DNA of 39,968 nucleotides from a virus. The stretch is from positions 1 to 39,968 of the IMG/VR virus record IMGVR_UViG_3300022665_000771, one strand, 5' to 3'. The notes under the pieces are model-generated. The model was not told where the DNA came from, made no database searches, and saw nothing but the letters and a program-made list of their open reading frames with translations. Position numbers and translations under genes: made by a program. Each line of letters begins with the position of its first letter. Position 1 is the first letter of the stretch. This document shows, one piece after another, positions 1 through 39,968 of this stretch.

Positions 1-7
1 ATCCGGT

Positions 8-346
8 ATGTATAGAACACTCCTATTACTACTTACACTTGTTCTTGTTGGCTGTGCTATCTCTCCCTACATCAGTTGCGACGATTACATAGACGGATGC
101 TACGCCGGTATGACTGCAGAGTTGGAAGACCCGATCTACTTTCGACCGGGGGAGGGATTTTCCTGGGGGCTAGACGCCACTACGACTACCAGCACAAGCA
201 CTACGACCACGCTGAAGAAATGTAAGAAAAGGGGTTGCAGTTCTAGTGAGCGATCTGTAAGGTTGAAACATGAAAAGAATGAACTTTCCGGGCCGACGAG
301 ATCAACGCCGAGAAGAGGCCGAGACCAGAAACATCGACTACGCTAA
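8..346 (+). CDS. Small predicted lipoprotein with Thr-rich linker
   Basis: The 112-residue product starts with a hydrophobic stretch (residues 4-15) ending in an LVGC lipobox with Cys16, so it should be exported and lipid-anchored. Four more cysteines follow by residue 80, and a run of Thr/Ser (about residues 58-68) forms a flexible linker before a basic, low-complexity tail. The stop overlaps the next ATG by one base (TAATG). The tail is doubtful: an alternative 27-codon ORF (270-353) with an AAGG Shine-Dalgarno overlaps it in another frame. The upstream region is cut by the window edge, so the start is the first ATG available. Function unknown; a surface or superinfection-exclusion lipoprotein is only a guess. 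Confidence 0.55.
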   Translation: MYRTLLLLLTLVLVGCAISPYISCDDYIDGCYAGMTAELEDPIYFRPGEGFSWGLDATTTTSTSTTTTLKKCKKRGCSSSERSVRLKHEKNELSGPTRSTPRRGRDQKHRLR

Positions 347-606
347 TGCCTAAGTTTCCAGATAAATTGTACGTGCCGCAGGACTACGACCACTATGCCA
401 GGGTTGATTGGGGAGAGTTGTCGTTTAGTGATGAGGCGTATGTAAACAACAATTATGTACCCGGTCGGCGCTTCGCCTACACGATTAGCTCCTCACCAGA
501 AGCACAGGGATGGGAAAACGACGCAGGTTGTGACAACTATGGCCTACCCAAGGAATTGGCTGAAGAAATTGTTAGGCGATATAACGCCTTCGAGGAGAAA
601 AAATGA
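346..606 (+). CDS. Hypothetical protein, 86 aa
   Basis: An acidic soluble protein of 86 residues, rich in Tyr and Asp, with no membrane segment and no motif I recognise. Its ATG overlaps the preceding stop (TAATG) and its stop overlaps the next start (ATGA), so it is locked into the operon by translational coupling. No good Shine-Dalgarno lies upstream, which fits re-initiation. Function unknown. Confidence 0.6.
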   Translation: MPKFPDKLYVPQDYDHYARVDWGELSFSDEAYVNNNYVPGRRFAYTISSSPEAQGWENDAGCDNYGLPKELAEEIVRRYNAFEEKK

Positions 607-1793
607 TCTGCTTCTACAACAATTCTGTCATCGACCCCGCGGTCATTCATACGATGGGTGTGTGCGTCAAAGAGACCGACAGCCCGATCGGCTATTTCGG
701 CACCGGACTCAAATTCGCTCTAGCGACGTTGCTACGAAACAATTTCGAGGTTGCGCTAATTCGCGACGGTTCGCGCTCGACTTTCAAGACCCGGACCACC
801 GAGATCCGGGGGCAGGGGTTTAACGTTGTCCACTGGGGCAACACGCGTCTCGGCTTCACGACTGATCTGGGACGTAACTGGGAGCCGTGGCAAGCGTTCC
901 GCGAGCTGGCCAGCAACGCGATCGACGAGGGCGGCGACTTCGCGATTGATGGCTGCGCCCCCGCGGGCGCCGGCACGATCTTCATAGTTACAGGGGAGGG
1001 TGTCGAAGAGTTACAGGAACAAGTCGCGGGCGTGTTTCTGGAGCGTGATCGCGAGCCGCTTTACCGAACGCCGGACCTAGAGGTATACGCTGGCGACAGC
1101 AAGTGCATCTACTACCGCGGCGTGCGCGCGTACGATCTGAAGCACAGCAGCGCGTTCACATACAACATCCTTGGTACGTGTGCTCTGACGGAAGACCGCA
1201 CACTGAAATATGACCACCAAGTGCGCTATGCCATTGAAGAAATGTTCTTGGACTGCGACAGCAAGGAAATCGTGAAAGCGGTCGTGTGCCCGGAGAGCAG
1301 TAACGCGTTCGAAGGTACAATCGGCTTCACCTGGAGCAGCAAGGACGCGATCAGTGATACTTTTCGCGATGCAGTCGCTCGGTATCGTGGTCGTGATAAT
1401 TTCAACCAAGCCGCGTTCAGTGTGGTCTACCAAGAAGTCGAAGCACCGGAGGATCACAGTCCGATCAAGCTATCTGACAACGAGAAGGAAAAGATCGAAC
1501 ACGCAATCGTGATGGTCGGCATTGCCGGCTACGAAATAGATCCGGAGAACGTGGTCATTGTCGAACGTGTGCGCGGCGCATATGACTGCGATTTCGACAG
1601 TGATCAGATCCTGTTTCCTCGGAAACTTCTATCCAAAAGTCTATTCACTATCGCGGGCATACTGCTAACGGCCCATCTCGATGAGAAGGAAGACATCACA
1701 ACATACAACGGCAATTTTGAAGAAACGATTTTCAACATTCTGTTCGGCCTAGCCGAACGCGTGCGCGTGTACGATGCGAAGGGGTCGGCATGA
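603..1793 (+). CDS. Putative GHKL-type ATPase with permuted motif order
   Basis: This 396-residue soluble protein carries pieces that look like the Bergerat (GHKL) ATP-binding fold of Hsp90, MutL and gyrase B. Residues 30-42 (GYFGTGLKFALAT) resemble the G2 box and lid helix (FGxGxxxA). Residues 100-109 (RELASNAIDE) resemble the N-box helix with the Mg-binding Asn, and residues 124-134 (GTIFIVTGEGV) could be the strand and glycines of the G1 box. In ordinary GHKL proteins the order is N, G1, G2; here G2 comes first, so the fold may be circularly permuted. A conserved-looking LTEDRT stretch sits near residue 195. The gene overlaps both neighbours by 4 bases. The product could act on DNA or as a chaperone, but the substrate is unknown. 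The family call is motif inference only. Confidence 0.7.
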   Translation: MICFYNNSVIDPAVIHTMGVCVKETDSPIGYFGTGLKFALATLLRNNFEVALIRDGSRSTFKTRTTEIRGQGFNVVHWGNTRLGFTTDLGRNWEPWQAFRELASNAIDEGGDFAIDGCAPAGAGTIFIVTGEGVEELQEQVAGVFLERDREPLYRTPDLEVYAGDSKCIYYRGVRAYDLKHSSAFTYNILGTCALTEDRTLKYDHQVRYAIEEMFLDCDSKEIVKAVVCPESSNAFEGTIGFTWSSKDAISDTFRDAVARYRGRDNFNQAAFSVVYQEVEAPEDHSPIKLSDNEKEKIEHAIVMVGIAGYEIDPENVVIVERVRGAYDCDFDSDQILFPRKLLSKSLFTIAGILLTAHLDEKEDITTYNGNFEETIFNILFGLAERVRVYDAKGSA

Positions 1794-2101
1794 CAACGAT
1801 TGAGGATTTACAAAGGATGCGTGAACTGCTGGCGCGGCCCAATGGTTGGACTCAAGGATTTGCCGCGAGAAGTGCTACGGGTGAGCCAATCCACTTCGCA
1901 AGCTCAAATGCGGTCTGTTACTGCCTAGTCGGTGCTTCGTGGGTAGTCAACGGGTGCAGGTCAGGCGTTCACAGGGGCCGAACAGCGCTTCAATATTTCT
2001 TGGGGGTTCGCGATATAATTGACTGGAATGATGAACACGGTCGGACGCAAGCCGAAGTGTTGGCCGCGATCGATGGGACGATTGAAGGATTGGGCGGATG
2101 A
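1790..2101 (+). CDS. DUF6197-like phage protein, copy 1
   Basis: A 103-residue soluble protein with the pattern of a small phage/actinobacterial family: a central Cys-rich strand (VCYCLVGA, about residues 42-49) and a C-terminal signature IxWNDxxGRTQxEVLAAIDGTIEGL. The family name (DUF6197) is from memory and its function is unknown. A clear paralogue lies at 10717-11022. The ATG overlaps the preceding stop (ATGA), and the stop overlaps the next start in the same way. Its first ten codons are the reference for the deletion seen in the second copy. Confidence 0.75.
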   Translation: MTTIEDLQRMRELLARPNGWTQGFAARSATGEPIHFASSNAVCYCLVGASWVVNGCRSGVHRGRTALQYFLGVRDIIDWNDEHGRTQAEVLAAIDGTIEGLGG

Positions 2102-2316
2102 AGACAACAGAACTGACATTCGAATTCAAGGTTTCCGATTGGGCGAATTGGATCGCGCGGGATATCGACGGAACTATTTGGGAATATGAGGTCGAGCCAA
2201 CAAGAAGGGACTGTTGTTGGGCCGTTGATTCCGGACAATTCAATATGATCGGAGCAGCAACAAGGTGTAGTGGTGAGTCCTGGCGCGACTCGCTCTACGA
2301 ACTGGAGGCAGTATGA
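2098..2316 (+). CDS. Hypothetical phage protein, 72 aa
   Basis: A 72-residue soluble protein with a DWxxWIAxDxDGxxWxYExxP pattern, which I have seen in short phage proteins of unknown function. It has two adjacent cysteines at residues 39-40. Both ends overlap the neighbouring genes by 4 bases, so it is expressed as part of the operon. No function can be given. Confidence 0.65.
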   Translation: MKTTELTFEFKVSDWANWIARDIDGTIWEYEVEPTRRDCCWAVDSGQFNMIGAATRCSGESWRDSLYELEAV

Positions 2317-3068
2317 CAAATGCGAAGTGGATAACGAAGCTGGTTCAAATGGGCACGGCCTATGCGAACTCGGAAATTAACGTCGAACGGTTGGCGGAGA
2401 TCGCGCTTGGGATGTATCCGGCGGCGTGCGCGCATCGGGCGGCCACTTCGGTCGTACACCTCAAAGGGGTATGTGGTGTTTGCACCGCGGCCGACGACTT
2501 CGAAGCGATTCTGCGGAAACAGGTAAATAATCCGGCTAGTGAGGGCCGGTTAGACAGATGCCCGCCTTGGTCGGACATCCAAGCGCTGGAGGAAGATCTG
2601 TCCGCAGCTAGGAAAGATCGCGATAAGGCGGAGTCGGCGAACCGAAGTCTGACCAGGCGCGTAAAAGATCTTCAAGACGAGCGTGACTTTATGGTCCGCA
2701 CAATCGGCAGGAACCGGGAGTGCATCAAAAACCGGCAAAAGGAATTAGACGCGGACAAAGTTACAATCTCCAGGCTTGAGAGCGACGCGCAGCGTGAGGC
2801 ATACCAAGAGCAAGCTGCCAACTATACTGATGGCCACCCTAAGCACAGAATGCAGTGGCCGTATCGTGGTCCCAGGGTTGGGGGACTTGGTGTTGGGGCC
2901 AGGTCCCAAAAGAAGGGCGAGTTCTTGTGGCCCTGTCCGAACTACTTGCAGCAGTGTGAGTCGGCAATGGCTTCAGCTGCGGCGTTCATCGACGAGCACT
3001 ACACGCAATGCTGGCCGGGCTATGAACACTGCAACTGCTGCTGTCCATGCCACAAGGATTCACGATGA
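2313..3068 (+). CDS. Coiled-coil protein with Cys-rich C terminus
   Basis: The 251-residue product has three parts. An N-terminal region (1-80) carries scattered cysteines. A long charged helix (about 88-165, rich in Asp, Arg, Lys and Glu) should form a coiled coil. The C-terminal segment ends in a dense cysteine cluster (HCNCCCPCH, last 15 residues) that could bind metal. The start overlaps the previous stop (ATGA), and the stop overlaps the metallophosphoesterase start. Similar N-terminal and coiled-coil layouts occur in other phage early-region proteins, but I do not recognise a named family. Confidence 0.6.
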   Translation: MTNAKWITKLVQMGTAYANSEINVERLAEIALGMYPAACAHRAATSVVHLKGVCGVCTAADDFEAILRKQVNNPASEGRLDRCPPWSDIQALEEDLSAARKDRDKAESANRSLTRRVKDLQDERDFMVRTIGRNRECIKNRQKELDADKVTISRLESDAQREAYQEQAANYTDGHPKHRMQWPYRGPRVGGLGVGARSQKKGEFLWPCPNYLQQCESAMASAAAFIDEHYTQCWPGYEHCNCCCPCHKDSR

Positions 3069-4045
3069 AACACCTACTCGCAGGCATCATGACTCTCTTG
3101 CTCTCAGCCGTGGTAGCCAGAGCAGACGGCGCGCAACGCTGCGCCGACCCGAATGGGGACGGACAGACCACCGCGACCGACGCCTTGCTCGTATTGCAGC
3201 AGGCCGTTGGCAGCAGGGAATGTGGACAGCTGCGCTTCGTTGTCATACCGGACACCCAGCATGCCGTGGAACTCGAGAACGGACAACTCGAGTCTCAGAT
3301 TGACTGGTTGCTCATGGAACAGCCTACCTTTGTTGCCCAGGTCGGAGACATCGTGCAGCTCGGAGATAATGTTCGGCAGTGGCAATATGCCTCGCAGCAC
3401 TTCGGGCGCCTCGATGGCATCGTTCCATATGGCCTAGCAGTTGGGAACCATGATCAGGACCCAGTCGAGGATCCTTCCCCTGGAAGTACCGACCGCTACC
3501 TGGAATACTTTGGCCCGGATCGGTTCGCTGGACGGCCCGAGTACGTCAGTTTCTTTGATGGTGGCGACTCTCATGCCTCAATAGTTGCCGATGGCCAACT
3601 GCTGCTCGTATTCATTGAATTTGGCGCTGCCGGCACCTCGGATGTCCTTACGTGGGCACACGCTCTGATTGCATCACACCCAGAGGCTGTGGTGGCGGTC
3701 GTATCGCACCACATCACCAATCCCGAGGGCACCTCGCTCTCGATTGATGGGCAAGCAATCTTCGCCGCGCTCGGCGATCTGGACAACCTTGCGTTCGTGT
3801 TCGGTGGCCATGTTCACACTGGCCAGCTGATCCCGCCGTTCGCTGGATGTATCGAGCATCGCCGTAAGATAGGTAATTTGTGGATAATAGTTCATAATTG
3901 TCAGAGCGATGGGGCTGGTGGCTCAGGCTGGTTGCGAGACTACCGGCTCGATACTGTGGCGCGCACACTTACGGCCGAAACTTACTCACCGTGGCTCGAT
4001 CAATCGGACACAGATAGCGAATCGGAGTTTACCATTGAATACTGA
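3065..4045 (+). CDS. Secreted metallophosphoesterase with dockerin-like EF-hand
   Basis: Start is the ATG at 3065 (ATGA overlap, AAGGA nearby) rather than the ATG 18 bases upstream, because it begins directly with a signal peptide (residues 1-20, cut near ARA-DG). Next comes one dockerin/EF-hand loop, DPNGDGQTTATD (28-39), followed by the LLVLQQAVG helix. The rest is a calcineurin-like phosphoesterase: PDTQ (62-65), GDI (94-96), GNHD (127-130), SHH (214-216) and GGHVHTG (247-253) supply the expected metal ligands. The final residues are acidic. The enzyme probably hydrolyses a phosphoester outside the cytoplasm; the substrate is unknown. It is unusual cargo for a phage and matches no virion role. 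A second protein with the same EF-hand module lies at 9706-10125. Confidence 0.88.
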   Translation: MKHLLAGIMTLLLSAVVARADGAQRCADPNGDGQTTATDALLVLQQAVGSRECGQLRFVVIPDTQHAVELENGQLESQIDWLLMEQPTFVAQVGDIVQLGDNVRQWQYASQHFGRLDGIVPYGLAVGNHDQDPVEDPSPGSTDRYLEYFGPDRFAGRPEYVSFFDGGDSHASIVADGQLLLVFIEFGAAGTSDVLTWAHALIASHPEAVVAVVSHHITNPEGTSLSIDGQAIFAALGDLDNLAFVFGGHVHTGQLIPPFAGCIEHRRKIGNLWIIVHNCQSDGAGGSGWLRDYRLDTVARTLTAETYSPWLDQSDTDSESEFTIEY

Positions 4046-4457
4046 CGGACATAACATCATTCTCGAGGATCCTGCCATCGTCCTCGATCATTGGGACAAT
4101 CTCGGGCCACAAGAGCGGGCGATCTCTGTTCGCATGATCGTGATGGGGGAGAAGTATTGCAGGTGTGAGATCTCCCGGCCGCGAAGAGAGCGAAACGGGA
4201 AGTGCAATCATTGTGGGGGAATGATACCTATTATCGCATTGACAAGGAATTCCGGAGCGGAAGGGATGATGGCGCTGCTGCAGCGAGTGCGGAAAGATGG
4301 ATGGGGGTGGGCTCTCTATGATCATGACCATCAACCTGCATGCTATCTTCACCGAACATTGGGACAGCGAACACCGGAACAGTTTAACAGTAGTGCTGAC
4401 ACGATCAAAGAAGCCGTCGAGCTAGCGTGCTTGCGGATGCGGGCGGGGGCGAGATGA
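4035..4457 (+). CDS. Hypothetical zinc-ribbon-like protein, TTG start
   Basis: The best start is TTG at 4035, inside the end of the phosphoesterase gene: a GGAG sequence sits 7 bases upstream and no ATG is well placed. The 140-residue product has a CxC...CNHC arrangement (about residues 39-59) that could hold a zinc ion, followed by a stretch resembling a small phage fold (GWGWALYDHDHQPACYLHRT). The stop overlaps the next ATG. No function recognised. Confidence 0.55.
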   Translation: MNTDGHNIILEDPAIVLDHWDNLGPQERAISVRMIVMGEKYCRCEISRPRRERNGKCNHCGGMIPIIALTRNSGAEGMMALLQRVRKDGWGWALYDHDHQPACYLHRTLGQRTPEQFNSSADTIKEAVELACLRMRAGAR

Positions 4458-4783
4458 CCGACAAAGATCAAATAAAGGAGATGCGCGACATCCTCGACAG
4501 CCAAGGGCACACAGCGTTGGAGCTTCACCGAAAAGACACCGGCCACAACTGCTACGGCGCACATTGGTGCTCGGACTGGGATGACATGTTCATCTGCGAG
4601 CAGTGTGTTGAGTGGCAATGCTGCAGTTGTCAGGCGCATGAGCTGCATACGATGCGGGAGTTACTGGTGGAGTGCGAAGGCCAACTTCGGTGCGACTATG
4701 GGTGGAGCTTAGTGAAAGATAAAGAAAACTGTCGATGCAGCGGCTGTGAGCTTTACCAGCGAATAAGGAAAATCAATGAATAG
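4454..4783 (+). CDS. Hypothetical Cys-rich protein, 109 aa
   Basis: Start chosen at the ATG overlapping the preceding stop (ATGA) instead of the longer in-frame form at 4427. The 109-residue product holds eleven cysteines, with a central cluster CEQCxxxxCCSC (about residues 48-59) and a CRCSGC near the C terminus, suggesting one or two metal-binding knots. It lies in the operon between another Cys-rich protein and a secreted protein. Function unknown. Confidence 0.6.
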   Translation: MTDKDQIKEMRDILDSQGHTALELHRKDTGHNCYGAHWCSDWDDMFICEQCVEWQCCSCQAHELHTMRELLVECEGQLRCDYGWSLVKDKENCRCSGCELYQRIRKINE

Positions 4784-5045
4784 AACATTACAAGTATTTT
4801 TACTGTGGACACTGCTAGGGATTCCTAACACCGCGGTCGCGCATGATCGCTATGGAACAACGCCGGATAGAATCCGGGCGTATGACGCGTGCGCCGTAAA
4901 GTGTCTCACCTTGGCCGATAGGAGGCTACACGGCTCGCTTCACGGTATGGGCCTTCGTTTCGAAGCCGTGCTTCTAAATCTGGAGCGGGAGGCGGTGTGC
5001 TTACGTATCTGTGCGCAAGAACAGTTCTCCTGCGACAGGCCATAA
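4776..5045 (+). CDS. Small secreted protein, four to six cysteines
   Basis: An 89-residue product with a clear Sec signal peptide: basic MNR, hydrophobic residues 5-17, and cleavage after AVA (about residue 22). The mature part is about 67 residues with a CxxxC...CxxxC layout (residues 39-43 and 75-79) plus one more Cys, which suggests a disulfide-tied helical hairpin in the periplasm. Shine-Dalgarno AGGA lies 7 bases before the ATG. The gene overlaps the previous one by 8 bases. Function unknown. Confidence 0.6.
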   Translation: MNRTLQVFLLWTLLGIPNTAVAHDRYGTTPDRIRAYDACAVKCLTLADRRLHGSLHGMGLRFEAVLLNLEREAVCLRICAQEQFSCDRP

Positions 5046-5046
5046 G

Positions 5047-5436
5047 ATGAAGTACCCAACTAAGAACCGGCGGAGAATACGTCGAGCAGTTGAGCGTGTG
5101 CTCCGGCGCAACACGGGGCGGGGGCATTATGTCCAGGGAGACGAGGCGGCGGACTCATTCATTGGACCTGGAAGCACGCTCTACTTCCTCCCGACACCCA
5201 CTATAAAGCAACAGGACGAGGCCTCAGCATTGTGCTACGCACACATGGACGATCCAGAATCGATGGCCATTATGTATGACGACATGATTGCCCTCATTGT
5301 GCCTCGCGATAATGCTCTCGAGCTAGTGCTCGAAGAACTTTCGCGGACAGGCACGGTGGATGAATGTCAATGTCGGCGCGTGAAGGGTTCAGAGTGGCGG
5401 TGCTGGCATGAGCGGGCGAGGGAGTTATTGAAATGA
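5047..5436 (+). CDS. Hypothetical protein, 129 aa
   Basis: Start at the ATG one base after the preceding stop, with AGG upstream; a longer in-frame GTG at 5011 would overlap the secreted protein more deeply. The N terminus is strongly basic (KNRRRIRRAVERVLRR), the middle carries a run of Asp and Met residues, and the C-terminal third has a CxC pair. It may bind nucleic acid through the basic helix, but that is inference. The stop overlaps the next ATG. Confidence 0.55.
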   Translation: MKYPTKNRRRIRRAVERVLRRNTGRGHYVQGDEAADSFIGPGSTLYFLPTPTIKQQDEASALCYAHMDDPESMAIMYDDMIALIVPRDNALELVLEELSRTGTVDECQCRRVKGSEWRCWHERARELLK

Positions 5437-5687
5437 AAAACGTCACATTAACACAGATAGTTCCACACAAGTGTGAACACGGAGAAATCCCGGACGAAGC
5501 ACGCGAAGGATTGCTGGAATGCTTCGGCGGTGGAAACGACTCTTACGTGCCGTGGGACCTTATGGATGACCCGGAAGTCAACACTCTTGGTTGGTTCAGC
5601 AACGAAGACGCGGAAAAGGTCAACGAGTATCTGCGCGCGTGTGGAGTCGATGAGAAGCTGCCGATACTCATCAATATATCGTGGTAG
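5433..5687 (+). CDS. Hypothetical acidic protein, 84 aa
   Basis: An acidic 84-residue soluble protein with two or three cysteines and a WDLMDDPEVNTLGWFSNEDAEKVNEYL core. It overlaps the upstream gene by 4 bases (ATGA) and is followed by a 10-base gap containing GAGGAAA, the Shine-Dalgarno for the next gene. No family recognised. Confidence 0.6.
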   Translation: MKNVTLTQIVPHKCEHGEIPDEAREGLLECFGGGNDSYVPWDLMDDPEVNTLGWFSNEDAEKVNEYLRACGVDEKLPILINISW

Positions 5688-5697
5688 AGGAAACTAA

Positions 5698-6090
5698 ATG
5701 AACAACGTTGAAACAAAAGAACTGCGCGACAAGATGCGCTCCATGTCGGACGCACTCGCGAACAACGCGGTTCGTATCATGGAACTTGAAGCATGCGTCC
5801 GCAGCCTTGAGTGTGACACCCGGATACTCCGGCGCAATCTTACGCACGCCGAAGGTCTACTTACCCAAGAACGCGAAGGGCAAAAAGGTCCAATGATTTC
5901 ATTTATAAGGTTCCTCGAATCTATCCTCGGAGCGCTTGCCGGCAAAGAGGGCTTAGACCGCGAAGGTCTGTGCAGGCTACAGGGCCTACTAAAGTCACTA
6001 CTTGGTTCGATGCAGGGGCTCGACGACTCAACCAACTTACATCAGCTCAGGAAGAACGAGCGGCGCCTAAAATCGGAGAATAAGAAATGA
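5698..6090 (+). CDS. Coiled-coil protein, 130 aa
   Basis: A 130-residue, mostly helical protein. Residues 1-60 have heptad-like spacing of Leu, Met and Ile with charged residues between them (coiled coil), and residues 66-100 are more hydrophobic and Gly/Leu-rich. The C terminus is basic. Start at ATG with GAGGAAA 6 bases upstream. It is one of several coiled-coil proteins in this operon (see 6313 and 11810). Function unknown. Confidence 0.6.
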   Translation: MNNVETKELRDKMRSMSDALANNAVRIMELEACVRSLECDTRILRRNLTHAEGLLTQEREGQKGPMISFIRFLESILGALAGKEGLDREGLCRLQGLLKSLLGSMQGLDDSTNLHQLRKNERRLKSENKK

Positions 6091-6113
6091 CACCTGAGAA
6101 CATATCATGGTAA
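6087..6113 (+). CDS. Eight-codon bridging mini-ORF
   Basis: ATG at 6087 overlaps the upstream stop (ATGA), and the ORF ends with TGG TAA so that its last codons overlap the next gene's ATG at 6107. It would encode MTPENISW. The next gene has only a weak Shine-Dalgarno, so this mini-ORF may carry terminating ribosomes across the 16-base gap. It is too short to judge as a gene from sequence alone. Confidence 0.3.
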   Translation: MTPENISW

Positions 6114-6316
6114 CAGCACAGCAACCAACCATCGACTGCCCTAAGTGTGGTAACACATGTGGTCCAGACAACGCGTACGCTTGGAGCGGACCTAAGCATC
6201 AACACATATACATGGTTTTCCCGTGGGGCGCTCGCACCGACGATTGGTTGGCTTGGACCTGCGAGGTCTGCAGCTGCGAAACTACGACGCCGTGTGAGGA
6301 CGCAAAAGAAACATGA
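6107..6316 (+). CDS. Small zinc-ribbon-like protein, 69 aa
   Basis: A 69-residue protein with CPKCGNTC (residues 11-18) and a second CEVCSC (about 52-57), the spacing of a zinc ribbon, separated by aromatic residues (HIYMVFPWGARTDDWLAW). Start at ATG 6107 with weak Shine-Dalgarno; translation is probably coupled through the eight-codon ORF upstream. The stop overlaps the next ATG. Function unknown. Confidence 0.6.
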   Translation: MVTAQQPTIDCPKCGNTCGPDNAYAWSGPKHQHIYMVFPWGARTDDWLAWTCEVCSCETTTPCEDAKET

Positions 6317-6567
6317 ACAAGAACGGAATAGCGATCGAACTTCCAGTGCCATCGGCTGCGAAAGACCGGGAGGTCATTTCTGCCCAGGCTGCGAGGATTC
6401 ACAGTTTGCGGCGAAACTTAATGACTGCGAGCGATGAGCAACTCGCCTTGATCGAAGAGAATGGTAAACTTCGATGTCGGCTCCGAGATCAGGAGAAGGC
6501 GCTCGCTCGAGTGCAGGCGGACATCGATCGGCTGGATCAGGAGATACGGGAAGGGGTGATGGGATGA
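6313..6567 (+). CDS. Short coiled-coil protein, 84 aa
   Basis: An 84-residue protein that is almost wholly helical and charged from residue 24 to 79, with Leu/Ile spacing typical of a coiled coil. It overlaps both neighbours by 4 bases. It resembles small phage spanin-like or scaffolding helices only in general composition, and it has no signal peptide. Function unknown. Confidence 0.55.
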   Translation: MNKNGIAIELPVPSAAKDREVISAQAARIHSLRRNLMTASDEQLALIEENGKLRCRLRDQEKALARVQADIDRLDQEIREGVMG

Positions 6568-6773
6568 GGGAGCCTACACAGATCAAGGGGCGGCTAGACG
6601 ACACCTTCAAGCGGGGCAAGACGAGCGGACGAGCCAGCGGGTTTACTGAAGGCATACAATATCTATCAAGCAGGACGCAAGAGAGCTACAACCAAGGCTT
6701 CACCTTCGGTCTGTTGGCCGGCGCCGCTGCCACGAGCATTTTCTTTGTTTTCACCTGGGTGGTGTTGGGATGA
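6564..6773 (+). CDS. Single-pass membrane protein, 69 aa
   Basis: Start at the ATG overlapping the previous stop. The 69-residue product has a polar, basic N-terminal half and one hydrophobic helix at the extreme C terminus (about residues 48-68, FGLLAGAAATSIFFVFTWVVLG), so it should be tail-anchored in the inner membrane. Its stop overlaps the start of a 16-codon ORF. A holin role cannot be excluded, but nothing specific supports it. Confidence 0.6.
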   Translation: MREPTQIKGRLDDTFKRGKTSGRASGFTEGIQYLSSRTQESYNQGFTFGLLAGAAATSIFFVFTWVVLG

Positions 6774-6820
6774 GTACGGCATACAATGAGTGGAATGACC
6801 ATCACTTTAGGAGAACATAA
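6770..6820 (+). CDS. Sixteen-codon bridging mini-ORF
   Basis: ATG at 6770 overlaps the upstream stop (ATGA), and its TAA overlaps the downstream ATG (TAATG), so it exactly fills the gap between two genes. It would encode MSTAYNEWNDHHFRRT. An AGGAGA inside it serves as Shine-Dalgarno for the next gene. It may be a coupling device rather than a functional peptide. Confidence 0.35.
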   Translation: MSTAYNEWNDHHFRRT

Positions 6821-7257
6821 TGAACACACTAATCAGTAATCTTGGAATTTTACTACTCCTCCTTTCCTTCGCCGGAGGGATATTTTGGTGGGTTGGCTGG
6901 CAAATGACGCGGCCGGAGGCTCGAAAACAGCGTGCCCAGTTGTTGGCTGATGTTGCAGAGCTAAAAGAACAGGCTAAGACCAGCAGAGCTGCAGTGTGGG
7001 ACTTGGAAATTGAGTGCTGGACACGATTCCAGTATAAAGACAGCGCTATGAGCCATTTCGAGATACAGATGAAAGTACCGGAGACCGACTATTGGCGCTC
7101 GAAATGGCAGAAACGACCGGGTGCGGAAATCTACCCGACCAGGGAAAGCGCCGAGAAGGCACTACAAGAAATCTACCCTAATGTTGCAGCCTACGTAAAT
7201 CGTGCATGTCCATGGGACGGACCGTTGAAGATGCGGGTGCGTGGAGTACCGAAATAG
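6820..7257 (+). CDS. Membrane-anchored protein, 145 aa
   Basis: The N-terminal hydrophobic helix (residues 5-26) anchors the protein. A short helical stalk (residues 32-58) is followed by an aromatic-rich globular part containing two cysteines. The start is supported by AGGAGA 6 bases upstream and a one-base overlap with the mini-ORF. The C-terminal half faces the periplasm or cytoplasm depending on insertion. No family recognised. Confidence 0.6.
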   Translation: MNTLISNLGILLLLLSFAGGIFWWVGWQMTRPEARKQRAQLLADVAELKEQAKTSRAAVWDLEIECWTRFQYKDSAMSHFEIQMKVPETDYWRSKWQKRPGAEIYPTRESAEKALQEIYPNVAAYVNRACPWDGPLKMRVRGVPK

Positions 7258-7259
7258 AC

Positions 7260-7847
7260 ATGAACGCACCTTACAACGAATGGGGAGACCTTTTGCCTGG
7301 GGCGGTGGTTGGTGAGTTGGTCCTAGTGAATTGGGATCCGACATGCAATCAGTGGCGGGTGCGGGGGATCGATCTTGCAGGGGCTGAGCTGATCGGCTAC
7401 TGCGACCGTCTGAACCTGGACCATGTACAATTCCGGGAGGATCTCGATCCACAGATCGATCGAGGGACCTGCTTGCTGGTAGGCCTCATGGCGCCGGGGG
7501 AGGGTTTTTCGGCAGGGAGGGTGTTTCGCCCAGGGGACGAGCCTGAGCACTCGCTATGGCGATACAGGAGCGTGTGGGTGAAGATCTGTGCGCTTACACC
7601 GGATCCTGCCTACGTGATGGACTGCCAAAGCTTGCCTTGGCACGAGTTTCCAGTTCGATATGCTCGGCACATCAAGCTGGATCGGGACCGGCCGATAGCC
7701 GCCTGGGAGGCCAGCTCTAGTGTAGGGCCCGCCATGCCTTACCAGATTGAGCCAGAACGCTTGTGCGTATGGTGGGACCGAGGACCTAATGCGCCCGTGC
7801 GGGCGGCTTTCCATAAGCATCAATGCCGGCCGTTACCGGCGAAGTGA
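7260..7847 (+). CDS. Hypothetical protein, 195 aa
   Basis: The start at ATG 7260 lies 2 bases after the previous stop; an in-frame ATG at 7206 would add 18 residues that overlap the upstream gene. The product is soluble, rich in Trp, Pro and Arg, with short strand-like segments (ELVLVNWDP, RVRGIDLAGAELIGYC). It is the last gene of the first operon and is followed by a small GC-rich hairpin (GCGGC/GCCGC at about 7849-7861). Function unknown. Confidence 0.5.
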   Translation: MNAPYNEWGDLLPGAVVGELVLVNWDPTCNQWRVRGIDLAGAELIGYCDRLNLDHVQFREDLDPQIDRGTCLLVGLMAPGEGFSAGRVFRPGDEPEHSLWRYRSVWVKICALTPDPAYVMDCQSLPWHEFPVRYARHIKLDRDRPIAAWEASSSVGPAMPYQIEPERLCVWWDRGPNAPVRAAFHKHQCRPLPAK

Positions 7848-8441
7848 CCGCGGCTGGGCCGCTTGGAATTTTCGATCGAAATAATTTTTCGATAATCAAG
7901 AAATTTTAGGCCGCTTGGCCGCTTCAATGCCGCTTCGTTTTTTCGGCAGGTTTCACTATACATACTCCTCGCTTCGTGGTGATGTATAGGAACTTGCACA
8001 GCATCTGCTAAGTCAAGCTACAAGGCATTTGCTTGGCTAAAGGCTATACTATCCAACATATCTTGTGCTATTGCTTACCTCATGTTCAGTACCATGTCAG
8101 ATGCCATGTTCTTCCGCATAGCACCTATCACTATGATGAAAAACCGATTTCTAGCCTTGACATAAGCCGAATTTTTCGCGAGCAAGTGTTACAGCACTCG
8201 CATTTTTCCTGCGCTAACTTTTACATAGTCGGAATTTTTCGCGAACGACTGTTATAGCACTCGGAAATTTTTTCGAGCAACCTAACACTATCCAACAAAA
8301 AAATTTTTGAGCCTCACGCTAAGTGCAATAGTCGGGCCGGTAGGGTTGGCGTTTTTGTGGGTTTTTGCGCGTCGATCGGCAATGGATTGTCGGAATGGGC
8401 GGCACTTTCACAACAGCACACGTCGAAACGCACGTTGTTGT
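7848..8441 (+). other. AT-rich intergenic region with hairpins and repeats
   Basis: This gap holds no credible gene. It contains a small GC hairpin just after the last gene, GGCCGCTTGG twice flanking a 48-bp AT-rich block (with further CCGCTT copies), an inverted repeat CTATACAT (7956-7963) / ATGTATAG (7982-7989), and a pair of long direct repeats listed separately. A CACAACA...TTGTTGTG inverted repeat near 8409-8442 precedes the first sigma-54-like promoter. The region could hold operators, a transcription stop or an origin. Confidence 0.5.
8157..8263 (+). repeat. Two 44-bp imperfect direct repeats, 63-bp period
   Basis: Copy 1 (8157-8200) and copy 2 (8220-8263) share TT[G/T]ACATA, a GAATTTTTCGCGA core and TGTTA[C/T]AGCACTCG at matching positions. 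A degraded third piece (GGAAATTTTTTCGAGCAA) begins at about 8263. No coding frame is preserved between copies. They look like iterons or protein-binding sites upstream of the accessory cassettes. Confidence 0.7.
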
Positions 8442-8463
8442 GAGCGAAATGTAGGTTTTTGGT

Positions 8464-8479
8464 TGGCATGGGGGTTGCT
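8464..8479 (+). promoter_or_regulatory. Sigma-54-like promoter P1
   Basis: TGGCAT-N5-TTGCT matches the RpoN -24/-12 consensus (TGGCAC-N5-TTGCW) at all but one base. It is preceded by GAGCGAAATGTAGG (8442-8455) and followed by TTATAAG. With the usual -12 to +1 distance, transcription would begin one base before the ATG at 8491. Confidence 0.6.
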
Positions 8480-8490
8480 ACCTTATAAGC

Positions 8491-8700
8491 ATGACAAGAA
8501 CACAAGCAATCAGTCTGTTCAGCAGAGCGGCCGACGGGCTCGACACCAACGCACCAAGTCTCGGTCTCGGACCATGGCAAGCGCTAAACTTACCATTCCG
8601 ATGTTTCTTAAGGTACAACCAGATCGACGAAGCGGAGCAACGCGAGTTTGCCCGGGAGATTGTAGACTACCAATTGACGCGAGTTCCGGCCGGGGGATGA
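8491..8700 (+). CDS. Hypothetical protein, first gene after P1, 69 aa
   Basis: A 69-residue soluble helical protein. It has no Shine-Dalgarno; the ATG lies 12 bases after the TTGC of the sigma-54-like promoter, so the message would be leaderless. The C-terminal part (DEAEQREFAREIVDYQL) is a charged helix. The stop overlaps the ATG of a small membrane protein. No family recognised. Confidence 0.6.
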   Translation: MTRTQAISLFSRAADGLDTNAPSLGLGPWQALNLPFRCFLRYNQIDEAEQREFAREIVDYQLTRVPAGG

Positions 8701-8795
8701 GAATGCGATTTTACATTTGTCTAGTTGGTGCGATCGGTTTGGCGCTGGTCACGTGGTGGATCGGTATGCGCGCGGTGGTGCTGACGATTTTCTGA
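8697..8795 (+). CDS. Tiny membrane protein, 32 aa
   Basis: ATG at 8697 overlaps the previous stop (ATGA), and its TGA overlaps the next ATG (TGATG). The product is basic at the N terminus (MRMR), followed by one continuous hydrophobic helix (residues 6-32). A single-pass inner-membrane peptide of this size could regulate or disrupt a membrane complex; no specific role is visible. Coding status rests on the double overlap and composition. Confidence 0.5.
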   Translation: MRMRFYICLVGAIGLALVTWWIGMRAVVLTIF

Positions 8796-9010
8796 TGATT
8801 GAGGTAAATGAGATGGAAAACAAGAACTACGTCGAAGAGTATATTGATTGGGGAACGTTTTGGATCGTGTTGCACGTGAACGGTCGCGATGCTTGCTCGT
8901 ACACCGCGACAGGACTGACGCAGGCTTTCCTGATGTTGGCTGGATATCGAGCGGCTAACCCGAAACGACAAGCTTGCTTGCTTGATCCGACTGGGCGGGT
9001 GATAGCGTGA
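8795..9010 (+). CDS. Hypothetical protein, 71 aa
   Basis: A 71-residue soluble protein with an aromatic core (YIDWGTFWIVLHVNGRDAC) and a likely alpha/beta fold. The ATG at 8795 overlaps the upstream stop; an internal ATG at 8813 has a better Shine-Dalgarno (GAGG, 7-8 bases) and may be the real start, giving 65 residues. The stop overlaps a GTG start. Function unknown. Confidence 0.55.
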   Translation: MIEVNEMENKNYVEEYIDWGTFWIVLHVNGRDACSYTATGLTQAFLMLAGYRAANPKRQACLLDPTGRVIA

Positions 9011-9099
9011 AGCTCATCATGTCATTTGCAGTAACGTTCGCGGTGATTGGTGCCTGGGCGCTGATCGTAGCGTACACCAAGCTGGGGGAGAGGGCTTAG
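9007..9099 (+). CDS. Tiny membrane protein, 30 aa, GTG start
   Basis: GTG at 9007 overlaps the preceding TGA. The 30-residue product is MKLIMS followed by a hydrophobic helix (residues 6-23) and a short charged tail (YTKLGERA). It is the second single-helix micro-protein in this cassette. The 3' end contains GGGGGAGAGG, which can serve the next gene as Shine-Dalgarno. Confidence 0.45.
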   Translation: MKLIMSFAVTFAVIGAWALIVAYTKLGERA

Positions 9100-9102
9100 A
9101 AC

Positions 9103-9354
9103 ATGGAGAACATCAAATCAATCGTTTGGATGAAGGGCATATCACGACTCATAAGAGTGGTTGTGATGAAGGCCGTAACAGAGGGTAAGACAAAAGCCCA
9201 AACAAGTGGAATAGTTCGCAACATGGTAGCCGAAATAGTGGTAGGTATGGAGCTTGAGAGAGAAATCCAAACAAAGTTAGTTGAAACTTTTTACTGGGTA
9301 TTTAAATACACATGGGATAAAGCGAGCGAGAAAAGAGACGAGGAGCTACATTAA
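9103..9354 (+). CDS. Hypothetical helical protein, 83 aa
   Basis: An 83-residue Lys/Glu-rich protein, probably all-helical, with no cysteines and no membrane segment. Its A-rich codon use differs from the GC-richer morphogenesis genes and suggests separate origin. It starts 3 bases after the previous stop, with a GGGGGAGAGG purine block upstream. The stop directly abuts the next gene (TAA then ATG). Function unknown. Confidence 0.6.
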   Translation: MENIKSIVWMKGISRLIRVVVMKAVTEGKTKAQTSGIVRNMVAEIVVGMELEREIQTKLVETFYWVFKYTWDKASEKRDEELH

Positions 9355-9618
9355 ATGACAAAATCAGTGAAGACCATTCTATCGAGCGCAACATCAGTTG
9401 CCTTGTTGCTGGGAATAACATCGGCAGCAGAGACTAGCGCGGCGAACAGCAGAAAGCCTGATGCGGAGCGTGCCTGGTCGAGTAGCAGGTTTCCTACCTT
9501 GCTGAGCCACATGGCATGCACGTTGTTTACCTCTTTGTCGACGCACAACGAGTTCGTCGAATACTTTCACACGGCATTTGTCGCGGCCTACGACGTGCGC
9601 TGCATGGATTATCGGTGA
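9355..9618 (+). CDS. Small predicted secreted protein, 87 aa
   Basis: The first 28 residues form a signal-peptide-like segment (basic MTKSVK, hydrophobic VALLLGI, Ala-rich end). The mature 60 residues contain two cysteines that could pair. Start directly abuts the preceding stop, so translation is probably coupled. It is the last gene of the P1 cassette. Function unknown; no catalytic motif seen. Confidence 0.55.
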   Translation: MTKSVKTILSSATSVALLLGITSAAETSAANSRKPDAERAWSSSRFPTLLSHMACTLFTSLSTHNEFVEYFHTAFVAAYDVRCMDYR

Positions 9619-9678
9619 CGATCGTCAAGAATTGGACGAATTGTAGGGTGGTGAGTGGCGTTTTTGTGAGGTTTTTGG

Positions 9679-9694
9679 TGGCACTGCGCTTGCA
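9679..9694 (+). promoter_or_regulatory. Sigma-54-like promoter P2
   Basis: TGGCAC-N5-TTGCA matches the RpoN -24/-12 consensus in all specified bases. The N5 (TGCGC) is identical to that of P3, and TATAAG follows 4 bases after TTGC. GGACGAATTGTAGGG (9634-9648) is the related upstream element. The predicted start is one base before the ATG at 9706. Confidence 0.7.
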
Positions 9695-9705
9695 AGGTAT
9701 AAGGC

Positions 9706-10125
9706 ATGATTAAAACAACAGTAATAGCGATTCTCTTAACGGCCAGCACGGCCCATGCGGTGTGCGGCGATCTGAACAATGACGGCCAAGTAACTGCTAC
9801 TGACGCCGCGCTCATATTGCAGCGCTCTGTGGGCCTAGACGTTGCTCTGTCCTGCGACTTCGCCTTTGTTGGGCTTGCAGTCTCTAACGAGGTCGAATGC
9901 GCACACGGCGCGTTCTGGGTTGAGTACGACGGAGTGCGTATTTACCCCGAAGACTTTCATTTGATCCGCGGCGACACGCTTAGCGGAGAGATTCGAGTAC
10001 ACATTGGTGATTGCACAGAATTCTATTTCGAGGGGTCATATCCACTACCAAGCACCGGGCTGGTGGAACTGCAGGTGTATGAGGATGCTTTCGGAGTGGT
10101 TCGAGTTCGACTGGTAATCATTTAA
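9706..10125 (+). CDS. Secreted protein with dockerin-like EF-hand
   Basis: A 139-residue product with signal peptide (residues 1-17, cleavage after AHA), then one dockerin-type calcium loop DLNNDGQVTATD (about residues 21-32) and helix AALILQRSVG, nearly the same module as in the phosphoesterase at 3065. The remaining 90 residues look like a beta-sandwich with two or three cysteines. The ATG sits 12 bases after the TTGC of promoter P2 and no Shine-Dalgarno is visible, so the mRNA would be leaderless. It is the only gene of its cassette. Dockerin loops bind calcium and can pair with cohesins; no cohesin is visible in the window. Confidence 0.75.
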   Translation: MIKTTVIAILLTASTAHAVCGDLNNDGQVTATDAALILQRSVGLDVALSCDFAFVGLAVSNEVECAHGAFWVEYDGVRIYPEDFHLIRGDTLSGEIRVHIGDCTEFYFEGSYPLPSTGLVELQVYEDAFGVVRVRLVII

Positions 10126-10189
10126 CGGTTTTCTGTTGCCAGCGCATGGGGTGTGGTTGGCTGGAATGAGCGAATTGTAAGGCGCTGGT

Positions 10190-10205
10190 TGGCACTGCGC
10201 TTGCA
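10190..10205 (+). promoter_or_regulatory. Sigma-54-like promoter P3
   Basis: TGGCAC-N5-TTGCA, identical to P2 over 16 bases, preceded by GAGCGAATTGTAAGG (10168-10182) and followed by TATAAG at 10209. Predicted start is near 10216, leaving a short leader with GGGGAG (10225-10230) before the first gene. Confidence 0.7.
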
Positions 10206-10239
10206 GTATATAAGACAGTTTCTAGGGGAGATGAAAAAG

Positions 10240-10389
10240 ATGGTACGGACACAAGACAACAGTTTCTACACGGTCACGGCGATTGGCGCTTTCGTTCTTT
10301 TCGGCGCAATTGTTTACTACTTCACCGGTTTTACACCGGTCGACATTCTCAGCTCGATTCTCGATATCATAACGGCGGTGATGTCGTGA
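10240..10389 (+). CDS. Small membrane protein, 49 aa
   Basis: ATG at 10240 is chosen because GGGGAG lies 9 bases upstream; ATG at 10231 is in frame but directly abuts that sequence. The product has one transmembrane helix (about residues 12-29, VTAIGAFVLFGAIVYYF) and a hydrophobic amphipathic C terminus (DILSSILDIITAVM). It is the first gene behind P3, and its stop overlaps a GTG start. Function unknown. Confidence 0.55.
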   Translation: MVRTQDNSFYTVTAIGAFVLFGAIVYYFTGFTPVDILSSILDIITAVMS

Positions 10390-10727
10390 AGACACTGGAC
10401 TACGACCAACAAGAAAAGGCTTGTGACGCGGAAGACGCGCTGACAGGCTACACAGCAGATACTGAAGCGGACGACTATGATGAACAATGCGAAGAGCATG
10501 ACGACAAGCGTCCGAATCACCCCTACGCGTTGGCCACGTCGTTGGACAATTGTCCGCGGCGCATACTTCTGGCGCGATGTCAGCAACTTGAAATCATAGT
10601 TAACCGAATTCACGCTATCCTCGATGTTGAAGGGGAGGACTGGGACAGCGGCACTATAGAGCTTGTTGCCGAAGTCTTAGAGGATAATGGCTACGTGATC
10701 CGAGACCCAAACGAGGTTGAAGGCTAA
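10386..10727 (+). CDS. Hypothetical acidic protein, 113 aa
   Basis: GTG start at 10386 overlaps the previous stop (GTGA). The 113-residue product is very acidic in its first half (runs of Asp/Glu) with scattered cysteines. The second half is helical (ARCQQLEIIVNRIHAIL), with a patterned C terminus DSGTIELVAEVLEDNGYVIRDP. The stop TAA overlaps an ATG at 10727 (see the next gene). Function unknown. Confidence 0.6.
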   Translation: MKTLDYDQQEKACDAEDALTGYTADTEADDYDEQCEEHDDKRPNHPYALATSLDNCPRRILLARCQQLEIIVNRIHAILDVEGEDWDSGTIELVAEVLEDNGYVIRDPNEVEG

Positions 10728-11022
10728 TGACAACGATCGAGAACTGCTGACGCCGGATGGGGCTTGGATACAAGACGTGAATGCTAGAACGGCCAAAGGT
10801 AACAAATGCTTTCCCACTAGTAATAAGGCTGTCTGCTGGTGCTTGATTGGCGCGACACTTGCGGTGGACAGTAGCGGCCTGGGCCTCGACATAGAAAATG
10901 CGATGGTGGATTTTCTGGGAATTGATGGCCTGATAACCTGGAACGATACGGCCGGACGGACACAAAGGGAAGTATTGGCAGCGATTGACGGGACGATTGA
11001 GGGGTTGACGACAGATGACTGA
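10717..11022 (+). CDS. DUF6197-like protein, copy 2, start frame disrupted
   Basis: Paralogue of the protein at 1790-2101, sharing AVCWCLIGA and ITWNDxxGRTQREVLAAIDGTIEGL. The ATG expected from copy 1 (10727, MTTIE) is present, but 19 bases that follow in copy 1 are missing, so that ATG runs into a stop after seven codons. The open frame can be reached only from a TTG at 10717 inside the upstream gene, or from a later start. It may be translated by re-initiation, or it may be decaying. The C terminus overlaps the next gene by 8 bases. Confidence 0.6.
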   Translation: MKANDNDRELLTPDGAWIQDVNARTAKGNKCFPTSNKAVCWCLIGATLAVDSSGLGLDIENAMVDFLGIDGLITWNDTAGRTQREVLAAIDGTIEGLTTDD

Positions 11023-11359
11023 ACAAGAAGTATTTACCAAGGTGGTAACACACCTACTTAATCAAGGCGAACGCGCAGAGACCAGCGAGGGAGGTTGCCT
11101 ATACCGTACACCCAGTGGGCTTAAGTGCGCGGTTGGGTGCCTGATTCCTGACGACAAGTACAGGCCAGGAATGGAAACCGATGGAGCGGGATGGAGCTTG
11201 AGGTATATTCTCGGCTTGCTCCACCTACAGACTCACTACTGGCTGCTCCGCCGGTTGCAGCTTGTTCATGATACCCAAGAGTGTGGAGAATGGCGCTCTC
11301 AGCTTACTGTCATTGCCAACGATTACGGCCTGATTATGCCTGGCGACTCGGATGAGTGA
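11015..11359 (+). CDS. Conserved phage protein, 114 aa
   Basis: A 114-residue soluble protein of a recurring phage family: N-terminal EVFTKVVTHLLNQG helix, then CLYRTPSGLKCAVGCLIPDDKYRPGMET with three cysteines, and a C-terminal half of helices (QLVHDTQECGEWRSQLTVIANDYGL). I have seen proteins with this layout in many phages, often next to DUF6197-like genes as here. No biochemical function is known to me. The ATG overlaps the previous gene by 8 bases. Confidence 0.75.
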   Translation: MTEQEVFTKVVTHLLNQGERAETSEGGCLYRTPSGLKCAVGCLIPDDKYRPGMETDGAGWSLRYILGLLHLQTHYWLLRRLQLVHDTQECGEWRSQLTVIANDYGLIMPGDSDE

Positions 11360-11586
11360 TGAATAACTACAACATCGAACTGAGCGTGGAAAACCTGAAC
11401 ACCGGTCAACATAGTGGCTGGCGCACTTTCATCTGGCGCAACGGTGACGGCGAGAGCGTGCTATATGGGTATGCTACCCGCGAAGAAGCGATCGCTGACA
11501 TGAATCGTTTGAGCGAGAGTGTGACATCAAAGATGATTTTTCCGGGATTTTGTTTGTCAATGCGTATTTATGAGGTTTCGGGATGA
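11359..11586 (+). CDS. Hypothetical protein, tandem paralogue A
   Basis: Start ATG at 11359 overlaps the preceding TGA (TGATG). The 75-residue product aligns along its whole length with the next gene: N-terminal strand YxxxxxVxNxxTG, GW, a YxTxEEA helix in the middle, and a C-terminal FPGxxxSMRxxxVxG. The pair arose by tandem duplication. Function unknown. Confidence 0.65.
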   Translation: MNNYNIELSVENLNTGQHSGWRTFIWRNGDGESVLYGYATREEAIADMNRLSESVTSKMIFPGFCLSMRIYEVSG

Positions 11587-11813
11587 AGAGTCACTATGAG
11601 GTTCAGGCTACAGTGTGGAATCCCGAGACCGGGGTGGACGTCGGTTGGACCACCATGAAGGTAGAAGAAGGTAAGCCTTACCAATATGACACCCTGGAAG
11701 AAGCAGACGAGGCCGCAGCGCGCGGCTACCCAAGATTGGTGACGAGCTTGGAAGTACTGTTTCCTGGGCTCGGGTACAAATGTTCTATGCGGGTGGTGAG
11801 GGTTGAGGGATGA
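11583..11813 (+). CDS. Hypothetical protein, tandem paralogue B
   Basis: A 76-residue protein paralogous to its upstream neighbour (shared GW, EEADEAA helix, LFPGLGYKCSMRVVRVEG end). ATGA overlaps occur at both ends. The two copies are diverged enough at the DNA level that the duplication is old. Function unknown. Confidence 0.65.
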   Translation: MKSHYEVQATVWNPETGVDVGWTTMKVEEGKPYQYDTLEEADEAAARGYPRLVTSLEVLFPGLGYKCSMRVVRVEG

Positions 11814-11995
11814 AGCAGAGCGATCGGGAAAGGGTTGTGGAGCTGGAGGGGCAACTGCGGGTCGTGGGGAAGCGATATAGAAGGGTTGTTCGGGAGCTGA
11901 AGGAAGCGAATTCCGTGATAAAGGAAGCACGGGAGTGGTGGAAGCGGCAGGACGCGAGGATTCGGGAGTTGGAGGCAGCCAGTAAGAAGGCGTAA
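11810..11995 (+). CDS. Short basic coiled-coil protein, 61 aa
   Basis: A 61-residue protein, strongly basic and wholly helical (ELEGQLRVVGKRYRRVVRELKEANSVIKEAREWW), with coiled-coil spacing throughout. It is the last gene of the P3 cassette; a hairpin and a terminator candidate follow. Function unknown; a DNA-binding or adaptor role is possible from charge. Confidence 0.55.
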   Translation: MKQSDRERVVELEGQLRVVGKRYRRVVRELKEANSVIKEAREWWKRQDARIRELEAASKKA

Positions 11996-12024
11996 TCGGG
12001 CTCAGAGCTGTTATAGTGGACCAG

Positions 12025-12046
12025 TGGTGGGTTGCCTAGCCTACCA
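12025..12046 (+). other. Hairpin after the P3 cassette
   Basis: TGGTGGG (12025-12031) can pair with CCTACCA (12040-12046) around an 8-base loop, with one G-T wobble. No T-run follows. It may be an RNA processing or stabilising element at the operon end. Confidence 0.35.
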
Positions 12047-12057
12047 GAGCTACAGTG

Positions 12058-12080
12058 AAGGAGGAGACGCTATGAAGTAA
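12058..12080 (+). promoter_or_regulatory. Strong Shine-Dalgarno before a two-codon ORF
   Basis: AAGGAGGAG is followed by a 5-base spacer and ATG AAG TAA, then immediately ATG TAG. A third start, ATG at 12093, gives only eight codons (MPKYHRIT). This is one of the best ribosome-binding sites in the window, yet no gene follows. It could be a regulatory start-stop element or a gene remnant. Confidence 0.5.
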
Positions 12081-12128
12081 TGTAGAGGGTGAATGCCCAA
12101 ATATCATCGAATCACGTAGAAGTTGGAG

Positions 12129-12152
12129 AGCTGCCTAATTGGGTGGCTTTTT
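12129..12152 (+). terminator. Rho-independent terminator candidate
   Basis: AGCTGCC (12129-12135) pairs with GGTGGCT (12142-12148) with two wobble pairs and a 6-base loop, and a T-run (12148-12152, then GGCGTTTT) follows. It sits about 130 bases after the last gene of the accessory region, a plausible end for that transcript. Confidence 0.5.
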
Positions 12153-12631
12153 GGCGTTTTAGGGCTCGGAATTGGGTAGTTTTCCCAAAATAGGGCTGAT
12201 TGAGGGCGCTGTGGGGGAGAAAATGAGGTGTTTCTTCACTGATAACAGGAACTTGCAGGTTGACTTAGGGTGACTTACCTAAGATTAGCTCTGGTGAGTC
12301 AAGGAATAAAGGGTTTCTTTAGGGTTACCATGGACTTACAGAGGGAGTCATCAAAACTTAGGTATCTTAGGCACATTTTTAATTCCGTGGGTGCTACAGG
12401 ATATAGGCTTATGTTTCTCCTCTACTACTAACCCTCTTTTAAGTTAAGTAAAGATAAGATCATAAGGCAACCCGCAAAGGGCTTGGGTTTGAGAGCAAAA
12501 ATCTGACTTAGGTAGGGTTTGGGTTACATAAGCTAACCTAAGTCACTGTCGAAGATGAAAACAGCCCTAATGTTGGGCTTAGGGGTACGTTTCGCTATGT
12601 CATCCCTCATGCGCGCGCGCGTGCCCTGTGC
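12153..12631 (+). other. Non-coding region with CTTAGG hexamer cluster
   Basis: No convincing ORF lies here. The hexamer CTTAGG or its complement occurs at 12264, 12278, 12357, 12366, 12507, 12537 and 12578. Two copies form a perfect 9-bp inverted repeat GACTTAGGT (12505-12513) / ACCTAAGTC (12536-12544), and another lies in CCCTAA...TTAGGG (12565-12584). About 0.16 copies are expected by chance in 320 bp. The tract is AT-richer than its surroundings and could be a replication origin or an operator array. Confidence 0.6.
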
Positions 12632-12637
12632 TACACT
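12629..12637 (+). promoter_or_regulatory. Extended -10 promoter candidate
   Basis: TGC-TACACT is an extended -10 element; no good -35 is seen. It lies exactly 7 bases before the ATG at 12645, the same distance as the TATACT and ATG at 22475/22488, so the transcript would be leaderless. Confidence 0.35.
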
Positions 12638-12644
12638 CCCCTCC

Positions 12645-12782
12645 ATGAGTGACCCCTCACCATCAACCAAGCACCAATCGTCCCTCTCCGCTAGAACAGA
12701 GGCCCTGCGACACACCACGCTCCCCACTGGGCAGAGCGACCCAGCACAAGGCACCCTCTCCCTTGGGCCACAGAGGACATGA
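12645..12782 (+). CDS. Possible small Ser/Thr-rich protein, 45 aa
   Basis: A 45-residue hydrophilic product rich in Ser, Thr and Pro with no recognisable domain. Support comes from the -10-like element 7 bases upstream and from the ATGA overlap of its stop with the next ORF. The composition is low-complexity, so it may not be a gene. Confidence 0.3.
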   Translation: MSDPSPSTKHQSSLSARTEALRHTTLPTGQSDPAQGTLSLGPQRT

Positions 12783-13570
12783 TCTATGCTCTGTACTCCA
12801 CTGGCCCACCTGTCACCTCACACGTTACAGCTGACACGTTACACACAAACATGCGCCCCGACTTTCTTTACTGGGTAATCTATACCTTGTTGTTGCTTGG
12901 CCTTCCTTCTTTGTCACTGCTTGTATATAATGCGTTGCACTCCCCTGCCCCAGGGCTACTACAGGCTGCGTTGTTTGGCTGCATGTTGTTTGTCACGGTG
13001 TGCTTGACGTTGGTCGCTTCAACCTATGGTGTGTGGTCGCGGTTGCGTGACGCTTGGCACTCGATCGTTGGTGATTGTCTGTTGTTCCTTGTTACGTTTG
13101 CTTTGGCGCTTGGTCTGTTGTCTGCTTCCGTGTTGAATGCAGCGGGTGATGTGTTGGTTGCTGCTGCGCTGTACACAGCGGAACACAAGCCCTCCCCTAT
13201 GCGGTTTGGCATAGTTGGTGCGGGGCGCAGATCCGTGGTCGGTTCCTACCACCAACATTCAATTGCTTGTGAGAAAGATCAAAGCCCCACTTGCTCAGCA
13301 CTAAAGAGCGCGCCTATACTGGCCACACCGCGACGGCCCGGGACGGAGCCTGAGGATGACTACCGAAGGCTCCGTTTCGTTACAACAACCCCCCTTGCAC
13401 CCACCGACAATTGCCGCCTATACTTTGAGAACGAAAATTCGAAAAAACCGCGAGAGACTGCTATGAAAACAACCCTGATTAAACGCGGACTTGAGCGCCG
13501 ACGAGTCGATGGCGATCAACGCACGATGTACGGTTACTGCGGGAATCCGACCACAGTGCTCAAAGCCTAG
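12779..13570 (+). CDS. Membrane protein with doubtful C-terminal extension
   Basis: The open frame gives 263 residues. Residues 25-135 contain three strong transmembrane helices (from ATG 12851, a likely alternative start). From about residue 145 the sequence becomes polar and unstructured, and the DNA there carries two sigma-70-like promoters (13291-13320, 13395-13424) and a hairpin (13343-13375). The long tail may therefore be chance reading, or a fusion to a separate in-frame 35-codon ORF starting at ATG 13463. T-rich codon use in the membrane part differs from neighbours. The role could be holin-like, but there is no lysis context. Confidence 0.5.
   Translation: MIYALYSTGPPVTSHVTADTLHTNMRPDFLYWVIYTLLLLGLPSLSLLVYNALHSPAPGLLQAALFGCMLFVTVCLTLVASTYGVWSRLRDAWHSIVGDCLLFLVTFALALGLLSASVLNAAGDVLVAAALYTAEHKPSPMRFGIVGAGRRSVVGSYHQHSIACEKDQSPTCSALKSAPILATPRRPGTEPEDDYRRLRFVTTTPLAPTDNCRLYFENENSKKPRETAMKTTLIKRGLERRRVDGDQRTMYGYCGNPTTVLKA
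13291..13320 (+). promoter_or_regulatory. Sigma-70-like promoter
   Basis: TTGCTC (13291-13296), 18-bp spacer, TATACT (13315-13320) in the context CCTATACT. The same CCTATACT and 18-bp spacing recur at 13395-13424 and 22451-22480. Confidence 0.5.
13343..13375 (+). other. Nine-bp inverted repeat
   Basis: ACGGAGCCT (13343-13351) and AGGCTCCGT (13367-13375) are perfect complements with a 15-base loop. It lies between two promoters and lacks a T-run, so it is more likely an operator or attenuating hairpin than a terminator. Confidence 0.5.
13395..13424 (+). promoter_or_regulatory. Sigma-70-like promoter before the late region
   Basis: TTGCAC (13395-13400), 18-bp spacer, TATACT (13419-13424). The predicted start near 13431 would drive the possible 35-codon ORF at 13463 and the zinc-ribbon/terminase genes from 13743. 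Confidence 0.55.
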
Positions 13571-13742
13571 AGGCCCGGACCAAACTACGATCGCCGCAAC
13601 AAGGCCGAAACGAAAGCGCTCCGAGCGATTTGTCCTAGGTTCCTTGTGCCTTGGTTCAACCCGGCCTGGTCAAAGCTATGCCGAACGAATTTGGCATACC
13701 GCTTTCGGAAATGGGTAGCATAACCAAATAGGAGAACCCACC

Positions 13743-13994
13743 ATGAACATAAGCAAATTCGAAGAAGAACTTCGCCACATCATCAACTGCAACTCGGTCG
13801 AGAACGATTCCGACACGCCAGACTACCTCTTGGCTCAGTACCTGGTAGCTTGCCTAGATACGTACAGGACCACAGTGAGAGCCCGCGACGAGTGGTTCGG
13901 GTTTAAGCCCTGGGACGATTCGAATTCGGCCAAGTCGGCAGGTGAAGGAAAGGTCTGCGCAAAGGAAGTGGCCGATGTTCAAACGACTTCGTAA
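13743..13994 (+). CDS. Conserved phage protein, 83 aa
   Basis: An 83-residue protein with the pattern NSxENxSDTPDYLLAQYLVxCL, which closely matches a widespread short phage family (often ENGSNTPDFILAxYL in phages of Actinobacteria) of unknown function. Start at ATG with AGGAGA 7 bases upstream. Its 3' end overlaps the next gene by 20 bases. It begins the cluster of small genes in front of the terminase. Confidence 0.75.
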   Translation: MNISKFEEELRHIINCNSVENDSDTPDYLLAQYLVACLDTYRTTVRARDEWFGFKPWDDSNSAKSAGEGKVCAKEVADVQTTS

Positions 13995-14229
13995 AAAATT
14001 CTTCCACCCCACGCTCGACGAGGCCATCAACGTCTTGGTCCAACAGGTCCTAGAAGAGCCTATTAACCGCCAGTTGCCTGTCGCCCTTTTCCAGTACAAG
14101 AACCAAGCTTGTGTAGTGTTTAAGGGGGATTCGATGTCGCCGCACTATTGCTATTTCTGTTGGTGGCACGAAGACCAGCACAAATACCACCACAAGGCGA
14201 GATCAGCCAGGGAGATTGAGCATGCCTAG
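13975..14229 (+). CDS. Hypothetical protein with CxxC-W-H motif, 84 aa
   Basis: The ATG at 13975 has AAGGA 9 bases upstream and is preferred over an in-frame GTG at 13942. The 84-residue product is basic at the N terminus (FKRLRKKFFHPT). The C-terminal third carries CYFCWWHEDQHKYHH, where the cysteine pair and histidines could bind zinc. Function unknown. Confidence 0.6.
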   Translation: MFKRLRKKFFHPTLDEAINVLVQQVLEEPINRQLPVALFQYKNQACVVFKGDSMSPHYCYFCWWHEDQHKYHHKARSAREIEHA

Positions 14230-14320
14230 CCCCCTTGTACTCTCCCAAAAACAAGCGCCATACTCCTCTCACAGAAATTCACGAAAAACGAGAAAAACGT
14301 CTCGTGAGCAAACAGCATAG
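14222..14320 (+). CDS. Possible small basic protein, 32 aa
   Basis: ATG at 14222 is preceded by AGGGAG with a 7-base spacer, one of the better ribosome sites here, and overlaps the previous gene by 8 bases. The 32-residue product is polar and Lys/Arg/Ser-rich. Its stop is followed 10 bases later by the next gene. Plausible but weakly supported. Confidence 0.4.
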   Translation: MPSPLVLSQKQAPYSSHRNSRKTRKTSREQTA

Positions 14321-14330
14321 GAGAAACCAC

Positions 14331-14630
14331 ATGCCTAAAACCTTCATTAGAAATTCCCACGACCGCTGCCCTTGTTGCCTCACCCCAGAAGGTGGCGACA
14401 TAAAGATCCACCCTGTCGAAGGGGATCTGGTTCTTACTATCGCCTGCCCGCTGTGCTCCCCCGGGCAAGGTGCCTATGGCCATGGTGACGCACAGCAATA
14501 CGGCGTTGTGCCATCTGATTCAGTCAATGATGTGATAGAAGAAGCCTTGATTACGGTGCTGAACGGATTCTCGAGCGGGTGTGAGAAAGCATTGGATGAG
14601 TCCGAACGCGCCCGTCAAAGGAACACTTGA
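14331..14630 (+). CDS. Zinc-ribbon protein, 99 aa
   Basis: A 99-residue protein with CPCC (residues 13-16) and CPLC (about 40-43), the two knuckles of a zinc ribbon, then a helical region. Start at ATG with TAGGAGA 7 bases upstream. Its last eight residues (ERARQRNT) are the same as those of the tape measure protein at 34162. The TGA overlaps the next ATG. Function unknown. Confidence 0.6.
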   Translation: MPKTFIRNSHDRCPCCLTPEGGDIKIHPVEGDLVLTIACPLCSPGQGAYGHGDAQQYGVVPSDSVNDVIEEALITVLNGFSSGCEKALDESERARQRNT

Positions 14631-14965
14631 TGCTAGACCCCAAAATTCTCTCCACCGAAACCAACCTCTGCCCCCTCTGCGATGACCAAGGAGAGATCGC
14701 CATCACCTTAGGCAAAGATGGCCCGGTCGACGTGATCATCGACTGCCCTGTCTGCCCCAAGCACCCGCTGCAGTGGACCTCACACACAGAAGCCATAGGC
14801 TCGCTCTCGATCACCGACAGTGTGTACTCATTCACTCCGCCGGCCGACATGCAAGTGGCTTGCACCGTAGCAAATTGCTTCTACTGCGACAATAAACAGC
14901 TCACCCATCCTGCGGCCAAGGCCGATGAACCCGCCGCCCGAGTCCGCTACGGAAGGATCACCTGA
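14630..14965 (+). CDS. Zinc-ribbon protein, 111 aa
   Basis: Start ATG at 14630 overlaps the preceding stop (TGATG). The 111-residue product has CPLC (14-17), CPVC (about 39-42) and CFYC (about 83-86), enough for one zinc ribbon plus an extra knuckle. The CPLC...CPVC half resembles the upstream gene, suggesting duplication. The stop overlaps the next ATG. Function unknown. Confidence 0.6.
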   Translation: MLDPKILSTETNLCPLCDDQGEIAITLGKDGPVDVIIDCPVCPKHPLQWTSHTEAIGSLSITDSVYSFTPPADMQVACTVANCFYCDNKQLTHPAAKADEPAARVRYGRIT

Positions 14966-15180
14966 TGGCCACCATATGCAACAGCTACACAGTAGGCGCC
15001 AAGTCCTCTGTCTCGTTGTACTGCGATATCTGTGGCAACAGCATGCTGGCTCACCTGAACCAGCCGCCCGCGTATATCGAATCGATATGTGGGAGGCCAT
15101 ATCCCAAACCCCGCGCTGATTATCGATGTGGACGATGCGGTGAGCCTGAAAACTCCCACGTGAAGAGGAGAACCATATGA
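14965..15180 (+). CDS. Zinc-ribbon protein, 71 aa
   Basis: A 71-residue protein with CDIC (residues 20-23) and CGRC (about 55-58) and a C-terminal EPENSHV, a layout seen in small phage zinc proteins. Overlaps upstream (TGATG) and downstream (ATGA). Likely a metal-binding adaptor; no direct evidence of target. Confidence 0.6.
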   Translation: MATICNSYTVGAKSSVSLYCDICGNSMLAHLNQPPAYIESICGRPYPKPRADYRCGRCGEPENSHVKRRTI

Positions 15181-15392
15181 ACGCCAGCCTCAAAATGAGC
15201 TACCTACAGGCTCGAAATCGCGCCGTCTCCTGGATCGCGCGCCACCTACCGAAACGACTCTGCTACTGGGCCGCTCTGCATGTTGCCGCAGAAGCTGGTT
15301 GCTATGACGAGTTCCAAGGCGAAGACGTGCCAGCGCTCAGTCCGCTTGCTTTGATCAGCGCCTACCACGAGCAGCACCTGGAGAAAGCATGA
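15177..15392 (+). CDS. Conserved small helical phage protein, 71 aa
   Basis: A 71-residue helical protein with LPKRLCYWAALHVAAEA and a SPLALISAYHE ending. It resembles a short phage family (LPRRLVYWxAIRVxAHAT...ELTAMEA) known from phages of Actinobacteria, function unknown. ATGA overlaps occur at both ends. A related segment (VPWRLKKAIASHVISKA) begins the next protein, so the two may share ancestry. Confidence 0.7.
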   Translation: MNASLKMSYLQARNRAVSWIARHLPKRLCYWAALHVAAEAGCYDEFQGEDVPALSPLALISAYHEQHLEKA

Positions 15393-15955
15393 AATACCGC
15401 AACACCTTCCGCGTCTGGCCCCACCTGCGAGCCGGCCGCTACAAAGCTGCATATAACCAATTCCTCCTCTGGGTAGCAACCTTCGTACCGTGGAGATTAA
15501 AGAAAGCCATTGCCTCCCACGTGATCAGTAAAGCCTGCTTCCATGCACCGGATCCAGCGAGAGCTTTCCAAAACCTGTCCGGGCTCGAATGCCTACAGCG
15601 CTACAACACGATCCACGACCCAGCGCTCGATGCCAATTGCAAGGACTTCAACGGCGGATCACCTCTTGTCTATTCGGGCAGCCGCCCCCACTTATGCCGC
15701 TATTGTGGACTGGAATCTTATCAGCACGAGAATCCGAAGATCAACGCGCTCGGCCGCCTGGTCCGGAAGGAAGCCGATAAGAGGACCAAGGTTTACCTGA
15801 GAGGCGAGTGCTATCGCTATCGAATCGATACAGAAGGAACGGGCACATATCCACCTTGTCTGGATTGCGGTGGCGATCGAGGTTCCCACCCTAGTCATCA
15901 TCCCACCGAGAAGCCTACAGGCCTGTCAGGAAAGGCCGACCCATGGCTGCAGTAG
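15389..15955 (+). CDS. Hypothetical protein with zinc-ribbon pairs, 188 aa
   Basis: The N-terminal 70 residues are helical and echo the upstream small protein (FVPWRLKKAIASHVIS...). The rest holds CRYC (about 103-106) and CLDCGGDRGSHPSHH (about 157-171), suggesting two metal sites. Its stop lies 13 bases inside the next gene. No named family recognised. Confidence 0.6.
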   Translation: MKYRNTFRVWPHLRAGRYKAAYNQFLLWVATFVPWRLKKAIASHVISKACFHAPDPARAFQNLSGLECLQRYNTIHDPALDANCKDFNGGSPLVYSGSRPHLCRYCGLESYQHENPKINALGRLVRKEADKRTKVYLRGECYRYRIDTEGTGTYPPCLDCGGDRGSHPSHHPTEKPTGLSGKADPWLQ

Positions 15956-16242
15956 AAGTAGAACTTGTCGCCACCGAAACAGGCCAGCGCGCTTTCCGAG
16001 TGAAGGTGAGCAGCGACCTTCGCTTTGGGCTCAAGGCCGTGTACGACGTGATCCCATCCTCCTCTGGGCTTAACACGCCCCGGGACGTGGAGCGCGCGGT
16101 GGCGGCGGCCGGCGGAGCCTGCGCCGAATACCTATGCGAGAAATATGACGACGACCTAGATCCCTCGGTCTGCGCCAAGGAAGCGCAGCTAGCGCTCATT
16201 GACCTGTGCAAGAAACTAGGTAAGGCTAGAAAGCGGAAATGA
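15943..16242 (+). CDS. Hypothetical protein upstream of small terminase, 99 aa
   Basis: A 99-residue protein with a strand-rich N-terminal half (VEVELVATETGQRAFRVKVS) and a helical, basic C terminus (ALIDLCKKLGKARKRK). It starts within the previous gene (13-base overlap) and ends one base before the small terminase start. No function recognised. Confidence 0.55.
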   Translation: MAAVEVELVATETGQRAFRVKVSSDLRFGLKAVYDVIPSSSGLNTPRDVERAVAAAGGACAEYLCEKYDDDLDPSVCAKEAQLALIDLCKKLGKARKRK

Positions 16243-16243
16243 G

Positions 16244-16960
16244 ATGCCCAGAGTCACTCGAAAAGAGCAGGGATTCCCTGTTGGCTTCCACAAGCCGCAC
16301 GTCCGTTTCACCGAGGACCGCCAACGCAAGTTCCTTGTAGCGTACGCGGAAACCGGAATGGTGTTGCGTTCGGCACTGACGGCCGGTGTTTGCAGCAAGA
16401 CCATCCTAAACGAGTGTAAGCGAAACGAAACTTTCGCCGCGCTCTATGGAGATGCGAAAACCTTCTTCAACGAGCTGATCGATACCGAGATCAAGCGCCG
16501 CGCAATCGATGGCTGGGACGAACCTGTTTATCAGAAAGGGGAGCGCGTGTGGGAGGAGACCTTTGATCCGGAAACCGGAAAGATTCTCAAAGACAAGGAT
16601 GGCAAGTCCGTAATGCACCCCGCTGTCGTTAAACGCTTCAGCGACCGCTTGCTCGAGATGATGGCCAAGAAGAACAACCCGGCCTACCGCGATAAGCAAC
16701 AGATCGATGTGAACATTAGCGGCGGCGTGCTCGCCATTCCAAGCAATGGCCCGCAAACCACGGCTGATTGGGAAAAGCAATACGGCGAGCAAACGCTCGA
16801 AGCCGAGTTCGAACGGGCCGACCCCGAAGAGCGAGCCCCAGCGCAAGACCAGCGCGCCCCCGACCACCCTGATGGCCCCTGCTGCGCGGAATACTGCGAC
16901 CAGTGCCGGCCGGAAACTGAACCTGAGAAGCCTAGCCGAGAGATCAAGCGAGGATATTGA
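16244..16960 (+). CDS. Terminase small subunit
   Basis: The 238-residue product has an N-terminal helix-turn-helix (about residues 24-60, RQRKFLVAYAETGMVLRSALTAGVCSKTIL). This is followed by the EIKRRAIDGWDEPVY segment and a VVKRFSDRLLEMMAKKNNPAYRD motif, typical of small terminases that recognise phage DNA and load the motor. The C terminus is Pro/Glu-rich with a CCAEYCDQC cluster. It stands just upstream of the large terminase, separated by two small genes. Start at ATG 16244, one base after the previous stop. Confidence 0.85.
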   Translation: MPRVTRKEQGFPVGFHKPHVRFTEDRQRKFLVAYAETGMVLRSALTAGVCSKTILNECKRNETFAALYGDAKTFFNELIDTEIKRRAIDGWDEPVYQKGERVWEETFDPETGKILKDKDGKSVMHPAVVKRFSDRLLEMMAKKNNPAYRDKQQIDVNISGGVLAIPSNGPQTTADWEKQYGEQTLEAEFERADPEERAPAQDQRAPDHPDGPCCAEYCDQCRPETEPEKPSREIKRGY

Positions 16961-17205
16961 TGAAAGAACCACAACCATCCGGTCCCTGCCTGCGATCGTC
17001 CGACCACATCTGGCGCGTCTATGAAGATACGCCAACGCTTCGCCGACTGCGCTGCATCCGCGGCAAATGCACGGTTGTAACTTCCTACCCGAAAGTGAGC
17101 TTGAGACCTAGACCGATTTGCACTAAGTGCAACGGCATCGATGAGCATCCCCAACACTTACCTATCTGCAACCGCTGTCACGGAACTTGCTTGGAGCCAG
17201 CATGA
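16960..17205 (+). CDS. Small zinc-finger-like protein, 81 aa
   Basis: Start ATG at 16960 overlaps the small terminase stop (TGATG). The 81-residue product carries CTKCNG (about 52-57) and CNRCHGTC (about 71-78), a zinc-ribbon-like pair, after a basic strand-rich region. It lies between the two terminase genes. Function unknown. Confidence 0.6.
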   Translation: MKEPQPSGPCLRSSDHIWRVYEDTPTLRRLRCIRGKCTVVTSYPKVSLRPRPICTKCNGIDEHPQHLPICNRCHGTCLEPA

Positions 17206-17708
17206 CACAGGACAAGTGGTTCAGAGCCGCCACGAAGCAACTGCTCGCCATCATCAAGGAAAACGAGTTCGCGCTCAAGACAAAGACACATCCCCGTGCC
17301 CGCATACGGGAATGGCCCAAGCCGAAAAATATCATGGTGCAGCTTGCAAGGTGGCTCGACAATACAGGCGGGGAACACTGGGACAGCGCATACTCGATAG
17401 ACGGAGAGTTGACGCTAATAATGCTGAATGTGAGTCAGACCAATCCGATTGAGCTTTTAGCTGTACTACTACACGAATTGATACATGCCACTATCGGAAA
17501 TTGCTGGAGTCACAAAGCCCCATTCCAGCGGCTTGCTAAAGGTTGCGGATTGCTCGGTCCTGCAGGCAGCACCCGCCCGGGTCCTGCGCTGTCACGTCGC
17601 CTCAAAGAAATCGCGATGGACTTGGGCCCGATACCCTGGCGCCATCACGGGAGATATGCCAATAGCCTGCGCTCGTACAACTATTGGCAAAAGGAGCTTA
17701 GCCGGTGA
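17202..17708 (+). CDS. SprT-like putative metallopeptidase
   Basis: Start ATG at 17202 overlaps the previous stop; an upstream ATG at 17187 is possible. The 168-residue product has LLHELIHAT (HExxH at residues 91-95), followed by GNCWSHKAPFQRLAKGCGLLG, where His104 is a likely third zinc ligand. This is the pattern of SprT-like proteins found in phages. Such proteins cleave protein substrates or act on DNA-protein crosslinks in other systems; the role here is unknown. It lies between small and large terminase and overlaps the large terminase by 4 bases. Confidence 0.75.
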   Translation: MTQDKWFRAATKQLLAIIKENEFALKTKTHPRARIREWPKPKNIMVQLARWLDNTGGEHWDSAYSIDGELTLIMLNVSQTNPIELLAVLLHELIHATIGNCWSHKAPFQRLAKGCGLLGPAGSTRPGPALSRRLKEIAMDLGPIPWRHHGRYANSLRSYNYWQKELSR

Positions 17709-19240
17709 GCGAGGAGAAAAAAGAAGAGCCGGGCATCATCTGGAAAGAGAACGCTGATGGCGATTGGCGCGCGTTCATACTCGACCCAGAGACTAGCCGC
17801 AGAAAAGAAGCCGTGTGGGCGCCGCAGCCCGGCAGCCAAGAAGCGTTTATTGCGTGCCCTGTTCGAGAAGTTTTATACACCGGAATGCGCGGACCAGGAA
17901 AAACTGACGCGTTGCTCGCAGATTTTGCCCAGCACGTTGGTAAGGGATTCAAGAGTGCCTGGACTGGTATTCTGTTCCGACAAACCTATCCGGAACTACA
18001 GGACGTGATTAAGAAGTCGAAGGAATGGTTTCCGCGCATTTGGCCCGAAGCCAAATACAATGAGTCAAAATATTTTTGGACGTGGCCAGATGGTGAGAGA
18101 TTGCTATTACGTCACGCTAAGACAGTCGATGACTATAATCACTATCACGGCCATGAGTACCCCTGGATCGGATGGGAAGAACTGACCAACTGGGCCAACC
18201 CTGCCATCTACCTAAAAATGATCTCCGTCAATCGATGCTCGAAAAAAGGCGTGCCGATCAAATATCGCGCGACGTGCAACCCAAGCGGTCCCGGCCACAA
18301 CTGGGTGAAGGATCGGTGGCGACTTCCCGTTGCTATGGGGCTGGTAGTTGGTCCCGTGATTATAGATTCGCGCGACCGCAGTGGTGGAATTGAACATCCA
18401 CGCGTAGCGATTCACGGCCACTTGATGGAGAATAAGGTCCTTCTGCATGCCAATCCTGATTATCTCCAGTCGATAAGATCTTCCGCGGACAATGACGCGC
18501 AGCTGCGTGCCTGGGTCTATGGCGACTGGGATATCGTGGCCGGCGGGATGTTCGACGACCTGTGGCGCGCCAACATCCACGTGGTACCCAACCTGCCTTT
18601 CGGCATGATACCCCTAGGCTGGAAAATCGACCGAAGCTACGATCATGGGCAGTCCAAGCCCTTTTCTGTCGGCTGGTGGGCAGAATCAAACGGGGAGCCA
18701 GTAACCTGGAATGGGCGGATTTACGGCCAGGTTCGGGGGGATATCTACCGAATTGGGGAGTGGTACGGGTGGAATGGTCGGCCGAATGAAGGCATTAGGA
18801 TGTTGTCAAGCGACATAGCACAGGGCATACTGGATCGGGAAGACGATTGGAATATCCGTCATCGCGTGAGAGCGGGACCTGCGGATAGCTCGATCTTCGA
18901 TGATATTGAGCCAGGCAAGAGCGTGGCCGGAGATATGAAAAAGCCGCCTCTGCGCGTGAAGTGGACGCCAGCGGACAAGCGCCCGGGGTCGCGGATACAA
19001 GGCTGGCAGCAGATGCGAAAAATGCTGCGCGGCGCGATGCCCTCGAGCACTGGCCTACGTGAAGAGCCAGGTTTGTTTGTGTTCGAACGATGCCTGCAGT
19101 TTCAGCGTACAGTACCCGCGCTTAGTCGCGATGGAAAGAATCCGGATGATGTTGACACAGATATAGAAGACCATATCGGAGATGAGACGCGCTACCGACT
19201 GCGCGCCAAAAACTCGAAGGCTACCATAAGGAATTTCTGA
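17705..19240 (+). CDS. terL: Terminase large subunit
   Basis: GTG start overlapping the previous stop (GTGA). The 511-residue protein has Walker A GMRGPGKT (60-67), an adenine/lever region FRQTYPELQD (91-100), Walker B YPWIGWEE (152-159) and the coupling motif CNPSGPGHNWVK (191-202). The C-terminal half should be the RNase H-like nuclease (DRSYDHGQSKPFSVGWW near 304-320, and SSIFDD near 397). It pumps DNA into proheads and cuts concatemers. The length is normal for the family. The stop overlaps the portal ATG. Confidence 0.95.
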   Translation: MSEEKKEEPGIIWKENADGDWRAFILDPETSRRKEAVWAPQPGSQEAFIACPVREVLYTGMRGPGKTDALLADFAQHVGKGFKSAWTGILFRQTYPELQDVIKKSKEWFPRIWPEAKYNESKYFWTWPDGERLLLRHAKTVDDYNHYHGHEYPWIGWEELTNWANPAIYLKMISVNRCSKKGVPIKYRATCNPSGPGHNWVKDRWRLPVAMGLVVGPVIIDSRDRSGGIEHPRVAIHGHLMENKVLLHANPDYLQSIRSSADNDAQLRAWVYGDWDIVAGGMFDDLWRANIHVVPNLPFGMIPLGWKIDRSYDHGQSKPFSVGWWAESNGEPVTWNGRIYGQVRGDIYRIGEWYGWNGRPNEGIRMLSSDIAQGILDREDDWNIRHRVRAGPADSSIFDDIEPGKSVAGDMKKPPLRVKWTPADKRPGSRIQGWQQMRKMLRGAMPSSTGLREEPGLFVFERCLQFQRTVPALSRDGKNPDDVDTDIEDHIGDETRYRLRAKNSKATIRNF

Positions 19241-20784
19241 TGCCCCACAAAAAAGATCCGGCTAGTCCTGCAACCACAAGCGTTGCTTGGGATGTCATGA
19301 CCCCGAGATGGTATAGAGTTTCCTCAGTACTGGAAGGCACCGAAACCCTGCGAGCTGTGGCTCCGGATTTTTTGCCGCCGCACCAAGGCGAGTCACTCGA
19401 CAGCTACGAAGAACGTCGCCTCGGCAACGTACTGCTCAACCTGACAGAGCTGACCCTGGAGAGTTGGGTTGGTCGACCGTTTCGCGAGGAAGTGAAAAAG
19501 GGCGACGATATTCCGGAATACATCGTGCCGCTGCTCGAAGATGTTGACCTGATCGGAAACGACATGTCTGTATTCTCGCGCAACTGGTTCCGCGATGGTG
19601 TTGCGAAGGCCCTCTCACACGTGCTGGTAGAATTTCCGCGCCGCCTAGATGGTGAGCGCACTGCCGCGGATGACCTGGAAGCCGGCGTACGCCCCTACTG
19701 GGTTCACATCATGCCGGAGCAAGTGATCTTCGCCCATGCCGAGATAATCAACGGCAAGGAAGAGTTGACGCACCTGCGATGGACCACAACCCGCTCCGAG
19801 ATGGTTGGTTTCGCCGAAAAGTTCATCGAGCAAATTCGCTCAGCGACCCTGATGGATATATTTGACGAGATCACTGGCGAGATCCGTACTGTCGTCCAGA
19901 TGGAAGTCTATGAGTTCGTCGTACAGAGTAGAAAACGCAAACCCGAATGGGTGCTCGTGGATATCTGGGATAGCGAGATCGATGAGATCCCGCTCGTAAC
20001 TTTCTATGCGGACCGTGAAGGTTTCATGGTTGGAAAGCCTCCGATCCAGGACCTAGTTGATCTCAACATCCGCTGGTGGCAATCGAACTCTGACCAGATC
20101 GCGATCCTCACAGTGACCCGGTTCCCGATCCTAGCCGCTTCAGGCGTGAGCGACACAAGCGACTTGATTGTCGGACCGAAGTTCTGGCTAGGTATGGACG
20201 CGCCCAACGGCCGTTTCTACTACGTCGAGCACAAGGGTGAGGCGATCGGCGCCGGCCGCCAGGAACTACTCGACCTTGAGGAGCAGATGGGGCACTACGG
20301 CGCCGGCTTCCTGCGGCGACTTCCTGGTAACCAGACCGCGACGGCGCGCGCACTGGACTCAGTGGAATCGAACTCGCCACTACAGGACGTTTCGATCCGT
20401 TTCGAAGATGCCCTGGGCAATGTGCTGCGGCTCACTGACAAGTGGATGCGATTGGCGGACTCGAGCAGGGGCGACCCAGACGAAGCGGATGGCGGCAGCG
20501 CTACCGTGATTACAGACTTCGGACCAGAAGAAGCGGACCAGGTTTACGCGAACCTGATCATGTTTGCTCGCAATGACCGCGCAATGAGCCGCGAACAGCT
20601 GGTCATTGAGATGAAGCGCATCGGCGCGCTGCCCGATACCTTTGACGAGAAGGCGAACGAGAAGCAGCTCGAGGAAGAGATCCGTGAACGAATGGCCGCT
20701 GTTGCAGATTTAGACCCGGAAGCCGGCGAGGATCCTGACCCCGAACCCAACAATGACCCGAATCCTATAGAGAACGGGGAGTAA
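19240..20784 (+). CDS. Portal protein (DUF4055 type)
   Basis: A 514-residue protein with the DUF4055 portal signature near the N terminus: W....V...LEGT..LR...P.FLPPHQGESLDSYEERRLGNVLLNLTELTLESWVGRPF. The central part contains beta-rich clip and wing regions, and the C terminus is a long helix followed by an acidic Asp/Glu/Pro tail. It forms the dodecameric vertex through which DNA passes. It directly follows the large terminase (TGATG overlap), the usual order. Confidence 0.9.
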   Translation: MPHKKDPASPATTSVAWDVMTPRWYRVSSVLEGTETLRAVAPDFLPPHQGESLDSYEERRLGNVLLNLTELTLESWVGRPFREEVKKGDDIPEYIVPLLEDVDLIGNDMSVFSRNWFRDGVAKALSHVLVEFPRRLDGERTAADDLEAGVRPYWVHIMPEQVIFAHAEIINGKEELTHLRWTTTRSEMVGFAEKFIEQIRSATLMDIFDEITGEIRTVVQMEVYEFVVQSRKRKPEWVLVDIWDSEIDEIPLVTFYADREGFMVGKPPIQDLVDLNIRWWQSNSDQIAILTVTRFPILAASGVSDTSDLIVGPKFWLGMDAPNGRFYYVEHKGEAIGAGRQELLDLEEQMGHYGAGFLRRLPGNQTATARALDSVESNSPLQDVSIRFEDALGNVLRLTDKWMRLADSSRGDPDEADGGSATVITDFGPEEADQVYANLIMFARNDRAMSREQLVIEMKRIGALPDTFDEKANEKQLEEEIRERMAAVADLDPEAGEDPDPEPNNDPNPIENGE

Positions 20785-20787
20785 CAC

Positions 20788-21351
20788 ATGGGTGCGCTCA
20801 ATTGGATCGGCCAACTCGTTGAATGGTTCGCCTCTCTCATCCCACGGATAGGAATCTGCAAGTCGAACGAGGCTGGAGTGAAGTACGTTCGCGGCTCGGT
20901 GGTAAAAGTCATCGAGCCCGGCATGTACGTCCATTGGCCGATCACCACCATAGTCGAGACAGAAAGCACCGCACGCCAAACCGCGATCCTGGAATCGCAG
21001 ACGCTCACCACTAGCGATGACCACACCGTCACCGTCAGCGGCGTGCTGGTCTACTACATCAACGACATCATGAAGGCGCTGGTCGACACCGAAGACATCG
21101 ATGACACTCTCGGCGATATCGCGATGACGGCGCAAACCGATGCCGTGATCAGCCGCACTTTCGAGGCCGCCAAGACCGAGATCGTTGGGCTCGACAGCAA
21201 CAAGGAGCTGACCGTGGCTTGCCGGAAGGCGCTGGCGCCGTTCGGTATTCGGGTGCAGTCCTACACGATCACGAATTTTGCGGAGACGATCGCGTACCAG
21301 GTCATGGGTGTGCCTCAAGAGATCACGCTCAACGTGGACGATGGCTCATAG
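20788..21351 (+). CDS. SPFH/band-7 (stomatin-prohibitin-like) protein
   Basis: The 187-residue product matches the SPFH fold: an N-terminal amphipathic segment (IGQLVEWFASLIPRIG), then GVKYVRGSVVKVIEPGMYVHWP (30-51), TARQTAILESQTLTTSDDHTVTVSGVLVYYI (61-91), a helix after TLGDIAMTAQTDAV, and LAPFGIRVQSYTITNFAET (149-167). SPFH proteins form ring-like membrane scaffolds (HflK/HflC, stomatin, prohibitin). The long C-terminal coiled coil of cellular homologues is missing. It sits between portal and head morphogenesis genes and overlaps the latter by 11 bases, so it is probably expressed with the head proteins. Its role in a phage is unknown. Confidence 0.85.
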   Translation: MGALNWIGQLVEWFASLIPRIGICKSNEAGVKYVRGSVVKVIEPGMYVHWPITTIVETESTARQTAILESQTLTTSDDHTVTVSGVLVYYINDIMKALVDTEDIDDTLGDIAMTAQTDAVISRTFEAAKTEIVGLDSNKELTVACRKALAPFGIRVQSYTITNFAETIAYQVMGVPQEITLNVDDGS

Positions 21352-22447
21352 AATCCCAAAGGACGCGAACGCGCGGTACTTCCGCGCGGCTGTGGCACAC
21401 CAGACCAGCGTCCAGCGACTCTCGGCCGGACTGGCTGGCCGGGTCGCCGCGCTCATGGCTCCGCATGACAGAGATTTGGCACGAATCTTGCGACGGAGAC
21501 TTCCTTCGCTGCTCGGCCGGCGCTTCGACCTGAACGATCCCCGTTGGGCCGTTTTATTCAGAGAAATACGCGAAAATCGCAAGCGTGCTACGCGCGCGGT
21601 CAGAGACGAGCTTCGACCGCTGGTAGTGGAACTGAGCCAAAACGAGACTCGAGTCGAAGAAGAGATCATGGCCGCGGCGCTACTGCCGTTCGCAGCTTCG
21701 CTCAACCCGCCCGACCTGCGCGCGCTGCGCACCGAGATCCTGCGTACCCCATATGGGGGTGGAAACGCCGGAGGCGGAAAGACTTTCCAGCAGTGGTTCA
21801 ACTCCGTCTTCAGATTCACGACCGCTCAGATCTCAGACATCGTTCAGACCGCGGTAAGCGAGCAGGCCGCTATCGATTCGATCGTGGCTCAAGTCATAGG
21901 CACCCGGGGGCAGGGTTTCTTCAACGGTGCGACCGCGACGATGCAGCAGCACTTGGCGACCGTGGTGCGCACGACGGTGAACCACATCAGTACATCCTCC
22001 CGCGGAGCCGTCTGGGCGGCTAACTCTGGCCTGATTTCCCACCTGCAGTGGCGCGCGGTGCTAGATGACAAGACAAGCGTGATCTGTCGCGGCCGAGATG
22101 GAAGAAATGCGCCGCTTGACGGCAAGAGCGAGGTTCCGCCGCCTAGGCTAGTTCCCTCGAACGCGAGGCCGCCAGCGCATCCCCGATGCCGCAGCATCAT
22201 GATCATCGTCTTCCGGGGCGGGGGGCCGGTGCCCGGGATGAATTACGCCGAATTCCTGCGCGGCCAGCCGGTCGGCTTCCAGAACGAGGTGCTGGGCACC
22301 ACGAAAGCCCGGCTTTTTCGCCGCGGCGATCTGTCGCTCGACAAGTTCACCGACCGCGCCGGCGGCGAGTTGACGATCGCAGAACTGGCTCAGACCCAGC
22401 CGCAAGCCTTCGCGGCCGCTGGCCTGGTTGCCTCTGAATTCCAGTAA
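21341..22447 (+). CDS. Mu F-like head morphogenesis protein
   Basis: Start at ATG 21341, within the end of the SPFH gene. The 368-residue product has an Arg-rich helical N-terminal half. The Mu gpF-like domain occupies about residues 205-285 (RTTVNHISTSSRGAVW..., LDDKTSVICRGRDGRNAPL..., PPAHPRCRSIMI), with the Cys and His/Cys positions typical of the family. These minor capsid proteins bind the portal vertex and aid head assembly. The C-terminal 80 residues are an extension with no motif I know. Position after the portal is normal. Confidence 0.85.
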   Translation: MAHRIPKDANARYFRAAVAHQTSVQRLSAGLAGRVAALMAPHDRDLARILRRRLPSLLGRRFDLNDPRWAVLFREIRENRKRATRAVRDELRPLVVELSQNETRVEEEIMAAALLPFAASLNPPDLRALRTEILRTPYGGGNAGGGKTFQQWFNSVFRFTTAQISDIVQTAVSEQAAIDSIVAQVIGTRGQGFFNGATATMQQHLATVVRTTVNHISTSSRGAVWAANSGLISHLQWRAVLDDKTSVICRGRDGRNAPLDGKSEVPPPRLVPSNARPPAHPRCRSIMIIVFRGGGPVPGMNYAEFLRGQPVGFQNEVLGTTKARLFRRGDLSLDKFTDRAGGELTIAELAQTQPQAFAAAGLVASEFQ

Positions 22448-22450
22448 CAC

Positions 22451-22480
22451 TGGACAGAATCACCCCAATCTGCCTATACT
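22451..22480 (+). promoter_or_regulatory. Sigma-70-like promoter before 22488
   Basis: TGGACA (22451-22456), 18-bp spacer, TATACT (22475-22480). The ATG of the next gene lies 7 bases downstream, at the expected start of transcription, and no Shine-Dalgarno is visible. Confidence 0.6.
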
Positions 22481-22487
22481 GAGCGCC

Positions 22488-22736
22488 ATGTACGCTGCTG
22501 TGTTCATTTGCTCTATCCTGATAGGCACTTGTTTCGCCACCATCGACCCGGAGGTCTACGGGACCCTGTCTGAGTGTGAGGCGGCGTTGCCCGTGGCAAC
22601 GCAGGTAGCTAGTAAGGCTTTGACCGAGGGCGTCATCCCCCCTGCAGCCGACCATTACGTGTGGGAGTGCTGCTCCCCAGAACCATTTGACCCGATGAAC
22701 AAGCCTCGGTGTATGAACGATGAGGATGGAATTTGA
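22488..22736 (+). CDS. Small secreted Cys-rich protein, 82 aa
   Basis: An 82-residue product with a signal peptide (residues 1-17, AVFICSILIGTCFA) and a mature part with at least four cysteines (SECEA, WECC, PRCMN). It follows its own promoter with an apparently leaderless start and lies between head morphogenesis and scaffold genes, an odd place for a secreted protein. Its stop overlaps the start of a 29-codon gene. Function unknown. Confidence 0.6.
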   Translation: MYAAVFICSILIGTCFATIDPEVYGTLSECEAALPVATQVASKALTEGVIPPAADHYVWECCSPEPFDPMNKPRCMNDEDGI

Positions 22737-22825
22737 TGCCTAAGCATAGGAAGAAAAAAGAAAGGGCGAAGAGGGAAGATCCCACGACCCTACTGATTTA
22801 CACAGGAGCCGCAAGGCCAAAATAG
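22736..22825 (+). CDS. Small highly basic protein, 29 aa
   Basis: ATG at 22736 overlaps the preceding stop (TGATG). The 29-residue product begins MPKHRKKKERAKRE and ends with a short neutral tail. The charge suggests nucleic-acid or membrane-surface binding. Too small for the usual gene finders; supported by overlap and lysine/arginine bias. Confidence 0.45.
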   Translation: MPKHRKKKERAKREDPTTLLIYTGAARPK

Positions 22826-22839
22826 AAACCTGTGTACCT

Positions 22840-22881
22840 CCACCGCGAGCGAGTCTCGGGGTGGGTGATCCACCAAGGAGG
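22840..22881 (+). promoter_or_regulatory. Leader with alternative hairpins before scaffold gene
   Basis: CCACC (22840-22844) and CGAG (22846-22849) can pair with CTCG (22855-22858) and GGTGG (22860-22864). The same GGTGG can instead pair with a second CCACC (22870-22874) that directly abuts the AAGGAGG ribosome site (22875-22881). The two structures exclude each other. Confidence 0.45.
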
Positions 22882-22886
22882 ACACC

Positions 22887-23696
22887 ATGCCATTTGATTT
22901 TGAATCAAACCAAACCGTACCTACTCTCGATGACGTTCCTGAAAATCTCCGACCGTTCTATGAGCCCAACGAGGGTGAGGATGGCGGATTCAACATCCGA
23001 ACTGATGATGTAACCAAGGCCGCAGTTCCCGTGCTGGCCGGTTCGTTCAAATCGCTCAGCGCTGCGCGCGCCGAAGCCAAAGGGCTGAAAGGAAAAAGCG
23101 CTGATCTGTCCACCCTATCGGCTTACGGCACGACCGTGGAAGAGATCGTCACTGGTGTCAATGCGAAAATCACTGAGCTGGAAACAGCCGCTGCCAAGGG
23201 CGATCCCAAAGCGAAGCTCGATATCGAGAAACTCAAGGCGGACATGAAGACTGCACATGCCACCGATCGTGAGGGCGACCTCAAGAAGATCACTGGTCTG
23301 ACTGCCCAGCTGCATAAGCACCTGGTCAGTTCCCAATTCGGCAAGGCCGCTGCCAAGGGCGATGATCCCGATTTGATCGAGAAGGTTCTCGGCGATCAGG
23401 TTCGAGTGCTCGAGGAAGACGGTTCTAGCAGAGCTGTGATCGTGGACAGTGCTGGTGACATCCGCCACAACGGTGTCGGTGCAGAGATGACCATCGCTGA
23501 GCTGATGCAGGAAGCCCGCAAGAGCGCGTCCTACGGCAGAGTCTTCACCTCCGAAGTACCTGATGGCGGCGGTACTCCGCCGGCACGCAAAGTGGTGACG
23601 GGGCTGAACCGATCGACGCAGAACGCCGGTGAGAAGCCCGCAATAAGCAAGATTTCGGATGGTCTCGCGAAGCTGACTGCGGGCCGCACGACTTAG
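22887..23696 (+). CDS. Probable scaffold protein
   Basis: The 269-residue product is charged and mostly helical with a predicted coiled coil in the middle (ITELETAAAKGDPKAKLDIEKLKADM...), flanked by a disordered N terminus and a basic Ser/Gly-rich C terminus. This and its place directly before the major capsid gene fit a prohead scaffold (GP20-like). Strong Shine-Dalgarno AAGGAGG. A terminator follows directly, which should limit read-through to capsid. No protease domain is visible in the window. Confidence 0.75.
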   Translation: MPFDFESNQTVPTLDDVPENLRPFYEPNEGEDGGFNIRTDDVTKAAVPVLAGSFKSLSAARAEAKGLKGKSADLSTLSAYGTTVEEIVTGVNAKITELETAAAKGDPKAKLDIEKLKADMKTAHATDREGDLKKITGLTAQLHKHLVSSQFGKAAAKGDDPDLIEKVLGDQVRVLEEDGSSRAVIVDSAGDIRHNGVGAEMTIAELMQEARKSASYGRVFTSEVPDGGGTPPARKVVTGLNRSTQNAGEKPAISKISDGLAKLTAGRTT

Positions 23697-23710
23697 GTCC
23701 GGCACGGGGC

Positions 23711-23744
23711 GGGGCTCCGCATAGCAAAAAGTGTGCGGAGCCCC
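23711..23744 (+). terminator. Strong hairpin terminator after scaffold gene
   Basis: GGGGCTCCGCA (23711-23721) and TGCGGAGCCCC (23734-23744) form a perfect 11-bp stem with an A-rich 12-base loop, followed by TTGCATTTAT. A new promoter begins in the trailing bases. Confidence 0.8.
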
Positions 23745-23773
23745 TTGCATTTATCTAGGCAGAGACCTACACT
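23745..23773 (+). promoter_or_regulatory. Sigma-70-like promoter for major capsid gene
   Basis: TTGCAT (23745-23750), 17-bp spacer, TACACT (23768-23773), placed directly behind the scaffold terminator. The transcript would carry a leader of about 120 bases to the capsid gene. Confidence 0.6.
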
Positions 23774-23788
23774 CGATCCTATAGCTGA

Positions 23789-23803
23789 TCGAGGTGACCT
23801 CGA
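23789..23803 (+). promoter_or_regulatory. Palindrome downstream of capsid promoter
   Basis: TCGAGGT-G-ACCTCGA is a perfect 7-bp-arm palindrome about 10-20 bases after the predicted transcription start. It could be an operator or the top of a leader hairpin. Confidence 0.45.
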
Positions 23804-23900
23804 AAGGCCAATTTTTCAGGTCCAGCACAAGGGTGATCCGCGGCTGGGTGCTCTCTGGGTGAGCCAGAGCGACCAAACATAACCGCCACGGAGGAATATC

Positions 23901-24821
23901 ATGGCATCAGTCACCCTTGTAGAGTCTGCCAAGCTTGCCCAAAACGAGCTGATCGCAGGCATCATCGAAAACGTAATCACCGTCAACAAGATGTTCGAAG
24001 TTCTGCCTTTTGACGGAATCAACGGCAATGCTCTCGCCTACAACCGAGAGAATGTTCTCGGCAATGTGGAAACGACCACGGTCAATTCCACGATCACCGC
24101 GAAAGCCGCTGCGACCTTCAATCAGATCACGTCTAGTCTCACCACGATCGTCGGCGATGCCGAAGTCAACGGTTTGCTCCAGGCGACTCGTTCCAGCGAC
24201 GGCAACGATCAGACGGCCGTACAGATTGCCTCTAAGGCGAAAAGCGCGGGCCGCTCGTACCAGAACTTGTTCATCAACGGCGTTTCCGGCGGCAACGACT
24301 TCGATGGTCTTTTGGTACTGTGTGTCCCGGCCCAGCATGTAGACACCGGCGTGAACGGCGCGGCTCTGAGTTTCGATTTTCTCGACAACCTGCTCGACCT
24401 CGTGGTCGATAAGGATGGCCAGGTCGACTACATCACGATGCACGCGCGGACCATCCGCTCGTACATGTCGCTGTTGCGCAACCTCGGTGGGGCTAGCATC
24501 AACGAAACGGTCACGTTGCCTTCCGGCACCGAACTTCCGGCGTACCGCGGCACCCCGATTTTCCGCAACGATTACATTCCAATCGACCAGGTTAAAGGAA
24601 CCGGCAGCGCGCAGACCACGATCTTTGCTGGCACCTTCGATGACGGTTCGCGTCAGCACGGCATCGCCGGTCTGACCGCCGAGTTGGCCGCTGGTGTGCA
24701 GGTCGTTGATGTCGGCGAAGCGGAAGCCGCGGACAACCACATCTGGCGTATCAAGTGGTACTGCGGTCTGGCGCTCTTCTCTGAAAAGGGAATCTCCTGC
24801 GCTGACGGCATCACCAACTAG
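23901..24821 (+). CDS. Major capsid protein, HK97-like
   Basis: The 306-residue protein begins MASVTLVESAKLAQNELIAGIIENVITVNKMFEVLPFDGINGNALAYNRE, the N-terminal pattern of HK97-fold capsid proteins of the phage gp7/gp13-like group. It continues with a central domain (SLLRNLGG, TLPSGTELPAYRGTPIFRNDYIPI) and a C-terminal core. The length is normal for a capsid protein without a delta domain. It is flanked by its own promoter and a stable 3' hairpin, consistent with very high expression. The start has GGAGGAA 7 bases upstream. Confidence 0.9.
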   Translation: MASVTLVESAKLAQNELIAGIIENVITVNKMFEVLPFDGINGNALAYNRENVLGNVETTTVNSTITAKAAATFNQITSSLTTIVGDAEVNGLLQATRSSDGNDQTAVQIASKAKSAGRSYQNLFINGVSGGNDFDGLLVLCVPAQHVDTGVNGAALSFDFLDNLLDLVVDKDGQVDYITMHARTIRSYMSLLRNLGGASINETVTLPSGTELPAYRGTPIFRNDYIPIDQVKGTGSAQTTIFAGTFDDGSRQHGIAGLTAELAAGVQVVDVGEAEAADNHIWRIKWYCGLALFSEKGISCADGITN

Positions 24822-24834
24822 GAGTTGCTTTAAC

Positions 24835-24862
24835 GAAGGGGCTAGGGAAACCTGGCCCCTTC
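24835..24862 (+). other. Stable GAAA-loop hairpin after capsid gene
   Basis: GAAGGGGCTAGG (24835-24846) and CCTGGCCCCTTC (24851-24862) form a 12-bp stem with one T-G wobble, closed by a GAAA tetraloop. No T-run follows, so it is more likely a message-stabilising or processing element than a full terminator. Confidence 0.7.
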
Positions 24863-24889
24863 AGGCCAACTCAGTACAGGAGTTTTACC

Positions 24890-25162
24890 ATGGCTATTGT
24901 AGCTCAACTTGTAGAGAGAATCACAGGCGCCGGAGATAACGACCTCCGAGACGGCATTCACGCCATCATCCTTGCAATCGATGACGCGGTCGATACAACC
25001 GACGCAGAGATCCAAACGAGAGGCGTGACGGTATGTAACGCGAACGGTCTGGATCTCAGTGTGGGCTATTTCAATTCGAACACAGCCATCGCCGCAACGT
25101 ACGACGCCGCGGACGATGTCACTGTTTGGAAGTCGGACAAACTACTTCAGGTCATCGCCTAG
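24890..25162 (+). CDS. Small capsid-region protein, 90 aa
   Basis: A 90-residue protein with a helical N terminus and Ala/Asp-rich strands. Start at ATG with a Shine-Dalgarno (CAGGAG) 9 bases upstream. Position directly after the capsid gene suggests a decoration or minor head protein, but no family is recognised. Confidence 0.6.
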   Translation: MAIVAQLVERITGAGDNDLRDGIHAIILAIDDAVDTTDAEIQTRGVTVCNANGLDLSVGYFNSNTAIAATYDAADDVTVWKSDKLLQVIA

Positions 25163-25179
25163 GATAGCGGAGAACATTC

Positions 25180-25749
25180 ATGCCCACCTATATTCTTACT
25201 ATTCCCTCAGTTACTGGCTCAAGTGCTGTCAATGACGTGCGAAACGTCGTAGTGGCCGCCTTCACCCCCGATGACGCGCGGGCCAGAGCCAAAAGTCTTT
25301 TCAGTAACGACAGCGATGGACTCTGGGATGTTTCGGCCACCCAGATTCCCCTTGACGCGTCCAATTTACTGGGTTTCCGCATGCGCATCATCGTTTCTGA
25401 TCCTGCGACTGGTGATGTCGTCGTAGATCTCACGGGAACAGCTGCCGGGGTACAAATGGATGGCTTTGCGGCCGCCGCAGTGATCCTGCTGAATAACACA
25501 ACGATCATCAACGCGGCTTCTTACAACGTAACCTCTGACGTATTGACCGTGGCTGGTGTGGCCGATAATCTTGGCGACCATAATCTCGTGGTTGAAATCT
25601 TTCCCCCGCTAGTCTCTTCAGAACAAAACGTTGCGGTTCCGTCCTTCGTGACTACGATCGTTGATGAGGGAATCGCAGGAGCGGTACTCACAGCGCAGCT
25701 AGCTGGGGGTGCTGTCACATTCCCTGGCGTTCCCGTAGCAATTTCATAG
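25180..25749 (+). CDS. Capsid-region structural protein, paralogue 1
   Basis: A 189-residue protein with YILTIPS, a helix PDDARARAKSLFSNDSDGLWD, an interior I[V/I]SDPxTGDVVVD strand and a hydrophobic C terminus (FVTTIVDEGIAGAVLTAQLA). It aligns along its length with the next gene. The fold looks beta-rich, as for head decoration or fibre proteins. Virion role inferred from position only. Shine-Dalgarno GGAG lies 8 bases upstream. Confidence 0.65.
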   Translation: MPTYILTIPSVTGSSAVNDVRNVVVAAFTPDDARARAKSLFSNDSDGLWDVSATQIPLDASNLLGFRMRIIVSDPATGDVVVDLTGTAAGVQMDGFAAAAVILLNNTTIINAASYNVTSDVLTVAGVADNLGDHNLVVEIFPPLVSSEQNVAVPSFVTTIVDEGIAGAVLTAQLAGGAVTFPGVPVAIS

Positions 25750-25758
25750 GAGATCATC

Positions 25759-26325
25759 ATGCCCGCCTACCTCGTTAAACTACCCACGACCAACTCCGCC
25801 GGCAGCCTGCTGAACGGCGCGCGCAACGTTACCGTGTTCGCGGAAAGTCCCGCAGACGCGATAGCAATGGCCCAGAGTCAGTTCGCCGCTGACAGCGACG
25901 GCCTCTGGGCCGCGGCCCTCACCACAGCGGCACTTGCGGCCGCCGATATGACAGGCTTCACGCTGCGTTGTATCATCTCTGACCCTGTGACGGGCGTCGT
26001 ATCTGTCGATGTCTCCCAAGTCGGCGTGAACGCGGACGTGATGGATGACCTGGGCACAGACATCGTAGTTGCGCTGAACGCGACCGCTTCGATCGACGCG
26101 GCTTCGTACAATGCCACCACCAACCTTCTGACCGTCGCAGCCATCTCTGACGCCCTGGGCGATCAAAACCTTGCCGTGACGTTCACGCCCCCGGTAGCCA
26201 CCTCAGAGGTGGCAATTACGATTCCGTCCTTCGTAGGCGCAATCGTTGACGAAGGGATCGCGGCAGCTGTACTCACGGTACAGCTGGCCACGGACGCCAT
26301 TGAAATTCCCAAAATCGCTGTGTAA
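25759..26325 (+). CDS. Capsid-region structural protein, paralogue 2
   Basis: A 188-residue protein paralogous to its upstream neighbour: YLVKLP, SPADAIAMAQSQFAADSDGLW, IISDPVTGVVSVDVS, NxTxxIxAASYNxTxxxLTVA and FVGAIVDEGIAAAVLTVQLA recur in the same order. Tandem duplication is clear at the protein level. Shine-Dalgarno AGGAG upstream. Likely a second decoration-type protein. Confidence 0.65.
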   Translation: MPAYLVKLPTTNSAGSLLNGARNVTVFAESPADAIAMAQSQFAADSDGLWAAALTTAALAAADMTGFTLRCIISDPVTGVVSVDVSQVGVNADVMDDLGTDIVVALNATASIDAASYNATTNLLTVAAISDALGDQNLAVTFTPPVATSEVAITIPSFVGAIVDEGIAAAVLTVQLATDAIEIPKIAV

Positions 26326-26355
26326 AAGATGACTAGACCATAAGGAGAAACCCCC

Positions 26356-26985
26356 ATGGCCGCTACACGAGAAATCAAGATGATATTGGCCGGCGCGTAC
26401 GCCGGGCAGACCCGGGTACTGAAAGATCTGCTCTTTGTCGAGGGCGAGTACACACTCGTCGGATCGGAGGTGGAGGTTTTAGGTCTGGTTGGCTATCTCG
26501 GAAAGTGCTACCGAGCATATCCCGAGAATTCACGCGAACTGGCCGCTGCACAGGCAGTCGACGCCGCGGCGGCAGGAGTAAAGGACGATGGCGAGCGTAA
26601 TCTTCAAGAGAGTGCCGGGAATCAGTCGGGGGACAACGACCTTTCAGATGGTGGAGTTCAGCCGACTGGGAGCGGGCCTGCCTCGCCTTCCGCAGACGAC
26701 AGGAGCGGAGCAGCTGACCCCGCGGCCGGGCCCGAGATTCTTCTTCCCGTCGGGGACGGACATCAGGACGCCGGGATTCCCGTCGCGCCCGGATCGGGGT
26801 CGCCGGAGAGGATTCGTGCGGCGCTAGCTCAGCTGGATCCGGCCAACAACGAGCAATGGTGTTCTGACGGGAAACCGACCATGGAAGCGGTCCAAGCATT
26901 CTACGGCAGCGCCGATATCAGCCGCTCCGCTGTCGTGGCTCTTTTCCCGAATTTCAAACGAGAGACACCTGAACTGGATACCTAG
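26356..26985 (+). CDS. Structural-region protein with C-terminal conserved motif, 209 aa
   Basis: N-terminal residues 1-60 form a compact domain (REIKMILAGAYAGQTRVLKDLLFVEGEYTL). A long Gly/Ser/Asp/Pro-rich linker (about 70-148) joins it to a C-terminal motif LxQLDPxNNEQWCSDGKPTMEAVQAFYGSADISRSAVVALFPNFKRE. The last motif (LDP.N...W...G.P....V....G......R..V....P.F.RE) is one I know from varied phage head-region proteins, function unknown. Position suggests a head accessory protein. Confidence 0.65.
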   Translation: MAATREIKMILAGAYAGQTRVLKDLLFVEGEYTLVGSEVEVLGLVGYLGKCYRAYPENSRELAAAQAVDAAAAGVKDDGERNLQESAGNQSGDNDLSDGGVQPTGSGPASPSADDRSGAADPAAGPEILLPVGDGHQDAGIPVAPGSGSPERIRAALAQLDPANNEQWCSDGKPTMEAVQAFYGSADISRSAVVALFPNFKRETPELDT

Positions 26986-27011
26986 ACAGCACGGCATTTG
27001 CTGTGTAGGAT
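26983..27011 (+). promoter_or_regulatory. Sigma-70-like promoter candidate
   Basis: TAGACA (26983-26988), 17-bp spacer, TAGGAT (27006-27011), overlapping the end of the upstream gene and 30 bases before the next ATG. Weaker than the other late promoters. Confidence 0.4.
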
Positions 27012-27040
27012 AGAGATATCTTCACTAGGAGGACACAACC

Positions 27041-27232
27041 ATGTCTAAGCATCGAGGTACAACCGCTTCCGCAGCGAAATTTTTCGTCGCCGAGTCCAAG
27101 GGCTCGCGGCCGGCGACCAGTGGCAACAAAAATCTTGGCAGCTCGGCGCAAATGCCGGGAGGCAGCCAGAGCGTACGGGTTGATGGCGTAATTGCCGCCA
27201 ATCTCAAGGGTCCCGACCCATTTGGCAAGTAA
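27041..27232 (+). CDS. Small Gly/Ser-rich protein, 63 aa
   Basis: A 63-residue basic protein with low-complexity composition and no predicted membrane segment. Strong Shine-Dalgarno AGGAGG upstream. It precedes the spike-base-like gene by 3 bases. May be a head or connector accessory protein; no family recognised. Confidence 0.5.
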   Translation: MSKHRGTTASAAKFFVAESKGSRPATSGNKNLGSSAQMPGGSQSVRVDGVIAANLKGPDPFGK

Positions 27233-27235
27233 TCC

Positions 27236-27526
27236 GTGGCCTACAATGACGCCTCAAGGGGTTTGGGCGGACGCGAGTTCGGGGATTTCGCTTCTCCGGA
27301 CGCGTCCTTTACCCATTCGTTCGCGATACTCCTCAGTGATACTGAGGACATGCCTAATTACGCGCGAGTCATCTTTATTGGCTGCCCTGGATTCCTGCAT
27401 TACAAGATGCTGAGCGGGGAAGTACGAACGCGTAAGTTGCCTGCCGGATATCATCCGCTGCAAATCACGCGGGTATTTGTAACGGGCACAACCATTCCCG
27501 CCGATGAGCTTGAAGGGCATTACTAA
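27236..27526 (+). CDS. Spike-base-like structural protein, GTG start
   Basis: A 96-residue protein starting at GTG 27236. It has the layout of spike base proteins known from gene transfer agents (RCAP_rcc01079-like): SFAILLSDTEDMPNYARVIFIGCPGFLHYKMLSGEVRTRKLPAGYHPLQITRVFVTGTTI. Those proteins attach head spikes to capsid vertices. The match is by pattern, not search. The stop overlaps the next ATG (TAATG). Confidence 0.65.
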   Translation: MAYNDASRGLGGREFGDFASPDASFTHSFAILLSDTEDMPNYARVIFIGCPGFLHYKMLSGEVRTRKLPAGYHPLQITRVFVTGTTIPADELEGHY

Positions 27527-28149
27527 TGGCATTCACACCGGAAGATGGAACCGGAGTAGTCGGCGCGAACGCATACATTGACGTGGCGTTCGCCGATGGC
27601 TACCAAGATGATCGGGCCCGTACCGATTGGACTCCTTCTCCGGTGGCGGATAAGCAGTCGGCCATCATCCGAGCTTCCGACTACATTGATGAGCGTTTCG
27701 GACGAAATTTCCGAGGCTTTCGCTTCAGTCTAGCTCAAGGGCTTGAGTGGCCGCGAGCATCCGCTTGGGACAACGATGGCTTCCTATATCAGGGGGTTCC
27801 CACGCAGCTGCAAAAGGCTTGCGCGGAGTATGCGCTGATCTCACTCCGCCAAGGCGAGCTGGCGCCTAACCCGCCGCTTCCCACCGGCGACGAAACGCTG
27901 GATGGCACGGCGCCTATTACAGAGGAATCGAACTCCGGCATTGTCACCAAGGTACGCTCCAAAGTTGGACCGCTCGAGGAAGAGACTTCGTTTGCTTCAA
28001 TGGCAACCGTCAGTTCGAAAGAAGCCGGCGGCCGCGTTTCGCAGGCCTCCGTCAACAGTGACTTCTACATCCCGGAATACCCTAGAGCGGATCTCTGGCT
28101 TGAGGAGCTGATCATCAACCCGTATTCTCGCGGCCTGATCCGAGGCTAG
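27526..28149 (+). CDS. Head-tail connector, DnaT-like domain type
   Basis: The 207-residue protein matches the phage group annotated as putative DnaT-like: EDGTGVVGANAYIDVAFADGYQDDR, W, KQSAIIRASDYIDERFGRNFRG, QGLEWPRASAWD, VPTQLQKACAEYALISL. Despite the name these are head completion/connector proteins that sit under the portal. The C-terminal third contains the KVGPLEEETSF and YPRADLWLEELI segments typical of the group. Confidence 0.8.
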   Translation: MAFTPEDGTGVVGANAYIDVAFADGYQDDRARTDWTPSPVADKQSAIIRASDYIDERFGRNFRGFRFSLAQGLEWPRASAWDNDGFLYQGVPTQLQKACAEYALISLRQGELAPNPPLPTGDETLDGTAPITEESNSGIVTKVRSKVGPLEEETSFASMATVSSKEAGGRVSQASVNSDFYIPEYPRADLWLEELIINPYSRGLIRG

Positions 28150-28151
28150 TC

Positions 28152-28568
28152 ATGGCCATAAATATCACCCGACTCGCAGCGCTTGCTAAAAGGCTGATCG
28201 ATGAGAACGGCCGCCCCATCACCCTGCAGGCGAGCAGCACGACTCCAATCGATCCCCTGAAGCCCTGGCGGGGACAAACTGGCATAGCAACCGAAAACAC
28301 ACCGGACCAATCAGTGACTGCCACGGGCGTGTTCCTCAACCAGGCGGACGAAGATAACTTCGGGCACGTAGAGCGAGACACCGACGAGACACTATTGAAG
28401 CGCGGCCAACAGCGGGTTCTGGTTGCCTTCACCGACCTCGTCCCAAGCACCGATGTTTCTCAGTTTGACATTCTTTTGGATGGCACATCGAAATGGCGGA
28501 TCGTGAGTGCGAATATCCTGCAGCCCGGGACTGTTGGTGTTCTCTATGATTTCGCAGTGGAGCAGTAA
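28152..28568 (+). CDS. Probable head-tail joining (stopper) protein
   Basis: A 138-residue protein with a helical N terminus (ARLAKRLIDENGRPITL) and beta strands later (TDETLLKRGQQRVLVAFTDL, DILLDGTSKWRIVSANILQPGTVGVLYDFAVEQ). The final part (WRIVSVxxLxPGxxxVLY) is characteristic of small phage head closure proteins. Its place between connector and tail terminator supports this role. Confidence 0.7.
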   Translation: MAINITRLAALAKRLIDENGRPITLQASSTTPIDPLKPWRGQTGIATENTPDQSVTATGVFLNQADEDNFGHVERDTDETLLKRGQQRVLVAFTDLVPSTDVSQFDILLDGTSKWRIVSANILQPGTVGVLYDFAVEQ

Positions 28569-29021
28569 ATGGCACTCACCATCACAGAAGCAGTAAATGA
28601 GATCATGGATGTGATTTTCACAGCCTGGACAGCCACCGTCGCCCCACTGGGATACGAGACCTTGCTATATGAAGACAACACGCAGCCTCGGCCGGAGGAT
28701 GTGGACATCAACGGGGATGTGCCGAATTGGGGCCGCGCCTCCGTCCAGCACCTAGACGGGTTCCAACCCACCCTGACCAGTGACACCGGCACCCGCCGCT
28801 TCCGCCGCTTGGGCCAGGTCACCGTGGAGATTTACAGCCGCCAGGGAAAAGGCCGATCGACCTCGGACATAGCTTCGCAGGCTATTTTGGATTCGATGGA
28901 GGGGAAAACCACCCCAGGTGACGTGATTTTCCGCCGTGTCCGCCTCATAGAGCTGGGCCAAACGGGCCCCTGGTTCCGGGTCAACGTGTTGGCCTCGTTT
29001 GAGTACGACGAGGTTAAATAG
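28569..29021 (+). CDS. Probable tail terminator/completion protein
   Basis: A 150-residue protein with an N-terminal helix (TITEAVNEIMDVIFTAW), the DNTQPRPEDV segment, VQHLDGFQPTLTSDTGTRRFRRLGQVTVEIYSRQGKGRSTSDIASQAILDSMEG, and a C-terminal FRVNVLASFEYDEVK strand. This layout fits tail terminator proteins (lambda gpU-like/DUF4128 type) that cap the tail tube. Start abuts the previous stop. Confidence 0.75.
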   Translation: MALTITEAVNEIMDVIFTAWTATVAPLGYETLLYEDNTQPRPEDVDINGDVPNWGRASVQHLDGFQPTLTSDTGTRRFRRLGQVTVEIYSRQGKGRSTSDIASQAILDSMEGKTTPGDVIFRRVRLIELGQTGPWFRVNVLASFEYDEVK

Positions 29022-29029
29022 ACACCCCC

Positions 29030-29059
29030 TGGACAACAGCAACGCAGACGGTGTAGAAT
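29030..29059 (+). promoter_or_regulatory. Sigma-70-like promoter for tail tube gene
   Basis: TGGACA (29030-29035), 18-bp spacer, TAGAAT (29054-29059), 45 bases before the tail tube start. Same -35 and spacer as the promoter at 22451-22480. Confidence 0.55.
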
Positions 29060-29103
29060 AGGTCACATCGGACTTTACCTCACCCTCTCGGGAGCAAAGG
29101 ATT

Positions 29104-30636
29104 ATGGCAGCAGTAGCAGGAAAAATTGACAGCAATTCGACCAATCTTCGGATTGCAGAGGAAGAGACCTTTGGCGTGCTTCCCTCCACACCGGTTTGGG
29201 AGCAATTCGAACCCAATACCTACGGCGATTTCGGCGGCGACATCTCTCGAGTTGCGCGCCGACCAATCAATGACTCGCGCCAGCTCAAGAAGGGTGTTGT
29301 CACGGACCTGGATGCTGGTGGCGGATTCAATACGGACTTTACCCAGAACAACTTGCAGAACGTTCTTCAGGGGCTGTTCTTCGCCGATCTGCGGCGCAAG
29401 GGCGAAGAGATTGTGACCTCGGTCGATGTGGATCTTGCCAACCCCGATGAGTACCGGGTCGCCGCGACCGCAGGCTTCAAGGTCGATGATCTGATACAGG
29501 GGCAGAATTTCACCAATGCCGCCAACAACGCCGTGAATGTGGTCACTATCATTGTGGCAGACACCTCGGTTGAGGTTGCCGATGGGCAACTTGTTGATGA
29601 GGCTTCCCCGCCGGCCAATGCTCAGATCGTTGTGGTTGGCGTGCAGGGCGCAGCTGGCGACATTGATGTCGATGCTTCGGGCGCGCTTCCTGTTCTCACC
29701 TCCACCTTGCTGGACTTCACCACGCTCGGCCTTATCCAAGGCGAATGGTTCTTCATTGGAGGCGACCTGGCTTCGGAGCGATACTCCGATTCAAATAACA
29801 ACGGCTTTGCTCGTATTCGAACGATCGCCGCCAACGCATTGACGCTCGATAAGACCGACGCCACGATGGTGACGGAAGCTTCTACCACCGAAACGATCAG
29901 GCTCTTCTTCGGCCGCGTCCTGCGCAATGAGCAGGCCGCTTTGCAAGTCTGCCGATCCTACCAGCCGGAACGAACGCTGGGCGACTCGGGCACAGGCACG
30001 CAGTCAGAATATTTGCCGGGCTCCATTTTCGATGAGATGGTTCTGAACATTCCCTCGGCCGATAAGCTGAACGCCGATCTGACCTTCGTCTCGAAAGACC
30101 ACGAAACGCGTAACGGTACGCTCGGAGTGAAGAGTGGAACCAGACCCGCCCTTGCAAGTGGTTCTGCGGTCAATACCAGTAGCGATTTTTCCCGCATCCG
30201 AATGGCTGTGGTAAGCAATACTGATGCTGCGCCTACGGGACTGGCCTTGTTCCTGCAGGACCTAACGCTCACGGTCGCCAATAACTCGGAGCCCAACAAG
30301 GCTATCGCTACTCTCGGCGCGTTCGCCATAACCGCCGGCGCATTCGAAGTAACCGGATCTGTTGAAGCATACTTCTATGACATTGCTGCGATAGAAGCAG
30401 TCCGAGCCAACAGCGATGTCACGATCGATCTAGCTGTTGTTGCTAGTAACACCGGATTCGTCTTCGACATCCCCTTACTCGGACTGGGCGATGGTAGGCT
30501 GAACGTGGAAATAGACACCGCTGTCATCTTACCCCTAAACATTGAAGCTGGCGACGCCTCTGATGCGATTTCCGGCTTGGACTACACGGCAATGTTTGTC
30601 TTCTTCGACTTCTTGCCGAACCTAGCCGACGTATAA
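29104..30636 (+). CDS. Tail tube protein
   Basis: The 510-residue protein starts with the tail tube signature (RIAEEETFGVLPSTPVWEQFEPNTYGDFGGDISRVARRPINDSRQLKKGVVTDLDAGGGFNTDFTQNNLQNVLQGLFF) seen in phage tube proteins of the PF18906-like group. It continues through a beta-rich body and ends with a conserved-looking ENIEAGDASDAISGLDYTAMFVFFDF-like terminus. Five hundred residues is long for a tube protein, suggesting an extra surface domain in the middle (about 120-270). It has its own promoter. It stacks to form the DNA conduit. Confidence 0.85.
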   Translation: MAAVAGKIDSNSTNLRIAEEETFGVLPSTPVWEQFEPNTYGDFGGDISRVARRPINDSRQLKKGVVTDLDAGGGFNTDFTQNNLQNVLQGLFFADLRRKGEEIVTSVDVDLANPDEYRVAATAGFKVDDLIQGQNFTNAANNAVNVVTIIVADTSVEVADGQLVDEASPPANAQIVVVGVQGAAGDIDVDASGALPVLTSTLLDFTTLGLIQGEWFFIGGDLASERYSDSNNNGFARIRTIAANALTLDKTDATMVTEASTTETIRLFFGRVLRNEQAALQVCRSYQPERTLGDSGTGTQSEYLPGSIFDEMVLNIPSADKLNADLTFVSKDHETRNGTLGVKSGTRPALASGSAVNTSSDFSRIRMAVVSNTDAAPTGLALFLQDLTLTVANNSEPNKAIATLGAFAITAGAFEVTGSVEAYFYDIAAIEAVRANSDVTIDLAVVASNTGFVFDIPLLGLGDGRLNVEIDTAVILPLNIEAGDASDAISGLDYTAMFVFFDFLPNLADV

Positions 30637-30657
30637 ACAGAACCAAGGAGAAACACA

Positions 30658-31092
30658 ATGAGCCTTTATGGAGACTTCAAAACAGACGAAGATCTGGAAC
30701 GTGCAGGAGTACTGATTCAGTATGGAGAAACCACTCGGATTCGCTTGGCACGCTCCGGCGGAGCTAACAAGAAATTCAAGAAAGTCCTGGAATCCGTGTC
30801 AAAGAACTATCGCCGACAGATCGATACCAACACACTAGGTACGGACAAGCAGCTAGAGTTGCTCGGTGAGGCAATGGCTAGATCTACCATCATGAGTTGG
30901 GAAACTCTGGTGGAGGACGAATGGGTAATTGGAATCGAGAAACCTGAAGGCGAGGGCGTGCTTGCGGTCACTCCAGAAAACATCATGCAGACGTTCAAGA
31001 ATCTGCCGGATCTTCTCACCCAGCTGTCCGAAGATTCCGGGAAGGCTGCGATTTACCAGGCTGCGGAGCTGGAGGAAGACGCAAAAAACTGA
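30658..31092 (+). CDS. Tail assembly chaperone, gpG-like
   Basis: The 144-residue product follows the tail tube gene and precedes the tape measure, the place of gpG-like chaperones. It has the typical N-terminal strand (VLIQYGETTRIRLARSGGANKKFKKVLESV) and an acidic C terminus (ELEEDAKN). The last codons contain the slippery heptamer A AAA AAC, so some ribosomes shift and make the longer gpGT-like fusion. Shine-Dalgarno AAGGAGAA upstream. Confidence 0.85.
   Translation: MSLYGDFKTDEDLERAGVLIQYGETTRIRLARSGGANKKFKKVLESVSKNYRRQIDTNTLGTDKQLELLGEAMARSTIMSWETLVEDEWVIGIEKPEGEGVLAVTPENIMQTFKNLPDLLTQLSEDSGKAAIYQAAELEEDAKN
31083..31089 (+). promoter_or_regulatory. Programmed -1 frameshift site A AAA AAC
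   Basis: In the zero frame GCA AAA AAC TGA, the heptamer X XXY YYZ is A AAA AAC. It lies directly before the stop codon. A -1 shift continues into CTG ATT GGG..., the frame of the downstream ORF. Confidence 0.85.
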
Positions 31093-31421
31093 TTGGGGTT
31101 TTGCTCTACACACTGGAGCAAGGCCCGCGAGAAAAGAAGATACTGCAGGACTGTTACCGCCAGAAAAGACCTATTCCCTCTGCCATACAGAACGCGCCCG
31201 TACTTTTTTTAGGGTTGGAGCTTTATTATGACGCGTTTTTTGACCTGCAGTCTTGTCGATCAGTTGGAATGGCAGAAGGTCCAATTTCCTGGATCTCCAT
31301 CTACGACTACGCCGCGCGGAATCAGTTCTCCGAAGGCCAGCACGACGATCTGCACTATTTCATCTCCCGCATGGACGCGGCTTATCTAAAGCACCGCGAG
31401 AAAGAGAGCAAAAAGAGGTAG
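31089..31421 (+). CDS. Tail assembly chaperone extension, gpT-like (-1 frame)
   Basis: This frame has no ATG at its beginning and is entered by -1 frameshift from 30658-31092, giving a fusion of about 254 residues. The extension begins LIGVLLYTLEQGPREKKILQDCYRQKRP and includes WISIYDYAARNQFSEGQHDDLHYFISRMDAAYLKHRE, a pattern of phage tail chaperone T-domains that bind the tape measure or tail tube. A standalone start from TTG 31101 is possible but less likely. Confidence 0.8.
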   Translation: MIGVLLYTLEQGPREKKILQDCYRQKRPIPSAIQNAPVLFLGLELYYDAFFDLQSCRSVGMAEGPISWISIYDYAARNQFSEGQHDDLHYFISRMDAAYLKHREKESKKR

Positions 31422-31426
31422 AAGTA

Positions 31427-31891
31427 GTGCACCCAATCAGCATAGAGCAAGCTCCTGGAACATTCGCCCGCATCGCTAAGGCAGTGCAGCGCGGAGCCCG
31501 GAACGTCTTCAGCGTGGCTGTAGTGACCACAGGAGATGGCCTGATCGAAGGCACCCCAGTGGACGAGGGCACTGCCCGCTCCAACTGGATTGGTTCTGTC
31601 GGTGTTCCTAGCCGGTCCCCCATCTCGGCCTACGCCCCCGGCACTCGCCTGGGCAGGACTGAGCGAGCCAATGCCACAGCGGCCAAGGATCAGATTCGTT
31701 CAACCCTCAGCATTCGCCGCCCGGGACAGCCTTTCTTCATAACAAACGTGGTAGACTATATCGAGGATTTAGCTGCAGGAAAGTCTAAGCAGAGTGCTGC
31801 AGGGTTTGATCGCCGTGCGGTAGACCGAGGAGTGCAGGCCGCCGAAAAAGCGGCTCCGAAACTGATCGAAGCTGAACTCAGGAAATTGTAA
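31427..31891 (+). CDS. HK97 gp10-like neck/completion protein
   Basis: GTG start at 31427 with AGAGG 8 bases upstream. The 154-residue product carries the gp10-like pattern: helix FARIAKAVQRGARNVFSVAVVTTGDGLI, then TPVDEGTARSNWIGSVG, PFFITNVVDYIEDLAAGKSKQSAAGFDRRAVDRGV. In most phages this type of protein lies with the connectors before the tail tube; here it lies between the chaperone and the tape measure. It should act in head-tail joining or tail completion. Confidence 0.7.
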   Translation: MHPISIEQAPGTFARIAKAVQRGARNVFSVAVVTTGDGLIEGTPVDEGTARSNWIGSVGVPSRSPISAYAPGTRLGRTERANATAAKDQIRSTLSIRRPGQPFFITNVVDYIEDLAAGKSKQSAAGFDRRAVDRGVQAAEKAAPKLIEAELRKL

Positions 31892-34162
31892 ATGGCCACG
31901 CAAGTCATCCAGATCGTCGTTGTTGAAAAAGGCAGCGCACAGGCAGGCCAGCGAATTGGCGACGTGGGAAAGAAGGCCGCTCAGGCCAATGCCGGGCTGA
32001 CCCTGTTCAAACGCACGCTTGGCTTGATTGGTGGCGCGGTCATCATTCGCGGCTTGATTGGCATCAGTGATGCTTTCATCGGATTGCGCAACCGCTTGCG
32101 GACAGTCACCGCAACCGTTGCCCAGACCAATGTGGTTCTCGAAGAGCTGTTCGCGATTTCGAACCGATCCAGAGCGGACTTCGAAGCGACGGCTGAAACT
32201 TTCGCCAGGTTGGCAGCATCTGCCAGAACCCTTGGGTTTAATCAGAAGGATCTGCTCAGCGTCACCGAGAGCTTGAACCAAGCAATCGTACTGTCTGGTG
32301 CGACGGCACGAGAAGCACAGACCGCATTGATCCAATTGTCACAGGCATTCGCCCGTGGCGTGTTGCGCGGCGATGAGCTGCGTTCCGTCTTGGAACAGTT
32401 GCCGGCCGTCGCGGACGTTATCGCCAAGCAAATGGGAGTCACCCGTTTCGAACTGGCGCGCTTGGGTGAGCAAGGAAAGATTACGGCTACCATAATCGTT
32501 GAGGCCTTCATCGCGGCCAGAGAAGAATTGGGCGAGAAGTTCGGCCGCACGGTTCCTACTATTGGTCAAGCATTCACTGTGTTTCGCAACCGTCTAGTTG
32601 AGACGGTTGGAGCCATCAACGATGCGACCGGAGCCTCCGAAGGTTTAGCTAATGGTATCATCACAATGGGTGCCAACTTGGACATACTAGTTCGTGCGGT
32701 TGCCGCACTGGCCATTGTGATCACTGTGTCGTTGGTGCAGAACGCATTCGGCGCTTTGCTGAGAGCGATGATTGCTCTCAATGTTGCGTTCCTAGCAAAT
32801 CCTTTTGCTGTTGCTGCATCTGCCGCTGTAGTTTTTGCAGCCGTATTGATTTCCGTGAGTGACAAGATCTTTGTCACCAGCGATGGACTGACCACATTAC
32901 AGGATGTTGGTGTGGTTGTGTTCGGCCATCTCACTGACGCAGTAAAGTTCACCTTTGAATCGTTCAGGCTCTTTTTTAATCTGGTCGGTCGCGCAGCTGA
33001 CTTTGTCTTCGGCCCCTACATCAGAGCCCTAAAGAGCATCACTGGAACGACGGGATCTTTCATCGACCTGCTGGCCCGCATTCCCATACTGGGACGCGCC
33101 ATCGGTGCCGGCCGCGCTGTTTTGGAGAGCGCAAAGACACGCGCGGAACTGCGAGAGCAGCGCAAGGCACTCCGGGCTATTGAAGACGAAGAGGCACGAC
33201 GGCAGCTGACACAGGCCGACCCGGCCGCCGTTCGCGTCACGGCGCAGGAGGAGCGCTTCGCGGAGGAGATTCGCCGACTAGAGGCGACGGGAAAAGCTTT
33301 GCTTTTAGTTGGCTCGGCCCGTGAGCGTGAAAACGCTTTCATTAAAGTCTCCAACAAATTCAAAGGAGAACTCACAGGGCCCCAAGAAATACTATTACGT
33401 CAAACAATTAAGCAGAATCAGCAATTGGCAGTTGAGGGTGCCCTGCTCGAAGAGATCATAGGCAAGACAGTTGAATTCACCGATACAATGCGGGCCCTAA
33501 ACGCAGTGTTCAAGAGAGGTGACATTACCATAGATCAATTCAATAAGAAGCTACGGGAATTAGAGCTGGGCAAACTCGAAGATCGCACAGACTTCGGCGC
33601 TGGCATTGATCGCGCATTGATAGACCTTCGGGAGAAGTTCAACGATGTTGCAACGCAAGCAGAGAACGCTTTCACCAATGCCTTCCAGGGCATGGAGGAT
33701 GCGCTGACCGAATTCATAGCGACAGGCAAACTTAGTTTCAGCGATCTCGTTGACAGCATCACGGCGGACATATCTAGGATCGCTGTCCAACAGGCCTTAC
33801 TCAAGCCCTTGACCAATTTCCTATTCCCCGCGGGTGAGGGTGGGGCCGGCGGATTCCTCTCTGGTCTGTTTGGCAGTGGTAGCAGCAGCGCTGGCGGAGA
33901 AAATCTCCCCGTTGCTAAACACGGCGCGGACTTTACAGTGCGCGGCAGCGGGGGAACCGACAGCCAAGTGGTGGCCTTCAGGGCAACTCCCGGCGAGCGC
34001 GTGATGGTACAAACTCCCAGCGGAGAAGGTGGGGGCGGACCAGCCATCAACATCACCATGAACATCAACACTCCTGACGCCGAGAGCTTCGGCCGCAGCC
34101 AGGGGCAACTGATCAGCCGCGCAATGGTATCCGCAGAGCGCGCTCGGCAGAGGAATACATAA
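31892..34162 (+). CDS. Tail tape measure protein
   Basis: The 756-residue protein has the tape measure core near residues 135-185 (LIQLSQAFARGVLRGDELRSVLEQLPAVADVIAKQMGV). Hydrophobic segments lie at about 260-330, followed by a long charged helical stretch. The C-terminal lambda-like domain (DALTEFIATGKLSFSDLVDSITADISRIAVQQALLKPLTNFLF) comes before a Gly/Ser-rich end. At about 1.5 angstrom per residue the tail would be near 110 nm. It ends in ERARQRNT, shared with a small zinc protein at 14331. Start abuts the previous stop. Confidence 0.9.
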   Translation: MATQVIQIVVVEKGSAQAGQRIGDVGKKAAQANAGLTLFKRTLGLIGGAVIIRGLIGISDAFIGLRNRLRTVTATVAQTNVVLEELFAISNRSRADFEATAETFARLAASARTLGFNQKDLLSVTESLNQAIVLSGATAREAQTALIQLSQAFARGVLRGDELRSVLEQLPAVADVIAKQMGVTRFELARLGEQGKITATIIVEAFIAAREELGEKFGRTVPTIGQAFTVFRNRLVETVGAINDATGASEGLANGIITMGANLDILVRAVAALAIVITVSLVQNAFGALLRAMIALNVAFLANPFAVAASAAVVFAAVLISVSDKIFVTSDGLTTLQDVGVVVFGHLTDAVKFTFESFRLFFNLVGRAADFVFGPYIRALKSITGTTGSFIDLLARIPILGRAIGAGRAVLESAKTRAELREQRKALRAIEDEEARRQLTQADPAAVRVTAQEERFAEEIRRLEATGKALLLVGSARERENAFIKVSNKFKGELTGPQEILLRQTIKQNQQLAVEGALLEEIIGKTVEFTDTMRALNAVFKRGDITIDQFNKKLRELELGKLEDRTDFGAGIDRALIDLREKFNDVATQAENAFTNAFQGMEDALTEFIATGKLSFSDLVDSITADISRIAVQQALLKPLTNFLFPAGEGGAGGFLSGLFGSGSSSAGGENLPVAKHGADFTVRGSGGTDSQVVAFRATPGERVMVQTPSGEGGGGPAINITMNINTPDAESFGRSQGQLISRAMVSAERARQRNT

Positions 34163-34792
34163 TTGGCTTTCAACGATGTACAGCTTCCAACCTCAGTCGA
34201 GCGTGGCGCCACTGGTGGTCCTCGCTTCAACACGACCGTGATCACTCTGAGCAGCGGCTTCGAGAAGCGCAACATCAACTGGGAGAAGGTCCGCGGAGCC
34301 TGGGACATCGGCTACGGGATCCAGAAAAAGGAAGACTTCAGTGTTGTCCTAGATTTCTTCTACGCCCGTCAGGGTAAGGCGAACAGCTTCCGATTCAAAG
34401 ATTGGTCCGACTTCCAAATTGGAGACACTACCGATGACACATCTCGCCAGTCGATCGGGACTGGTGACGGATCGGATACCACCTTCCAGATCATCAAGAA
34501 ATATATAAGTGGTTCGATCACGTACAATCGGGATATTACCAAGATCGTTTCTGGCACGCTGCGCGTGTGGGTAAACAACATCGAAGTTTTCTCTCCGGCC
34601 GCTTGGAGCGTGGATCTGCTCACCGGCATCATCACCTTCGTTGTAGCGCCTCCGCTCGGACAAGACATCCAAGTAATCACTGAGTTCGACGTGGCCGTTA
34701 GGTTCGACACGGACGGTTTGGACGTGAACGTTCGAACATTCGACGCTGGCGCAATCCCTAATCTGCCTGTCTTAGAAGTACGAGGCGAGTAG
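34163..34792 (+). CDS. DUF2460 distal tail protein (GTA type), TTG start
   Basis: TTG start at 34163 directly after the tape measure stop. The 209-residue protein is a clear DUF2460 member: RFNTTVITLSSGFEKRNINW, RGAWDIGYGIQ, DFFYARQGKANSFRFKDWSDF, then a beta-rich second half. In the Rhodobacter gene transfer agent the homologue is the distal tail ring. It is the first of a GTA-like tip module. Confidence 0.88.
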   Translation: MAFNDVQLPTSVERGATGGPRFNTTVITLSSGFEKRNINWEKVRGAWDIGYGIQKKEDFSVVLDFFYARQGKANSFRFKDWSDFQIGDTTDDTSRQSIGTGDGSDTTFQIIKKYISGSITYNRDITKIVSGTLRVWVNNIEVFSPAAWSVDLLTGIITFVVAPPLGQDIQVITEFDVAVRFDTDGLDVNVRTFDAGAIPNLPVLEVRGE

Positions 34793-36399
34793 TGAAGACC
34801 ACCAGTGCAGCACTCCGAAACCACCTAGACCAGATTGTCACGACGCTCGCCACGATTTGGCGCATCACACGACAGGATGGGGTGGAGTTCTTTTTCACCG
34901 ATCACGATGTAGATATCGTGTTCGAAACAAATACCTATATCGCAAGCTCTGGCTATACTCGCTCCGCCGTGCAGAACGACTCCAGCATGAGCGTGGACAA
35001 TCTCGATGTGGTCGGCGTCTTTGACGATGACAGCATCACCGAGTCCGACATGGAGGCCGGCCTGTTCGACTTCGCGGTGATACGCATCAGCCTAGTGAAT
35101 TGGGCCGACCTGACTCAAGGGGAGATGAAGATCCGCAAGGGCAACTTTGGAGAGATCACCACCACCATCCAGGGCACGTTCCGCACCGAGCTGCGTGGGC
35201 TGACACAGCCACTTGTCCAGAACATCTTGGAAGTCTACTCACCGGAATGCCGTGTCGACCTGGGCGACCCCAAGTGCGCCATTCCGATCCTGCCTCCCGT
35301 GTTGCAGCGCAGTACCGCGGTCACAGTAGGGCAGTTTTTCCGAGTGGCCACCACGTCGAACGAGTTTTCTGTCAACCAAGCCATCGTCAATCGCAGTTTC
35401 GAACAGGACACGACGGGCAACGATGTCAGCTCCATTACCGGTTGGACGATACTCAACGGCGGCTGGGACATTCATGACTCGACCAACCTCGGACTATCTC
35501 CCGATGATGGGTTGCTATACTTGGAGGGGGGAACCTCCGATGGGGAGATTTTCCAGGATATCCCCATCACCAACTTGCTGCCGGACGTAACGGTCGTGGA
35601 ATCTGGACTGCTACAAGTCGATTTCATCATGCGCCGCGCGAACAGTGCTCAGGATGATGAAGGGCGAGTGATCCTAGAGTACCGAGACATCAACGGAAAT
35701 GTCCTCTCAACCCCATTCGATACGGGCTTTGAGACAATAACGCCCGAAGACGTTTGGGTGACCCGCAGCTTGGCGGCAAACGTTGCTCCTTCGAACACGC
35801 GAATCATACGCATTCGACTGCTCCACCAGATCATCTTTGGTGCCCAGGGGAACAGCGCCTTCGATAACTCCTCCCTTAAATTAACGGTCACCGGCTCCGT
35901 CGATACCACAACACAGGCGCAATATGAGAATCGCGTCTATGAGGTTACGACCGCTGGTACGACTGCAGCCAGCCAGCCAGTCTATGATACAATTATTGGC
36001 AATACTACGACCGATGGCACGGCCGTTTTGACTACACTAGACGCATTCATGCGAAATGCCGAAATATCGCAAGTCACCGATCTGCGAAATATAGAGATCG
36101 TGGTGGCGGAGGCCCGAGCCGTGGATGACTGGTTCAATGGCGGAGGATTGACATTCGAGACCGGTCTCAGTACAGGCCAGACGGCCGAGATGAAGGACTG
36201 GGCCCAGGCCAATAGCCAGCTGCTGCTGTTCCTGCCTGCCGAATTCGCCCTGCAGGTCGGGCAGAAGATCCGGTTGTACGCCGGCTGCGATAAGCGGCTC
36301 CAGACCTGTATCGACAAATTCGATAATGTCCTGAACTTCCGAGGGGAGCCCTTCGTCCCAGGATCGGATGTATTGGTCCGCTACCCCGATGCGAGATAG
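34792..36399 (+). CDS. DUF2163 baseplate hub protein with inserted domain
   Basis: GTG start overlapping the previous stop (TAGTG). Residues 1-190 and 376-535 form the DUF2163 hub (TIWRITRQDGVEFFFTDHD; CRVDLGDPKC; YENRVYEVTTAG; FETGLSTGQTAEMKDW; GCDKRLQTCIDKFDNVLNFRGEPFVPG). Between them lies an insertion of about 175 residues (196-370) with a jelly-roll look: NRSFEQDTTGN...GWTILNGGW, LYLEGGTSDGEIFQDIP, DFIMRRA, ILEYRDINGNVL, ... SSLKLTV. Such galactose-binding-like folds bind sugars in other proteins. Typical DUF2163 proteins lack it, so this hub may help receptor recognition. Confidence 0.85.
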   Translation: MKTTSAALRNHLDQIVTTLATIWRITRQDGVEFFFTDHDVDIVFETNTYIASSGYTRSAVQNDSSMSVDNLDVVGVFDDDSITESDMEAGLFDFAVIRISLVNWADLTQGEMKIRKGNFGEITTTIQGTFRTELRGLTQPLVQNILEVYSPECRVDLGDPKCAIPILPPVLQRSTAVTVGQFFRVATTSNEFSVNQAIVNRSFEQDTTGNDVSSITGWTILNGGWDIHDSTNLGLSPDDGLLYLEGGTSDGEIFQDIPITNLLPDVTVVESGLLQVDFIMRRANSAQDDEGRVILEYRDINGNVLSTPFDTGFETITPEDVWVTRSLAANVAPSNTRIIRIRLLHQIIFGAQGNSAFDNSSLKLTVTGSVDTTTQAQYENRVYEVTTAGTTAASQPVYDTIIGNTTTDGTAVLTTLDAFMRNAEISQVTDLRNIEIVVAEARAVDDWFNGGGLTFETGLSTGQTAEMKDWAQANSQLLLFLPAEFALQVGQKIRLYAGCDKRLQTCIDKFDNVLNFRGEPFVPGSDVLVRYPDAR

Positions 36400-36814
36400 G
36401 ATCGTAGAAGCCGCCAGGCGGCGCCTAGGCGTTCGTTGGAAGCACCAGGGGCGCTCGGAGCAGTTCATGGATTGCGCCGGCCTGCTGAGCCTTGTGGGCC
36501 AGGAGCTGGCCCTTACGGACTATGACATAACCACCTACGACCGGGGCACCCATGGCTTCGACTTCATGCGCCACTTGAAGGCCGCGGGATTCCGCCGGAA
36601 AGGCCTTCAAGATCGTCAGATGGGCGATGTTTTGGTCTTCCGAGATGGCAATTCTCCCTGTCATGTGGCCATACTAAGCGATAAGCAAGGCGTCGAGCAC
36701 ATCATCCATTCCTCTGCCGCAATGCACGCCCGGAAGGTCGTAGAAGAGGAGTACGCCCATGAATGGTGCGATAAGGTGATCATGTGCTTGGCTTGGCCTG
36801 GCGTGGATAGCTAG
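36389..36814 (+). CDS. NlpC/P60-type tail peptidase
   Basis: Start at ATG 36389, 11 bases inside the previous gene. The 141-residue protein has the NlpC/P60 catalytic cysteine in MDCAGL (Cys29), the general base in CHVAIL (His92), and His107 (HIIHSSA) as likely third residue. It is the GTA-type cell-wall peptidase of the tail tip that helps open the host peptidoglycan during injection. Its stop overlaps the next GTG. Confidence 0.88.
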   Translation: MRDRIVEAARRRLGVRWKHQGRSEQFMDCAGLLSLVGQELALTDYDITTYDRGTHGFDFMRHLKAAGFRRKGLQDRQMGDVLVFRDGNSPCHVAILSDKQGVEHIIHSSAAMHARKVVEEEYAHEWCDKVIMCLAWPGVDS

Positions 36815-39800
36815 TGGCACAACTCGTAGCAACAGGCGGCGCGATCATCGGCAACATGATCGCCCCCGGCATCGGCGGCTCGATCGGCTGGATCGTGGGG
36901 TCAATGATCGGCAACATGCTCTTCCCGCCAGATAACCAGACCCTTCAAGGCCCCAGGCTGGGCGATCTCTCCGTCACCAGCAGCGCATATGGCGTTGTCC
37001 GTGGCCGTGGTTTCGGAACCATGCGCCAAGCCGGCAATATAATCTGGTCCACAGGCCTGATTGAAGAAAGAGAGAAGATAGAGGAGGGGGGCAAGGGCGG
37101 TACGGGTGGTGCAGAAGTTACCCAGGTCACGTACAAGTATTTCTCAAGCTTCGCTATCGCCTTCGGGGAAGGTGTAGCCGAAGATGTCATCCGCATGTGG
37201 GCGGATGGGAAACTGATCTACGATCGCAGCGGCCAAAACAGCGAAGTATGCAAGAAGGGCCTGGACTTCCGGCTCTACCCAGGCGATGATACCCAGCTCC
37301 CCGACAGCATCATTGAAGCCGACAAGGGTGTTGGAAACGTGCCGCCGTTTCGTGGCACGGTCTACCTAGTCTTCAACCGATTGGCACTGGCTGATTTCGG
37401 CAACCGCGTTCCCAACATCACTGCGGAGATTGCGTACGTATCTACCACTGCATTGACGGTAGACATCTCCACTACCATCGGGGATCCGTTGACGGGTCAG
37501 GCGAGCGACGGTTTCGGCATCGATTGGGAACGAGGATACGCATACACCACCGATGTCGTGGGAGGCATCAACGTTTCTGGACTGCGTCGCTACAACATCT
37601 TCACCATGGTTGAGGATCGGCAAGTCACTAACAATGAAATGCTGGACCAAATTACCAATGGCACGGCTACACTGCGAGGACCAGCGACAGTTCTAAGTGA
37701 TGGCTCGCTCGTGGCGCAGATCAGTACAGTAGTCGGAACAAGCTCCCAGCCGCTGGTACGTTTGGATGGAACCAGTTTACGGGAAACAGCACGTAACGGC
37801 ACCGCTGGCACTGGGATTAATTTCTCTCCCTCACAATTCTCGCTAGTGGAATCAATGTCGGCGAACAGCCTGGTCGGAGCGTTGGGTGTAGAAAGCTACA
37901 TCATTCTCATGAATGGTCTCGCGGACTTTTGTGTGGCCTTTGTTGATGAGCTAAACATTAGCTACATTTGGAGCGCTCGCAGTATCCTAGGTGGCACCGG
38001 TAGCGCTCGAATGGAGAGTGTTTGCACAGGGCTCAGCGAACGGTCTAAGTGCGAGTTCCATGCGTTCAGCGGACCTGACTACGATATTGGAACTAGTTCT
38101 GGCAGCCTCAAATTTTGGAGAGTGGAACTCCAGTCTGGAGCAACCTACTCGCTGCTCGGCGGCCAAAATACTCCCACAGGGATCACAGTGACCGAGGTTA
38201 TAAGCCTTACCCCCAATGACCTAATCCCAGGAGAAACCACACTGACCAACGCGGGTGAGGGTGCGGTCTACGATCCGCTTGACAACTCCGTGATCTTCGC
38301 TGCACAGGCAGACGCTGGTGGTCAAGACTTCCTGATTAAGATCGATGCAGACACCGGCGCTGTCCTGTGGCGCGCGCAACTCGGAGACGGGCCCAACAAT
38401 GGGCGCTATTGGTCAACGAGCCGTTTGCGCGGCACCACGTTCGCATTCATGCGCGGGCAGAATGCCTACATGGTTGACACGCGAGATGGCACTGTGATTC
38501 TGAATGGGACTACTTTTGCCACAGGCCACAGCACGCAGAGTCCGGGTTCGTTTGACGCTTGCTCTGATACGTGGATCGGGCAAACGGGTTCTGGATCAGT
38601 GGCCCGATGGTTCCTCAACAGGAAGGCTGGCGCACCGGCCGTCGTAAGCGACATACTCACCACCATCACCGGCGTCGTTGGGCTCACCCCCTCCGACATT
38701 GACGTGACTGACCTGACCAACGATACGATTCCCGGCTACCTGCTCGGATCGCAGATGAATGCTCGAGCTGCAATTCAGCCGCTTGCCAATGCCTTTTTCT
38801 TCGATGCGGTGGAATCAGATTACGTAATCGATTTCGTGGAACGTGGCGGAGCATCTATCCGCACAATCACCCAGGATGATCTGGGGGTGGTCGATTCCCA
38901 GACCGGAGAGATAACGCGCGAGAATCGAACCCAGGAAGTGGAGTTGCCGGAGCGCTTCACTGTCGTGTATTTGGACCCGGACAACGACTACCAGCAGGGC
39001 TCTCAATACGCGAAGCGCCTACTCTTGCCCACGCCAGCCATGTTTAGCAACAACCAACTCGGGTTCAACCTTGCGGCCGCTCTGACCACGGACTTCGCCA
39101 AGCAGCTCGCGGAGAAGGCGCTATACACGGCCTGGACCGAACGGGTCAGCCAGGACATGTTGCTGTCTTGGGACAACATCGATCTGGATCCGACAGACAT
39201 CATCACGCTGAACTTTGACGAGGGAACCTCTTTGAGACTCCGCTTGGTTCAAACCGATATCGGCACAAATTTCAGTGTAGACACGACCGCAGTCGAAGAG
39301 GCCGCCGGCCAGTACACAAGTACCGTGATAGGCGACGGCGGTAGTGGACAGGTGCCTAACCCCCTACCGGCCGAAGGGATTACCAAGCTGATCCTACTGG
39401 ACAGCCCACTGCTCCGAGATGCGGATGAGCCCTCGGGTCGCACTGTAATTCAAATGTACTTTTTCCAGGGAGGCTACGGGCAGACCGGCTGGAGCGCGGC
39501 CCGCTTATTCAAGTCGCTGGACGGCGGGACCTATGAGCAGATCGGCAGATCGACAAGTGAGATGTCCTGGGGCAGTACCACCAATGCCCTGCCGGATCCG
39601 CCCAACGACAATCCTTTCGCCACCGATGAGAGCAGCATACTGACCGTGGCGCTGTCTGGGGTCAGCGACGTTCTCTCCAGCGTGACACAGCTGCAGATGC
39701 TCAACGGGGCTAACCCTGCCATGCTCATCAAGGCCAACGGTGAGATGGAAATCATCCAGTTCCGAGATGTCGTGGACAATGGGGACAACACCTACAGCCT

Positions 39801-39968
39801 CTCTGGTCTGCTGCGCGGTCGTCGCGGTAGCGACACGATGTCTTTCGGCCACAACGTAGGTGAGACGTTCGTGCTCTTGACCAACGCTGACGGCGAGACA
39901 TACACTCTCAACCTGGGCGAGCGTAATGCACAGCGATTCTATCGCAGCGTGGGGACGGGGGATTTCCT
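36814..39968 (+). CDS. Large tail hub protein (GTA TIM-barrel/phage-tail type), partial
   Basis: GTG at 36814 overlaps the preceding stop by one base (TAGTG). The reading frame stays open for 1051 codons to the window edge and is cut there. N-terminal residues include a Gly-rich hydrophobic segment and the family hallmark VTYKYFSSFAIAFGEG (about 106-121). Core hub pieces follow at about 610-700 (VVGLTPSDIDVTDL, FFFDAVESDYVIDFVERGG). Between them (about 212-606) is a long insertion with PQQ-like repeats (KIDADTGAVLWRAQL; MVDTRDGTVIL). After 700 come beta domains typical of phage tail hubs (SLSGLLRGRRGSDT). It carries the receptor-binding apparatus. Confidence 0.85.
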   Translation, partial: MAQLVATGGAIIGNMIAPGIGGSIGWIVGSMIGNMLFPPDNQTLQGPRLGDLSVTSSAYGVVRGRGFGTMRQAGNIIWSTGLIEEREKIEEGGKGGTGGAEVTQVTYKYFSSFAIAFGEGVAEDVIRMWADGKLIYDRSGQNSEVCKKGLDFRLYPGDDTQLPDSIIEADKGVGNVPPFRGTVYLVFNRLALADFGNRVPNITAEIAYVSTTALTVDISTTIGDPLTGQASDGFGIDWERGYAYTTDVVGGINVSGLRRYNIFTMVEDRQVTNNEMLDQITNGTATLRGPATVLSDGSLVAQISTVVGTSSQPLVRLDGTSLRETARNGTAGTGINFSPSQFSLVESMSANSLVGALGVESYIILMNGLADFCVAFVDELNISYIWSARSILGGTGSARMESVCTGLSERSKCEFHAFSGPDYDIGTSSGSLKFWRVELQSGATYSLLGGQNTPTGITVTEVISLTPNDLIPGETTLTNAGEGAVYDPLDNSVIFAAQADAGGQDFLIKIDADTGAVLWRAQLGDGPNNGRYWSTSRLRGTTFAFMRGQNAYMVDTRDGTVILNGTTFATGHSTQSPGSFDACSDTWIGQTGSGSVARWFLNRKAGAPAVVSDILTTITGVVGLTPSDIDVTDLTNDTIPGYLLGSQMNARAAIQPLANAFFFDAVESDYVIDFVERGGASIRTITQDDLGVVDSQTGEITRENRTQEVELPERFTVVYLDPDNDYQQGSQYAKRLLLPTPAMFSNNQLGFNLAAALTTDFAKQLAEKALYTAWTERVSQDMLLSWDNIDLDPTDIITLNFDEGTSLRLRLVQTDIGTNFSVDTTAVEEAAGQYTSTVIGDGGSGQVPNPLPAEGITKLILLDSPLLRDADEPSGRTVIQMYFFQGGYGQTGWSAARLFKSLDGGTYEQIGRSTSEMSWGSTTNALPDPPNDNPFATDESSILTVALSGVSDVLSSVTQLQMLNGANPAMLIKANGEMEIIQFRDVVDNGDNTYSLSGLLRGRRGSDTMSFGHNVGETFVLLTNADGETYTLNLGERNAQRFYRSVGTGDF

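Follow-up and report, generated by a model that had tools for sequence, protein, structure and literature searches.

Classical bacterial sigma-54 (RpoN) promoters follow the consensus TGGCACG-N4-TTGCW, and a promoter of this class remains silent without a dedicated ATP-driven activator. A phage that uses such a promoter thus places its genes under the control of a sensor, most likely one belonging to its host. YuA is the one characterized sigma-54-using phage that we found in the literature searched; its authors (Ceyssens and colleagues) reportedly used an rpoN mutant and, to our knowledge, no sigma-54 activator is encoded by this phage. In the YuA record (AM749441), three highly active promoters of the -24/-12 class are annotated, at 38392-38570, 40888-41035, and 47152-47312. 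A later paper (PMC5053324), which cites Ceyssens et al. (2008), describes YuA development as strictly dependent on host sigma-54 and the use of sigma-54 by phages as rare, but not unprecedented. The initial annotation of the DNA analyzed here regarded phage operons under RpoN control as rarely described, which is right, while promoters of this kind were already known from the YuA record and that paper.

Phage Identity and Genome Layout

The whole stretch of DNA analyzed (the window) is a 39,968-base IMG/VR virus record. Its terminase (about 60% identity) and capsid protein (up to 73% identity) resemble those of Mesyanzhinovviridae phages such as YuA, Ab18, and Sonora, and PHROG matches were obtained for a small terminase, a portal, a head morphogenesis protein and a scaffold protein. 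Both the similarity and the order of the capsid, terminase and head genes correspond to those of the Mesyanzhinovviridae (YuA-like siphophages). Judged by these genes, the window phage is an uncultured relative of Pseudomonas phage YuA that belongs to the same wider phage group. Small accessory genes occupy about 15 kb ahead of the virion genes, with all genes on the plus strand.

Three Near-Consensus Sigma-54-Type Sites

We searched both strands for the pattern TGGCAYNNNNNTTGCW (TGGCAY-N5-TTGCW) and found exact matches on the plus strand at 8464-8479, 9679-9694, and 10190-10205, precisely where the initial annotation had placed them. The three sites (P1, P2, and P3) lie within 1.75 kb, 13.7-15.4 kb upstream of the capsid gene, and the pattern has no further match on either strand of the window; a scatter of matches at random places, which the annotation had named as evidence against its reading, is thus not seen. 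The promoter elements, all on the plus strand, are as follows.

8442-8455, plus strand: shared upstream element of P1, GAGCGAAATGTAGG, exact match
8464-8479, plus strand: -24/-12 core of P1, TGGCATGGGGGTTGCT, exact match, rank 3 in the weight matrix scan of the window
8484-8489, plus strand: TATAAG after P1; predicted start at 8490, ATG at 8491
9634-9647, plus strand: distal copy of the upstream element at P2, GGACGAATTGTAGG; proximal TGT at the same distance as at P1 and P3
9679-9694, plus strand: -24/-12 core of P2, TGGCACTGCGCTTGCA, exact match, rank 1-2
9698-9703, plus strand: TATAAG after P2; predicted start at 9705, ATG at 9706
10168-10181, plus strand: shared upstream element of P3, GAGCGAATTGTAAG, exact match
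10190-10205, plus strand: -24/-12 core of P3, TGGCACTGCGCTTGCA, exact match, same as P2, rank 1-2
10209-10214, plus strand: TATAAG after P3; predicted start at 10216, AGGGGAG at 10224-10230, ATG at 10231 or 10240

All three cores have GG at -24, GC at -12 and the fixed spacing between them, and those of P2 and P3 are identical at all 16 positions. The base following TGGCAY is G in P1 and T in P2 and P3 (TGGCACT). The 153 viral sites fetched, about half of which had been preselected for G, have only G or A at this seventh base and never a pyrimidine. The P1 core is presumably one base away from that of the TOL Pu promoter, which we regard as a lead only.

Three exact RpoN matches had been considered unlikely to arise by chance, and the simulations agree: the mean number of matches per window is 0.15 in dinucleotide shuffles (with at least three matches in one of 100 shuffles) and 0.09 in order-3 Markov simulations, against three found. 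A same-strand triplet within 1.75 kb did not occur in any of 300 order-3 Markov simulations and has an analytic expectation of 1.7e-7. The weight matrix scan that had been proposed as a check, run with our own approximation of the sigma-54 consensus, ranks P1-P3 as the top three sites of the window; the fourth (21477) lies inside a head gene.

The common upstream element described in the initial annotation, G[A/G][G/A]CGAA[A/T]TGTA[A/G]G, is likewise present at all three sites, with exact CGAAWTGTARG matches at 8445, 9637, and 10171 and none elsewhere in the window. The distance from CGAA to TGGCA (19, 42, and 19 bases at P1, P2, and P3, respectively) fits the equal spacing claimed for P1 and P3 and an excess of about 23 bp at P2. 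This description can be refined: a TGT is located exactly 14 bases before TGGCA at P2 as well as at P1 and P3, and P2 therefore seems to carry the element twice, in a proximal and an additional distal copy, rather than a plain insertion. The element lies close to the core and may be a duplicated piece of promoter instead of a site for an activator. TATAAG begins 4, 3, and 3 bases after TTGCW at P1, P2, and P3, respectively; the 4-5 bases given earlier are correct if counted from TTGC. The three sites thus agree in the spacing within the core, whereas TATAAG and the upstream element are found at varying distances from it.

The gene-poor stretch before P1 contains two imperfect 57-base direct repeats (77%; 8151-8270; 63 bases start to start) with modest hairpin potential, which are possibly terminators. 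An Rfam search gave no matches.

Predicted Starts and Downstream Genes

Each site opens a small gene cassette, as the initial annotation had stated. The cassettes comprise six ORFs after P1, a single gene after P2 and seven ORFs after P3.

8491-9618, plus strand: P1 operon of six packed small ORFs (starting at 8491, 8697, 8795, 9007, 9103, and 9355)
9706-10125, plus strand: P2 gene, encoding an apparent signal peptide and a dockerin-type repeat (Dockerin_1, E 2.9e-4)
10231-11995, plus strand: P3 operon of seven small ORFs, including a DUF6197 gene (10717-11022) and a member of phrog_17693 (11015-11359)

Two of the six P1 ORFs encode short hydrophobic peptides, and none of the six received a Pfam, PHROG or PADLOC assignment of weight. 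The Pfam match of the P2 gene to Dockerin_1 (E 2.9e-4) falls just below the curated cut-off. A search for relatives of the P3-operon protein encoded at 11015-11359 found none, and there were no matches to PADLOC defence families.

Transcription starts were predicted by the established rule of counting 12 bases from the -12 cytosine, past which the ORFs in the sense direction begin at 13 (P1), 13 (P2), and 27 or 36 (P3) bases. Since the predicted start lies one base before the ATG at both P1 and P2, this geometry predicts that their transcripts may be leaderless or nearly so, with the ATG at +2, while the P3 transcript would include a Shine-Dalgarno sequence in its short leader. Only about seven of the 153 viral sites fetched have a possible start codon 11-15 bases past the -12 cytosine, most starts being 30-60 bases away, which makes the arrangement at P1 and P2 unusual.

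The accessory region shows some further internal similarities. The DUF6197 proteins encoded at 1790-2101 and 10717-11022 are paralogues (about 49% identity) located in separate accessory blocks. Apparent signal peptides and a common dockerin-type repeat (50% over 42 residues) are shared by the P2 protein and the protein encoded at 3047-4045, a metallophosphoesterase. Such proteins are unusual phage cargo and may hint at the host; tracing the host by means of the phosphoesterase yielded nothing.

Related Phages and Other Viral Contigs

The pattern TGGCAYN5TTGCW has no match in 16 cultured relatives (about 0.99 Mb), against one for the reversed control. Two uncultured relatives, identified by their capsid protein (G013 and G011), do contain sigma-54 sites. 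G013 has two, each of them ending a repeated block of about 190 bp and followed by GGAGG and an ATG; in one block, an inverted repeat of 11 bp lies about 97 to 53 bases upstream. In G011, a single site precedes AGGAGG-ATG and has a dyad of 12 bp about 106 bases upstream, and some further exact matches in this genome may be due to chance. The sites of both relatives lack the upstream element and the TATAAG of the window, so the part that recurs is the sigma-54 core. The first genes after P1 (8491, MTRTQAIS), P3 (10240, MVRTQDNS) and the first G013 site (L042, 6821, MTRKQTLS) have similar N-termini, a short likeness that may have arisen by chance.

We also scanned IMG/VR for the core followed by a Shine-Dalgarno sequence (TTGGCACGN4TTGCA, then AGGAG 22-44 bases later). 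This returned 78 stretches versus six for the reversed core, a 13-fold excess that should be taken as an indication and not as a census, since proviral host DNA is possibly counted and the dinucleotide contents of pattern and control differ. Many of these stretches run straight into small ORFs. The exact P2/P3 core followed by TATAAG is present in no other viral contig. The combination of CGAAWTGTARG and core hit two contigs, both of which were rejected: L004, a phage that itself has six sites, and L005, whose record lacks a full TGGCAYN5TTGCW match. TGTARGNNNNTGGTTGGCAY followed by TTGC matched a single viral contig, in a coding gene on the wrong strand, which was taken as chance, and was not found in bacterial genomes.

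Other arrangements were seen among the viral contigs. A 64.7-kb record (G030; L153-L158) contains ten exact sigma-54-type sites, all on the plus strand and spread over the genome (none for the control), seven of which are located just before an ORF, including thyX and a gene with an RF-1 domain. In five loci (L071, L087, L102, L112, and L135), a sigma-54 core with a Shine-Dalgarno sequence precedes an Hsp20-like gene, an assignment made by visual inspection of the protein sequence. For L122 (G049 18550-19063) and L128 (G053), 14 same-strand TGGCAYN5TTGCW sites, many of them 24-26 bases apart, were seen within about 0.5 kb of a viral contig; these are too dense for ordinary promoters and are perhaps an RpoN-binding array or decoy. 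In L043 (G001; 2121/2155 and 5941-6081), L069, L104, and L088, cores occur as face-to-face pairs separated by 2-3 bases and in clusters with as many as six sites.

Probable Source of the Activator

The initial annotation had suggested that the phage might encode its own activator. This finds no support in the present group: no Sigma54_activat domain (PF00158) was detected in the window, which is incomplete, or in nine other records, seven of which are capsid relatives of 53.7-67 kb. We therefore presume a host activator, which is the likelier source. Enhancer sites are often located 80-150 bases upstream, and no enhancer-like dyad common to P1-P3 was found; an 8-bp dyad (TCACAACA/TGTTGTGA) is present near P1 only.

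Elsewhere, the viral contig G059 (L159, 10904-11746) encodes a 280-residue AAA+ protein of the sigma-54 activator type (PF00158, E 6e-60), with NSFTGA in place of the usual GAFTGA and no recognized sensor domain. Four sigma-54-type sites lie near its gene, as do ligase and helicase genes of phage type. A phage-encoded activator is thus possible in principle.

Function of the Three Sites

P1-P3 are probably sigma-54 promoters that use RpoN and an activator of the host; this is the best supported reading and agrees with the comparative data. Counting against it are the T at the seventh base of P2 and P3, the lack of an enhancer-like dyad common to all three sites, the failure to find an activator gene in the incomplete window, and the absence of this exact promoter type from the other contigs searched. 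P1-P3 would act as RpoN-dependent promoters of a YuA-like siphophage, one for each small accessory-gene block, upstream of the virion module. At each -24/-12 core, host RpoN and host RNA polymerase would form a closed complex that stays silent until a host AAA+ enhancer-binding protein melts it, and the accessory blocks would be switched on together by whatever signal this activator reads. The initial annotation had proposed that the phage might read the nitrogen or stress state of its host. The three copies are probably the product of duplication.

The TATAAG present at all three sites could alternatively be the -10 element of sigma-70-class promoters, perhaps needing a phage cofactor, with a weak -35 (TTGGTT, TTGGTG, and CTGGTT) 17-19 bases upstream and an incidental -24/-12 match; two 28-base repeats in the same slot of YuA are indeed annotated as putative sigma-70 promoters that need a phage cofactor. 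We consider this unlikely, since a consensus scan (TTGACA-like -35, 16-18 bases, TATAAT-like -10) gives no match at P1-P3 at the threshold and one match in the region, compared with 4.6 in shuffles. A start 6-7 bases past TATAAG would moreover fall inside the P1 and P2 coding sequences, TATAAG is absent from the sigma-54 sites of G013 and G011, and an AT-rich stretch past -12 is common among viral sigma-54 sites.

The location of the sites at block edges and the full identity (16/16) of the P2 and P3 cores would also suit duplicated cassette boundaries without promoter function, that is, short homology from recombination or duplication of accessory blocks. It is however the -24/-12 letters and their spacing that are conserved, and not the flanks, while the cores of the relatives have quite different flanks, which renders this explanation very unlikely. 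We give least credence to P1-P3 being binding sites for RpoN or another protein that do something other than start transcription, for instance in titration or as an operator: the dense arrays and face-to-face pairs of other viral contigs are hard to read as ordinary promoters, but the sites of the window are single, co-directional and located directly before genes.

Comparison With Known Systems

Three near-consensus copies in one phage, along with the 13-fold excess in viral contigs, suggest that phages use host sigma-54 more commonly than described. A broader proposal is tentative, and we hold it to be possible rather than probable: the window would be one instance of a widespread, nearly undescribed strategy, in which host sigma-54 promoters drive the accessory genes of many uncultured phages and, in some phages, genes throughout much of the genome. 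If true, phage gene expression would be tied to the signals read by AAA+ activators, which would belong to the host or, occasionally, be encoded by the phage. In the present case, two of the three transcripts would in addition be leaderless.

Compared with classical bacterial sigma-54 promoters, P1-P3 have the same core letters and spacing, but P2 and P3 differ by the T at the seventh base, and P1 and P2 by an ATG one base after the predicted start. YuA, from the same wider phage group, also has three promoters of the -24/-12 class. These are, however, located in the virion-gene region and have no close consensus match by our matrix, whereas those of the window are near-consensus, repeated and placed before accessory genes; no strong site was found at the YuA-type position of the window (virion module, before the scaffold and tape-measure regions). 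The slot occupied by P1-P3, among small genes before the terminase, contains in YuA the repeated 28-base putative sigma-70 promoters at 29058 and 31098 (CTTTACTTCTTCGG-N7-CCACTATA), which are not of the -24/-12 class. In both phages, a near-identical putative promoter thus heads more than one gene block.
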